43,380 bases of DNA from assembly GCA_021793675.1 (NCBI GenBank), contig JAJYSG010000007.1, forward strand, positions 14,439 through 57,818, written 5' to 3'. The notes under the pieces are model-generated. The model saw nothing but the letters and a program-made list of their open reading frames with translations. It ran no database searches and was not told where the DNA came from. This DNA comes from Actinomycetes bacterium (GTDB lineage: Bacteria > Actinomycetota > Actinomycetes > Actinomycetales > Cellulomonadaceae). The position numbers were made by a program, and so were the translations under genes. Shown piece after piece: positions 1-43,380 of this stretch. Each line of letters starts with the position of its first letter. Position 1 is the first letter of the stretch.

Positions 1-52
1 TCGCCGTTCCGACGATCTCGGAGACAAAAGCTTGACTCACGGTCTACCCACT

Positions 53-80
53 TTCGTTGTGACGGGACTTCGTTGTCACG
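53..80. repeat. two direct 12-mers before the glpD terminator
   Basis: TTCGTTGTGACG (53-64) and TTCGTTGTCACG (69-80) match at 11 of 12 bases with a 16-nt period. No gene is visible in positions 1-84. The pair could be a protein-binding site for a gene lying left of the window, but this is only a guess. Confidence 0.3.
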
Positions 81-84
81 TGCA

Positions 85-107
85 CCCTCGCGGCCAGGCC
101 GCGAGGG
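85..107 (-). terminator. hairpin terminator after glpD
   Basis: CCCTCGCGG (85-93) and CCGCGAGGG (99-107) form a perfect 9-bp stem with a 5-nt loop. It begins two bases beyond the glpD stop codon. There is no long T run, which is common for actinobacterial terminators. Confidence 0.65.
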
Positions 108-108
108 C

Positions 109-1881
109 CTAACGGCCGGTGTCCGGGGAACCGGCCCCCTTCCCGACGGGGTACATCGGGGTGAGGTCTGTGGCCTTGAGGCGCACGGCCTCGGCGGTGG
201 CGTCGTCGCTCTCCTGCGCCGCGGCGTCCTCGGCCTCGACGCGCTCGCGGTAGGCCTGGATCTCCTTGGCCCGGGTCTTGGCTTCCCAGCCGAGCACCGG
301 GGCGATGAGGTCCGCGATCTCGTCGAGCGCCGCCAGGCCCTTGTCCGCCTGCTCGTAGTTGAGGCGGGTGCGGTGCATGAGGACGTCGTCGAGGTGCAGC
401 ACACCCTCGTGGGTCGCCGCGTAGAGGGCCTCGACGCGGGTGTAGGCGGGGGCGCCGGTGAGGGGCTTGGCGAGGTCCGGGCGCTCCTCGACGAGCTCGA
501 CGAGCTCGGTGAGCAGTGAGCCGTAGCGCTCCAGGAGGTGGGCGATGCGCCCCTCCTCCCAGCCGTACGTCTTGGCCCAGGTCTTGGCCTTGGCCTCGAT
601 GACCGGCAGCCCGTCGGCGCCCGCCAGCGGCAGGTCCGCCGTCGGGGAGGGCAGCGTCTTGGCCCGCGCGCCGAGGGCGAAGTCGACGGCGTCCTTGGCC
701 ATGACGCGGTAGGTGGTGAGCTTGCCGCCGGCGATGACGGTGAACCCCGGGGCGGGGGAGGCGACGGTGTGCTCGCGGGAGACCTTGGCGGAGCTGGTGC
801 CCTCCTTGATCTCCGGCTGCAGCAGCGGCCGCAGCCCGGCGTAGACGCCGATGACGTCGTCGCGCGTCAGCGGGTCCCTGAGCACGGTGTTGGCGTGCTC
901 GATGACGTAGTCGATGTCGGCGCCGGTGGCCACGGGGTGACGCAGCTCCTGCGTCCACGGCGTGTCCGTGGTGCCGATGACCCAGTAGCGCGGCCACGGG
1001 ATGAGGAACAGCACCGACTTCTCGGTCTGCAGGATCAGGCCGACGTCGCCGCGGATCCGGCTGCGCGGCACGGTGAGGTGGATGCCCTTGGAGGCGAGCA
1101 CCTTGAGACCGCCCGTCGAGCCGGTGAGGGCCTCGGTCTGCTCGGTCCACACGCCGGTGGCGTTGATGACGTCCTTCGCCGCCACGTCGAACCGGTCGCC
1201 GGTCTCCACGTCGACCAGCTGTGCACCGTTCACGCGCCCGGTGGCGTCCTTGAGGATGCCGGTCACCTGGGTGCGGCTGGCGGCGTGCGCGCCGTAGGAC
1301 ACCGCGGTGCGGATGAGCGTCTCCACGAGGCGCGCGTCGTCGAGCATGGTGTCCCAGTACTGGATCGCGCCGACGGCGACGTCGGGGCGGAAGTCCGGGA
1401 ACATCTCCATCATCCGGGTGTGCGAGATGTGCTTGTGGAACGGGATGGCATGCCGCGTCCCGGTCGAGGTCGCCAGCGCGTCGTAGAGCGCGATGCCGGC
1501 TCCCACGTACGCCCGCTCCCAGACGTGGTGCTGCAGCGGGTAGAGGAACGGCGTGGGCTTCACGAGGTGCGGTGCGATCCGGGAGCGGAGCAGGTTGCGC
1601 TCGGTGAGCGCCTCGTGCACCAGGTGGAAGTCGAGCATCTGCAGGTAGCGCAGGCCGCCGTGCGCCATCTTCGTCGAGCGGCTCGAGGTGCCGCTGGCCC
1701 AGTCCTGGGCCTCGACCACCGCGGTGGACAGGCCACGGGAGACCGCATCGAGTGCGATGCCGGCGCCGGTGACGCCGCCTCCGATGACCAGGATGTCGAT
1801 CTCGTGGCCGGGTTCCGTGCTGGAACGCAGGGCGTCGAGAGCGGCGGAACGGGCCTGGGGCGTCAGCGGCGCGGTCCTCAT
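109..1881 (-). CDS. glpD: aerobic glycerol-3-phosphate dehydrogenase
   Basis: This FAD-dependent enzyme (590 aa) oxidises sn-glycerol-3-phosphate to dihydroxyacetone phosphate at the membrane and feeds electrons to quinone. The N-terminus carries the FAD-binding glycine motif GGGVTGAG (about residues 34-41), followed by the family stretch SGTSSRSTKMAHGGLRYL. The C-terminal part, from about residue 400, fits the alpha-helical DAO_C cap. Length matches the family. The ATG at 1881 is chosen because AGGAGAAG lies just upstream; the reading frame extends eight codons further without a better ribosome site. The gene is divergent from a SorC-type regulator, which may control it, and ends in a hairpin. 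No glpK or glpF is nearby. Confidence 0.95.
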   Translation of the reverse strand: MRTAPLTPQARSAALDALRSSTEPGHEIDILVIGGGVTGAGIALDAVSRGLSTAVVEAQDWASGTSSRSTKMAHGGLRYLQMLDFHLVHEALTERNLLRSRIAPHLVKPTPFLYPLQHHVWERAYVGAGIALYDALATSTGTRHAIPFHKHISHTRMMEMFPDFRPDVAVGAIQYWDTMLDDARLVETLIRTAVSYGAHAASRTQVTGILKDATGRVNGAQLVDVETGDRFDVAAKDVINATGVWTEQTEALTGSTGGLKVLASKGIHLTVPRSRIRGDVGLILQTEKSVLFLIPWPRYWVIGTTDTPWTQELRHPVATGADIDYVIEHANTVLRDPLTRDDVIGVYAGLRPLLQPEIKEGTSSAKVSREHTVASPAPGFTVIAGGKLTTYRVMAKDAVDFALGARAKTLPSPTADLPLAGADGLPVIEAKAKTWAKTYGWEEGRIAHLLERYGSLLTELVELVEERPDLAKPLTGAPAYTRVEALYAATHEGVLHLDDVLMHRTRLNYEQADKGLAALDEIADLIAPVLGWEAKTRAKEIQAYRERVEAEDAAAQESDDATAEAVRLKATDLTPMYPVGKGAGSPDTGR

Positions 1882-1950
1882 GTGAACTTCTCCTGCACTA
1901 GGCACGCTCGCCCGTCGGGGGCGGCTGGGCTATCGTCAGCGCCGAGTGAA

Positions 1951-1982
1951 CGCATGCGCAACCTGAGTGCACATACGTGCAC
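1951..1982. promoter_or_regulatory. palindromes between glpD and the SorC-type regulator
   Basis: The 126-bp divergent intergenic region holds CGCATGCG (1951-1958) and GTGCAC-ATAC-GTGCAC (1967-1982), a perfect 16-bp inverted repeat made of two self-palindromic hexamers. They sit where a regulator of either gene would bind. Assignment to the adjacent SorC-type protein is inference. Confidence 0.45.
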
Positions 1983-2007
1983 GGCCGTTGGGACCTTGGG
2001 GGTGGGT

Positions 2008-3009
2008 GTGTACGTCAACAAGGAGCAGCAGGACGTGCTGCGCGCGGCCTCGATGTACTACCTGCAGGACCTCAAGATGGAGGTCATCGCGCGGCACCTG
2101 GGCACCTCGCGCTCCACCGTGTCGCGTCTCATCAAACGTGCCCGCCAGTCCGGCCTCGTCGAGATCACGCTGCGGCCCGCGAGCACGCGTGCACCGGGGC
2201 TGGGGCGCTCGATCACGTCGATCTTCGGGGTCGAGTCGTACGTGGTGCCCGTGCCGGACTCCGCGAGCGACCTCGAGCGCCTGGAGCAGGCGTCCATGAC
2301 GGGCGCCAAGCTCGTCTCGTCGTGGTTCGACTCCGACATGGTGCTGGGTGTGGCCTGGGGCACCACGCTCGCGGCGGTCTCGCGCTACCTGGTGCCCAAG
2401 CCGACGCGCAGCGCGGCCGTGGTCCAGCTCAACGGCGCCGCCAACATGCGCACCAGCGGCATCGAGTACGCCTCGGACCTCATCTCGAGCTTCGGCACGG
2501 CGTTCGGCGCGGCCGTGCACCACTTCTCGGTGCCGGCGTTCTTCGACTACCCCGACACCAAGGCCGCGATGTGGCGTGAGCGATCCGTCAAGCGCGTGCT
2601 CGACATGCAGCGCCGCGCGGACATCGCCGTGTTCTCCGTGGGCGCGCTGGCCGGGGCGGTGCCCTCGCACGTGTACTCCGCGGGCTACCTGGACGAGGAC
2701 GACGTCCGGGTGCTGCACGACGAGGGCGTCGTCGGCGACGTCTGCACCGTGTTCCTGCGGGCGGACGGCTCCTGGGAGGACATCTCGCTGAACGAACGTG
2801 CGACCGGGCCGACGCCGCAGCAGCTGCAGCGCATCCCGCGGCGGGTCTGCATCGTCGCCGGCGACGCCAAGGTCACGCCGCTGCTCGCCGCGCTGCGGGC
2901 GGGCGTCGTCACGGACCTCGTCGTCGACGAGATCACGGCGACCGGCCTGCTGGACGCGGTCGAGCCGGTGCCGATGCAGCGGCGCGCCCGCGCCCGCCTC
3001 GGCGGCTGA
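2008..3009 (+). CDS. SorC/DeoR-type sugar-binding transcriptional regulator
   Basis: A 333-residue protein with an N-terminal helix-turn-helix (about residues 24-45, MEVIARHLGTSRSTVSRLIKRA) and a C-terminal sugar-phosphate-binding domain of the SorC family (about 60-330, including GVAWGTTLAAVSRYL). Such proteins sense phosphorylated sugars and act as repressors or activators of catabolic operons. It diverges from glpD, so control of glycerol-3-phosphate use is plausible but not shown. GTG at 2008 is preferred over the in-frame GTG at 2002 because the GGGGG upstream is then better placed; the two differ by two residues. The open frame continues far upstream but is antisense to glpD and not real. 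Confidence 0.85.
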   Translation: MYVNKEQQDVLRAASMYYLQDLKMEVIARHLGTSRSTVSRLIKRARQSGLVEITLRPASTRAPGLGRSITSIFGVESYVVPVPDSASDLERLEQASMTGAKLVSSWFDSDMVLGVAWGTTLAAVSRYLVPKPTRSAAVVQLNGAANMRTSGIEYASDLISSFGTAFGAAVHHFSVPAFFDYPDTKAAMWRERSVKRVLDMQRRADIAVFSVGALAGAVPSHVYSAGYLDEDDVRVLHDEGVVGDVCTVFLRADGSWEDISLNERATGPTPQQLQRIPRRVCIVAGDAKVTPLLAALRAGVVTDLVVDEITATGLLDAVEPVPMQRRARARLGG

Positions 3010-3032
3010 CGGGGGCGCCCGGCGGCGGTGGC

Positions 3033-3038
3033 TACCGT
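3033..3038 (+). promoter_or_regulatory. -10 box TACCGT, leaderless start
   Basis: TACCGT ends 6 nt before the GTG at 3045, so the first transcribed base should coincide with the start codon. No Shine-Dalgarno sequence is needed. No good -35 is seen. Confidence 0.55.
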
Positions 3039-3044
3039 GGGGGC

Positions 3045-3551
3045 GTGATCCCCGAGCTGCGGGTGCGCCCCGCCACGCCCGCCGACGTGCACGCCATCCA
3101 CGACCTCGTCGAGCCGTACGCCACCGAGCGGATCCTGCTGGCCAAGGAGTGGGTCGGCTACTACGAGTCGGTGCAGGAGTTCCTGGTCGCCGCGGACGGC
3201 GACCAGGTCATCGGCTGCGGCGCGCTGCACGTCATGTGGTCGGACCTCGCGGAGATCCGCACGCTGGCCGTGGACCCCTCCCGCCGCCGCCACGGCGTGG
3301 GGCACGCGCTCATCGAGGCGCTGCTCGCGCGGGCCCGCGCCTTCGGTCTGCGGCGGGTGTTCTGCCTGACCTTCGAGGTGGACTTCTTCGCGTCGCACGG
3401 TTTCCGGGTCATCGCCGGCACGCCGGTCGCGCCGGACGTGTACGCCGAGCTGCTGCGGTCGCACGACGACGGCGTCGCGGAGTTCCTCGACCTCGCGCGC
3501 GTGAAGCCGAACACGCTGGGCAACACCCGGATGCTGCTCGAGCTCGGCTGA
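3045..3551 (+). CDS. argA: amino-acid N-acetyltransferase, short ArgA type (GNAT)
   Basis: A single-domain GNAT protein of 168 residues. The acetyl-CoA loop is RRRHGVGHAL (about residues 80-89). The sequence has the character of the short actinobacterial N-acetylglutamate synthases: an N-terminal RPATPADVHAIHDLV and a late KPNTLGNTRM stretch. It would acetylate glutamate in the first step of arginine synthesis. No other arg gene is in the window, so the assignment rests on the sequence alone; another GNAT substrate is possible. The GTG start at 3045 coincides with the predicted transcription start. It converges on mutY with a shared hairpin between. Confidence 0.72.
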   Translation: MIPELRVRPATPADVHAIHDLVEPYATERILLAKEWVGYYESVQEFLVAADGDQVIGCGALHVMWSDLAEIRTLAVDPSRRRHGVGHALIEALLARARAFGLRRVFCLTFEVDFFASHGFRVIAGTPVAPDVYAELLRSHDDGVAEFLDLARVKPNTLGNTRMLLELG

Positions 3552-3567
3552 CGTCCCGAGCGGGACG
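3552..3567. terminator. bidirectional hairpin between convergent genes
   Basis: CGTCCC (3552-3557), loop GAGC and GGGACG (3562-3567) form a 6-bp stem. It begins directly after the argA stop and lies just beyond the mutY stop, so it could end transcription from both sides. Confidence 0.5.
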
Positions 3568-3581
3568 CTCGCCCGTGCGTT

Positions 3582-4481
3582 TCAGCCCGGCAGGCGGTAG
3601 GCGGCCGGCTCGTCGTCCGGGCCCACCGGGTGGCCGGTGGCCGCCAGCGGCACGACGAGACCGTCGGCGACCAGTGCCTCGACGCACCGGGTCAGCTGGC
3701 GGCCGTCCGGCCACACCGCGGTGACGGCATCGGCCGGCACCGGCCCGGGCGCCTCCCGCAGCAGCGCCATGACGCGGCCCCGCACCTGCCGGTCCGTGCC
3801 CTGCCAGGACTGGGAGCGGCGCCGCCCGCCGTGCTCGTCGGGCGGCCGGCCCGCCGCCGACCAGGCGCACGACGAGGCCACCGGGCACAGCTCGCACCGC
3901 GGCGCCCGTGCGGTGCACACCAGCGCGCCCAGCTCCATCGTGGCGAGCGCCCACCGGGCGGCGGTGGCGTCGTCGGGCGGCGTCAGGCGGTCCGCGAGGG
4001 CCACCTCGGCGGCGGTCTGCGACGGTGCCGGCAGCGCGAGGCCGGCGGCGTGCCGGCCGATCACCCGGCGGACGTTCGTGTCGAGCACGATCGCGCGCCG
4101 GCCGAAGGCGAACGCGCGGACGGCCGCCGCGGTGTAGGCGCCGACCCCTGGCAGGGCGAGCAGCGCGGCCTCGTCGTCGGGCACCTCGCCGCCGTGGCGC
4201 GCGACGATCGTCGCCGCGCACGCGTGCAGCCGCAAGGCCCGGCGCGGGTACCCCAGGCGGTCCCAGGCCCGCAACACGTCCGCCGGCGTGGCCTGAGCCA
4301 GGCTCGTCGGGGTCGGCCAGCGCGCCAGCCAGGAGCGCCACGCGGGCTCGACGCGCGACACCGGCGTCTGCTGCAACATGACCTCGCTGACGAGCACACC
4401 CCAGGGCGTGCGGTCGGCGGCCCGCCACGGCAGCACCCGGGCGTGCTCGTCGAACCAGGCGAGCAGCGGGTCGGTGGGCAC
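3582..4481 (-). CDS. mutY: A/G-specific adenine DNA glycosylase
   Basis: The protein (299 aa) removes adenine mispaired with 8-oxoguanine. The EVMLQQT motif carries the catalytic Glu (about E33). The helix-hairpin-helix LPGVGAYTA (about 110-118) is followed by VLDTNVRR with the catalytic Asp (about D134). Four cysteines in C-x6-C-x2-C-x5-C spacing (about 189, 196, 199, 205) bind a [4Fe-4S] cluster. The C-terminal tail of roughly 95 residues is shorter than the NUDIX-like 8-oxoG recognition domain of E. coli MutY. GTG at 4481 is chosen because GGGAGAGGA precedes it and the protein then begins at the conserved PLLAWFDEHARVLPWR; the frame itself extends 39 codons further. Confidence 0.93.
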   Translation of the reverse strand: MPTDPLLAWFDEHARVLPWRAADRTPWGVLVSEVMLQQTPVSRVEPAWRSWLARWPTPTSLAQATPADVLRAWDRLGYPRRALRLHACAATIVARHGGEVPDDEAALLALPGVGAYTAAAVRAFAFGRRAIVLDTNVRRVIGRHAAGLALPAPSQTAAEVALADRLTPPDDATAARWALATMELGALVCTARAPRCELCPVASSCAWSAAGRPPDEHGGRRRSQSWQGTDRQVRGRVMALLREAPGPVPADAVTAVWPDGRQLTRCVEALVADGLVVPLAATGHPVGPDDEPAAYRLPG

Positions 4482-4552
4482 GGCACATCCTCTCCCGGGC
4501 GGCCCCTCGCACCGGTGCGGGTGGTCCGGGTGAAGGGACGGGCGCGTGGACC

Positions 4553-4558
4553 TACCCT
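4553..4558 (+). promoter_or_regulatory. -10 box TACCCT, leaderless start
   Basis: TACCCT ends 6 nt before the ATG at 4565. This spacing predicts transcription beginning on the start codon and supports the upstream ATG over the in-frame ATG at 4637. Confidence 0.5.
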
Positions 4559-4564
4559 CGAGGC

Positions 4565-5239
4565 ATGGTCGACGGGGGCTCGACCCGGCGCCTGCCACCG
4601 GGCACCCTGCCGGCGCGACTCGCCGTGCCGGGCGGCATGTCCGCGCCCTTCCAGCCGCTGGTGCTCTCGCGGCCGAGCGTGCACGTCACCGCGTGCCGCG
4701 GCATCGAGGAGCTCGACGAGGTGTTCGGCAGCCGAGGGCAGGCCGCGCACTGCTGGTGCCAGTTCGACCGGCTGTCGGTCAGCGAGTTCGAGGCGCTCGA
4801 CGACGAGCAGCGGCGTGACCTGCTGGCGGTGGAGCTGCGGCGACGGCCGGCTCCCGGCGTCGTCGCCAGGCTCGGGACGCAGCCGGTGGGGTGGTGCTCG
4901 GTGGCGCCGCGCACGCGGTTCGGCCGGCTGCGGGCCTGCGCCTCGATGACGTCGTCCGTCACCGCCGGTGACGACCCCGGGGTGTGGTCGGTGACGTGCT
5001 TCGTCGTGCGGCACGGCTTTCGGCGGCGCGGCGTGGAGCAGGCGCTGCTCGCCGGGGCCGTCGAGCACGCACGGTCCGGCGGCGCGGGGTGGCTCGAGGG
5101 GTACCCGGTCGACTCCGACGGGCGCAAGGCGACGCCCGGCGAGCTCTACCGCGGCACGCTCGCGCTCTTCCGTGCGGCGGGGTTCGAGGTGGTGGCCCGG
5201 CCGCGCTCGGGCCGCGCGATCGTGCGGCTCGAGCTGTAG
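4565..5239 (+). CDS. GNAT-family acetyltransferase with CWCQ motif
   Basis: A 224-residue protein with a GNAT fold. CFVVRHGFRRRGVEQALL (about 145-162) is the acetyl-CoA-binding helix region. An HCWCQF motif (about 62-67) resembles that in an actinobacterial acetyltransferase subgroup whose substrate is not known to me. The first 35 residues are not conserved-looking, so translation from the ATG at 4637 (MSAPFQPL) is possible. The leaderless promoter geometry favours 4565. It is divergent from mutY and in no obvious operon. Confidence 0.7.
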   Translation: MVDGGSTRRLPPGTLPARLAVPGGMSAPFQPLVLSRPSVHVTACRGIEELDEVFGSRGQAAHCWCQFDRLSVSEFEALDDEQRRDLLAVELRRRPAPGVVARLGTQPVGWCSVAPRTRFGRLRACASMTSSVTAGDDPGVWSVTCFVVRHGFRRRGVEQALLAGAVEHARSGGAGWLEGYPVDSDGRKATPGELYRGTLALFRAAGFEVVARPRSGRAIVRLEL

Positions 5240-5277
5240 CGCGGCGCGTCGGCGCCGGATCCTCCAGGCTTGCTCGC

Positions 5278-5283
5278 TAGCGT
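5278..5283 (+). promoter_or_regulatory. -10 box TAGCGT with short leader
   Basis: TAGCGT lies 24 nt before the GTG at 5308. GGAGG (5298-5302) sits in the short leader, so this gene is leadered, unlike its neighbours. Confidence 0.4.
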
Positions 5284-5307
5284 CGAGCGTCGAGCGCGGA
5301 GGTGGGT

Positions 5308-5916
5308 GTGACGGAGCGACGACTCCCGGCGAGCGTCTACTGGAGGCGCCGGTTCGTCGTGCTCGGGATCCCGGGGCTGCTCGTCGTCATGCTCGTGCTG
5401 TGGCTGGCGAACCAGGGTGGCGGCTCGACCGCGACCACGGCGCACCGTGCGACGACCAGCCCGGCCGCATCGCCGACGCCGAGCCCGAGCCCGAGGACGA
5501 GCACGCCACCGGCGAACGGTGGCGTCGCCAGCTGCGTGGCACCGGCGCTGACCGTGGGGATCACCCCGGACCAGGTCTCGGTGCCGGCGGGTGCGACGCC
5601 CACCTTCACCGTGACGATCAAGAACGTCGGGAACACGCCCTGCGTCGTGGACGCCGGTGAGCTGCACCGCGAGGTCGTCATCGTCTCGGGCAACGACCGC
5701 GTCTGGTCGTCCAAGGACTGCGCGCCGGCCAACTCGTCGCCGCGGACCCTGCTGCTGGCCGCCGGGATGACGGACACGTCGCACATCGCCTGGAACCGGA
5801 TCCGGTCGGCACCGGGATGCCCGGGCAACCTGCCCGCACCGCACGCGGGCACCTACCAGGCGACCGTGACGCTCGCCGGGACGTCCAGCGGACCGACGGT
5901 GTTCCAGCTCGGCTAG
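5308..5916 (+). CDS. membrane-anchored hypothetical protein, extracytoplasmic beta domain
   Basis: I do not recognise a named family. The 202-residue product has a basic start, one membrane segment (about residues 16-35, FVVLGIPGLLVVMLVLWLA), a Ser/Thr/Pro-rich stalk (about 40-72), and an exported domain. In that domain VSVPAGATPTFTVTIKNVG and three or four cysteines suggest an immunoglobulin-like beta sandwich with disulfides, comparable to DUF4232-type domains. GTG at 5308 is preferred because the GGAGG at 5298 is properly spaced from it and overlaps the alternative GTG at 5302. It converges on disA with only two bases between stop codons. Confidence 0.65.
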   Translation: MTERRLPASVYWRRRFVVLGIPGLLVVMLVLWLANQGGGSTATTAHRATTSPAASPTPSPSPRTSTPPANGGVASCVAPALTVGITPDQVSVPAGATPTFTVTIKNVGNTPCVVDAGELHREVVIVSGNDRVWSSKDCAPANSSPRTLLLAAGMTDTSHIAWNRIRSAPGCPGNLPAPHAGTYQATVTLAGTSSGPTVFQLG

Positions 5917-5918
5917 CG

Positions 5919-6989
5919 CTACACGTACCGCTCGAGGATGCTCGACTCGGCGAGGCGGCTGAGGCCTTCCCGGACGGTGCGGGCGCGCAGCTCTCCGACG
6001 CCGTCGACCGCCATGAGCTCCTCGACACCGGCCGCGAGCAGCTTCTGCAGGGCCCCGAAGTGCAGCACCAGCCGCTCGACGACGGTCGCGGGCAGGCGCG
6101 GCACGCGCGACAGCAAGCGGTAGCCGCGCGGTGCCACGGCGGCGTCGAGCGTGTCGCCGCTCGGCAGGCCCAGCACGCGGGCGATGAGGTTGAGGTCGAG
6201 CAGCTCGGTGCTCGACAGCTCCGCCAGCGACGCCTGGACCTGCTCCAGGTCGCGGCGCCCGGTGTCGACGTAGTCCCGGATGACGAGCTCGCGGTCGGCC
6301 TCCGAGCCGGCGATCAGCTCGTCGAGCTGGAGGGCCAGCAGGCGCCCGTCGGTGCCGAGCTCGACGACGTAGCCGCCGATCTCCTCCGAGATGCGCCGCA
6401 CCATCTCCAGCCGTTGCACGACGGTCGACACGTCGCGCACCGTGACGAGGTCCTCGATCTCCAGCGCGGACAGCGTGCCGGTCACCTCGTCGAGGCGGGC
6501 CTTGTAGCGCTCGAGGGTGGCCAGCGCCTGGTTGGCGCGCGACAGGATGGTGGTGGAGTCCTCGAGCTGGTGGCGGGCGTCGCCGACGTACACCGCGATG
6601 ATCCGCATCGACGCGGACACCGAGATCACCGGGTGGCCGGTCTGCTTGGCGACGCGCTCGGCGGTGCGGTGCCGGGTGCCGGACTCGCTGGTCTGGATCG
6701 ACGGGTCGGGCAGCAGCTGCACCCCGGCCCGCACGATGTGGTTGGTGGTCGTGTCGATGACGACGGCGCCGTCCATCTTGCACAGCTCGCGCAGCCGGGT
6801 GCCGGAGAAGTCGACGTCGAGCACGAACCCGCCCGAGCAGAGCGCGTCGACCGACTCGTCCATGCCGAGCACGATGAGCGCGCCCGTCCGGCCCCGCAGG
6901 ATGCGCTCCAGGCCGTCGCGCAGCTCGCCGCCGGGTGCGACGGCGGCGAGGGTCGAGCGCAGGAGCTCGTCCTGGGACGGGTTGGCCAC
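5919..6989 (-). CDS. disA: DNA integrity scanning protein, diadenylate cyclase
   Basis: The product (356 aa) makes cyclic di-AMP from two ATP and scans DNA for branched structures. The N-terminal DAC domain (to about residue 140) holds DGAVV (about 73-77) and [10 protein letters not shown] (about 104-113), the two nucleotide-binding motifs. A helical linker follows. The C-terminal helix-hairpin-helix domain ends with [16 protein letters not shown]. Length is normal. GTG at 6989 starts the protein at [10 protein letters not shown], and a TACGAT box 6 nt upstream predicts a leaderless mRNA. It follows radA on the same strand after 186 bp, a common actinobacterial pairing, and has its own promoter. 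Confidence 0.95.
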
Positions 6990-6995
6990 GCGCCG

Positions 6996-7001
6996 ATCGT
7001 A
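6996..7001 (-). promoter_or_regulatory. -10 box TACGAT, leaderless start of disA
   Basis: On the minus strand TACGAT is followed by 6 nt and then the disA GTG. The rest of the radA-disA gap (7002-7175) holds short repeats such as the twice-written GGCATCGACC but no recognised element. Confidence 0.5.
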
Positions 7002-7175
7002 CTGGGCGCCGCCGACGGCATCCCTGACCAGCCCGACCCCTGGACGAGGCACGGGCATCGACCCCGGCATCGACCGAGGCGGCGACCCCTGCGCTGGCCC
7101 TGGTGCCGACACCGGCACGCTCACGGAACGCTCACCGGCACATTCAATGTCGCAGCCCGCCGGAGCCTCACGCCG

Positions 7176-8654
7176 TCACCGCGTGGGGAGCCGGGAGACG
7201 CCGTCCGGCAACGTGTCCCGTGCCCCGGCGAACCGGCTGGGGTGGGCCTCCCGAGGGTCCTGCTCGCCGAGGCCGGCGGCCTGCACCGCGTCCGGCAGGT
7301 CCGTCACCCGGGTGACGTGCATCCCGTCCGGGACGACGAGCTCCTCGGTCGCCGCCGGCACGACGGCCCTGCGGAACCCGAGCCGGGCTGCCTCGGCGAG
7401 CCGCCGGCTGGCCCCGGCGACCGGGCGGATCTCGCCGGCCAGCCCCACCTCCCCGATCGCGACGAGCCCGCGGGCAGGGGCCCGGTCGAGGTGCGACGAG
7501 ACGACGGCGAGCGTCACCGCGAGGTCGGAGGCCGGCTCGACCACGCGCGAGCCGCCCACCGTCGAGACGTAGACGTCCTGGCCGGCGAGCGGCAGGTGGA
7601 AGCGGCGCTGGAGCACGGCCAGCACCATGGCCAGGCGTGCGCCGTCGACCCCCGACGTGGTGCGCCGCGGGTTGGGCGCCCCGGTGGGCGCCACGAGGGC
7701 CTGCACCTCGCAGGCCATGGGCCGCCGGCCTTCCAGCGTCACCGTCAGGCACGTGCCGGGCGTGGGGTGCAGCGCCGCGAGGACGAACAGGCCGCTCGGG
7801 TCGCTCAGGCCGACGATGCCGTGCTCCGACAGGTCGAAGCAGCCCACCTCGTCGGTCGGGCCGAACCGGTTCTTCGTCGCGCGCAGCAGCCGCAGCCGGG
7901 AGTGCCGCTCGCCCTCGAACTGGCACACGACGTCGACCAGGTGCTCGAGCGTCCGGGGCCCCGCGACCGAGCCGTCCTTGGTGACGTGCCCGACGATGAC
8001 GACCGGCATGTTGCGACCCTTCGCGGCCGAGATGAGCGCGGCCGCGACCTCCCGCACCTGGGTGACGCCGCCCGCCGCACCCTCGACCTGTGCGGACGCG
8101 ATGGTCTGGACCGAGTCGACGACGAGCAGGTCCGGGGCCACCTGCTCGACGTGGCCGAGGACGGTGGCCAGGTCGGTCTCGTCCGCCAGCAGCAGGCCCG
8201 GCTCGAGCGCGCCGATGCGCCCGGCCCGCAGCCGCACCTGGCCGGCGGACTCCTCGCCGGTGACGTACAGCACCCGCCGCCCGCCGCGCGCGGCGCGGGC
8301 GGCGACGTCCAGCAGCAGGGTCGACTTGCCGACGCCGGGCTCGCCGGCCAGGAGCACCACCGCGCCGGGCACCAGCCCGCCGCCCAGCACGCGGTCCAGC
8401 TCGTCGACCCCGGTGGGGCGGGCCCGCGCGGTCTCGACGTCGATCTCCGGGATGGGGCGCGCGGGGCCGCCGACCGGCCGGGCGGCCACGGTGCGCGGTG
8501 CCCCGCCGCCGGGACCCGCGTCCTCGGTGACCGTGCCCCATGCCTGGCACTCGCCGCAGCGTCCCACCCACTTCGGCGTCGTCCACCCGCACTCGGCGCA
8601 GCGGTACCCCCGCGCGGGGGTGCGGGGGCGGGGCCGGGCAGCGGTGGTGGTCAC
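7176..8654 (-). CDS. radA: DNA repair protein RadA
   Basis: RadA (492 aa) is a RecA-related helicase that drives branch migration during recombination repair. An N-terminal zinc finger has four cysteines (about 19, 22, 33, 36). The Walker A motif is GEPGVGKST (about 104-112), and the RadA-specific KNRFG motif is present. The C-terminal Lon-like domain includes a variant of the PxG(S/G) region around VDGARLAM. GTG at 8654 places the zinc finger near the N-terminus and sits 7 nt after a TAGCGT box. The open frame continues upstream but overlaps the divergent gene at 8725. disA follows, so DNA repair and c-di-AMP signalling are linked here as in many Gram-positives. Confidence 0.95.
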   Translation of the reverse strand: MTTTAARPRPRTPARGYRCAECGWTTPKWVGRCGECQAWGTVTEDAGPGGGAPRTVAARPVGGPARPIPEIDVETARARPTGVDELDRVLGGGLVPGAVVLLAGEPGVGKSTLLLDVAARAARGGRRVLYVTGEESAGQVRLRAGRIGALEPGLLLADETDLATVLGHVEQVAPDLLVVDSVQTIASAQVEGAAGGVTQVREVAAALISAAKGRNMPVVIVGHVTKDGSVAGPRTLEHLVDVVCQFEGERHSRLRLLRATKNRFGPTDEVGCFDLSEHGIVGLSDPSGLFVLAALHPTPGTCLTVTLEGRRPMACEVQALVAPTGAPNPRRTTSGVDGARLAMVLAVLQRRFHLPLAGQDVYVSTVGGSRVVEPASDLAVTLAVVSSHLDRAPARGLVAIGEVGLAGEIRPVAGASRRLAEAARLGFRRAVVPAATEELVVPDGMHVTRVTDLPDAVQAAGLGEQDPREAHPSRFAGARDTLPDGVSRLPTR

Positions 8655-8661
8655 GCGCGGC

Positions 8662-8667
8662 ACGCTA
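8662..8667 (-). promoter_or_regulatory. -10 box TAGCGT, leaderless start of radA
   Basis: Read on the minus strand, TAGCGT is separated from the radA GTG by 7 nt. This predicts transcription starting on or next to the start codon. Confidence 0.5.
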
Positions 8668-8687
8668 GCGGCCAGGACCGACATCGG

Positions 8688-8693
8688 TACGCT
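8688..8693 (+). promoter_or_regulatory. -10 box TACGCT for the divergent gene
   Basis: TACGCT lies 31 nt before the ATG at 8725. The short leader carries GGAGGCGACC next to the start codon, a conventional ribosome site. Confidence 0.35.
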
Positions 8694-8724
8694 GCCTGCG
8701 ACGCGACGGCGGACGGAGGCGACC

Positions 8725-9381
8725 ATGGCGGAGGGCACCGGCCCGCAGCACGGGCGAGGCGGGGGCGGCCGTTCCGGCTGGTTGCTGCCGGTGGCGCTCG
8801 CCGTCGCGGTCGTGGTGGTCGCCGCGGTCGTCGTCGGAGTCGTCGTGTCGCGACCCCACGAGGCGGCCACGGCCGCCACCGCGCCGGCCCCGGTGGTGAC
8901 CACGGTGACCCTGCCGGTGCCGACACCGACCGTGCAGCCGAGCGCGCGCGCCACCCGCACCGCGTTCACCGCCGCGCTGCCGGCCACCGTGCTGCAGTAC
9001 GCCTACGTCTCGTCCCAGCCGGCGTCCGACTGGCTGGCCGGCGGGGCGCTCGAGGCCTGGACCGACACGTACTCGGACGGCGGCACCGGCACGCTCACCG
9101 TGCAGGCGGCACAGTTCCCGACGGCCGCCGCGGCGACCGCCTTCGCCGCCACCCTCACCGCCGCGCTGCCGACCGCCGCGCCGAGCCCCGCGGCGACCGG
9201 TGGACCGACGCTGCCGAAGACCGGCCAGGTGACGGCCGCGGGCGCGGTGGCGGGCAGCTACACCATCGTGGACGGCGGCAAGGGCACCGGGGTGGCGGTG
9301 TGGACCAACGGCACGGCCGTCTTCCGGATGGTCGCGCCGCTGGCCGACATCGTCAACGCGTACGGCGCCTACCCCGTCTGA
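8725..9381 (+). CDS. membrane-anchored hypothetical protein
   Basis: A 218-residue protein without a family I can name. A Gly-rich cytoplasmic start (about 1-18) is followed by one strongly hydrophobic segment (about 19-42), then an Ala/Thr/Pro/Val stalk and an exported domain (about 75-218). WLAGGALEAWTDTYSDG and repeated FPTAAAATAFAATLTAAL suggest a small alpha/beta domain of the kind seen in actinobacterial lipoproteins and anchored proteins. The ATG at 8725 has GGAGG 6-7 nt upstream. It is divergent from radA and converges on the YkcB-like transferase at 9400. Confidence 0.6.
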   Translation: MAEGTGPQHGRGGGGRSGWLLPVALAVAVVVVAAVVVGVVVSRPHEAATAATAPAPVVTTVTLPVPTPTVQPSARATRTAFTAALPATVLQYAYVSSQPASDWLAGGALEAWTDTYSDGGTGTLTVQAAQFPTAAAATAFAATLTAALPTAAPSPAATGGPTLPKTGQVTAAGAVAGSYTIVDGGKGTGVAVWTNGTAVFRMVAPLADIVNAYGAYPV

Positions 9382-9399
9382 CGGCCGTGCCGCCCCGGC

Positions 9400-11526
9400 T
9401 CAGGCGCCGGTGGCGGACGACGACCCCGTGGTGAGGTCGTACAGCGTCACGCCGTCCACGGTCGTCGCGGTGAAGGTCGACTCGACCCACTGCTGGATCT
9501 GCGTCGCGACGTCCGAGCCGCCGTTCGACGCGCCGAACCCGCCGCCCGCGATGTACCAGTGGACGTCACCGGCGGCTACCCAGGCCTGGAACCGGGCGAG
9601 CGTGGGGGAGGGGTCGCTGCCGTTGAAGCCGCCGATCGGCATGACCGACGCCTGCGTGGCCAGCTGGTAGCTCGCCGCGTTCTGCGAGCCGGTGGTCGCG
9701 GCCGCCCAGCGGTAGCCCGACGCGCCCTGCTCGAGCAGCGTCGCCACCTGCGAGCTGACGGTGGCCCCGTCGAGCAGCCCGCTCATGCCGCCGCCGGCAC
9801 CGCCGACCGGTCCTGCGGCCTGCCGGCCGGTGCCGGTGCCGCCCGGTGCGGCCTGCCCGGTGCCGGTCCCGCCGGGCGCGGCCTGCCCGTTCGTCGTGCC
9901 GCCGGGGACCCCCTGCCCGCCGGGGAAGCCCCGGCCGTTGGCCGTGCCCGGGGCGCCACCCCGGCCGGCCACCCCGGGGCCGCCGCCGAAGCCGCTCGCG
10001 CCCGCGACGGTGGGCCCGGCCGAGACGATCGATCCGGTGTGGCCGGTCGCGACGGTCTGCAGCGTGTAGGCCGCCGGCCCGGCGAGCCCGGCGAGCACCG
10101 CTCCGGCCGCCCCCAGGGCGACGACGCGCCGCTCCGCGGCCGGGCCGAGCAGCAGCGCCGGGCCGACGACGACGAGCGCGGCCGCGACCAGCCCCACCGC
10201 GAGCACCGCCCAGCGCAGCCAGCCGTTCCAGCCGGCCGAGCGGCCCAGGAGCACCCACGACCACCACACCGTGCCCGCCGTCACGGCCGCGAGCAGCACA
10301 CGCCAGCCCCAGGAGGCGCGGCGCCGCCAGGCGACCTCCGCGCCGATGCCGACGAGGGCTGCGATCGCCGGGGCGAGGGCCACGGTGTAGTACGCGTGGA
10401 CGATGCCGGCCATGAACGAGAACGTCAGCCCGGTCACCAGCAGCCAGGAGAGCCACACCACGACCTGCGCGCGCGCCCCGCTGGTGCGACCGGCGTGCCG
10501 CAGCGCCCACAGCGTGGCCACGGCGAGCACGAGCGCCGCCGGGATGAGCCAGGCGGCCTGGCCACCCATCTCGGCGGAGAACATCCGGGTGATGCCGGTG
10601 GCGCCCCAGCCGCCGCCCTGCCCGCCGCCGGCGGTGGTGCCACCGCCCACCGAGCCCACCTCCTGGCCGGTGAGCCGGCCGAACCCGTTGTAGCCGAACG
10701 TCAGCTGCAGGAACGAGTTGTTCTGGGAGCCGCCGACGTACGGCCGCGACGCGGCGGGCCACAGCTCGACGAGCGCCACCCACCAGCCGGCCGACGCGAC
10801 CATCGCGGCCACCGCGAGCAGGCCGTCGCGGACCCGCGCGCGCAGCGGCGCCGGCCCGGCCCACAGATAGGCGACGGCCAGGCCGGGCAGCACGAGGAAC
10901 GCCTGCAGCTGCTTGGTGAGGAACGCCAGCCCGACGAAGGTGCCCGCCAGCACCATCCACCGGGTGGTGCGTGGCCCGTCGATCGCGCGCAGCGTCGCCC
11001 ACACCGTGGCGACCAGCAGCAGCACGAGCAGGGCGTCCGGGTTGTCGAACCGGAACATCAGGGCCGCCACCGGGGTCAGCGCGAGCGCCGCGCCGGCGAG
11101 CAGCGCGGCACCCGCCGAGAAGTGCCGCCGCACGGTCCGGTGGACGAGCGCGACCGTGGCCACCCCCATGAGCGCCTCCGGGACCAGCACGGACCACGAG
11201 GACAGCCCGAACAGGCGGACCGACAGGCCCATCACCCACAGCGCGGCGGGCGGCTTGTCCACGGTGATGGAGCCGCCGGCGTCGGAGGCGCCCCACAGGA
11301 ACGCCCACCACGAGCGCGACCCGGCCTGCGCCGCGGCGGCGTAGAAGGCGTTGCCGTACCCCGACGCCGACAGCCCGACGAGGTCCAGCACCGCCGTCGC
11401 GACGAGCAGGCCCACCAGGCCGGGCAGCTCCCAGCGGGGGCGTCGTCGCATGGGCGTGGCGGGCGGATCGCTCGCGGGCGTGCGCCCGGCGAGTGCGGGC
11501 GCGTCGCTCGCCGTCGTGGTGGTCAT
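9400..11526 (-). CDS. polytopic glycosyltransferase, GT39/ArnT-like (YkcB-type)
   Basis: A 708-residue integral membrane protein with about a dozen hydrophobic segments. Early loops contain the family motif SITVDKPPAALWVMGLSVRL and a following VLVPEALMGV; these enzymes move a sugar from a polyprenyl-phosphate donor to an acceptor outside the membrane. A glycine/proline-rich insert (about residues 510-590) precedes a C-terminal extracytoplasmic domain of about 130 residues ending in TVDGVTLYDLT. The ATG overlaps the stop of the upstream GT2-GtrA gene as ATGA, so translation is probably coupled. Pairing with a GT2 resembles Bacillus ykcC-ykcB: the GT2 charges the lipid and this protein transfers the sugar. 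The acceptor is unknown. Confidence 0.82.
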   Translation of the reverse strand: MTTTTASDAPALAGRTPASDPPATPMRRRPRWELPGLVGLLVATAVLDLVGLSASGYGNAFYAAAAQAGSRSWWAFLWGASDAGGSITVDKPPAALWVMGLSVRLFGLSSWSVLVPEALMGVATVALVHRTVRRHFSAGAALLAGAALALTPVAALMFRFDNPDALLVLLLVATVWATLRAIDGPRTTRWMVLAGTFVGLAFLTKQLQAFLVLPGLAVAYLWAGPAPLRARVRDGLLAVAAMVASAGWWVALVELWPAASRPYVGGSQNNSFLQLTFGYNGFGRLTGQEVGSVGGGTTAGGGQGGGWGATGITRMFSAEMGGQAAWLIPAALVLAVATLWALRHAGRTSGARAQVVVWLSWLLVTGLTFSFMAGIVHAYYTVALAPAIAALVGIGAEVAWRRRASWGWRVLLAAVTAGTVWWSWVLLGRSAGWNGWLRWAVLAVGLVAAALVVVGPALLLGPAAERRVVALGAAGAVLAGLAGPAAYTLQTVATGHTGSIVSAGPTVAGASGFGGGPGVAGRGGAPGTANGRGFPGGQGVPGGTTNGQAAPGGTGTGQAAPGGTGTGRQAAGPVGGAGGGMSGLLDGATVSSQVATLLEQGASGYRWAAATTGSQNAASYQLATQASVMPIGGFNGSDPSPTLARFQAWVAAGDVHWYIAGGGFGASNGGSDVATQIQQWVESTFTATTVDGVTLYDLTTGSSSATGA
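9830..9889 (-). repeat. 30-bp direct repeat inside the Gly-rich insert
   Basis: Two adjacent 30-nt units, beginning near 9830 and 9860, differ at a few positions. They encode a repeated decapeptide of GQAAPGGTGT type in the insert of the YkcB-like protein. The array is in frame, so its length could vary without breaking the gene. Confidence 0.5.
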
Positions 11527-12851
11527 CGCAGGGCCTCCTCGGGCCGGGTGCCGGCGACGGTGGTGCGGCCGGGGGTGCTGACGGGGGTGCTGACGGGGTC
11601 GGGGGTGGGTGGTGGCGCGAGGGCCTCCGCGCGGTCGCGGAAGACCCAGCCGCGCAGCAGCACGAAGCGCAGCACGGTGGCCACGAGGTTGGCGACGCAG
11701 AGCACGACGAGCTCGACGGCGCGCGGCGCGGCCGGTGCGAGGGCCTCCAGCGCCGCCAGCGAGCCCGCGGTCAGCGCCCAGGCCAGCGCGAACACCGCCA
11801 GCCCCTGGCCCTGGTGGCGCGCGGCGCGCGCGCGGCCCCGCACGCCGAACGTGTAGGACCGGTTCGCGGCGGTGTTCACGACCGCGGTGAGCAGCAGCGC
11901 GACGACGTTCGCGGGCTGGGGCCCGAACGGGCCGGCCAGGGCCAGGTAGAGCAGCGCGTAGGCGACGGTCGAGGCGACGCCGACCACGGCGAACCGGATC
12001 AGCTGGGCGACCAGGCCCGGCCGGTGGTCGGTGGCGAACGCGGGGTCGGAGGTCAGCGGCAGCCGGGCGCGCAGGCCGCCGAGCGGCAGCCGGCCGGTGG
12101 CCAGTGCGCGGCCGAGCCGCGCGACGCCGCGCAGGTCCTGGCGTGCGGTGGCCGTGACGTCGACCCGCGAGTCCGGGTCGTCCACCCAGTCGACCGGGAC
12201 CTCGTCGATCCGCAGGCCGGCCTGCTCGGCGAGCACCAGCAGCTCGGTGTCGAAGAACCACTGCGTGTCGGCGACCAGGGGCAGCAGCTGACGGGCGGCG
12301 TCGGCGCGGATCGCCTTGAAGCCGCACTGCGCGTCGGAGAAGCGGGCGCCCAGCGTGCCGCGCAGCAGCACGTTGTAGCAGCGCGAGATGAGCTCCCGGC
12401 GCGGCCCGCGCACCACGCGGGCGGTGCGGGCCAGGCGGGACCCGATGGCCAGGTGGGCGTGCCCGGAGACGAGCGGCGCGACGAGCGGCGGCAGCGCCGA
12501 CAGGTCGGTCGACAGGTCGACGTCCATGTAGGCCAGCACCGCAGCGTTGGACGCGCCCCACGCGGCCTGGAGCGCGCGACCGCGTCCCTTGGCGTCCAGC
12601 CGCAGCGCGTGCACGCCGTCCAGCTCGTCCGCGAGCCGGCAGGCGATGGCCCACGTGCCGTCGGTCGAGGCGTTGTCGGCGATCGTCAGCCGGGCCGGGT
12701 ACGGCAGCCGGTCGTCGAGGAAGGCCCGCGTGGTGCGCACGGCGCGCTCGAGGTCGCGCTCCTCGTCGTGCACGGGGATCACCAGCTCCAGCACGGGAGG
12801 GGTGGGGTGGCGCGTGTGGTCGAGGGTGATGACGTCCGTCGTGGGGTCCAT
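11523..12851 (-). CDS. GT2 polyprenyl-phosphate glycosyltransferase fused to GtrA domain
   Basis: The protein (442 aa) joins two parts. Residues 20-250 are a GT2 catalytic domain of dolichyl-phosphate-mannose-synthase type: VIPVHDEERDLERAV at the start, ADNASTDGT, the metal-binding DVD (about 110-112), and the QCGFKAIR and FFDTELLVLAEQAG motifs. Residues 285-410 are a four-helix GtrA-like domain beginning QLIRFAVVGVASTVAYALLY, thought to help flip lipid-linked sugars. One polypeptide may therefore load and translocate the donor used by the downstream transferase. The ATG at 12851 lacks a clear ribosome site; an in-frame GTG at 12869 is an alternative. It lies 66 bp after the sensor kinase and overlaps the next gene by ATGA. 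Confidence 0.88.
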   Translation of the reverse strand: MDPTTDVITLDHTRHPTPPVLELVIPVHDEERDLERAVRTTRAFLDDRLPYPARLTIADNASTDGTWAIACRLADELDGVHALRLDAKGRGRALQAAWGASNAAVLAYMDVDLSTDLSALPPLVAPLVSGHAHLAIGSRLARTARVVRGPRRELISRCYNVLLRGTLGARFSDAQCGFKAIRADAARQLLPLVADTQWFFDTELLVLAEQAGLRIDEVPVDWVDDPDSRVDVTATARQDLRGVARLGRALATGRLPLGGLRARLPLTSDPAFATDHRPGLVAQLIRFAVVGVASTVAYALLYLALAGPFGPQPANVVALLLTAVVNTAANRSYTFGVRGRARAARHQGQGLAVFALAWALTAGSLAALEALAPAAPRAVELVVLCVANLVATVLRFVLLRGWVFRDRAEALAPPPTPDPVSTPVSTPGRTTVAGTRPEEALR

Positions 12852-12917
12852 GGTGCGACCGTGGTGCACCGGCCTCGGGACGCCGGATGACGGCGCTGTG
12901 GTGCGTCTGTGCGCTGG

Positions 12918-14420
12918 TCAGGCCGCTGCGGGCGCGGCTGGCAGCGTCACGGTGAACACCGTGCTGCCGGGCCGCGAGGTGCACGTCATCGTCCCGCCGT
13001 GCGCGTGCACCACGGCGTTGGCGATCGCCAGCCCGAGCCCGGTCGAGCCGGACGTGTGGTTACGGGACGCGTCCCCGCGGGTGAACCGCTCGAAGAGGCG
13101 CTCGCGCAGCTCGGCCGGGATGCCGGGCCCGTCGTCGTGGACGCGCACGACGACGTCCGGACCCGCCCGGCGCACCGCGACCTCGACGCGCGTGCCGGCG
13201 GGCGTGTGGACCCGGGCGTTCGTCAGCAGGTTCGCCAGCACCTGGCGCAGGCGGTGGTCGTCCCCGGTGACGAGCGTCGTGGGCTCGTCGTCCCCGTCCC
13301 CGTCGGCCTCCAGGTCCAGCTGCCACACGTGGTCCGGGCCGGCGGCGTGGGCGTCGGCGACCGCGTCGACCGCCAGCTGGGCCAGGTCGATCGTCTCGTG
13401 CTCCAGGTCGCGCCCGGCGTCGAGGCGTGCCAGCAGCAGCATGTCCTCGACGAGCGCGGTCATCCGGATGGCCTCCGCCTCGACGCGCGCCAGCGCCTGG
13501 CCGGCGCCGTCCGGCAGCGGCTCGTCGGACCGGCGCACCAGCTCCGTGTAGCCCCGGATCGACGCGAGCGGCGTGCGCAGCTCGTGCGACGCGTCGGCGA
13601 CGAAGCGCCGCACCTGCTGCTCGGACTCCTGGCGTGCCGTCAGGGCACGCTCGACATGGCCCAGCATGCGGTTGAGCGCCGCACCGACCTGACCCACCTC
13701 CGTCGCCGGGTCCGCGTCGGCCACGCGCTCGCTCAGCGACACCTCGCCCTTGTCGAGCGGCAGCTCGGACACCCGGGTCGCGGTGGCCGCCACGTTGGTC
13801 AGCGGCCGCAGCCCGCGCCGGACGAGCACGTTCGCCGCGACGGCGGCGAGCGCCAGCCCGATGACGGCGGCGAGCAGCTCGACCATCGCGTACCCGCGCA
13901 CGGTGGTCTCGGCGCTGGCGGTGGGGATCGCGGTGATGACGGCGCCGTCGTCGGAGGTGCCTGCCACCGCACGGTAGGAGCCGAGGTTGCCGAGCGAGAC
14001 CGGCACGATCGTGCCGTTCGTCGGCACCGCGAGCAGCGTGGCGAGCTGGGCGGCGGTCAGCGGTCGGTAGCTGCCGTCCGGGGCGATGTAGCCGCTGCGC
14101 AGCTGGCCGCCGGTGACGACGTTGACGGTGCCGACGTCCTGGCCGGGCCCCTCGAACCACGGCGGGCGGTTGTCCGCGTCGTTGTCGTTCGTCAGGGGGG
14201 TGTCGGCCGGGTCGGCCGGTGGGGTGCGGGTCGCCGAGCCCGCGCGGGCGGCGGCCGCGACGAGCCGGTCGTCCACCTGCTGCAGCAGCGAGGCGCGCAA
14301 CGCCAGCGTCGACGTCACGCCGATCACGGCCACGACGACGGCCAGCAGGCCGAGGGTCGTCAGCGTCAGGCGCCGGCGGAGGGTCGGCCGCACCGGGCGC
14401 CGGCGGCGGCGGCGCCTCAC
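12918..14420 (-). CDS. two-component sensor histidine kinase with HAMP domain
   Basis: A 500-residue membrane kinase. An Arg-rich start (about 2-17) leads into the first membrane segment (about 20-42). An extracytoplasmic sensor of about 130 residues follows, then a second segment (about 178-200) and a HAMP linker. The dimerisation domain has SHELRTP with the phospho-accepting His (about 279). The ATPase domain shows LANLLTNARVHT (N box), DDGPG (G1) and GSTGLGLAIANAVV (G2). The GTG at 14420 overlaps the regulator's TGA as GTGA, so the two are translationally coupled. It sits upstream of the glycosyltransferases on the same strand, suggesting it monitors the envelope they modify; the signal is unknown. 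Confidence 0.92.
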   Translation of the reverse strand: MRRRRRRRPVRPTLRRRLTLTTLGLLAVVVAVIGVTSTLALRASLLQQVDDRLVAAAARAGSATRTPPADPADTPLTNDNDADNRPPWFEGPGQDVGTVNVVTGGQLRSGYIAPDGSYRPLTAAQLATLLAVPTNGTIVPVSLGNLGSYRAVAGTSDDGAVITAIPTASAETTVRGYAMVELLAAVIGLALAAVAANVLVRRGLRPLTNVAATATRVSELPLDKGEVSLSERVADADPATEVGQVGAALNRMLGHVERALTARQESEQQVRRFVADASHELRTPLASIRGYTELVRRSDEPLPDGAGQALARVEAEAIRMTALVEDMLLLARLDAGRDLEHETIDLAQLAVDAVADAHAAGPDHVWQLDLEADGDGDDEPTTLVTGDDHRLRQVLANLLTNARVHTPAGTRVEVAVRRAGPDVVVRVHDDGPGIPAELRERLFERFTRGDASRNHTSGSTGLGLAIANAVVHAHGGTMTCTSRPGSTVFTVTLPAAPAAA

Positions 14421-15151
14421 GCCGGGCGCAGCACGTACCCGACGCCCCGCAGCGTGTGCAGCATCGGCGTGCGGCCCTTGTCGATCTTGCGGCGCAGGTA
14501 GGACACGTACAGCTCGACGATGTTGGCCTGGCCGCCGAAGTCGTACTGCCACACCCGGTCGAGGATCTGGGCCTTGGACAGCACGCGCCGCGGGTTGCGC
14601 ATGAAGTAGCGCAGCAGCTCGAACTCGGTCGCGGTGAGGTGGATGTCGTCGGTGCCGCGCCACACCTCGTGGCTGTCCTCGTCCATCCGCAGGTCGCCGA
14701 CGACGAGCTGGGCCTCCTGGTGCCCGGTCGTCGCACCGGTGCGGCGCAGCAGCGCCCGCAGCCGCGCGACCACCTCTTCCAGCGAGAACGGCTTGGTGAC
14801 GTAGTCGTCGCCGCCCGCCGTCAGGCCCGCGATGCGGTCCTCGACCGCGTCCTTGGCCGTGAGGAAGAGGACCGGCACGTTCGGGTGCGTGGCGCGCATC
14901 CGGCCGAGCACCTCGAGCCCGGTGAGGTCCGGCAGCATGACGTCGAGCACGACGACGTCGGGGTCGAGCTCCTTGGCGCGGCGGATGGCCGCGTGGCCGG
15001 TGAGCGCGTGCTCCACCTGCCAGCCCTCGTACCGCAGCGCGGTCGCGAGCAGCTCGGCGAGGTTGGGCTCGTCGTCCACGACGAGGGCCCGGATGGGGGA
15101 GCCGTCGGCGCGCGTGAGGACGTCGGGCCGGCGGGCGGTGGTCGTCGTCAT
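14417..15151 (-). CDS. OmpR/PhoB-family response regulator
   Basis: A 244-residue regulator. The receiver domain (about 20-135) has the acidic pair VVDDE, the phosphorylated Asp in VVVLDVMLPD (about D70), and the Lys in TKPFSLEEV. The winged-helix domain (about 150-244) has LTATEFELLRYFMRNPRRVLSK and the recognition-helix region VELYVSYLRRKID. It is the first gene of the operon with the kinase and two glycosyltransferases. The ATG at 15151 begins MTTTTARRPD. Just upstream is the small inverted repeat GCCACAGGTGGC, a possible autoregulation site. Confidence 0.92.
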   Translation of the reverse strand: MTTTTARRPDVLTRADGSPIRALVVDDEPNLAELLATALRYEGWQVEHALTGHAAIRRAKELDPDVVVLDVMLPDLTGLEVLGRMRATHPNVPVLFLTAKDAVEDRIAGLTAGGDDYVTKPFSLEEVVARLRALLRRTGATTGHQEAQLVVGDLRMDEDSHEVWRGTDDIHLTATEFELLRYFMRNPRRVLSKAQILDRVWQYDFGGQANIVELYVSYLRRKIDKGRTPMLHTLRGVGYVLRPA

Positions 15152-15219
15152 GCCATGAGGATCGAGGCGCCACCTGTGGCACGCCTGGAGCGATCCTGTG
15201 AACTTGCTGAGGCGAGGCG

Positions 15220-15879
15220 TCAACCGGCCGGCGGTGGCACGGGCTGCGGACGGTCCGGTCCGGCGAGCACGGCGGCGACGATGGCCTCGATCGCGAAGGT
15301 GGTGCTCTGCGCGAGGTCGACGGCGTCGGGGTCCAGCAGCCACTGGATCTGGATGCCGTCCATGACGCCGAGGATCGCGCCGGCCGCCTGGTAGGCGAGG
15401 TCGCGGTCGACCTCGGGGTGCCAGGCGACGAGGGCGTCCGCCACCTCGTCGCGCAGCGCGGCGAAGCGTGCCGTGGCCCAGGGCCGCGCGGGGTGGCCGT
15501 CGGTGACCGCCTCGCCGGTGATGACGGCGTAGGTCTGCACCATGCCCGGCCGCTCGGCGTTCATGCGGGCCGTGAGCAGCAGGTGGCGGAACAGCTCGAC
15601 GCCGCCCGGGATGTGCTTGCCCTCGAGCGCGGCGACCTGCTCGGCGTCGCGGAAGTCCAGCACCGCGGTGAGCAGCTGCTCCTTGGACTTGAAGTGGTGC
15701 AGCACCCCGGCGTGCGTCATGCCGACCTGCTCGGCGACGTCGGCGAGCGATCCGGTCTTGTAGCCCTTCTGGCCGAACGTCGCCGCGGCGGCGCGCAGGA
15801 TCTCCTCGCGCCGGGCCGCCGTCGCTTGGCGCGGTCCGCGCCGGGTGCGGTCCGCGGCGCGGGCTGGTTCCGCTCCCAT
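15220..15879 (-). CDS. TetR-family repressor of the glucosidase-transporter locus
   Basis: The product (219 aa) has an N-terminal helix-turn-helix (about 43-62, GSLADVAEQVGMTHAGVLHHF) and a C-terminal ligand-binding helical domain with a PhoU/AefR-like look. It diverges from the GH3 gene, and a 20-bp palindrome lies in the gap between them. The simplest reading is that it represses the GH3-ABC operon and itself until an imported sugar or its product binds. That is inference. The ATG at 15879 is preceded by a TATGGT box 8 nt upstream and no ribosome site, so the mRNA is nearly leaderless. Confidence 0.85.
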   Translation of the reverse strand: MGAEPARAADRTRRGPRQATAARREEILRAAAATFGQKGYKTGSLADVAEQVGMTHAGVLHHFKSKEQLLTAVLDFRDAEQVAALEGKHIPGGVELFRHLLLTARMNAERPGMVQTYAVITGEAVTDGHPARPWATARFAALRDEVADALVAWHPEVDRDLAYQAAGAILGVMDGIQIQWLLDPDAVDLAQSTTFAIEAIVAAVLAGPDRPQPVPPPAG

Positions 15880-15887
15880 GGGCCGAC

Positions 15888-15893
15888 ACCATA
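15888..15893 (-). promoter_or_regulatory. -10 box TATGGT of the TetR gene
   Basis: On the minus strand TATGGT stands 8 nt before the ATG at 15879. The palindrome at 15907-15926 lies between this box and where a -35 would be, so repressor bound there should block the gene's own promoter. Confidence 0.5.
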
Positions 15894-15906
15894 CTGTGAT
15901 CTTCTA

Positions 15907-15926
15907 CTTACTGACAGGTCAGTAAG
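15907..15926. promoter_or_regulatory. TetR operator, 20-bp perfect palindrome
   Basis: CTTACTGAC (15907-15915), AG, GTCAGTAAG (15918-15926) form a perfect inverted repeat with 9-bp arms. It is AT-richer than its surroundings and centred between the TetR gene and the GH3 gene. Size and symmetry are typical of TetR-family operators. Confidence 0.75.
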
Positions 15927-15981
15927 CAACGTGGTTGCATGTCTCCCGCACGACGACGTCCCGCAGGAAGGCCCCGACGCA

Positions 15982-18435
15982 GTGGCTCTCGACACGGTCC
16001 CCCCGACCGCACCCGCCGCCGACCCGGCGTCGCTGCTGGTCGCCCTGACGCGGGACGAGAAGGTCGCCCTGCTCGTCGGTGCCGACATGTGGCGCACCGC
16101 GGCCGTGCCGCGCCTCGGCCTGCGGTCGGTCGTCATGTCCGACGGCCCCGCCGGCGTGCGCGGCGACGCCGTTGACTCCTCGGCGTCCTTCCCGGCACCG
16201 TCCGCGCTCGGCGCGACGTGGGACGTCACGCTGGCCGCCCGGGTCGGCGAGGCGTTCGCCGCCGAGGCACGCCGGCACGGCGTCGACGTGGTGCTGGCGC
16301 CCCAGGTCAACCTGCAGCGCACCCCCGTGGGCGGCCGGCACTTCGAGTGCTACAGCGAGGACCCGGTGCTCACCGCGGCGCTCGCCGTGCCGCTGGTGGT
16401 CGCCGCCCAGCGGCGCGGCGTCGGCATGTGCGTCAAGCACTACGTGGCCAACGACTCCGAGACGGACCGCACGCGGTGCGTCTCGCACGTCGACGAGCGC
16501 ACGCTGCGCGAGGTCTACCTCGCGCCGTTCGAGGCGCTGGTGGCCGCCGGCGCCTGGTCGGTGATGGGCGCGTACAACGGCGTCGACGACGGCGTCGAGC
16601 GGGCGCCGGTGCTGGAGCACCGCCGGCTGCTGACGGGCGTCCTCAAGCAGGAGTGGGGCTTCGACGGCGTGCTGGTGTCCGACTGGGTGGCGACCAGGTC
16701 GGTGCTGGGACCGGTGCGCGCCGGCATGGACCTGCAGATGCCCGGGCCCGACGGCCCGTGGGGTGACGGGCTGGCCGCGGCGGTCGCCGCCGGCGACGTC
16801 ACCGAGGCGGAGCTGGACGACAAGGCGCTGCGGGTGCTGCGGCTGGCCGGCCGGGTCGGCGCGGTCGGCGCGCCGGTGGTGCCCCCGACCGGCGTCGACG
16901 TGCGCGGGGTGCTGCGCGAGCTCGTGGCACGCTCGCTCGTCGTGCTCAAGGACGACGACCGGCTGCTGCCGCTCGGCCGTCCCGCTCGCATCGCGCTCGT
17001 CGGCCCGAACGCCGTGGCGCCGTTCCTCGCCGGCGGTGGCTCGTCGGCGGTGCGCGCGGACCGCCACGTCACGCTCGACGCCGCGCTGGCGCGCGCCTTC
17101 CCCGGGGCGGTCGTCGAGCTCGTCGCGGGCGGGGTCTCCCGGTTCACCGCCCCGCCGCTCGACCTGTCGGCCGCCACCACGCCGGCCGGCACCCCCGGCG
17201 TGCACGTCCAGCTGCTCGACGCGGCCGGCGCGGTGCTGCGCGAGTGGGTCGCCGACCGGTGGGACGAGGACGTCCCCGACCTGCCCGAGGCGGCGGTCGC
17301 GGCGCGGCTGCGCACCCGCGTGCCGCTGACCGCGCCGGGCGTCCACGGCGTCGGCGTCGCCACGGTGGGCCGGCACCGCGTGCTGGTCGACGGGCGCGAG
17401 GTGTCCGCGAGCGACCGGCTGGTGGGCGAGGACGTGGTGCTCGACTCGACCTACAACCACCCGGCGGCGGTCATGGTGCCGGTCACCGGGCCCGGGGTGG
17501 TGGACCTCGACGCGACCGTGCAGGTGGTGCACCCGGTGGGCTACGAGACCTTCCTACGGCTGCGCCTGCGGCACGACGAGCCCGGCCCGGCGCCCGCACG
17601 GCTGCGCGCGCAGGCGGTGGCGGCCGCCGCGGCAGCCGACGTCGCGGTCGTCGTGGTGGGCACCACCGAGGAGGTGGAGTCCGAGGGTTGGGACCGCACC
17701 AGCCTCGACCTTCCGGGCGACCAGGACGCCCTGGTGCGCGCCGTGCTCGCGGTGCAGCCGCGCACCGTCGTCGTCGTCAACGCCGGCGCGCCCGTGCTGC
17801 TGCCGTGGCTCGAGCAGGCGCGGTGCGTGGTGTGGGGCTGGCTCGGCGGCCAGGAGTGGGCCGACGGGCTGGCCGACGCGCTGTCCGGCGGGGTGGAGCC
17901 CTCCGGCCGGCTGCCCTGGACGCTGCCGGCCCGAGCCGGCGACGTGCCGGTGCCGGACGCCGTGCCGGTCGACGGGATCGTCGACTACCGGGAGGGCGTC
18001 GACGTCGGGCACCGCGCGTGGGACCGGCGGGGCCTGGTGCCCGCGGCGCCGTTCGGCCACGGCCTGGGCTGGACCACGTGGCAGTACGTGGCCGCCGAGG
18101 CGAGGCGCGAGTCGGACGTCGTCGTCGCCGTCACGCTGACCAACACCGGCGGCCGCCGCGGCCGCGAGGTGGTCCAGGTCTACGTCGAGCCGCCCGCCGG
18201 CACCCGTCCGGGTGCCCGTCCGGTGCGCTGGCTCGGCGGTTTCGCCGTCGTGGACGCCGATGCCGGCGCCACCACGACCGTCCAGGTCCGCCTGCACCCG
18301 CACGCGCTGCGGACCTGGGACACGGGTGCCGGGTGGGCGACGCCGCCCGGCACCTACCCGCTCCGCGTCGGCCGCTCGTCGCGCGACCTACGCCTGACCA
18401 CGCAAGTCGTCATCTCGCAGCATTCCCAGCAGTAG
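15982..18435 (+). CDS. intracellular GH3 beta-glucosidase
   Basis: An 817-residue glycoside hydrolase of family 3. The N-terminal barrel holds the substrate-binding MSDGPAGVR (D about 54), VKHYVAND (K152, H153) and the catalytic nucleophile in VLVSDW (D about 234). The second alpha/beta domain follows, with an inserted stretch (about 400-530) like the PA14 insert of many GH3 enzymes. A C-terminal fibronectin-III-like domain ends the protein. No signal peptide is present, so it acts on sugars already taken up. GTG at 15982 is chosen because CAGGAAGG precedes it; the longer frame runs across the operator into the TetR gene. The binding-protein gene follows after 46 bp. Substrate, probably cello- or other beta-gluco-oligosaccharides, is inferred. 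Confidence 0.9.
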   Translation: MALDTVPPTAPAADPASLLVALTRDEKVALLVGADMWRTAAVPRLGLRSVVMSDGPAGVRGDAVDSSASFPAPSALGATWDVTLAARVGEAFAAEARRHGVDVVLAPQVNLQRTPVGGRHFECYSEDPVLTAALAVPLVVAAQRRGVGMCVKHYVANDSETDRTRCVSHVDERTLREVYLAPFEALVAAGAWSVMGAYNGVDDGVERAPVLEHRRLLTGVLKQEWGFDGVLVSDWVATRSVLGPVRAGMDLQMPGPDGPWGDGLAAAVAAGDVTEAELDDKALRVLRLAGRVGAVGAPVVPPTGVDVRGVLRELVARSLVVLKDDDRLLPLGRPARIALVGPNAVAPFLAGGGSSAVRADRHVTLDAALARAFPGAVVELVAGGVSRFTAPPLDLSAATTPAGTPGVHVQLLDAAGAVLREWVADRWDEDVPDLPEAAVAARLRTRVPLTAPGVHGVGVATVGRHRVLVDGREVSASDRLVGEDVVLDSTYNHPAAVMVPVTGPGVVDLDATVQVVHPVGYETFLRLRLRHDEPGPAPARLRAQAVAAAAAADVAVVVVGTTEEVESEGWDRTSLDLPGDQDALVRAVLAVQPRTVVVVNAGAPVLLPWLEQARCVVWGWLGGQEWADGLADALSGGVEPSGRLPWTLPARAGDVPVPDAVPVDGIVDYREGVDVGHRAWDRRGLVPAAPFGHGLGWTTWQYVAAEARRESDVVVAVTLTNTGGRRGREVVQVYVEPPAGTRPGARPVRWLGGFAVVDADAGATTTVQVRLHPHALRTWDTGAGWATPPGTYPLRVGRSSRDLRLTTQVVISQHSQQ

Positions 18436-18481
18436 CCCAGCGGCGGACGATGTCCGTCGCCAACAGTGCAAGGAGGCACTC

Positions 18482-20173
18482 GTGACAACGCGCAAGCTGG
18501 CCGCGACGGTCGCCACCCTGGCGGCCGTCGCGATGCTCGCCACCGCCTGCAGCAGCGGTGGCGGCAGCACGCCGACCGCCGGGGCGACCGGTGGTGGCAA
18601 CAGCGCGGCCGCAGGCGGCCAGACGCTGACGATCTGCATGCCGAACGGCCCGCAGACGAACAACTCGAACCCGTTCCTCAACACGGCGTCCGGCAACTCG
18701 CTCGGCTACCGCTGGGCGATCTACGAGCCGCTGGCCCAGGTCAACGACACCCGACCGGCGAACAAGCCGGTGCCGTGGCTCGCCAAGTCGTGGACCTGGA
18801 ACGCCGACTACACGCAGCTGACCATCACGGCCCGGGACGGCGTGACGTGGTCGGACGGCCAGGCCTTCACGGCCGACGACATCGCCTACTCGCTGCAGCT
18901 GCGCAAGGACCACAAGGAGCTGAACACCGAGGGCATTCCCTACGGGGACATCACCGTGTCCGGCAGCACCGTCACCGTCGGCTTCACGTCGGGGCAGTTC
19001 ATCAACCAGATCAAGATCCTGCAGCTGTTCATCGTGCCCAAGCACATCTGGTCGGCGATCGCCAACCCGGTGACGGACCCCAACCAGAAGCCCATCGGCA
19101 CCGGTCCGTACACGCTGACCTCGTGGACCGACCAGTCGGTCATCCTGGACCGGAACCCGAAGTACTGGGGCGGCGCGCTCGCGGTGCCCCAGCTGCGCTA
19201 CACGTCGTACTCGGGCAACGACACCGAGACCACCGCCCTGGCGACCGGTGAGTGCCAGTGGGGCTGGACGTTCATCGCGGACTACCAGAACGTCTACGTC
19301 GCGAAGGACCCGGCCCACAACAAGGTGTTCATGCCCGCCGGCCTGGGCATCGACCAGCTGATGCTGAACGTCACCAAGCCGCCGTTCAACGACGTCGCGG
19401 TGCGCAAGGCCCTCAACATGGTCGTCGACCGCAAGCAGGCCTCCCAGGTCGCCGAGTCCGGCCTCTTCCCGGAGCTCACCAACGTCACCGGCATCCCGAC
19501 GCCCGCCGGCGACTCCTTCATCGCCGACCAGTACAAGGACAAGACGTTCGCCGTGGACGTCGCGGGCGCCAAGAAGGTGCTCACCGACGCCGGCTACACG
19601 TACAACGGCGACAAGCTCATCGGCAAGGACGGCAAGCAGGTCTCCTTCAAGCTGTGGGTGCCCGCCGGCTGGAACGACTACGTCACCAGCCAGCAGCTCA
19701 TCGCCCAGTCCGCCCAGTCGATCGGCATCGACGCCACGACCGACACCCCGACCGCCGACGCGTGGTTCGACGCCAACAACAAGGGCAACTTCGACGCCGC
19801 GCTGCACTGGACGAACACCGGCATGACGCCGTGGGAGATGTACTCCGACATGTTCGACCCGGCGTACTACCTCCCGGTCGGCCAGCCGGCGAACTGGGAC
19901 CTCGGCCGGTACCAGGACCCGGCGGCGGCCGCCGCGTTCAAGGCGTACACCGACGCGACCGACGACGCCGGGCGCACGGCAGCCCTCGACACGATCGAGC
20001 AGATCTTCGTCGACCAGGTCCCGGCCATCGCGGTCGACGCCCGGCCCGCCGCCGCCGAGTACTCGACGAAGGACTACGTCGGGTGGCCGGACGACTCCGA
20101 CTCGTACGCCAACCCGCAGCCGACGGTCGCCAACGCCGGGTGGATCCTCACCAAGCTGAAGCCCGCCAGCTGA
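18482..20173 (+). CDS. ABC transporter solute-binding lipoprotein, family 5
   Basis: The protein (563 aa) has a lipoprotein signal with the lipidated Cys at about residue 23 (MLATAC), a Gly/Ala/Ser linker, and a mature domain of the peptide/nickel/oligosaccharide family 5. [27 protein letters not shown] and PIGTGPYTL are typical of it. GTG at 18482 has AAGGAGG just upstream, one of the strongest ribosome sites in the window. Family-5 proteins often bind peptides, but several, such as Thermotoga cellobiose proteins, bind beta-glucosides. Location directly after GH3 suggests an oligosaccharide ligand. A 15-bp hairpin after the gene probably lets this subunit be made in excess over the rest of the transporter. 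Confidence 0.9.
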
Positions 20174-20184
20174 CCGACCGTCCC

Positions 20185-20220
20185 GGTCCCCGCCGGCAGG
20201 TTCCGCTGCCGGCGGGGACC
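20185..20220 (+). terminator. intercistronic hairpin after the binding-protein gene
   Basis: Fifteen bases (20185-20199, beginning GGTCCCCG) pair perfectly with 20206-20220 around the loop GTTCCG. It lies 11 bp after the stop and 33 bp before the next start, with no T tract. It may act as a partial terminator or as a block to 3' decay of the upstream mRNA. Confidence 0.7.
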
Positions 20221-20253
20221 GCCACGCCCCACCCCTTCCAGCCCAGGTGACCG

Positions 20254-21300
20254 ATGAGCGACACTCCTGCCCCACCCGACGACGTCGTCCTCGAGGCGGT
20301 CGGCCTCACCAAGCACTTCCCGGTGCGGGGCCTCGCCTCGCACGGCGTCGTGCACGCCGTCGACGGCGTCGACCTCCAGCTGCGCGCCGGCCAGGTGCTC
20401 GCCCTCGTCGGCGAGTCCGGTTCCGGCAAGTCGACCGTCGCTCGGCTGCTCGCCCGGCTCTACCCGCAGACGGCCGGCGAGGTGCTGCTGCACGGCCGGC
20501 CGGTGACGGCCATCAAGGGCCGGGCGTTCCGCGCGTACTGCCGCACGGCGCAGATGATCTTCCAGGACCCGTTCGCGTCGCTGAACCCGGTGCACACCGT
20601 GCGCTACGTGCTGACGCGCGCGCTGCGGATCCACCACCGCGGCCTGCGCGGCGACGCCCTCGAGGCCGCGCTGCGGGAGCTGCTGGAACGCGTCCAGCTC
20701 AACCCCGACGCCTACGTGGACAAGTTCCCGCACGAGCTGTCCGGCGGGCAGCGCCAGCGCGTCGCGATCGCGCGGGCGCTGGCGGCCGAGCCCGAGGTGC
20801 TGCTCGCCGACGAGCCGATCTCGATGCTGGACGTGTCGATCCGGCTCGGCGTGCTCAACCTGCTGCGCGACCTGCGGGACCGGCTGGGCATCGCGATCCT
20901 CTACATCACGCACGACATCGCGTCGGCCCGGTACTTCGCCGACCGCACGCACGTCATGTACGCGGGCCGGACGGTCGAGACCGGCGACAGCGAGTCGGTG
21001 ACGCAGGCGCCCGCGCACCCGTACACGCAGCTGCTCGTCCGGTCCGCGCCCGATCCGGAGCACCTCGGCGACCCGGTCCGCACCGGAGCCGTCGGCGAGC
21101 CGCCGAGCATGGTCGACCCGCCGGCGGGCTGCCGGTTCCATCCGCGCTGCCCGTTCGCCGCCGAGCTGTGCCGCACCCGCCGGCCGGAGCTCCTGGCGAT
21201 CGGCGCCGGCCGCGAGGTCGCCTGCTGGGGCTACGCGGCCGACGAGCCCGGGGCGCCCGACCTCGGTGCCGCCACGGCGACCCAGGAGGTGGCCCGATGA
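20254..21300 (+). CDS. ABC transporter ATPase, OppF/DppF type
   Basis: A 348-residue ATPase. Walker A is GESGSGKST (about 53-61), the Q loop lies in [12 protein letters not shown], the signature is LSGGQRQR (about 162-169), Walker B is VLLADEP, and the switch His follows in YITHD. The C-terminal oligopeptide/dipeptide extension has [18 protein letters not shown], whose cysteines resemble those that bind an iron-sulfur cluster in DppF/OppF-type proteins. It powers the importer with the second ATPase at 23292. It is placed before the permeases, whereas many family-5 operons put both ATPase genes last. Its stop overlaps the next ATG. Confidence 0.92.
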
Positions 21301-22277
21301 GGTTCCTCGTCCGCCGTGTGGTGTTCTACGCGGTCACCGCGTGGGCCGCGGTGACCATCAACTTCTTCATCCCGCGGATGATCCCGGGCGACCCGGTGCA
21401 GGCGCTCATCAACCGCTACCAGGGACAGCTCGACACGGACGCGATCCAGTCGCTGTACGTGCTGTTCGGCCTGGACAAGAAGGTCAGCCTGTGGGACCAG
21501 TACTGGCAGTACTGGGGCCAGCTGTTCCGGGGCGACCTGGGGATCTCGTTCTCCTACTTCCCGACGCCGGTGACGCAGGTGCTGCGCTCGTCGCTGCCGT
21601 GGACGGTCGGACTGGTCGGCGTGGCGACGGTCATCGCCGTCGTCGGCGGCTCGCTCGTCGGGGTCTACCTCGGCTGGCGGCGCGGCAGCAAGGCCGACGC
21701 GATCGTCCCGATCACCACGTTCTTCTCGTCGGTGCCCTACTTCTGGCTGGGCATCATCGCGATCGCGGCGTTCGCCGTGACGTGGAAGGTGCTGCCCACC
21801 GGCGGCGGCTACGACGGCAACCTGCTGCCGGGCTGGAGCTGGCAGTACACCGGGTCGGTGCTGCAGCACGCGCTGCTGCCGGGCCTGACGATCGTGCTCT
21901 CGTCGATCGCCGGCTGGATCCTCGGGATGCGCAACATGATGGTGACGGTGGCCAGCGAGGACTACGTCACCGTGGCGCAGGCGAAGGGCCTGTCGGAGCG
22001 CCGCGTGATGTTCGGCTACGCCGCCCGCAACGCGATCCTGCCGCAGGTCTCCGGCTTCGCCCTGTCGCTCGGCTTCGTGGTGTCCGGGACGCTCGTCATG
22101 GAGATGGTCTTCAGCTACCCGGGTATCGGGTTCCGGCTGTTCCAGGCGATCGGCGGCAAGGACTACCCGCTGATGCAGGGCATCTTCCTGGTCATCACGC
22201 TGTCCGTGCTCGTCGCGAACATCCTCGCGGACGTCGTCTACGTGCTGCTCGACCCCCGGACCCGGCAGGAGGCCTGA
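21297..22277 (+). CDS. ABC transporter permease, DppB type
   Basis: The protein (326 aa) has a membrane segment at the N-terminus ([27 protein letters not shown]), the DppB-family pattern, and five further segments. The EAA loop that contacts the ATPase is about [23 protein letters not shown], interrupted here to keep it short: the key residues are AKGL and the following Arg pair. The ATG at 21297 overlaps the upstream TGA, with AGGAGG at 21284-21289. It pairs with the permease starting one base after its stop. Confidence 0.92.
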
Positions 22278-22278
22278 G

Positions 22279-23295
22279 ATGTCCAACGTTCCCGTCGACA
22301 CCGCGCTGGAGGTCACCGCGGCGGCCGCGCCGATCGCGGCCGGGCCCGGTGGCACGGCCCGCCGCCGGTTCGTCTTCGTCCGCAACGGCAAGTCCGTCAC
22401 GGGCCTGGTGATCCTCGGCGTGTTCGCCGTGCTCGCCGTGATCGGGCCCTGGATCGCGCCCTACGACCCGTCCAAGGTGGGTGTGGGCACGCTGCTGGCG
22501 CCCCCGAGCGCCCGGCACCTGCTCGGCACCGACCACATCGGCCGCGACGTGTTCAGCCAGCTGCTGGTCGGCACCCGGGGCGTCATGGTGGTCGGCGTGC
22601 TCGCCGCGGTGGTCGCCACGCTGCTGGCGATCGCGGTCGGTGTCACGGCCGGCTTCCTCGGAGGAGCCGGCGACGAGGTGCTCTCCGCGGTCTCGAACGT
22701 CTTCCTGGTCATCCCGGCGCTGCCGCTGATCATCCTGGTGGCGGCGGCGGTGCGGAGCACCAGCAACCTGACGATCGCGCTCGTGCTGGCGGCGACCGGC
22801 TGGGCCTGGGGTGCGCGCCTGCTCCGGGCGCAGACGCTGTCGCTGCGGCGCCGCGACTTCGTCGAGGCCGCGCGGGCCTCGGGCGAGCGGACGTGGCGCG
22901 TCGTGTGGTTCGAGACGCTGCCGAACCTCACCGCGATCATCGCCTCGTCGTTCATCTCGACGATGACGTTCGCGGTGCTGTCGCAGACCACGCTCGCCTT
23001 CATCGGCGTGGCCAACGTCAACGACTGGAGCTGGGGCACCGTCCTGTACTGGGCCCAGGGCAACCAGGCGCTGGCCCGCGGTGCGTGGTGGTGGTTCGTC
23101 CCGGCCGGGCTGCTCATCGCGATCCTGGGCATGGCGTTGTCCCTGGTCAACTTCGGGATCGACGAGTTCGTCAACCCCCGGCTGCGGCTCGCCGGGCTGA
23201 AGCCCCGCGAGATGCGCCAGCGCGGGATCCGACCTCGGATCGGGTTCACCGCAACGGTCCGCGACCTGCCGCGCCGGCCGGAGGCCACCCGATGA
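22279..23295 (+). CDS. ABC transporter permease, DppC type
   Basis: A 338-residue permease. A hydrophilic N-terminus of about 35 residues precedes the first membrane segment (GLVILGVFAVLAVIGPWIAP). The DppC-type hallmark HLLGTDHIGRDVFSQLLVG follows, then five segments and an EAA loop with the core EAARASGERTW. It starts one base after the DppB-type gene ends and overlaps the next gene by ATGA, so the four transporter genes after the hairpin form one tightly coupled unit. The Arg-rich C-terminal tail is cytoplasmic. Confidence 0.92.
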   Translation: MSNVPVDTALEVTAAAAPIAAGPGGTARRRFVFVRNGKSVTGLVILGVFAVLAVIGPWIAPYDPSKVGVGTLLAPPSARHLLGTDHIGRDVFSQLLVGTRGVMVVGVLAAVVATLLAIAVGVTAGFLGGAGDEVLSAVSNVFLVIPALPLIILVAAAVRSTSNLTIALVLAATGWAWGARLLRAQTLSLRRRDFVEAARASGERTWRVVWFETLPNLTAIIASSFISTMTFAVLSQTTLAFIGVANVNDWSWGTVLYWAQGNQALARGAWWWFVPAGLLIAILGMALSLVNFGIDEFVNPRLRLAGLKPREMRQRGIRPRIGFTATVRDLPRRPEATR

Positions 23296-24404
23296 GCACC
23301 ACCGACGACCTCACTCGCGACGCGCTGCGGCCGCCGCGCGCGCCGGGCGCCGGGCGCCCCGTCCTGGAGATCCGGGGCCTGGCGGTCGACTACGGCTACG
23401 GCACCCGCCGTGTGCACGCGCTGCGGGGCGTCGACCTCACGTTGCACGAGGGCGAGGTGCTGGGCCTGGCCGGCGAGTCCGGCTGCGGCAAGTCCACGCT
23501 CGTCTATGCGGCGACCCGGCTCCTGGCACCGCCGGGGCTGATCGCGGCCGGCGAGGTGCTCTACCACCCGGAGGTGGGCGAGCCGGTCGACATCCTGCGG
23601 CTGGCGGACGACGAGCTGCGGGCCTCCCGCTGGCAGGACACGGCGCTGGTGTTCCAGGGCGCCATGAACTCGCTCAACCCGGTCTACCGGGTGGGCCGGC
23701 AGCTGACGGACACCATCGCGGCGCACCGCCCGCGGTCCACCCGCGCCGAGCGCGAGGAGCGGGCCCGCGAGCTGCTCCGGATGGTCGGCATCTCGCCGGA
23801 GCGGATCCGCTCGTTCCCGCACCAGCTGTCCGGCGGGATGCGGCAGCGGGTGATGATCGCGATGGCGCTGGCGCTCGAGCCGCGGGTGCTCATCATGGAC
23901 GAGCCGACCACCGCGCTCGACGTCGTCATGCAGCGCCAGATCCTCGAGCAGATCATGCAGCTGCGCGACCGGCTGGGGTTCGCCGTCGTCTTCATCACGC
24001 ACGACGTCTCGCTGCTCATCGAGATCGCCGACCGTATCGCGATCATGTACGCCGGCGAGGTCGTCGAGGACGCCGCGGCCGACGACGTCTACCGCCGCCC
24101 CCGCCACCCGTACTCGGTGGGACTGCTGCACTCGTTCCCGCCGCTGCACGGCCCACGCCGTGAGCTCGGCGGCATCCCCGGCTCGCCGCCGGACATGGGG
24201 CACCTGCCGGCGGGCTGCCCGTTCGCGGACCGCTGCGGGTTCGTCGTCGATGCCTGCCGCACGGTCCACCCGACGCTGGTGTCGACGGCGGTGCCCGGTG
24301 ACGACCCGTCGCGGCAGGTGGCGTGCCTGCGCCACGACCGTGCGGCGCTGGCGGCGGCGGGGGCGCCCGAGGTGGAGGTGCCGGCCGCGCTCGCCGTGCG
24401 CTGA
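23292..24404 (+). CDS. ABC transporter ATPase, OppD/DppD type
   Basis: The second ATPase (370 aa). Walker A is GESGCGKST (about 61-69), Q loop LVFQGAMNSLNP, signature LSGGMRQR (about 179-186), Walker B VLIMDEP, and the switch region VFITHD. The C-terminal extension has LPAGCPFADRCGFVVDAC, a four-cysteine pattern like that of family-5 importer ATPases. GMRQR rather than GQRQR is usual for the DppD partner. The ATG overlaps the DppC-type stop as ATGA. It is the last gene of the TetR-controlled operon by spacing; the phosphoesterase at 24482 follows after 77 bp. Confidence 0.92.
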   Translation: MSTTDDLTRDALRPPRAPGAGRPVLEIRGLAVDYGYGTRRVHALRGVDLTLHEGEVLGLAGESGCGKSTLVYAATRLLAPPGLIAAGEVLYHPEVGEPVDILRLADDELRASRWQDTALVFQGAMNSLNPVYRVGRQLTDTIAAHRPRSTRAEREERARELLRMVGISPERIRSFPHQLSGGMRQRVMIAMALALEPRVLIMDEPTTALDVVMQRQILEQIMQLRDRLGFAVVFITHDVSLLIEIADRIAIMYAGEVVEDAAADDVYRRPRHPYSVGLLHSFPPLHGPRRELGGIPGSPPDMGHLPAGCPFADRCGFVVDACRTVHPTLVSTAVPGDDPSRQVACLRHDRAALAAAGAPEVEVPAALAVR

Positions 24405-24481
24405 GGGGCGGGGGAGCGGCTCCGGGAGTCGCGGCGGCCCGGTGGCGGAGGCACAGTTCTCGGGTGCGAGCAGGAGTCTTC

Positions 24482-25471
24482 GTGCCGCGGCGAGCGGTGG
24501 GGGTCGCTGCCGCCGTGGTGCTCCTCGTCGCCGGCTGCTCGGCGCCGCAGCAGGCGACCGGCGCGTCCGCGACGCCAGCGACGCCGGCGGCCGGCGCGGT
24601 CGCGGCTCCCGCCGTGCCCTCGTCGGGCGCCGTGCCGGCCGGCACGCCGGGCGGGGTCGTGTCCCCGACGGCCGCCCGGCCGTGCGTCGGCGCCCCCGCC
24701 CCGGTGCGGTGGCAGCACGTGGTGTGGATCTGGTTCGAGAACAAGCCCGCCACGGCCGTGGTCGGCTCGTCGTCCGCGCCGTACCTGTCGGGCCTGGCGA
24801 GCGCCTGCGCCTCGGCGACCGACGACCACGGAGTCACCCACCCGTCGCTGCCCAACTACCTGGCGGCGACCTCGGGCACCACGCACGGCGTGACCGACGA
24901 CGCCGGCCCGGCGGCGCACCCGTTGCCCGGGGCGTCGCTGTTCTCCCAGGTCTCCGCCGCCGGGCTGCAGTGGCGCGGCTACGACGAGGCGATGCCCGGT
25001 CCGTGCGCGACGACCTCCAGCGGGCGGTACGCGGTCAAGCACAACCCGGCCGTGTACTACACGGACCTGCGCGCGGACTGCCGGCGGTGGGACGTCGGGC
25101 TCGACCACCTGGCGGCCGACCTGGCGGCGGACCGGCTGCCGGCCTTCGCGTTCGTCACGCCGGACCTGTGCCACGACATGCACGACTGCTCGGTCGCCGT
25201 CGGGGACGCCTGGCTGCGGGGCATGCTGCCCGCGCTGCTGACCAGCCCGGCCTACCAGCGGGGCAGCACCGCCGTCTTCATCACGTGGGACGAGGACGAC
25301 GGCGGGCCCGCGAACTCGGTCCCGTTGCTGGTCGTCGCCCCGTCGGTGGTTCCCGGCACGACGATCGGGGACCGGCTCGACCACTACGCCCTGCTGCACA
25401 CCACCGAGCACATGCTGGACCTGGCGCCGCTCGGCGCCGCCGCGTCCGCACCCGTCATCCCCGGGTTCTGA
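24482..25471 (+). CDS. lipoprotein phosphoesterase (acid phosphatase/phospholipase C-like)
   Basis: A 329-residue exported lipoprotein. The short signal ends in LLLVAGC with the lipidated Cys at about residue 19. An Ala/Pro/Gly-rich linker (to about 65) leads to a phosphoesterase domain of the AcpA/phospholipase C superfamily. Supporting motifs are HVVWIWFENK near the start, THPSLPNYLAATSG, FVTPDLCHDMHD and VFITWDEDDGG, which carry the likely metal ligands. Cysteines in the mature part may form disulfides. GTG at 24482 is chosen for the AGGAG at 24472-24476 and the signal sequence; the frame extends farther upstream. Substrate is unknown. It may be read from the transporter operon or have its own promoter. 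Confidence 0.78.
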   Translation: MPRRAVGVAAAVVLLVAGCSAPQQATGASATPATPAAGAVAAPAVPSSGAVPAGTPGGVVSPTAARPCVGAPAPVRWQHVVWIWFENKPATAVVGSSSAPYLSGLASACASATDDHGVTHPSLPNYLAATSGTTHGVTDDAGPAAHPLPGASLFSQVSAAGLQWRGYDEAMPGPCATTSSGRYAVKHNPAVYYTDLRADCRRWDVGLDHLAADLAADRLPAFAFVTPDLCHDMHDCSVAVGDAWLRGMLPALLTSPAYQRGSTAVFITWDEDDGGPANSVPLLVVAPSVVPGTTIGDRLDHYALLHTTEHMLDLAPLGAAASAPVIPGF

Positions 25472-25559
25472 CGCGGGGGCCTGGACGCCCGGCTTGACGA
25501 GTCGTCGTAGAGTCCCCAGGGCAACGGACGGACAACAACGGCGGGAGCCAGCTCACCTC

Positions 25560-28253
25560 ATGGCACGCAAGCTCGTCATCGTGGAGTCGCCTGCCAAGGC
25601 GCGCACGATCTCCGGCTACCTCGGCGCCGGCTACGACGTCGAGGCCTCGGTCGGCCACATCCGCGACCTCCCCCAGCCGTCCGAGCTCCCGGCCGACATG
25701 AAGAAGGGCCCGTTCGGCAAGTTCGCCGTCAACGTCGACGACGGCTTCCAGCCCTACTACGTCGTGGACGCCGACAAGAAGAAGAAGGTCGCCGAGCTCA
25801 AGCGGCTGCTCAAGGAGTCCGACGAGCTCTACCTCGCGACCGACGAGGACCGCGAGGGCGAGGCGATCGCCTGGCACCTGCTGGCCGAGCTCAAGCCCAA
25901 GGTCCCGGTCAAGCGCATGGTGTTCCACGAGATCACCCGGGAGGCCATCCAGCGCGCCCTGACCAGCACCCGCGAGCTCGACGACCGCCTGGTGGACGCG
26001 CAGGAGACCCGCCGCATCCTCGACCGGCTGTACGGCTACGAGGTCTCGCCGGTGCTGTGGCGCAAGGTCCGCCCGGGCCTGTCGGCGGGGCGGGTGCAGT
26101 CGGTGGCGACGCGGCTCGTCGTGGAGCGCGAGCGGGAGCGCATGGCGTTCCGGGCGGCCGAGTACTGGGACGTCACCGGGACGTTCCGGGCCGCCGACCC
26201 GGCCGAGCCGGCGTTCCAGGCGCGGCTGACGGGTCTCGACGGCCGGCGCGTGGCCACCGGTCGCGACTTCGACGACCGGGGTGCGCTGCGGGGCGACGTG
26301 GCCCACCTCGACGGCGACGCCGCGGCGGCGCTGGCGCAGGCGCTGACCGGTGCGAGCTTCGTCGTGCAGTCCCTGGAGACCAAGCCGTACACCCGCCGCC
26401 CGGCACCGCCGTTCACCACCTCGACGCTGCAGCAGGAGGCCGGCCGCAAGCTGCGGATGAGCGCGCGTGCCACCATGCGCACCGCGCAGGCGCTGTACGA
26501 GAACGGCTACATCACCTACATGCGCACCGACTCGCCGGTGCTCTCGACGCAGGCGATCGACGCCGCGCGCCGCCAGGCGGCCGAGCTGTACGGCCCGGAG
26601 TACGTGCCGGAGCAGCCGCGCGTCTACACGGCGAAGGCCAAGGGTGCCCAGGAGGCGCACGAGGCGATCCGGCCGGCCGGCGACCACTTCCGCACGCCGG
26701 CCCAGGTGGCGGGCCAGATCTCGGGCGACCAGTTCCGCCTCTACGAGCTCGTCTGGAAGCGCACGGTCGCCTCGCAGATGGCCGATGCGGCGGGTCAGAC
26801 CGCGTCGGTGCGGCTGGCGGCGACCGCCGCCCTCGACGGCCGCGCCCGGGAGGTCGTCTTCGGCGCCTCCGGCACCGTCATCACGTTCCGCGGGTTCCTC
26901 GCCGCCTACGAGGAGAGCCAGGACACCGCCCGGTACGACGACGAGGCCGCCGGAGCGCAGTCCGGCGAGCGCCGGCTGCCGGTCATGGCGGCCGGGGACG
27001 CGCTCGCTGCGAGCGAGCTCCTCGCGGACGGGCACTCCACCACGCCGCCGCCGCGCTACACCGAGGCGGCGCTGGTCAAGGCGCTCGAGGAGCGCGGCAT
27101 CGGCCGGCCGTCGACGTACGCGGCGACCATCTCGACCATCCAGGACCGCGGCTACGTGACGAACCGCGGGCAGGCGCTGGTGCCGACGTGGCTGGCGTTC
27201 GCCGTGACCCGGCTGCTCGAGGAGAACTTCGACCGGCTGGTGGACTACTCGTTCACCGCCGAGATGGAGGAGGACCTCGACGCGATCGCCGCCGGTCAGC
27301 GCGACCGGGTCGACTGGCTCACGGAGTTCTACTTCGGCGACCGGTCCGACTCGCGGGTCACCGGTGGCCTGCGCGGCCTGGTGGACAACCTCGGCGACAT
27401 CGACGCGCGGGACGTGAACTCGATCGAGGTCGCCGACGGCATCACGCTGCGGGTCGGGCGGTACGGGCCGTACCTCGAGGGCGCCGGCGGCGAGCGCGCG
27501 TCGGTGCCCGAGGACCTGGCGCCCGACGAGCTGACCGAGCAGCGCGCGCGCGAGCTGCTCGCCGCCGAGCCCGAGGGTGACCGCGTGCTCGGCGCCGACC
27601 CGGCGACCGGTACCCCGATCGTGGTGAAGAACGGCCGCTACGGGCCGTACGTCACCGAGCAGCTGCCCGAGCCCGAGCTCGACCCCGGCCTGTCGGCCGC
27701 GGCCCGCAAGAAGGCGCTCGCCGCGGCGCCCAAGCCCCGCACGGCCTCGTTGTTCAAGTCCATGACGGTCGACAGCGTGACGCTCGAGGACGCGCTCCGG
27801 CTCTTCTCGCTGCCGCGCGTGGTGGGCGTGGACCCCTCGTCGGGCGAGCAGATCACGGCGCAGAACGGCCGCTACGGGCCGTACCTCAAGAAGGGCACCG
27901 ACTCGCGCACGCTGCCCTCGGAGGAGGCCTTGTTCGACGTGACGCTCGAGCAGGCGCTCGAGATCTACGCGCAGCCGAAGTACGGCGCCGGCCGGGCGGC
28001 CGCCGCGCCGCCGCTGGCCGAGCTGGGCGACGACCCCGAGTCGGGGCGTCCCATCGTCGTCAAGGACGGGCGGTTCGGTCTCTACGTCACCGACGGCATC
28101 ACCAACCGGACCCTGCCGAAGGACGTCACGGCGGAGACGGTGACGCGTGAGCAGGCGGTCGAGCTGCTGGCCACCAAGCGGGCGGCGGGTCCGGCGCCCA
28201 AGCGTGCCCGCTCGTCGGGCGCCCGCACGACGAAGGCCCGCACGAAGTCCTGA
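25560..28253 (+). CDS. topA: DNA topoisomerase I
   Basis: Topoisomerase I (897 aa) relaxes negatively supercoiled DNA. The Toprim domain starts with VIVESPAKARTI and contains TDEDREGEAIAWHL. The catalytic tyrosine is in YITYMRTDSP (about Y320). Four C-terminal repeat units recur from about residue 600, each with a GRYGPY or GRFGLY core, in place of the zinc fingers of E. coli TopA. The last 25 residues are Lys/Arg/Ala-rich, as usual in actinobacteria. The ATG at 25560 starts MARKLVIVES. TAGAGT at 25508-25513 is a possible -10 box. tmk and holB lie downstream, a grouping common in this group of bacteria. Confidence 0.97.
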   Translation: MARKLVIVESPAKARTISGYLGAGYDVEASVGHIRDLPQPSELPADMKKGPFGKFAVNVDDGFQPYYVVDADKKKKVAELKRLLKESDELYLATDEDREGEAIAWHLLAELKPKVPVKRMVFHEITREAIQRALTSTRELDDRLVDAQETRRILDRLYGYEVSPVLWRKVRPGLSAGRVQSVATRLVVERERERMAFRAAEYWDVTGTFRAADPAEPAFQARLTGLDGRRVATGRDFDDRGALRGDVAHLDGDAAAALAQALTGASFVVQSLETKPYTRRPAPPFTTSTLQQEAGRKLRMSARATMRTAQALYENGYITYMRTDSPVLSTQAIDAARRQAAELYGPEYVPEQPRVYTAKAKGAQEAHEAIRPAGDHFRTPAQVAGQISGDQFRLYELVWKRTVASQMADAAGQTASVRLAATAALDGRAREVVFGASGTVITFRGFLAAYEESQDTARYDDEAAGAQSGERRLPVMAAGDALAASELLADGHSTTPPPRYTEAALVKALEERGIGRPSTYAATISTIQDRGYVTNRGQALVPTWLAFAVTRLLEENFDRLVDYSFTAEMEEDLDAIAAGQRDRVDWLTEFYFGDRSDSRVTGGLRGLVDNLGDIDARDVNSIEVADGITLRVGRYGPYLEGAGGERASVPEDLAPDELTEQRARELLAAEPEGDRVLGADPATGTPIVVKNGRYGPYVTEQLPEPELDPGLSAAARKKALAAAPKPRTASLFKSMTVDSVTLEDALRLFSLPRVVGVDPSSGEQITAQNGRYGPYLKKGTDSRTLPSEEALFDVTLEQALEIYAQPKYGAGRAAAAPPLAELGDDPESGRPIVVKDGRFGLYVTDGITNRTLPKDVTAETVTREQAVELLATKRAAGPAPKRARSSGARTTKARTKS

Positions 28254-28312
28254 CCGCCGCGCCGCGGGGTCCTGCGCCGGCGCCGGAGGGGTTCGCCCAC
28301 GGCGGGCGGTGC

Positions 28313-28351
28313 GGGTGGACTTCCAGGCGTGCGGCGTCTGCAGGTCCACCC
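28313..28351. other. inverted repeat between topA and the oxidoreductase
   Basis: GGGTGGAC (28313-28320) and GTCCACCC (28344-28351) are perfect 8-bp arms 23 bp apart, and the interior pairs partly. It ends 13 bp before the next gene's -10 box. It could be the topA terminator or a binding site over that promoter. Confidence 0.45.
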
Positions 28352-28364
28352 GGAGCGTCCCCAC

Positions 28365-28370
28365 TAGGTT
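28365..28370 (+). promoter_or_regulatory. -10 box TAGGTT, leaderless start
   Basis: TAGGTT ends 7 nt before the ATG at 28378. The geometry favours this ATG over the in-frame ATG at 28372, which lies only one base after the box. Confidence 0.45.
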
Positions 28371-28377
28371 GATGCCC

Positions 28378-29385
28378 ATGGCACGCACCCCGGACCCCCG
28401 CACCGCACCGTCGATCCGCTGGGGGATCCTCGGCGCCGGGAACATCGCCGCGCACTTCGCGCAGACCGTCTCGGCGGGCACCCGCGCCCAGGTGGTGGCG
28501 GTCGGCTCGCGCAACCGCGACCGCGCCGAGCGGTTCGCCACCGCGCACGGGATCCCCACCACGCACGTCGGCTACCGCGACCTGGTCGAGGACCCGCAGG
28601 TGGACGTCGTCTACATCGCGACGCCGCACTCCGAGCACGCCGAGAACGCCCTGCTGGCGATCGCCGCGGGCAAGCACGTGCTGGTGGAGAAGCCCTTCAC
28701 GCGCAACGCGGCCGAGGCGGAGCGGGTCTTCGCCGCGGCGCGGGCGGCGGGCGTGTTCGTCATGGAGGCGATGTGGACGCGGTTCCTGCCGCACGTCGCC
28801 GCGCTGCACCAGGTGATCGACGACGGCGAGATCGGCGACGTCGTCAGCGTGCGGGCCGACCACGGGCAGGCGTTCGCGTTCGACCCGAAGAGCCGGCTGT
28901 TCGCGCCGGCGCTGGCCGGCGGTGCGCTGCTCGACCTCGGGGTGTACCCCGTCGCGTGGGCGCTGGACTTCCTGGGCGTGCCCGACGAGGTGAAGGCCAT
29001 GGGTCAGCTCACCGAGACGGGTGTCGACGGGCAGGTCACGATGGCGCTCCGCTACGCGGACCGCGCCCAGGCCGACCTGTCCACGACGCTGTGGGCGAAG
29101 ACCCCCACCACGTCGGACATCTCCGGGACCGAGGGCTTCATCAGGGTGGACGGCGACTTCTACGAGCCGACGAGCTTCACGGTGCGGCGCCGTGACGGGC
29201 GCAGCTGGCGGTTCGAGCAGCCGATCGCTCGGACGTTCGCCCATGAGGCCGCCGAGGTGGCCCGCTGCGTGGCGGAGCACGTGACGCAGAGCCCGCTCAT
29301 GCGGTGGGAGGACACCGTCGCGGTGCAGCGCGTCATGGACGAGGTCCGCCGCCAGGTCGGGGTGGTCTACCCCGGCGAGGAGTGA
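28378..29385 (+). CDS. Gfo/Idh/MocA-family NAD(P)-dependent oxidoreductase
   Basis: A 335-residue dehydrogenase. The Rossmann motif GILGAGNIA is near residue 15, and EKPF marks the family's conserved loop (VLVEKPFTRN). The C-terminal domain has GGALLDLGVYPVAWALDF, in which Tyr occupies the place where many members have the catalytic His, as in the dihydrodiol-dehydrogenase-like subgroup. Typical substrates are sugars, inositols or diols; the one here is unknown. The preferred ATG at 28378 follows a leaderless-type promoter. It stands alone between topA and tmk. Confidence 0.87.
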   Translation: MARTPDPRTAPSIRWGILGAGNIAAHFAQTVSAGTRAQVVAVGSRNRDRAERFATAHGIPTTHVGYRDLVEDPQVDVVYIATPHSEHAENALLAIAAGKHVLVEKPFTRNAAEAERVFAAARAAGVFVMEAMWTRFLPHVAALHQVIDDGEIGDVVSVRADHGQAFAFDPKSRLFAPALAGGALLDLGVYPVAWALDFLGVPDEVKAMGQLTETGVDGQVTMALRYADRAQADLSTTLWAKTPTTSDISGTEGFIRVDGDFYEPTSFTVRRRDGRSWRFEQPIARTFAHEAAEVARCVAEHVTQSPLMRWEDTVAVQRVMDEVRRQVGVVYPGEE

Positions 29386-29402
29386 GTGTCGGGGCGCACG
29401 GC

Positions 29403-29408
29403 TACCCT
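29403..29408 (+). promoter_or_regulatory. -10 box TACCCT, leaderless start of tmk
   Basis: TACCCT ends 6 nt before the GTG at 29415. It lies only 17 bp after the preceding stop codon, so tmk-holB has its own start site despite the close upstream gene. Confidence 0.55.
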
Positions 29409-29414
29409 GACGCC

Positions 29415-30026
29415 GTGGCCGGGCTGTTCGTCTCCTTCGAGGGCGGTGACGGTGCCGGCAAGTCGACGCAGCTCCGGCTGCTCGCCGACTGGCTGGTGGC
29501 CCGCGGCGAGCGGGTGGTGGTGACGCTCGAGCCGGGTGGCACGCCGCTGGGCACGTTGCTGCGCACCGCGGTGCTGCACGGCGACCACATCGGCGCGCGT
29601 GCCGAGGCGCTGCTGTACGCGGCGGACCGGGCGCACCACGTCGACGTCGTGGTGCGGCCCGCGCTGGCCCGCGGCGACGTGGTGCTCACCGACCGGTACC
29701 TCGACTCCTCGGTCGCGTACCAGGGCGTCGGGCGGGGGCTCGGTGCGCGGGACGTCGAGCAGCTGTCGCTGTGGGCCACCGAGGGGCTGCTGCCCGCCCT
29801 GACCGTGCTGCTGGACATCGACCCGGTCGCGGGGCTGGCGCGGGTGACCGGCGAGCCGGACCGCCTGGAGCGTGCGGGCGACGACTTCCACCGGCGCACC
29901 CGCGAGGCGTTCCTCGCGCGGGCCGCCGCGGAGCCCGGCCGGTGGCTGGTGCTGGACGCCACCGTGCCGCCCGAGGAGCTGGCGGCCGCGATCCGGGCGC
30001 GCGTGCTGGGGCTGCTGGAGCGATGA
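29415..30026 (+). CDS. tmk: thymidylate kinase
   Basis: The enzyme (203 aa) phosphorylates dTMP to dTDP. The P-loop is EGGDGAGKST (about 9-18). The EPGGT motif (about 40-44) and the DRYLDSSVAYQG motif bind nucleotide and thymidine. The lid region is the short stretch GEPDRLERAGDDFHRR. GTG at 29415 starts directly at VAGLFVSFEGGDG and coincides with the predicted transcription start. Its stop overlaps the holB ATG, so both replication proteins are made from one mRNA with coupled translation. Confidence 0.95.
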   Translation: MAGLFVSFEGGDGAGKSTQLRLLADWLVARGERVVVTLEPGGTPLGTLLRTAVLHGDHIGARAEALLYAADRAHHVDVVVRPALARGDVVLTDRYLDSSVAYQGVGRGLGARDVEQLSLWATEGLLPALTVLLDIDPVAGLARVTGEPDRLERAGDDFHRRTREAFLARAAAEPGRWLVLDATVPPEELAAAIRARVLGLLER

Positions 30027-31159
30027 GCGTCTGGGACGAGGTCGTCGGGCAGGAGCCGGCCGTCGCGGCGCTGTCGCACGCGGCGACGCATCCGGAGGCG
30101 ATGACGCACGCGTGGCTGCTCACCGGCCCGCCGGGGTCCGGCCGCTCCGTCGCGGCGCGGGCCTTCGCCGCGACGCTGCAGTGCCCCGACGGCGGGTGCG
30201 GTCACTGCCACCAGTGCACGACGACCGTGGGTGGCACCCATCCCGACGTCACCGTGGTCGCCACCGAGGGCGTGTTCATCCGCGTCGAGACCGCCCGTTC
30301 GCTCGTCGGCCTGGCCGCCCGTGCGCCCTCTCAGGGCCGGTGGCGGGTGATCCTCGTCGAGGACGCCGACCGGTTCACCGACGAGGCGGCGGACGCCCTG
30401 CTCAAGGCCGTGGAGGAGCCCGCCGAGCGCACCGTGTGGGTGCTCTGCGCGCCGAGCGCCGCGGACGTCATCGTCACCATCCGGTCGCGGTGCCGCGCGG
30501 TGGCGCTGCGGGTGCCGCCCGTCGAGGCGGTGGCCGAGCTGCTGGTGCGGCGGGACGGCATCGAGCCGCACGTCGCGCTGGTGGCGGCGCGCGCGGCGAG
30601 CAGCCATGTCGGCGTCGCCCGCCGGCTGGCCCGCGACCCGGAGGCCCGTGCGCGCCGGGCGGAGGTGCTGGCGATCGCCGTGCGCGTGCGCGGGGTCGGC
30701 GACGCGGTGCTCGCCGCCGGTCGGCTCGTGGAGACCGCGCAGGCCGACGCCAAGGCGGCGACAGGGGAGCGGGACGGCGCCGAGCGCGCGGCGCTGCTGC
30801 GATCGCTGGGGGCCGAGGGGCTGGCGACACTGCCCCCGGCGGTGCGCTCGCAGGTCAAGCAGCTGGAGGACGACCAGAAGCGGCGCGCCACGCGGGCGCA
30901 GCGCGACGTGCTGGACCGGGCGATGCTCGACCTGCTGTCGCTGTACCGCGACGTGCTCGTGGTCCAGCTCGGCGCCGCTGTCGACCTCGTCAACGTCGAG
31001 CAGGACGCCATGGTGCGCGAGCTCGCGGCAGGATCGACGCCCGAGCAGACGCTGCGGCGGATGGACGCCGTCGGGGTCGCGCGGACGCGGCTCGCCGGCA
31101 ACGTGGCGCCGCTGCTGGCGGTCGAGGCGATGGCGATCGGGCTGCGGCCGCAGGCCTGA
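30023..31159 (+). CDS. holB: DNA polymerase III delta-prime subunit
   Basis: The product (378 aa) is the stator subunit of the clamp loader. Its nucleotide loop reads GPPGSGRS (about 35-42), with Arg in place of the catalytic Lys; delta-prime subunits do not hydrolyse ATP, so this is not a defect. Four cysteines (about 54, 59, 62, 65) form the zinc module. ILVEDADRFTDEAADALLKAVEEP and the sensor-1 region TIRSRC follow, in keeping with an AAA+ fold. The C-terminal oligomerisation domain is helical and charged. The ATG overlaps the tmk stop. A hairpin downstream probably ends the transcript. Confidence 0.95.
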   Translation: MSVWDEVVGQEPAVAALSHAATHPEAMTHAWLLTGPPGSGRSVAARAFAATLQCPDGGCGHCHQCTTTVGGTHPDVTVVATEGVFIRVETARSLVGLAARAPSQGRWRVILVEDADRFTDEAADALLKAVEEPAERTVWVLCAPSAADVIVTIRSRCRAVALRVPPVEAVAELLVRRDGIEPHVALVAARAASSHVGVARRLARDPEARARRAEVLAIAVRVRGVGDAVLAAGRLVETAQADAKAATGERDGAERAALLRSLGAEGLATLPPAVRSQVKQLEDDQKRRATRAQRDVLDRAMLDLLSLYRDVLVVQLGAAVDLVNVEQDAMVRELAAGSTPEQTLRRMDAVGVARTRLAGNVAPLLAVEAMAIGLRPQA

Positions 31160-31226
31160 CGCCGCGGGTCCGCAGGCTTGCCGCTGTGGTGGTCCGGCAC
31201 AACGCAGCGGCCGTTCCTCGGACGAG

Positions 31227-31246
31227 GGCGGGCGCCGGGGCCCGCC
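31227..31246 (+). terminator. hairpin after holB
   Basis: GGCGGGC (31227-31233), loop GCCGGG and GCCCGCC (31240-31246) make a 7-bp GC stem 67 bp after the holB stop. No T run follows. The rest of the 272-bp gap (31160-31431) shows only the promoter listed at 31349. Confidence 0.45.
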
Positions 31247-31348
31247 GTGCGGACCAGATCCGGGCAGCCGTCACGCTCAGGGCATGACCGTCAGCGAGAG
31301 CGAACGCGATTCGCCCGAACGGGTGTGCGATTGGAGCCTCTCAGGGCG

Positions 31349-31376
31349 TTGGCGTGTCAGTGGTCTGCCGTAGTGT
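31349..31376 (+). promoter_or_regulatory. promoter of the DUF222-HNH gene
   Basis: TTGGCG (31349-31354) and TAGTGT (31371-31376) are separated by 16 bp. They lie about 55 bp before the GTG start, whose ribosome site is GGGAGGGGG. Confidence 0.4.
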
Positions 31377-31431
31377 CGTTGCAGGTCAACCACTAGATCA
31401 GAGGTGACCGGGACGGCGGGAGGGGGCGACC

Positions 31432-32823
31432 GTGGAGCGCAGCACGCATCCGCTCGCGGGTGCGTTGACGGCCGCCGTGGACGGGGTGGTCCGTGCCGTG
31501 CAGGCTGCGTCGGCGGGGCTGGGCAGCCTGGCGCAGGACGAGGCGCTCGAGCTGCTGCTGACCCTCGTCGCGCAGTCGGGCCGGTTGACCGTCGCCGCTG
31601 CCCGGTTGTCGACCACGGTGGACGACGACGGGATGTGGGCCACCGACGGCGCGCGCTCGTTCGCGCACTGGCTGGCGGCCCGCACGGGCATGTCCTTCGC
31701 GAAGGCCCGGGACGCCGTAACCACCGGCCGCGCGCTGCGCGACCACCTGCCGGCCACCACCGTCGCGGGGTTGGCCGGGGAGGTTGCCCTGGAGCAGGTG
31801 GCGGCGTTGGCGAAGCTGGCGCCGACCAGTGAGGCTCGCCAGACGGTGCTGGCGGCGCCGGCCGAGGAGTGCGGGGAGGAGTTCCTGCTGGCCGAGGCTC
31901 GCGTGCAGCCGGCCGACTCCTTCCGGCGGCTGGTCCGCCGCTGGGCGGCCGCCGCGGACCCGCATGCCGACGAGCGCGGTTACCGCGCGGCGTGCGAGCG
32001 GGAGTTCGTCGCGCTGGCCCCGACCTCGGACGGCTACCACCTGGCCGGGTTCCTCACCACGGAGCACGGCGCGATGCTCACCGCCGCGCTGGACGGCGTG
32101 ATGACCCCGCCGGTCCCCGACGACTCGCGCAGCTACCAGCAGCGCCGTGCCCAAGCGGTCGCCGACGTGTCCCGCCTCGTCCTCGAGCACGGCCTGGTCG
32201 GCACGGGCTCGGCGGTGCGCCCGCACCTGTCCGTCGTGGTCGACTTCGACACCCTGCGCCGCGCCGTGCAGGACGACCGCGAAGCCCCCGGGAGCGACCG
32301 CAGGGCCGACGAGGACCACCGCGGGAGCGACGAGGCCGGGACAAGCTTCCGCTGGCCGAGCGAACAGACCGGGTCCGGGTGCCTGTTCCGCCTCGCCCCG
32401 GTGGCAGACGTGGAACGGTTCGCCGTCGCCGAGGTCCTCGGCGCGGGTCCGATCCCCGCCAGCGTGCTGGCCCGGTTGGCGTGCGACAGCGAGATCAGCC
32501 GGGTCGTGTTCGGCCCCGACTCGCAGGTGATCAACGCCGGCCGGGCCGAGCGCACCTTCTCCGGTCCCCGGCGCAGGGCCGTGATCGCCCGCGACGGAAC
32601 CTGTCGCTACCCCGGGTGCACCGCGCCACCGGCGCTCGGGGAGATCCACCACGTGGAGCAATGGGCCAGGGACAACGGCGACACCGACATCAACCTCGGC
32701 ATCCTGCTGTGCTGGCACCACCACGACCTGGTCCATCGCCTGCACATCCAGATCCGCCGGTCACCTACCGGCGGCTGGTTCTTCCTCACCAGCCACGGCA
32801 CGCCCGTCGCCGCCGCCGTCTGA
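31432..32823 (+). CDS. DUF222-HNH endonuclease protein (13E12 repeat family)
   Basis: A 463-residue protein with an N-terminal helical DUF222 region (about 25-330) and a C-terminal HNH nuclease domain. The latter has CRYPGC (from about residue 391), the HH pair in GEIHHVEQW, and CWHHHDLVH. This arrangement defines the 13E12/REP13E12-like proteins that occur in many diverged copies in actinobacterial genomes. Their role is uncertain; mobility or DNA cleavage has been suggested. GTG at 31432 has GGGAGGGGG upstream. The 3' end overlaps the end of a decayed MFS gene on the opposite strand. The gene itself looks intact. Confidence 0.85.
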   Translation: MERSTHPLAGALTAAVDGVVRAVQAASAGLGSLAQDEALELLLTLVAQSGRLTVAAARLSTTVDDDGMWATDGARSFAHWLAARTGMSFAKARDAVTTGRALRDHLPATTVAGLAGEVALEQVAALAKLAPTSEARQTVLAAPAEECGEEFLLAEARVQPADSFRRLVRRWAAAADPHADERGYRAACEREFVALAPTSDGYHLAGFLTTEHGAMLTAALDGVMTPPVPDDSRSYQQRRAQAVADVSRLVLEHGLVGTGSAVRPHLSVVVDFDTLRRAVQDDREAPGSDRRADEDHRGSDEAGTSFRWPSEQTGSGCLFRLAPVADVERFAVAEVLGAGPIPASVLARLACDSEISRVVFGPDSQVINAGRAERTFSGPRRRAVIARDGTCRYPGCTAPPALGEIHHVEQWARDNGDTDINLGILLCWHHHDLVHRLHIQIRRSPTGGWFFLTSHGTPVAAAV

Positions 32824-33520
32824 CCTCCGCCGCAGCCGGGGCGGCCAGGCGGCGCCGCATGGCGAGCCGGCGGCGGTCGACGTGAGCGGGGGGTTCGCCG
32901 ACCGGCTCGGTCGTGCGCTCCTCGGCGGCTGCCTCGTCGTGCGCGGCCGCCCGCCGCCCGGGCAGCCTGCGGCAGGCGACGAGCGCGATCGCAGTGAACC
33001 CGACTGCCCGCCAGAACGCGCGGTGGAGTGCCGCCAGCGGGTCGTCGGTGACCTGGACCGTGGCGTCGAGCAGCACGGCGAGGATCGCGGTGCCGGAGGC
33101 GCCGCCCACCTGCTGGGAGATCCTGGTCAGCACCGAGGCGTGCGGCACCTCGTCGGGCCCGGTGTCGAGGTGGGCCACGGTCATCACCGGGATCGTCGCG
33201 CCGCCCGGGCCGAAGCCGTGGACGAGCAGGACCGTGACCAGTCACCACGTGCTCGTCGTCGGACCCGCGACGGCGAACGGGACCGTCGTCTGCGCGACCA
33301 GAAAAGAACGCGGCCACCGTGACGGTCCGGCGCCGATCGCGTCCGTCAACCGGCCGGCCAGCACGTGGCTGAAGATCGACCCGACCCCCTGCGGCACCAT
33401 CATGGGGCTGGCCGTCAGCGCGGTGGCGCCGCGCACCTCCTGCCAGAACGAGGGCAGCAGCAGCAGCGTGGTTCCGAGCGTCGAGGCGCCCACGACGAAC
33501 AGCGCGGCGGGCGACGAACC
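32786..33520 (-). pseudogene. decayed C-terminal half of a DHA2-type MFS drug exporter
   Basis: On the minus strand the translation keeps two recognisable MFS stretches: AALFVVGASTLGTTLLLLPSFW and further on HASVLTRISQQVGGASGTAILAVLL, both typical of the EmrB/DHA2 C-terminal half. They lie in one frame but are split by TGA at 33242-33244, exactly where TSTWW would continue as LVTVLLVHGFGPGG. Just before it (about 33299-33330) the frame reads PSRWPRSF, while the neighbouring frame gives VTVAAFF, suggesting one lost and one gained base. About 225 N-terminal residues are missing. The remaining C-terminal tail is Arg-rich and ends inside the HNH gene. No start codon or promoter remains. Confidence 0.8.
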
Positions 33521-33529
33521 CACCGCCTC

Positions 33530-33781
33530 AGCCTGGCCGCCGTGCGCCAGTCCTGGGTGGGCGGCCGCGAGCTCGGCATCGTCCACATCGTCGAGCGGGC
33601 GATCGTGCGGGGCGAGGTCGAGGCGGTGCGCGCCACGCCGCGCGCGGTCCAGGTGACCCTCGACCTGCTGCGGCACGACGTGCTCATGCAGATGGGCAGC
33701 ATCTCCGACGCCGAGGTCGTCGACCAGGTCGCCGTGCCGCTGCTCACCGGCCGCCCGCCGGAGCCGTCGCCAGCGGCGTGA
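33530..33781 (+). pseudogene. C-terminal fragment of a TetR-family regulator
   Basis: The last 80-odd residues of the open frame read like the end of a TetR-type ligand-binding domain: VRQSWVGGRELGIVHIVERA, then ATPRAVQVTLDLLRHDVLM and a VVDQVAVPLLTGR ending. No helix-turn-helix precedes it; the bases before 33530 belong to the MFS remnant on the other strand. Its frame remains open, and a GTG at 33542 could in principle start an 80-residue product, but no ribosome site is visible. Together with the MFS remnant it looks like one half of a divergent regulator-exporter pair that lost its middle. Confidence 0.7.
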
Positions 33782-33794
33782 CCGTCGCGTCCGC

Positions 33795-34922
33795 TCAGCC
33801 GCCGGCCGGCAGGCCCGCGTCGGGCAGGCTCACCGTGAACGCGGCGCCGCCCTCCGGCGCGACGCCGACGGCGATCCCACCGCCCAGCCGCTGCACCAGC
33901 CCGTGCACCAGGGACAGGCCGATGCCGACCCCCACCGGCCGCTCGTCGCGGTAGCGGGCGCCGAGCGCGCCCGGCTCGAAGGCGACCGCACAGTCCTCCG
34001 GGGTGAGCCCGGGGCCACCGTCACGCACCTCGAGCACCGCTCCGGCCGGCGTCTCCCGGGCGGCGATCACCACCGGGCGGCCTGCCGGGGTGAGCCGCAG
34101 CGCGTTCGCGACCAGGCCGTCGAGCACCTGCCGCACCCGGCCGGCGTCGGTCTGCACGACGAGCGGTCGATCGGGGCGTTCGACGACGAGCCGGGCGCCG
34201 GTCGCCTCGGCGCGGGGCGACCACGCACCCGCCGCCTGGTCGAGCAGCACGGTGAGGTCGGTGGCGGCCGGCTGGAGGCGGAAGTCGTCCGCGCCGAGGC
34301 GGGCGAGGTCGAGGAGGTCCTCGACGAGCCGTGTCAGGCGCGCCGCCTCGTCGACCACCACGCGCCCGGCCTCCCGCGCCTCGTCGCCCGTCACCACGCC
34401 GTCGGCGATGGACTCGCCGAACCCACGCACCGCCGTCAGCGGCGTGCGCAGCTCGTGGGACACCGAGAGCAGGAACCTCCGTTGCCGGGCCTCCGACGTC
34501 GCCAGCGCCCCCGCGAGGGTGTTGAGCGACTCGGCGACCTCGGCGATCTCGGGCGGCCCCTCGATCGGGACGAGGACGTCCCGGCGGCCCGCGGCCAGCT
34601 CGCCCGCGGCGGCCGCGGTCCGGCGCAGCGGCCGGGTGAGCACCTGTGCCGTCGTCGTGCCCGCGAGGAGGCCGACGACGAGCCCGGCCAGGCACCCGGT
34701 GGCCACGGCCTGATCGATCCGCCGGGTGGGGGCGACCACCGCCGCGCGCTCCTTGGCGCGCACCCGGGCCGGGTCCACGGTGCCGGAGCTCCGGATCGCG
34801 GCGAGGCTCGCCCGCTCCTCCGCGAGCACCACCCGGGCCGCCGCGAAGCCGGCCAGCGCGGCCGCTGCGAGGGCGACACCGACGCAGGTGAGCGTGATGC
34901 GCGTCGTCAGGCTCGTGCTCAT
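33795..34922 (-). CDS. two-component sensor histidine kinase
   Basis: A 375-residue kinase. The first membrane segment is about 9-30. A short extracytoplasmic loop of only about 40 residues precedes the second segment (about 74-92). A HAMP linker follows, then SVSHELRTPLTAVRGF with the phospho-accepting His (about H156). The ATPase part has VLDGLVANALRLTP (N box), RDGGPGLTPED (G1) and VGIGLSLVHGLV (G2). So short a sensor loop suggests that the signal is read in the membrane or through a partner; two exported proteins are encoded in the same operon. It lies 79 bp after the response regulator. Confidence 0.9.
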   Translation of the reverse strand: MSTSLTTRITLTCVGVALAAAALAGFAAARVVLAEERASLAAIRSSGTVDPARVRAKERAAVVAPTRRIDQAVATGCLAGLVVGLLAGTTTAQVLTRPLRRTAAAAGELAAGRRDVLVPIEGPPEIAEVAESLNTLAGALATSEARQRRFLLSVSHELRTPLTAVRGFGESIADGVVTGDEAREAGRVVVDEAARLTRLVEDLLDLARLGADDFRLQPAATDLTVLLDQAAGAWSPRAEATGARLVVERPDRPLVVQTDAGRVRQVLDGLVANALRLTPAGRPVVIAARETPAGAVLEVRDGGPGLTPEDCAVAFEPGALGARYRDERPVGVGIGLSLVHGLVQRLGGGIAVGVAPEGGAAFTVSLPDAGLPAGG

Positions 34923-35001
34923 CGGTCGCCTCCCCGGTGCGCGCGCCCGCGGTCGCCCACGTGACCCGACGATCCGGCGACGCCCGGCACGGCGCGGCGC
35001 G

Positions 35002-35679
35002 TCACAGGTCGCCGCCCCGCTCGTCGGCCGCGTACCCGACGCCCCGGACCGTCCGCAGCGGGGCGCCGGCGCCGAGCTTGCCGCGCAGCTGGGCGACGTG
35101 GACGTCGACCGTGCGCCCGCTGCCGCCGCCGTACCCCCACACCGCCGAGAGCAGCTCGTCGCGCGTCCAGACCCGTCCCGGCGTCCGCAGCAGGTGGGCC
35201 AGCAGGTCGAACTCCGTCGGCGTGAGGTGGACCTCGTCCTCGCCGGCGTACACGCGGCGCCTCGTCACGTCCACGGACACGGGACCGAGGCGCAGCAGGT
35301 CGTCGTCCACCGGGCGGGCCCGCCGCAGCACGGCGTGCAGCCGCGCCACCAGCTCCCGCGGGCTGAACGGCTTGGTGACGTAGTCGTCCGCGCCCAGCTC
35401 CAGGCCGAGGATCCGGTCCACCTCGTCGTCCCGCGCCGTGACGAACAGCACCGGCGTCCGGTCGCCGCGCTCCCGCAGCCGCCGGCACACCTCGATGCCG
35501 TCCAGGCCCGGCAGCCCGATGTCGAGGATCGCCGCCACCGGCCGCCGGGTGAGGACGGCCTGGAGCGCGGCAGCGCCGTCCGCATGCGCCTCGACCCCGA
35601 ACCCGTCCCGCGTGAGGTACAGCCTCACCAGGGACGACACCGCGGGGTCGTCCTCGGCCAGCACGACGAGGCCGGGCAC
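35002..35679 (-). CDS. OmpR/PhoB-family response regulator
   Basis: A 225-residue regulator. The receiver domain has the acidic pair LAEDD, the phosphorylated Asp in AAILDIGLPG (about D53), the Thr of LFVTAR and the Lys of TKPFSPREL. The winged-helix domain has LTPTEFDLLAHLLRTPGRVWTR and the recognition region TVDVHVAQLRGKL. GTG at 35679 is chosen because GAGGAGG lies upstream and the protein then begins VPGLVVLAEDD. It follows the lipoprotein gene by 10 bp and precedes the sensor kinase. Confidence 0.92.
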   Translation of the reverse strand: MPGLVVLAEDDPAVSSLVRLYLTRDGFGVEAHADGAAALQAVLTRRPVAAILDIGLPGLDGIEVCRRLRERGDRTPVLFVTARDDEVDRILGLELGADDYVTKPFSPRELVARLHAVLRRARPVDDDLLRLGPVSVDVTRRRVYAGEDEVHLTPTEFDLLAHLLRTPGRVWTRDELLSAVWGYGGGSGRTVDVHVAQLRGKLGAGAPLRTVRGVGYAADERGGDL

Positions 35680-35689
35680 GGGCACCTCC

Positions 35690-36016
35690 TCACGAGCTGT
35701 CGGACGCGATGTCCCGGTCGACCTCGTCGGCCAGCGCGTTCGCCCCGTCGAGCGCCTGCTGGACGGCTGCCGCGCCGCCGGGAACGGCGGTCGGCCCATC
35801 TTCGCGCGTGGTGCCGGGGACGGGCGACGTGGCGGCGGCGGGCGCGCCGGGCGCCAGGGCGCCGGCCGGCCGTGCGGACCCGGTCGCGTCCGCACGGCCG
35901 CAGCCGCCCAGCGCGAGGACGACGAGCACCGCGGCGGCCGCCACCCCCGCTCGTCCCCGGGACGAGCGGGGAACGCCCCGCCCGCCCGGGCCCCGGCGGC
36001 AGCCCGGGGTGGTCAC
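35690..36016 (-). CDS. small lipoprotein in a two-component operon
   Basis: I recognise no family. The 108-residue product has an Arg-rich start, a hydrophobic segment (about 24-35) and the lipobox LALGGC (Cys about 37). The mature part is an Ala/Pro/Gly-rich linker followed by a short acidic helix (AAVQQALDGANALADEVDRDI). The GTG at 36016 overlaps the upstream stop as GTGA, and the regulator starts 10 bp downstream, so four genes are read together. A surface-anchored helix made with a two-component system could be a sensor accessory or a target; neither is shown. Confidence 0.7.
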   Translation of the reverse strand: MTTPGCRRGPGGRGVPRSSRGRAGVAAAAVLVVLALGGCGRADATGSARPAGALAPGAPAAATSPVPGTTREDGPTAVPGGAAAVQQALDGANALADEVDRDIASDSS

Positions 36017-36462
36017 TGGCCGGCCGCCGGGAGGACGGCGCACACGTCCGTGTCGACCGTCGTCAGCCGCGCGAGGGCGCGCTGGAGGGCGGGCACCCGG
36101 TCGGCTCGCAGCGTCGCCCGCGCGGTGAGGACGTTCGCCCGGTCGGTGTGCCCCGCGGCCGTGGCGCGCTGGGCGCGGGCTCGCAGGGAGGCGGCCGAGC
36201 CGGGCGTGTCGGCGCCGGCCTGGATGCGCGTGATGAGCGCGTTCAGCCGCTTCTCGGTCGTGGTGACCCGGGCGCACTCGGCCCGCACGGTCGCCAGGTC
36301 GGCCGTGATGGTCACCTGGTTCCCGTTCACCGAGGTGGTGATCGTCGGTGACGGGGACGGTGCCGGTGTGTCGGCGGCCCAGGCGGCGCCGGTGCCGAGG
36401 GCGGTGACGAGCAGTGTGGTGGCGGCGACGGCCGCGACGCGGGGCGTGATCCTGCGGGACAT
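36013..36462 (-). CDS. exported helical hypothetical protein, first gene of operon
   Basis: The product (149 aa) has a clear Sec signal ending ALGTGAAWA, cleaved near residue 29. The mature part is a Pro/Ser/Thr linker, a short beta stretch (TITTSVNGNQVTITADL) and long helices with two cysteines (about 63 and 140) that could form a disulfide. No family is recognised. The ATG at 36462 has GAGGAG close upstream. It heads the operon with lipoprotein, response regulator and sensor kinase. It diverges from the tripeptidyl-peptidase-like gene with 113 bp between. Confidence 0.72.
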   Translation of the reverse strand: MSRRITPRVAAVAATTLLVTALGTGAAWAADTPAPSPSPTITTSVNGNQVTITADLATVRAECARVTTTEKRLNALITRIQAGADTPGSAASLRARAQRATAAGHTDRANVLTARATLRADRVPALQRALARLTTVDTDVCAVLPAAGQ

Positions 36463-36562
36463 CGGTGGCTCCTCTCAGTGGTGGTCCGATGTCGCCGACG
36501 CTGCCCCGCGCAGATGCACGGCCCGTCAGCGGAACGTTCGGACTTCGTCAAGGTCGGACGGC

Positions 36563-36568
36563 TACCGT
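36563..36568 (+). promoter_or_regulatory. -10 box TACCGT, leaderless start
   Basis: TACCGT ends 7 nt before the GTG at 36576. An in-frame GTG at 36570 is too close to the box to be translated from this promoter. An 8-bp palindrome GAACGTTC lies about 25 bp upstream. Confidence 0.5.
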
Positions 36569-36575
36569 GGTGGCC

Positions 36576-38120
36576 GTGCTGTTGACCCGTCGCCGAGCCG
36601 CTGCCGTCCTCGTCATCGCGTCGGCGGGCCTGCTGCTCGCCGGGTGCGTCGCCCCGGTGCACCAGGTGACCGCACCGACCAGCAACCCGAGCGCGCAGAC
36701 GCCGCCGGCCGCGGCGCCGGCCGGGTCGGCGAAGTTCTACACGCAGCACGTCGCCTGGTCGTCGTGCCCCCAGGGCACACAGGCCGACCAGTGCGCCACG
36801 ATCAAGGTCCCGCTCGACTGGTCGCACCCCGACGGCGCGACCATCTCGCTCGCGGTGGCGCGCGACGCGGCGACCGGCGCCGACCCCGTGGGTTCGATCC
36901 TCGTCAACCCCGGCGGCCCGGGCGCCTCGGCGATCGACTTCCTGTCCACGGCCGACACCATCGTCAGTGCCGAGGTGCGTGACGAGTACGACCTGGTCGC
37001 GTTCGATCCTCGCGGCGTCCAGCGCAGCACGCCCGTGACCTGCTACGACGGTGCGCAGATGGACCAGCTGACCGCGGCGGACTTCGACCTGAGCACGGCC
37101 GCCGGGGTCCAGCAGCAGACCGATGCGTGGGGCGCGTTCGGCAAGGCGTGCGCCGCCAAGACCGGCCCCGTGCTGGGCCACGTGGACACCGTGAGCTCGG
37201 CGCGCGACATGGACGTCGTGCGAGCGCTCGTCGGCGACCGCACGCTGGACTACCTCGGCTACTCGTACGGCACCAAGCTCGGCGCGACCTACGCCGCCCT
37301 GTACCCGACGACCGTCGGCCGCATGGTGCTGGACTCCGCGCTCGACCCGACGCTCGATGCCGACCAGATGGCGGCGGGCCAGGCCGCAGGGTTCGAGGGC
37401 GCGTTGCGGGCGTACGTGACGAACTGCCTGTCCGGCTCGCACTGTCCCCTGACCGGTCCGGTGGACCATGCGATGGCCCAGATCAAGACGATGCTCGACA
37501 GCACCCACACCAATCCGCTGCCCACCTCGTCGGGCCGCCGGCTGACGGCGCCGCTGGCGTTCACCGGGATCGCCTACCCGCTCTACTCGCAGCAGGCCTG
37601 GCCGCAGCTGACGACCGCGCTGCGCGCCGGCCTCGCCGGTGACGGCAGCGTCCTCCTCGCGCTGTCGGACGCCTACTACGACCGTGCCTCGAACGGCACC
37701 TACACGACGAACACCACCGAGGCGTTCAGCGCGATCAACTGCCTCGACCTCAAGGCCACCACCGACCTCACGCAGATGCGGGCCCAGGCGGCCGCGATCG
37801 CGAAGGTGGCTCCGACGGTCGGCGAGTTCTTCGGCTACTCCGGCACGCTGTGCGCCCAGTGGCCGGAGCCGTACGTCGGCGGCCTGACGAGCTACTCCGC
37901 CAAGGGCGCTCCGCCCATCGTGGTCATCGGCACGACGAACGACCCGGCCACCCCCTACGTCTGGGCCCAGGCGCTGGCCAAGGAGATGTCCTCCGCGGTG
38001 CTGCTGACGCACGTCGGGGAGGGGCACGGCGTGTACGGCCTCGGCAACGCGTGCGCGACGCGAGCGGTGGACGACTACTTCCTCGACGGCACCACGCCGG
38101 CGCCCGGGACGCGCTGCTGA
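36576..38120 (+). CDS. lipoprotein alpha/beta hydrolase, tripeptidyl aminopeptidase-like
   Basis: A 514-residue exported hydrolase. The signal ends LLLAGC with the lipidated Cys at about residue 24. The family pattern of actinobacterial tripeptidyl aminopeptidases follows: DQCATIKVPLDWSHPDG, the oxyanion region NPGGPGASAIDF, FDPRGVQRSTPVTC, and the nucleophile elbow GYSYGT (Ser about 230). Near the C-terminus TTNDPATP carries the acid and GEGHGVYG the catalytic His. Several conserved cysteines probably form disulfides. Family members such as mycobacterial Hip1 and Streptomyces TAP remove peptides from protein N-termini outside the cell. GTG at 36576 fits the signal sequence and the promoter. 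Confidence 0.9.
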   Translation: MLLTRRRAAAVLVIASAGLLLAGCVAPVHQVTAPTSNPSAQTPPAAAPAGSAKFYTQHVAWSSCPQGTQADQCATIKVPLDWSHPDGATISLAVARDAATGADPVGSILVNPGGPGASAIDFLSTADTIVSAEVRDEYDLVAFDPRGVQRSTPVTCYDGAQMDQLTAADFDLSTAAGVQQQTDAWGAFGKACAAKTGPVLGHVDTVSSARDMDVVRALVGDRTLDYLGYSYGTKLGATYAALYPTTVGRMVLDSALDPTLDADQMAAGQAAGFEGALRAYVTNCLSGSHCPLTGPVDHAMAQIKTMLDSTHTNPLPTSSGRRLTAPLAFTGIAYPLYSQQAWPQLTTALRAGLAGDGSVLLALSDAYYDRASNGTYTTNTTEAFSAINCLDLKATTDLTQMRAQAAAIAKVAPTVGEFFGYSGTLCAQWPEPYVGGLTSYSAKGAPPIVVIGTTNDPATPYVWAQALAKEMSSAVLLTHVGEGHGVYGLGNACATRAVDDYFLDGTTPAPGTRC

Positions 38121-38168
38121 CCGCTCCACGGACGGCTCGTCGGGCGCGCGCTCGGGGACCGACCCGCT

Positions 38169-38198
38169 TTGGAGCCCGCCGGGGCCTCCGGGTACAGT
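38169..38198 (+). promoter_or_regulatory. promoter of the tRNA-Thr gene
   Basis: TTGGAG (38169-38174) and TACAGT (38193-38198) are 18 bp apart. Transcription should begin near 38205, about 23 bp before the mature tRNA. Confidence 0.6.
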
Positions 38199-38227
38199 TG
38201 CCACGCTCGTCGGGCCTGCCCGACGAC

Positions 38228-38300
38228 GCCGCCTTAGCTCAGTCGGCAGAGCGTCTCACTCGTAATGAGAAGGTCGAGAGTTCGATTCTCTCAGGCGGCT
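38228..38300 (+). tRNA. tRNA-Thr, anticodon CGT
   Basis: A full cloverleaf can be drawn. The acceptor stem is GCCGCCT (38228-38234) with AGGCGGC (38293-38299), and the discriminator is T at 38300. The D stem is GCTC/GAGC. The anticodon stem TCTCA/TGAGA encloses loop CTCGTAA, giving anticodon CGT, which reads ACG (Thr). The T stem GAGAG/CTCTC encloses TTCGATT. The 3' CCA is not encoded. Confidence 0.97.
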
Positions 38301-38393
38301 CCCCACGCCACGGCGTCGCGCCACCAGCCTCGTCGCTGGCGTGCCGCTCTCGTCGTCGATCCTCTCGTCCGCAGCGCTCGCGATGGCCGACGA

Positions 38394-38399
38394 TAGGGT
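38394..38399 (+). promoter_or_regulatory. -10 box TAGGGT of the TetR gene
   Basis: TAGGGT lies 34 nt before the GTG at 38434. The short leader contains AAGCGAGG (38421-38428), a ribosome site 5 nt from the start. Confidence 0.4.
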
Positions 38400-38433
38400 G
38401 GCCCCCCGGCCCCGACGACCAAGCGAGGTGACC

Positions 38434-39072
38434 GTGCCGCGCATCACCGCTCCGACGGTCGCGGAGCATCGCTCGCGCCAGCGCCGCGCGATCCTGGACG
38501 CGGCCCGCGCGCACCTCGCCGAGACCGGCGCGGCGCCGACGCTGGCCGAGGTGGCTGCCCGGGCCGGCCTGGCACGGTCCAGCCTCTACGAGTACTTCGG
38601 CTCGCGCGAGGAGCTGCTCGCGGCCGTCGTCGCGGACGTCTTCCCGGCGTGGGCGGGCACGGTGGTCGACGCCATGCGGGCGGTCCCGGAGCCGGGCCGG
38701 CAGGTCTGGGCGTACGTGGAGGCCAACGTCGTGCTCTTCGCGGGGTCCGAGCGGGCCGTCGCCCAGGTGCTGACGTCGGTCGTCGAGCCGCACCTGCTGG
38801 CGGGGCCGGTGCGCGACTTCCACCAGTCGCTGCAGGGGCCGCTCGTGGCCGCGTTGGCGGCCTTCGGCGAGCCCGACCCGGCCAGTGTGGCGGACATCGT
38901 CGACTCCATGGTGCTGCGGGCCACCCGGGACGTCTGGACGCTCGGTCCGGACGAGGCGCGGCGCCAGGGCGACGCGGCGCTGCGGCTCCTGGCGCGCGTG
39001 CTCGGGCCGTACCTGGGGCTCGACGCCTCGGTCGGGGACGGCGGCCGCGCGCCCGGCCACGCCTCGGGCTGA
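38434..39072 (+). CDS. TetR-family transcriptional regulator
   Basis: A 212-residue regulator. The helix-turn-helix spans about residues 36-55 (TLAEVAARAGLARSSLYEYFG). The remaining helical domain includes VVADVFPAWAGTVVDAMRAV and is not close to a subfamily I can name. GTG at 38434 is chosen because the GAGG at 38425 is well placed; GTG at 38428 is two codons upstream. It follows tRNA-Thr by 133 bp and converges on the unknown gene at 39149. No obvious target lies next to it, so its regulon cannot be guessed from context. Confidence 0.85.
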   Translation: MPRITAPTVAEHRSRQRRAILDAARAHLAETGAAPTLAEVAARAGLARSSLYEYFGSREELLAAVVADVFPAWAGTVVDAMRAVPEPGRQVWAYVEANVVLFAGSERAVAQVLTSVVEPHLLAGPVRDFHQSLQGPLVAALAAFGEPDPASVADIVDSMVLRATRDVWTLGPDEARRQGDAALRLLARVLGPYLGLDASVGDGGRAPGHASG

Positions 39073-39105
39073 GCAGCGGGTCCACCGCCGCGCCGTGGTC
39101 CGGTT

Positions 39106-39135
39106 CCTCGGGGTGCCGGACGGGGCGACCCGAGG
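39106..39135. terminator. possible hairpin between convergent genes
   Basis: CCTCGGGGT (39106-39114) pairs with ACCCGAGG (39128-39135) with one bulged G around a 13-nt loop. It lies between the TetR stop and the stop of the unknown minus-strand gene. Confidence 0.35.
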
Positions 39136-39148
39136 CGACCCCGCGGGG

Positions 39149-40546
39149 CTACAGCAGGCGGGCGATGTGTCCGACGACGAGCGGCGGCCCGAGCGGCCCG
39201 GTGCCCAGCACGTCGTCGACGAACCGGCGGCCGACACGCACGCCTTCGGCTCCGGCGTCCCAGGCGTCGACGACGACCGCAGGGAAGGTCTGCCGCGGCC
39301 CGGGCAGGTCGGCCGGGTCACGGTCGATGAACGTGGTCGCGGCGCGTACGGCGCCCGACGAGCGCACCAGCTCGCGCGCCCGGAACCGCGCCTCGCCGAC
39401 CTCGCCCGGGCACGACTCGGTGCGCCGTCGACCGTCGGCGTCGATGAGCAGCACGAAGACCTCCCGGTCGAACGCCCCGGTCTCGCGCAGCAGCACCATG
39501 GCGTGGTCGAGCGCGTCGAGGGCGAACTCGTCGACGGGCGTCGCGGGAGCCACCCGGGCGGTCGGCTCGTCGTTCGCGGTGACGGGCACCGGCGCCGCCG
39601 CGCCGGGCGCCGATGGTGCGGGCAGCGGTGCCCACGGCGTGGCGGTGGGAACGGCCGGCCCGGCGACGAGGCGCTCCGGCTCGGTGACGCGGCGCTCCGG
39701 CTCGGTGACGCGGCTCTCCGGCTCGGTGGCGAGGCGCTCCGGCTCGGCGACGGGGAGCTCTCGGCGGGCGACCGGCCGTTCCAGCCCGACGAGCGGGAGC
39801 TCCCGGTCGGCGACCGGGGACGGTGCCGGGACAGCCGGTGCCGGGACAGTCGGTGCCGGGACAGCCGGCGTGGGGACGGCTGGCGTGGGGACAGCCGATG
39901 CGGGGACGGTCGACAGGGGAAGGGCCGGCGTGGGCAGGGCTGGTTGCGGCACCTCGGCGGGGGCGGCACCGCGCGTGGGCAGCACCAGGGGCGACCAGCC
40001 GGGCGTCGCGGCGACCGGCTCGTACACGGTGCGGTCGGCGGTGGCGGCGGCGACGGTGGCCGCCAGGTGCTCCTCGCCGGCGCGGGTGGCGGCGTCGTCC
40101 GGCGCCTGCCGCGGCTGCGGCACCGCGAGTCCCGAGAGGTGAGCCGCGGCGCGCGAGAGGTAGTCCGCCATCCAGTCGCGGGCGCGGGCGTCCCACCGGT
40201 CCTGGGTGTCGAGGAACGGCACCACGGGCGCATGCGGTCGCGCGAGCGACGCCACGCCGAGGGTCGGGCCGCTCGGCCCCGGCCACACCGCCCACCGGGC
40301 GCCGGACACGTGCACCGCGAGCAGGTCGCCGAGCGCGGTGGCGACCGCCTCGACGAACCCTGCCGGGGCCGGGCCACCGTGCGTGGTGACCATCGAGTCC
40401 CACAGCCAGGAGATGGCACGCGGGTCCGTCCGGTCGCACGCCGAGGCGAGCACGGCGCGCAGTCGATCGAGGTCGGCAGTCTCTTGGTAGGTCAGCTCAC
40501 GGGCGGTGACGGAGACAGGACCGCTCCACGCGGAGACCTCGATCAT
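39149..40546 (-). CDS. modular unknown protein with DUF3806-like start and repeat linker
   Basis: The product (465 aa) has three parts. Residues 1-150 include VATALGDLLAVHVSGARWAVW and resemble DUF3806-type domains in general pattern, which is a weak match made by eye. Residues 175-305 are a Pro/Ala/Val/Glu-rich linker with two tandem arrays, about nine pentapeptides of VPAPA type and four heptapeptides of VTEPERR type. Residues 335-465 form a second globular domain (FALDALDHAMVLLRETGAFDRE, then RQTFPAVVVDAWDAG) that I do not recognise. There is no signal or membrane segment, so it should be cytoplasmic. The ATG at 40546 lacks a clear ribosome site. A 26-bp palindrome lies 58 bp upstream of the start. 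Confidence 0.72.
   Translation of the reverse strand: MIEVSAWSGPVSVTARELTYQETADLDRLRAVLASACDRTDPRAISWLWDSMVTTHGGPAPAGFVEAVATALGDLLAVHVSGARWAVWPGPSGPTLGVASLARPHAPVVPFLDTQDRWDARARDWMADYLSRAAAHLSGLAVPQPRQAPDDAATRAGEEHLAATVAAATADRTVYEPVAATPGWSPLVLPTRGAAPAEVPQPALPTPALPLSTVPASAVPTPAVPTPAVPAPTVPAPAVPAPSPVADRELPLVGLERPVARRELPVAEPERLATEPESRVTEPERRVTEPERLVAGPAVPTATPWAPLPAPSAPGAAAPVPVTANDEPTARVAPATPVDEFALDALDHAMVLLRETGAFDREVFVLLIDADGRRRTESCPGEVGEARFRARELVRSSGAVRAATTFIDRDPADLPGPRQTFPAVVVDAWDAGAEGVRVGRRFVDDVLGTGPLGPPLVVGHIARLL
39668..39751 (-). repeat. four tandem 21-bp units in a coding linker
   Basis: Four units of 21 nt, each with the core CTCCGGCTCGG, run head to tail. On the minus strand they encode heptapeptides such as VTEPERR, VTEPERL and ATEPESR. 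The unit length keeps the frame. Confidence 0.8.
39823..39957 (-). repeat. about nine tandem 15-bp units in a coding linker
   Basis: Units of 15 nt beginning GTGCCGGGACAGCCG decay gradually toward the right end. On the minus strand they encode VPAPA- and VPTPA-type pentapeptides. The first three units are nearly identical, suggesting recent expansion. Confidence 0.8.
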
Positions 40547-40603
40547 GACGTGGGCATCGTCGTCCGCCCGGCCCGGCTTGAGCCCGGGGTGGGCGGGTGT
40601 CGC

Positions 40604-40629
40604 CCGTCCGGGTGACTTCACCCGGACGG
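40604..40629. promoter_or_regulatory. 26-bp perfect palindrome, candidate operator
   Basis: CCGTCCGGGTGA (40604-40615), CT, TCACCCGGACGG (40618-40629) form an inverted repeat with 12-bp arms. A 2-nt centre is too tight for a normal terminator loop but suits a dimeric DNA-binding protein. It lies between the LigD-type polymerase stop and the start of the unknown gene at 40546. Confidence 0.6.
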
Positions 40630-40676
40630 ATCCGGCGTGGCGCTGCGGACCGGATCCGGCAGGACGCGGCGCATCA

Positions 40677-41753
40677 TCACGACGTGCCGGGTGCCCGGCG
40701 CGCACGGCTCGGCTGGACGCGCATCGGCTCGCCCGGCATCTTGGGGTACTCCGGGGGGTACGGCAGGTCCCCGACCCCGTCGTCACGCTCCTGGCGGTCG
40801 GCCAGCTCGAGCGCCGACTCCAGCGAGAACCGCGGTGAGCCGCCGGCGACGAGCGGCGCGAACAGGTCCCCGACCGCGGCGAAGCGCGCGGGCATCGTGA
40901 CGACGTCGAAGTCGTCGGGCCGCACGTCCGGCACCTCGTCCCAGGCGAGCGGGGCGGAGACGGTGGCCCGGGCGTTGGGGCGCACGGAGTACGCCGACGC
41001 GATGGTCCGGTCCCGGGCCATCTGGTTGTAGTCGACGAAGATCGTGGCGCCGCGCTCCTCCTTCCACCATCTCGTGGTCACACGGTCCGGGAGGCGGCGT
41101 TCGAGCTCGCGGCCGAGCGCGATCGTGGCGCGCCGGGCTTGCGTGAACGTCCACCGTGGCTCGATGGGCACGAACACGTGCAGCCCCCTGCCGCCCGACG
41201 TCTTGGGCCAGCTCGTCAGGCCGTGCTCGGCGAGCAGCTCGCGCAGGTGGGGGGCGACCACGGCGGCGTCCCGGTACGACGTCCCCGGCTGCGGGTCGAG
41301 GTCGATCCGCAGCTGGTCCGGGTGCTCGACGTCGTCGCGCGTCACCGGCCACGGGTGGAACGTCAGCGTGCCGAGGTTCGCCGCCCAGGCCACCACCGCG
41401 AGCTCGCTCGGCGCCACCTCGTCGGCCACGCGTCCGCTGGGGAAGGCGATGCGGGACGTCTCGACGTACGGCGGAGCGCCCGCCGGCACCCGCTTCTGGT
41501 AGAACGCGTCGCCCCGGGGGTCGGTCCGGGTGGCGCGCCTGGCCTGCGGGACGTACCCGCGCGGCCACCGCTCGAGGGTGGTGGGCCGGTGCAGCAGCGC
41601 GGCCAGGATGCCGTCGCCGACGGCGAGGAAGTAGCGCACGACGTCGAGCTTGGTCAGCCCCCGCTCGGCGAAGCAGATCCGGTCCGGGCTCGACACCCGG
41701 ACCGTGCGTCCACCGACCTCGAGCTCCACCGCGGGCTCGTCGTGCGCTGCCAC
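40677..41753 (-). CDS. stand-alone LigD-type polymerase/primase domain protein
   Basis: A 358-residue protein equal to the polymerase domain of bacterial NHEJ ligase D. This is an archaeo-eukaryotic-primase-like enzyme that adds ribo- or deoxynucleotides at broken ends. The start LTKLDVVRYFLAVGDGILAALLHRPTTLERWPRG is family-typical in its key residues RP, ERWP and G. The metal-binding pair is in RIDLDPQPG (D151, D153), SGGRGLHVFVPI follows (about 185-196), and the third Asp is in FVDYNQMARDRT. No ligase, nuclease or Ku gene is in the window. GTG at 41753 follows a TAGCGT box by 6 nt, so the mRNA should be leaderless. Confidence 0.9.
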   Translation of the reverse strand: MAAHDEPAVELEVGGRTVRVSSPDRICFAERGLTKLDVVRYFLAVGDGILAALLHRPTTLERWPRGYVPQARRATRTDPRGDAFYQKRVPAGAPPYVETSRIAFPSGRVADEVAPSELAVVAWAANLGTLTFHPWPVTRDDVEHPDQLRIDLDPQPGTSYRDAAVVAPHLRELLAEHGLTSWPKTSGGRGLHVFVPIEPRWTFTQARRATIALGRELERRLPDRVTTRWWKEERGATIFVDYNQMARDRTIASAYSVRPNARATVSAPLAWDEVPDVRPDDFDVVTMPARFAAVGDLFAPLVAGGSPRFSLESALELADRQERDDGVGDLPYPPEYPKMPGEPMRVQPSRARRAPGTS

Positions 41754-41759
41754 CCGCTC

Positions 41760-41765
41760 ACGCTA
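41760..41765 (-). promoter_or_regulatory. -10 box TAGCGT, leaderless start
   Basis: Minus-strand TAGCGT stands 6 nt before the GTG at 41753, matching the spacing seen at argA, disA and tmk. Confidence 0.5.
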
Positions 41766-41861
41766 CGGTCGCGCGCCCAGGGCGGCGAGAGGAGGGTCAC
41801 CGGCACCTGCCGCGCCGAGACCGCTCGGGTCGCGAGACGGCGAGGCCGGCCGTCCGGTCCC

Positions 41862-42080
41862 TCAGTGGGCGGCGTGCCACGCCCCGGTGCCGCGCAGTCG
41901 CCAGCCGTGCAGCGCGGACGTCATGGCGTGGTGGCGGGCGACGGGGACCGGGTTCTGGGTGGCGCGCGCGTGGGCGGCGCGCCGCTCGTACGCGGCACGA
42001 CGAGCGGCGAAGGAGCGTCCGGCGCACTCGCGACGGTAGGCGGCCTCGGCCTCGAGGGCCGGACCTTGGGTCTCGATCAT
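41862..42080 (-). CDS. small basic hypothetical protein, 72 aa
   Basis: The 72-residue product is rich in Arg, Ala and His (MIETQGPALEAEAAYRREC, then repeated AARRAAYERRAAHARA) and is predicted largely helical. No signal, membrane segment or known domain is visible. AAGGGAAGG lies upstream of the ATG at 42080, a little far from it. The gene has the most canonical promoter in the window, which argues that something here is strongly transcribed. Whether the product is this peptide or an RNA cannot be decided by eye. Confidence 0.55.
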   Translation of the reverse strand: MIETQGPALEAEAAYRRECAGRSFAARRAAYERRAAHARATQNPVPVARHHAMTSALHGWRLRGTGAWHAAH

Positions 42081-42098
42081 CGTTGATCGTGCCTTCCC

Positions 42099-42120
42099 TT
42101 GTGGGGATCGTTGTGGGATC
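42099..42120. repeat. direct repeats in the leader of the 72-aa gene
   Basis: TTGTGGGGATC (42099-42109) and TTGTGGGATC (42111-42120) stand side by side, between promoter and ribosome site. They overlap the predicted transcription start and could be an operator. Confidence 0.4.
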
Positions 42121-42128
42121 CACTGCTA

Positions 42129-42157
42129 ATTATAGCGGAACCCACCCGATCTGTCAC
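42129..42157 (-). promoter_or_regulatory. consensus promoter GTGACA-17-TATAAT
   Basis: On the minus strand GTGACA (42152-42157) and a perfect TATAAT (42129-42134) are 17 bp apart. Transcription should start near 42122, giving a leader of about 42 nt before the 72-aa gene. The AT-rich box is striking in so GC-rich a region. Confidence 0.8.
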
Positions 42158-42265
42158 GGGCAAAAGGTCCTCACGGTGCTGTCATGCGGGTGGGTGCCGC
42201 GTCCTGCCGGCGGCCCACCGTGCGAACGGCTGACCTGCCGGTTCGGGCGGCTTCGGCAGCGTGCC

Positions 42266-42277
42266 GGTGATATCACC
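42266..42277. promoter_or_regulatory. 12-bp palindrome GGTGATATCACC
   Basis: A perfect palindrome with an AT centre lies 43 bp before the GHKL-like gene. TATCAC inside it could serve as a -10 box, in which case a bound protein would block that promoter. Confidence 0.35.
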
Positions 42278-42319
42278 CGGGCGCATGACAGCCCGCGCCC
42301 AGCGGAACCGGGCATCGTC

Positions 42320-42748
42320 GTGCACCCTGTTCCGGTGGGCGAGGTCCGGCACCTGTCGAGTGCCCCCAGCGCGCGGGCGCGCGGCGCGGAGCACGAGCTG
42401 TCGCTGCCCGCCGAGCCCGGCGCCGCGCGGATCGTCCGGCACTGGGTGATGCGGGTCGTCGCGGCGGCGGGCGTCGGCGGTGCGCTCAACCAGCTCGTCG
42501 AGGTGCTCACCGCCGAGCTCGTGGCGGAGGCCGTCCGGACCGGGGCGCCGGACGACGAGGTCGTCGTGCGGCTCCACGTCGTCGACGACGGCGTGCGCGT
42601 CGCCGTGACGGCCCCGGGTGTCGCGGCACTCACGCCGTCGAGCGCCACCAGCCTCGCGCTGGTCGAGGTGCTGTCCACCGCCTGGGGCAGCACCCGCAGC
42701 CAGGACGGCCAGCGGACGGTGTGGTTCGACGTCGCCACCGCGGGCTGA
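42320..42748 (+). CDS. degenerate GHKL (RsbW-like) ATPase-fold protein
   Basis: The product (about 142 aa) follows the layout of anti-sigma-factor kinases: AARIVRHWVMRVVAAAG, a long helix LNQLVEVLTAELVAEAV, then VVVRLHVVDDGVRVAVTAPG and a C-terminal VEVLSTAWGSTRSQDGQRTVWFDV. In active members the helix reads ELVTNAV and the later strand VTDxG. Here Glu (about 70) replaces the Mg-binding Asn, and Ala-Pro replaces the Asp of the adenine pocket. It may have kept the fold but lost ATP binding. The start is uncertain: GTG at 42320 is used, GTG at 42335 is possible, and neither has a strong ribosome site. Confidence 0.6.
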   Translation: MHPVPVGEVRHLSSAPSARARGAEHELSLPAEPGAARIVRHWVMRVVAAAGVGGALNQLVEVLTAELVAEAVRTGAPDDEVVVRLHVVDDGVRVAVTAPGVAALTPSSATSLALVEVLSTAWGSTRSQDGQRTVWFDVATAG

Positions 42749-42860
42749 GCCCCCCACCTGCGACCATCTCGGCGCGCCGGGACTGCCCCGAGGTAGTTTC
42801 ATTCGGTACGGGGCGTGACCGCTCCTCCTGGTCGCGGACGCGGTGAAGGGCAGGCCTGTG

Positions 42861-43380
42861 ATGACGGACGTCGGCGGCGGGACCGGGGGTGGCGTCGCGT
42901 CGGTGCGGGTGCCGGAGATCACGGCCGAGGTGCGCGACGACGGGACGGGCGAGCTGCGCATCGACGGCGTCCTCGAGACCATCGCGCGCGGCGACCTCGC
43001 GGGCGCCGGCGCCGAGGTGACGACCCGGGTGGCGGCCGTGGCGGCCCGGGTGGGCGCGGCGGTGCCGATGCAGGTGCGCGACCCCGACGGGGTGTGGTCG
43101 CTCGTCGTGCATCCCGATGGCCGGGTGGACCAGGCCGCGCCCGCGGCCGACGAGGTGCTCGCACCCGCCGCCGCCGCCGCCACCACAGCAGCGCCCACCG
43201 GCGCCGCACCCTCCGGCGCCGCACCCACCAGCGCCGCCGCCGGTGCCGGAGCCACCGCCGGTGCCGCGGCCGGCTCCCCCGCCGCGACCGCCGGCACCAC
43301 GGCAGCCGCCGGGACGGTCACCGGCACGCCTGCCGCGGCGCTCCGTGACGCCGCCGGCAGCGCGGCGTCGGCGGCCACCG
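42861..43380 (+). CDS. Ala-rich hypothetical protein, partial at window end
   Basis: An open frame runs from ATG at 42861 to the end of the window without a stop, so at least 173 residues are encoded. Residues 1-95 look globular (EITAEVRDDGTGELRIDGVLETI, and near 75-90 DPDGVWSLVVHPDGRVD). From about residue 105 it becomes an Ala/Gly/Pro/Thr low-complexity linker with short repeats of TGAAPSGAAP type, as often found before a second domain. GAAGGG and AGG lie upstream of the start, and TAGTTT at 42794-42799 may be a -10 box. I do not recognise the family. Confidence 0.65.
   Translation, partial: MTDVGGGTGGGVASVRVPEITAEVRDDGTGELRIDGVLETIARGDLAGAGAEVTTRVAAVAARVGAAVPMQVRDPDGVWSLVVHPDGRVDQAAPAADEVLAPAAAAATTAAPTGAAPSGAAPTSAAAGAGATAGAAAGSPAATAGTTAAAGTVTGTPAAALRDAAGSAASAAT

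Follow-up and report, generated by a model that had tools for sequence, protein, structure and literature searches.

A remnant of a divergent TetR regulator and DHA2-family MFS exporter gene pair, probably left by one deletion across the shared control region

Results

The locus and its genes

The locus lies on contig C97 of a 1.87 Mb draft genome from the Cellulomonadaceae (103 contigs, 61.86% complete), within a window of 43,380 nucleotides, the whole stretch of DNA that was analysed. As listed in Table 1, the back parts of two genes occupy the gap between a DUF222/HNH gene and a two-component operon.

Table 1. Features of the relic and its neighbours, in window coordinates
Feature	Position	Strand	Basis or remark
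DUF222/HNH gene, intact frame	31432..32823	+	HNH domain under Pfam cut-off
MFS exporter relic, distal piece past the in-frame stop	32786..33241	-	homology to intact relatives stops near 32939-32960
In-frame TGA within exporter relic	33242..33244	-	frame reading
MFS exporter relic, junction-side piece	33245..33526	-	first residue corresponds to about 289 of the intact relative's 497
Probable compensated frameshift	33290..33345	-	neighbouring frame fits relatives better
Deletion junction	33526..33530		about 1240-1258 nt of relatives missing
TetR relic, C-terminal, probably ligand-binding part (TetR_C_11), without DNA-binding domain	33530..33781	+	alignment, Pfam (TetR_C_11 just under cut-off)
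Histidine kinase gene, intact	33795..34922	-	89% identical in G067
Response regulator gene, intact	35002..35895	-	profile and relative match

The preliminary description of this DNA had placed C-terminal pieces of a DHA2-type MFS exporter and a TetR regulator back to back, with an in-frame TGA in the former, and both observations were confirmed. The exporter piece and the TetR piece meet at a narrow junction. The exporter frame runs from the junction to a stop codon at 32786-32788 with the TGA inside it, and the TetR frame ends at a stop codon at 33779-33781. Aligned to an intact MFS relative, the exporter relic (33523-32960) covers residues 290-475 of 497 at 46% identity; against two intact relatives the identity was 46-49% over 172-188 residues. 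The TetR relic (33542-33751) aligns to residues 125-197 of the 202 residues of an intact TetR protein (42% identity). Past the end of its homology the exporter frame has an unmatched tail, of which window positions 32786-32823 overlap the 3' end of the HNH gene on the opposite strand.

Both exporter pieces matched Pfam MFS_1 below its cut-off of 33.4 bits, one with 25.3 bits (E 9.1e-06) and the other with 16.8 bits (E 0.0034). The 16.8-bit match covers profile positions 89-188, not the C-terminal part of the profile. The NCBIfam EmrB/DHA2 model TIGR00711 matched the pieces weakly (E 1.6e-06 and 5.4e-06); their scores of 25.4 and 27.2 bits fall below its cut-off of 230.2 bits, while the intact relative P0001 lies above it with 324.2 bits. 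By these profiles the exporter relic is a fragment of a DHA2 (EmrB-type) MFS member and not itself a member. The TetR relic narrowly missed the Pfam TetR_C_11 cut-off of 32 bits: it scored 31.5 bits (E 2.5e-07) over positions 46-110 of the 113 in the profile. TetR_N, the N-terminal helix-turn-helix domain that is present in the intact regulator P0003, was not found in the TetR relic by Pfam.

A compensated frameshift in the exporter remnant, also proposed earlier, is plausible. About ten codons read better by eye in the neighbouring frame, which is weaker support than that for the TGA. Of all that was observed here the frameshift is the least secure; it probably reflects two small compensating indels.

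Intact pairs in related genomes

If the two fragments came from unrelated genes, their relatives should lie apart in other genomes, and this was the result that the preliminary description had named as refuting its reading. It did not occur. Among 81 genomes of the genus, 12 homologues matched the intact exporter P0001 at E 1e-90; for the intact regulator P0003, a search at E 1e-25 gave 16 places, spread over 15 genomes. A TetR gene was adjacent and divergent at 10 of the 12 exporter homologues (G012, G042, G078, G020, G077, G002, G023, G076, G057 and G082:C16). The exceptions were G005, where exporter and regulator lie about 22 kb apart, and G004, in which no TetR of the relic's family was found at E 1e-25. 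When the distal exporter piece was searched against 396 genomes of the order at E 1e-20, five genomes besides its own matched (best match 53% over 97 residues), and all five carried an upstream divergent TetR gene of the same family; four of them lie outside the genus and one was already in the genus set. The TetR search, likewise of 396 genomes of the order, gave at E 1e-11 one match outside the genome itself, in G002 (45%). For two intact relatives, the distance between the starts of the pair's longest open frames was 16 and 73 nt, although the true start of the exporter of G012 is perhaps further in.

The relic has no close intact counterpart (40-50% identity for the MFS part and 29-45% for the TetR part). 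Of the 52 columns in which the 12 intact homologues all agree, the exporter relic breaks 11. No other row has so large a share, and the shifted stretch may account for part of the count. Two intact outliers approach it (G076, 10 of 62; G082:C16, 8 of 60), and for the TetR relic the figure is only 1 of 12, so that the excess of substitutions is modest evidence. Congruent trees for the two halves were considered as evidence and dropped: the four trees, two per gene, left the relic unplaced, so that phylogeny does not show that the two halves share an origin. Codon-position G+C is still coding-like in the TetR relic and the distal exporter piece. The invariant-column, tree and composition results do not contradict a relic and do not add much.

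The same site in relatives

The corresponding site was sought through the neighbouring histidine kinase (E 1e-60), which was found in 10 of the 81 genus genomes, its own included. Seven of the nine other kinase sites were fetched at length, and G077 and G042 with 1500 bases on each side. The expectation that an intact divergent pair would lie here in relatives was not borne out. No intact pair of the relic's family stood beside the kinase in the nine other genomes (within the 1500-base flanks in G077 and G042), and the pairs of G077 and G042 sit on contigs other than that of the kinase. In three genomes (G082, G068 and G084), however, the gap separating HNH gene and kinase contains an intact TetR gene of the relic's family and no exporter, with the same order of neighbours on both sides. 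These exporter-less genes (L035:7208-7816, L036:9072-9860 and L037:9061-9732) keep over their starts the palindrome described below.

Because three relatives carry an intact TetR of the same family there, the site is right for the TetR gene. The TetR relic is 42-45% identical to the site TetR proteins of G082, G068 and G084, in which the kinase is 71-72% identical, and the site TetR proteins are 43-58% identical to the four intact-pair regulators with which they were compared. Position suggests, and does not prove, that the site TetR is orthologous to the relic.

The nearest relative by kinase, G067 (Cellulomonas sp. 73-92; 89%), is listed in the genus of the relic's genome, which is therefore Cellulomonas, and has neither a TetR nor an exporter at the site. 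Its site is filled by a 658-codon gene (L034:9336-11312), which we take from its sequence to be an NADH-dependent flavin oxidoreductase, and holds no recognisable relic. A sister remnant in the G067 gap between HNH gene and kinase was considered, and only weak DNA matches were obtained (best E 0.004, three of that size), which we took as chance. G063 has a different intact divergent TetR/MFS pair beside a homologous kinase, in the same orientation (L038:4549-6773). This pair was rejected as the parent of the relic: the G063 exporter shares 29% identity with P0001, and its match to the relic reached no better than E 0.033. The site thus varies among relatives.

A palindrome between the divergent genes

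Many intact pairs contain between their divergent genes the palindrome AAGATNCA-N4-TGNATCTT. One copy lies over the regulator start, and some 44 bases from it, towards the exporter, there is another. Both copies, counted in the same sequences from which the pattern was derived, were present with at most three mismatches in 10 of the 14 intact pairs examined; two of the remaining four had one degenerate copy and two had none in the stretch read. Twin palindromes were seen in the intergenic regions of loci L041-L043, L048-L052, L102 and L103. The regulator-side palindrome was kept at all four regulator loci without an adjacent exporter (G082, G084, G068 and G005), and G082 and G068 had an additional, weaker second match.

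The pattern was also scanned across ten genomes of our choosing (the relic's own, G067 and eight carrying this regulator). All ten sites with no or one mismatch lay in front of this TetR gene. Matches with two mismatches were found elsewhere too, as were matches to a backward control pattern, up to three per genome. We predict that the palindrome is the operator of this TetR subfamily. The palindrome was absent from the window at up to three mismatches, where 0.07 matches are expected, so that this absence is informative only because the relatives have it. It was likewise absent at up to two mismatches from the assembled part of the draft genome that holds the relic.

Extent of the deletion and alternative histories

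When the first bases of the two relics were mapped onto four intact pairs (G012, G002, G023 and G020), they fell 1240, 1258, 1258 and 1257 nt apart, respectively, and in all four the missing stretch takes in the intergenic control region. The claim that a deletion had crossed the shared control region of a divergent pair is supported. That it was one deletion is the simplest history, because no more than about five bases separate the ends of the two homologies and the missing size is nearly constant; it is a reading that falls short of proof against stepwise loss. Judged against intact homologues, both genes carry the disabling lesions of a pseudogene, in that both 5' parts are gone and the exporter part holds an in-frame TGA.

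We consider it highly probable that the relic is the dead remnant of a divergent TetR regulator and DHA2-family MFS exporter, cut down by one deletion of about 1.25 kb. Such a deletion, presumably a single event, would have begun inside the exporter gene, spanned the intergenic control region that both genes share, and ended within the regulator gene. The exporter would thereby have lost its front, about residues 1-289 of some 497, and the regulator its DNA-binding half, about residues 1-121 of some 202; the shared promoter region would have gone along with the predicted operators. Neither back half retains its start region; in the exporter half there is also a stop, probably together with a pair of small indels that compensate each other. 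We infer that the TGA arose later than the deletion, as the earlier account of continued decay implied, and that probably nothing functional is made from what remains.

Separate deletions, or a larger loss in several steps, could have truncated each gene and reached the same end point by chance. The variability of the site lends this some weight, with a TetR gene without exporter in three relatives and neither gene in the nearest one. Against it, the two homologies end no more than about five bases apart, and a single deletion requires just one event; we regard stepwise loss as unlikely.

It is somewhat less likely again that about 1.25 kb was lost at an assembly or binning join and that the pair is intact in the organism. 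The draft is fragmented and incomplete, as given above, which leaves room for such a fault. However, the frames on either side are clean, and it is the exporter half that has the in-frame stop and, probably, the shifted stretch. Compared with G067, five long flanking frames (28318-29382, 31423-32799, 33816-34922, 35005-35781 and 36498-38117) are free of stops, and local sequence quality therefore looks good. The same comparison gave 10 rows with one to three stops. Most of these coincide with genes that have a clean reading in a different frame, and we attribute them to G+C-rich DNA read on the wrong strand or in the wrong frame; the row at 40080-40484 stands apart from them, in a place with several open frames. 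The missing halves were not found on other contigs, though about 38% of the genome lies outside the draft. A search of the draft for the exporter front half returned none, only eight MFS matches at no more than 39% identity in open frames of 497-875 aa, and the search for the TetR front half gave seven matches at no more than 41% and no orphan. Since the flanking frames are clean and no orphan front halves were found, a sequence fault confined to the relic is unlikely.

It is very improbable that the leftover frames are still in use, for example that the ligand-binding half of TetR, now without its DNA-binding half, is expressed and works as a small protein that dimerises or sequesters ligand. 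The TetR piece is an uninterrupted 83-residue frame from 33530 with a third-position G+C of 0.988 and the single broken column noted above, but its promoter region and DNA-binding domain are gone and none of the 14 relative regulators aligned has the truncated form.

Discussion

Divergent pairs of a TetR-family regulator and an efflux gene have as their paradigms, as outlined in PMC4482099, TetR of E. coli with its efflux pump and QacR of S. aureus. The intact relatives described here resemble the paradigms as outlined there, being likewise arranged back to back over a short shared control region with a palindrome. The relic, in contrast, consists of two 3' halves only and has lost the palindrome, the shared promoter region and the DNA-binding domain.

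With its truncated homologues, stop codon and small indels, the relic also resembles, as a general kind, the bacterial pseudogenes that arise by deletion and later point decay (PMC522871, PMC2916853). It differs in that one deletion would have disabled two divergent genes, and is otherwise ordinary. It is an ordinary deletion pseudogene pair, of a kind already known.

The relic leaves the general picture unchanged. It offers a clean example of how one deletion over a shared promoter region may remove a regulator and its target together. As a modest addition, the comparison with intact relatives reveals a conserved palindrome, which is an obvious candidate for the operator that this TetR subfamily binds.
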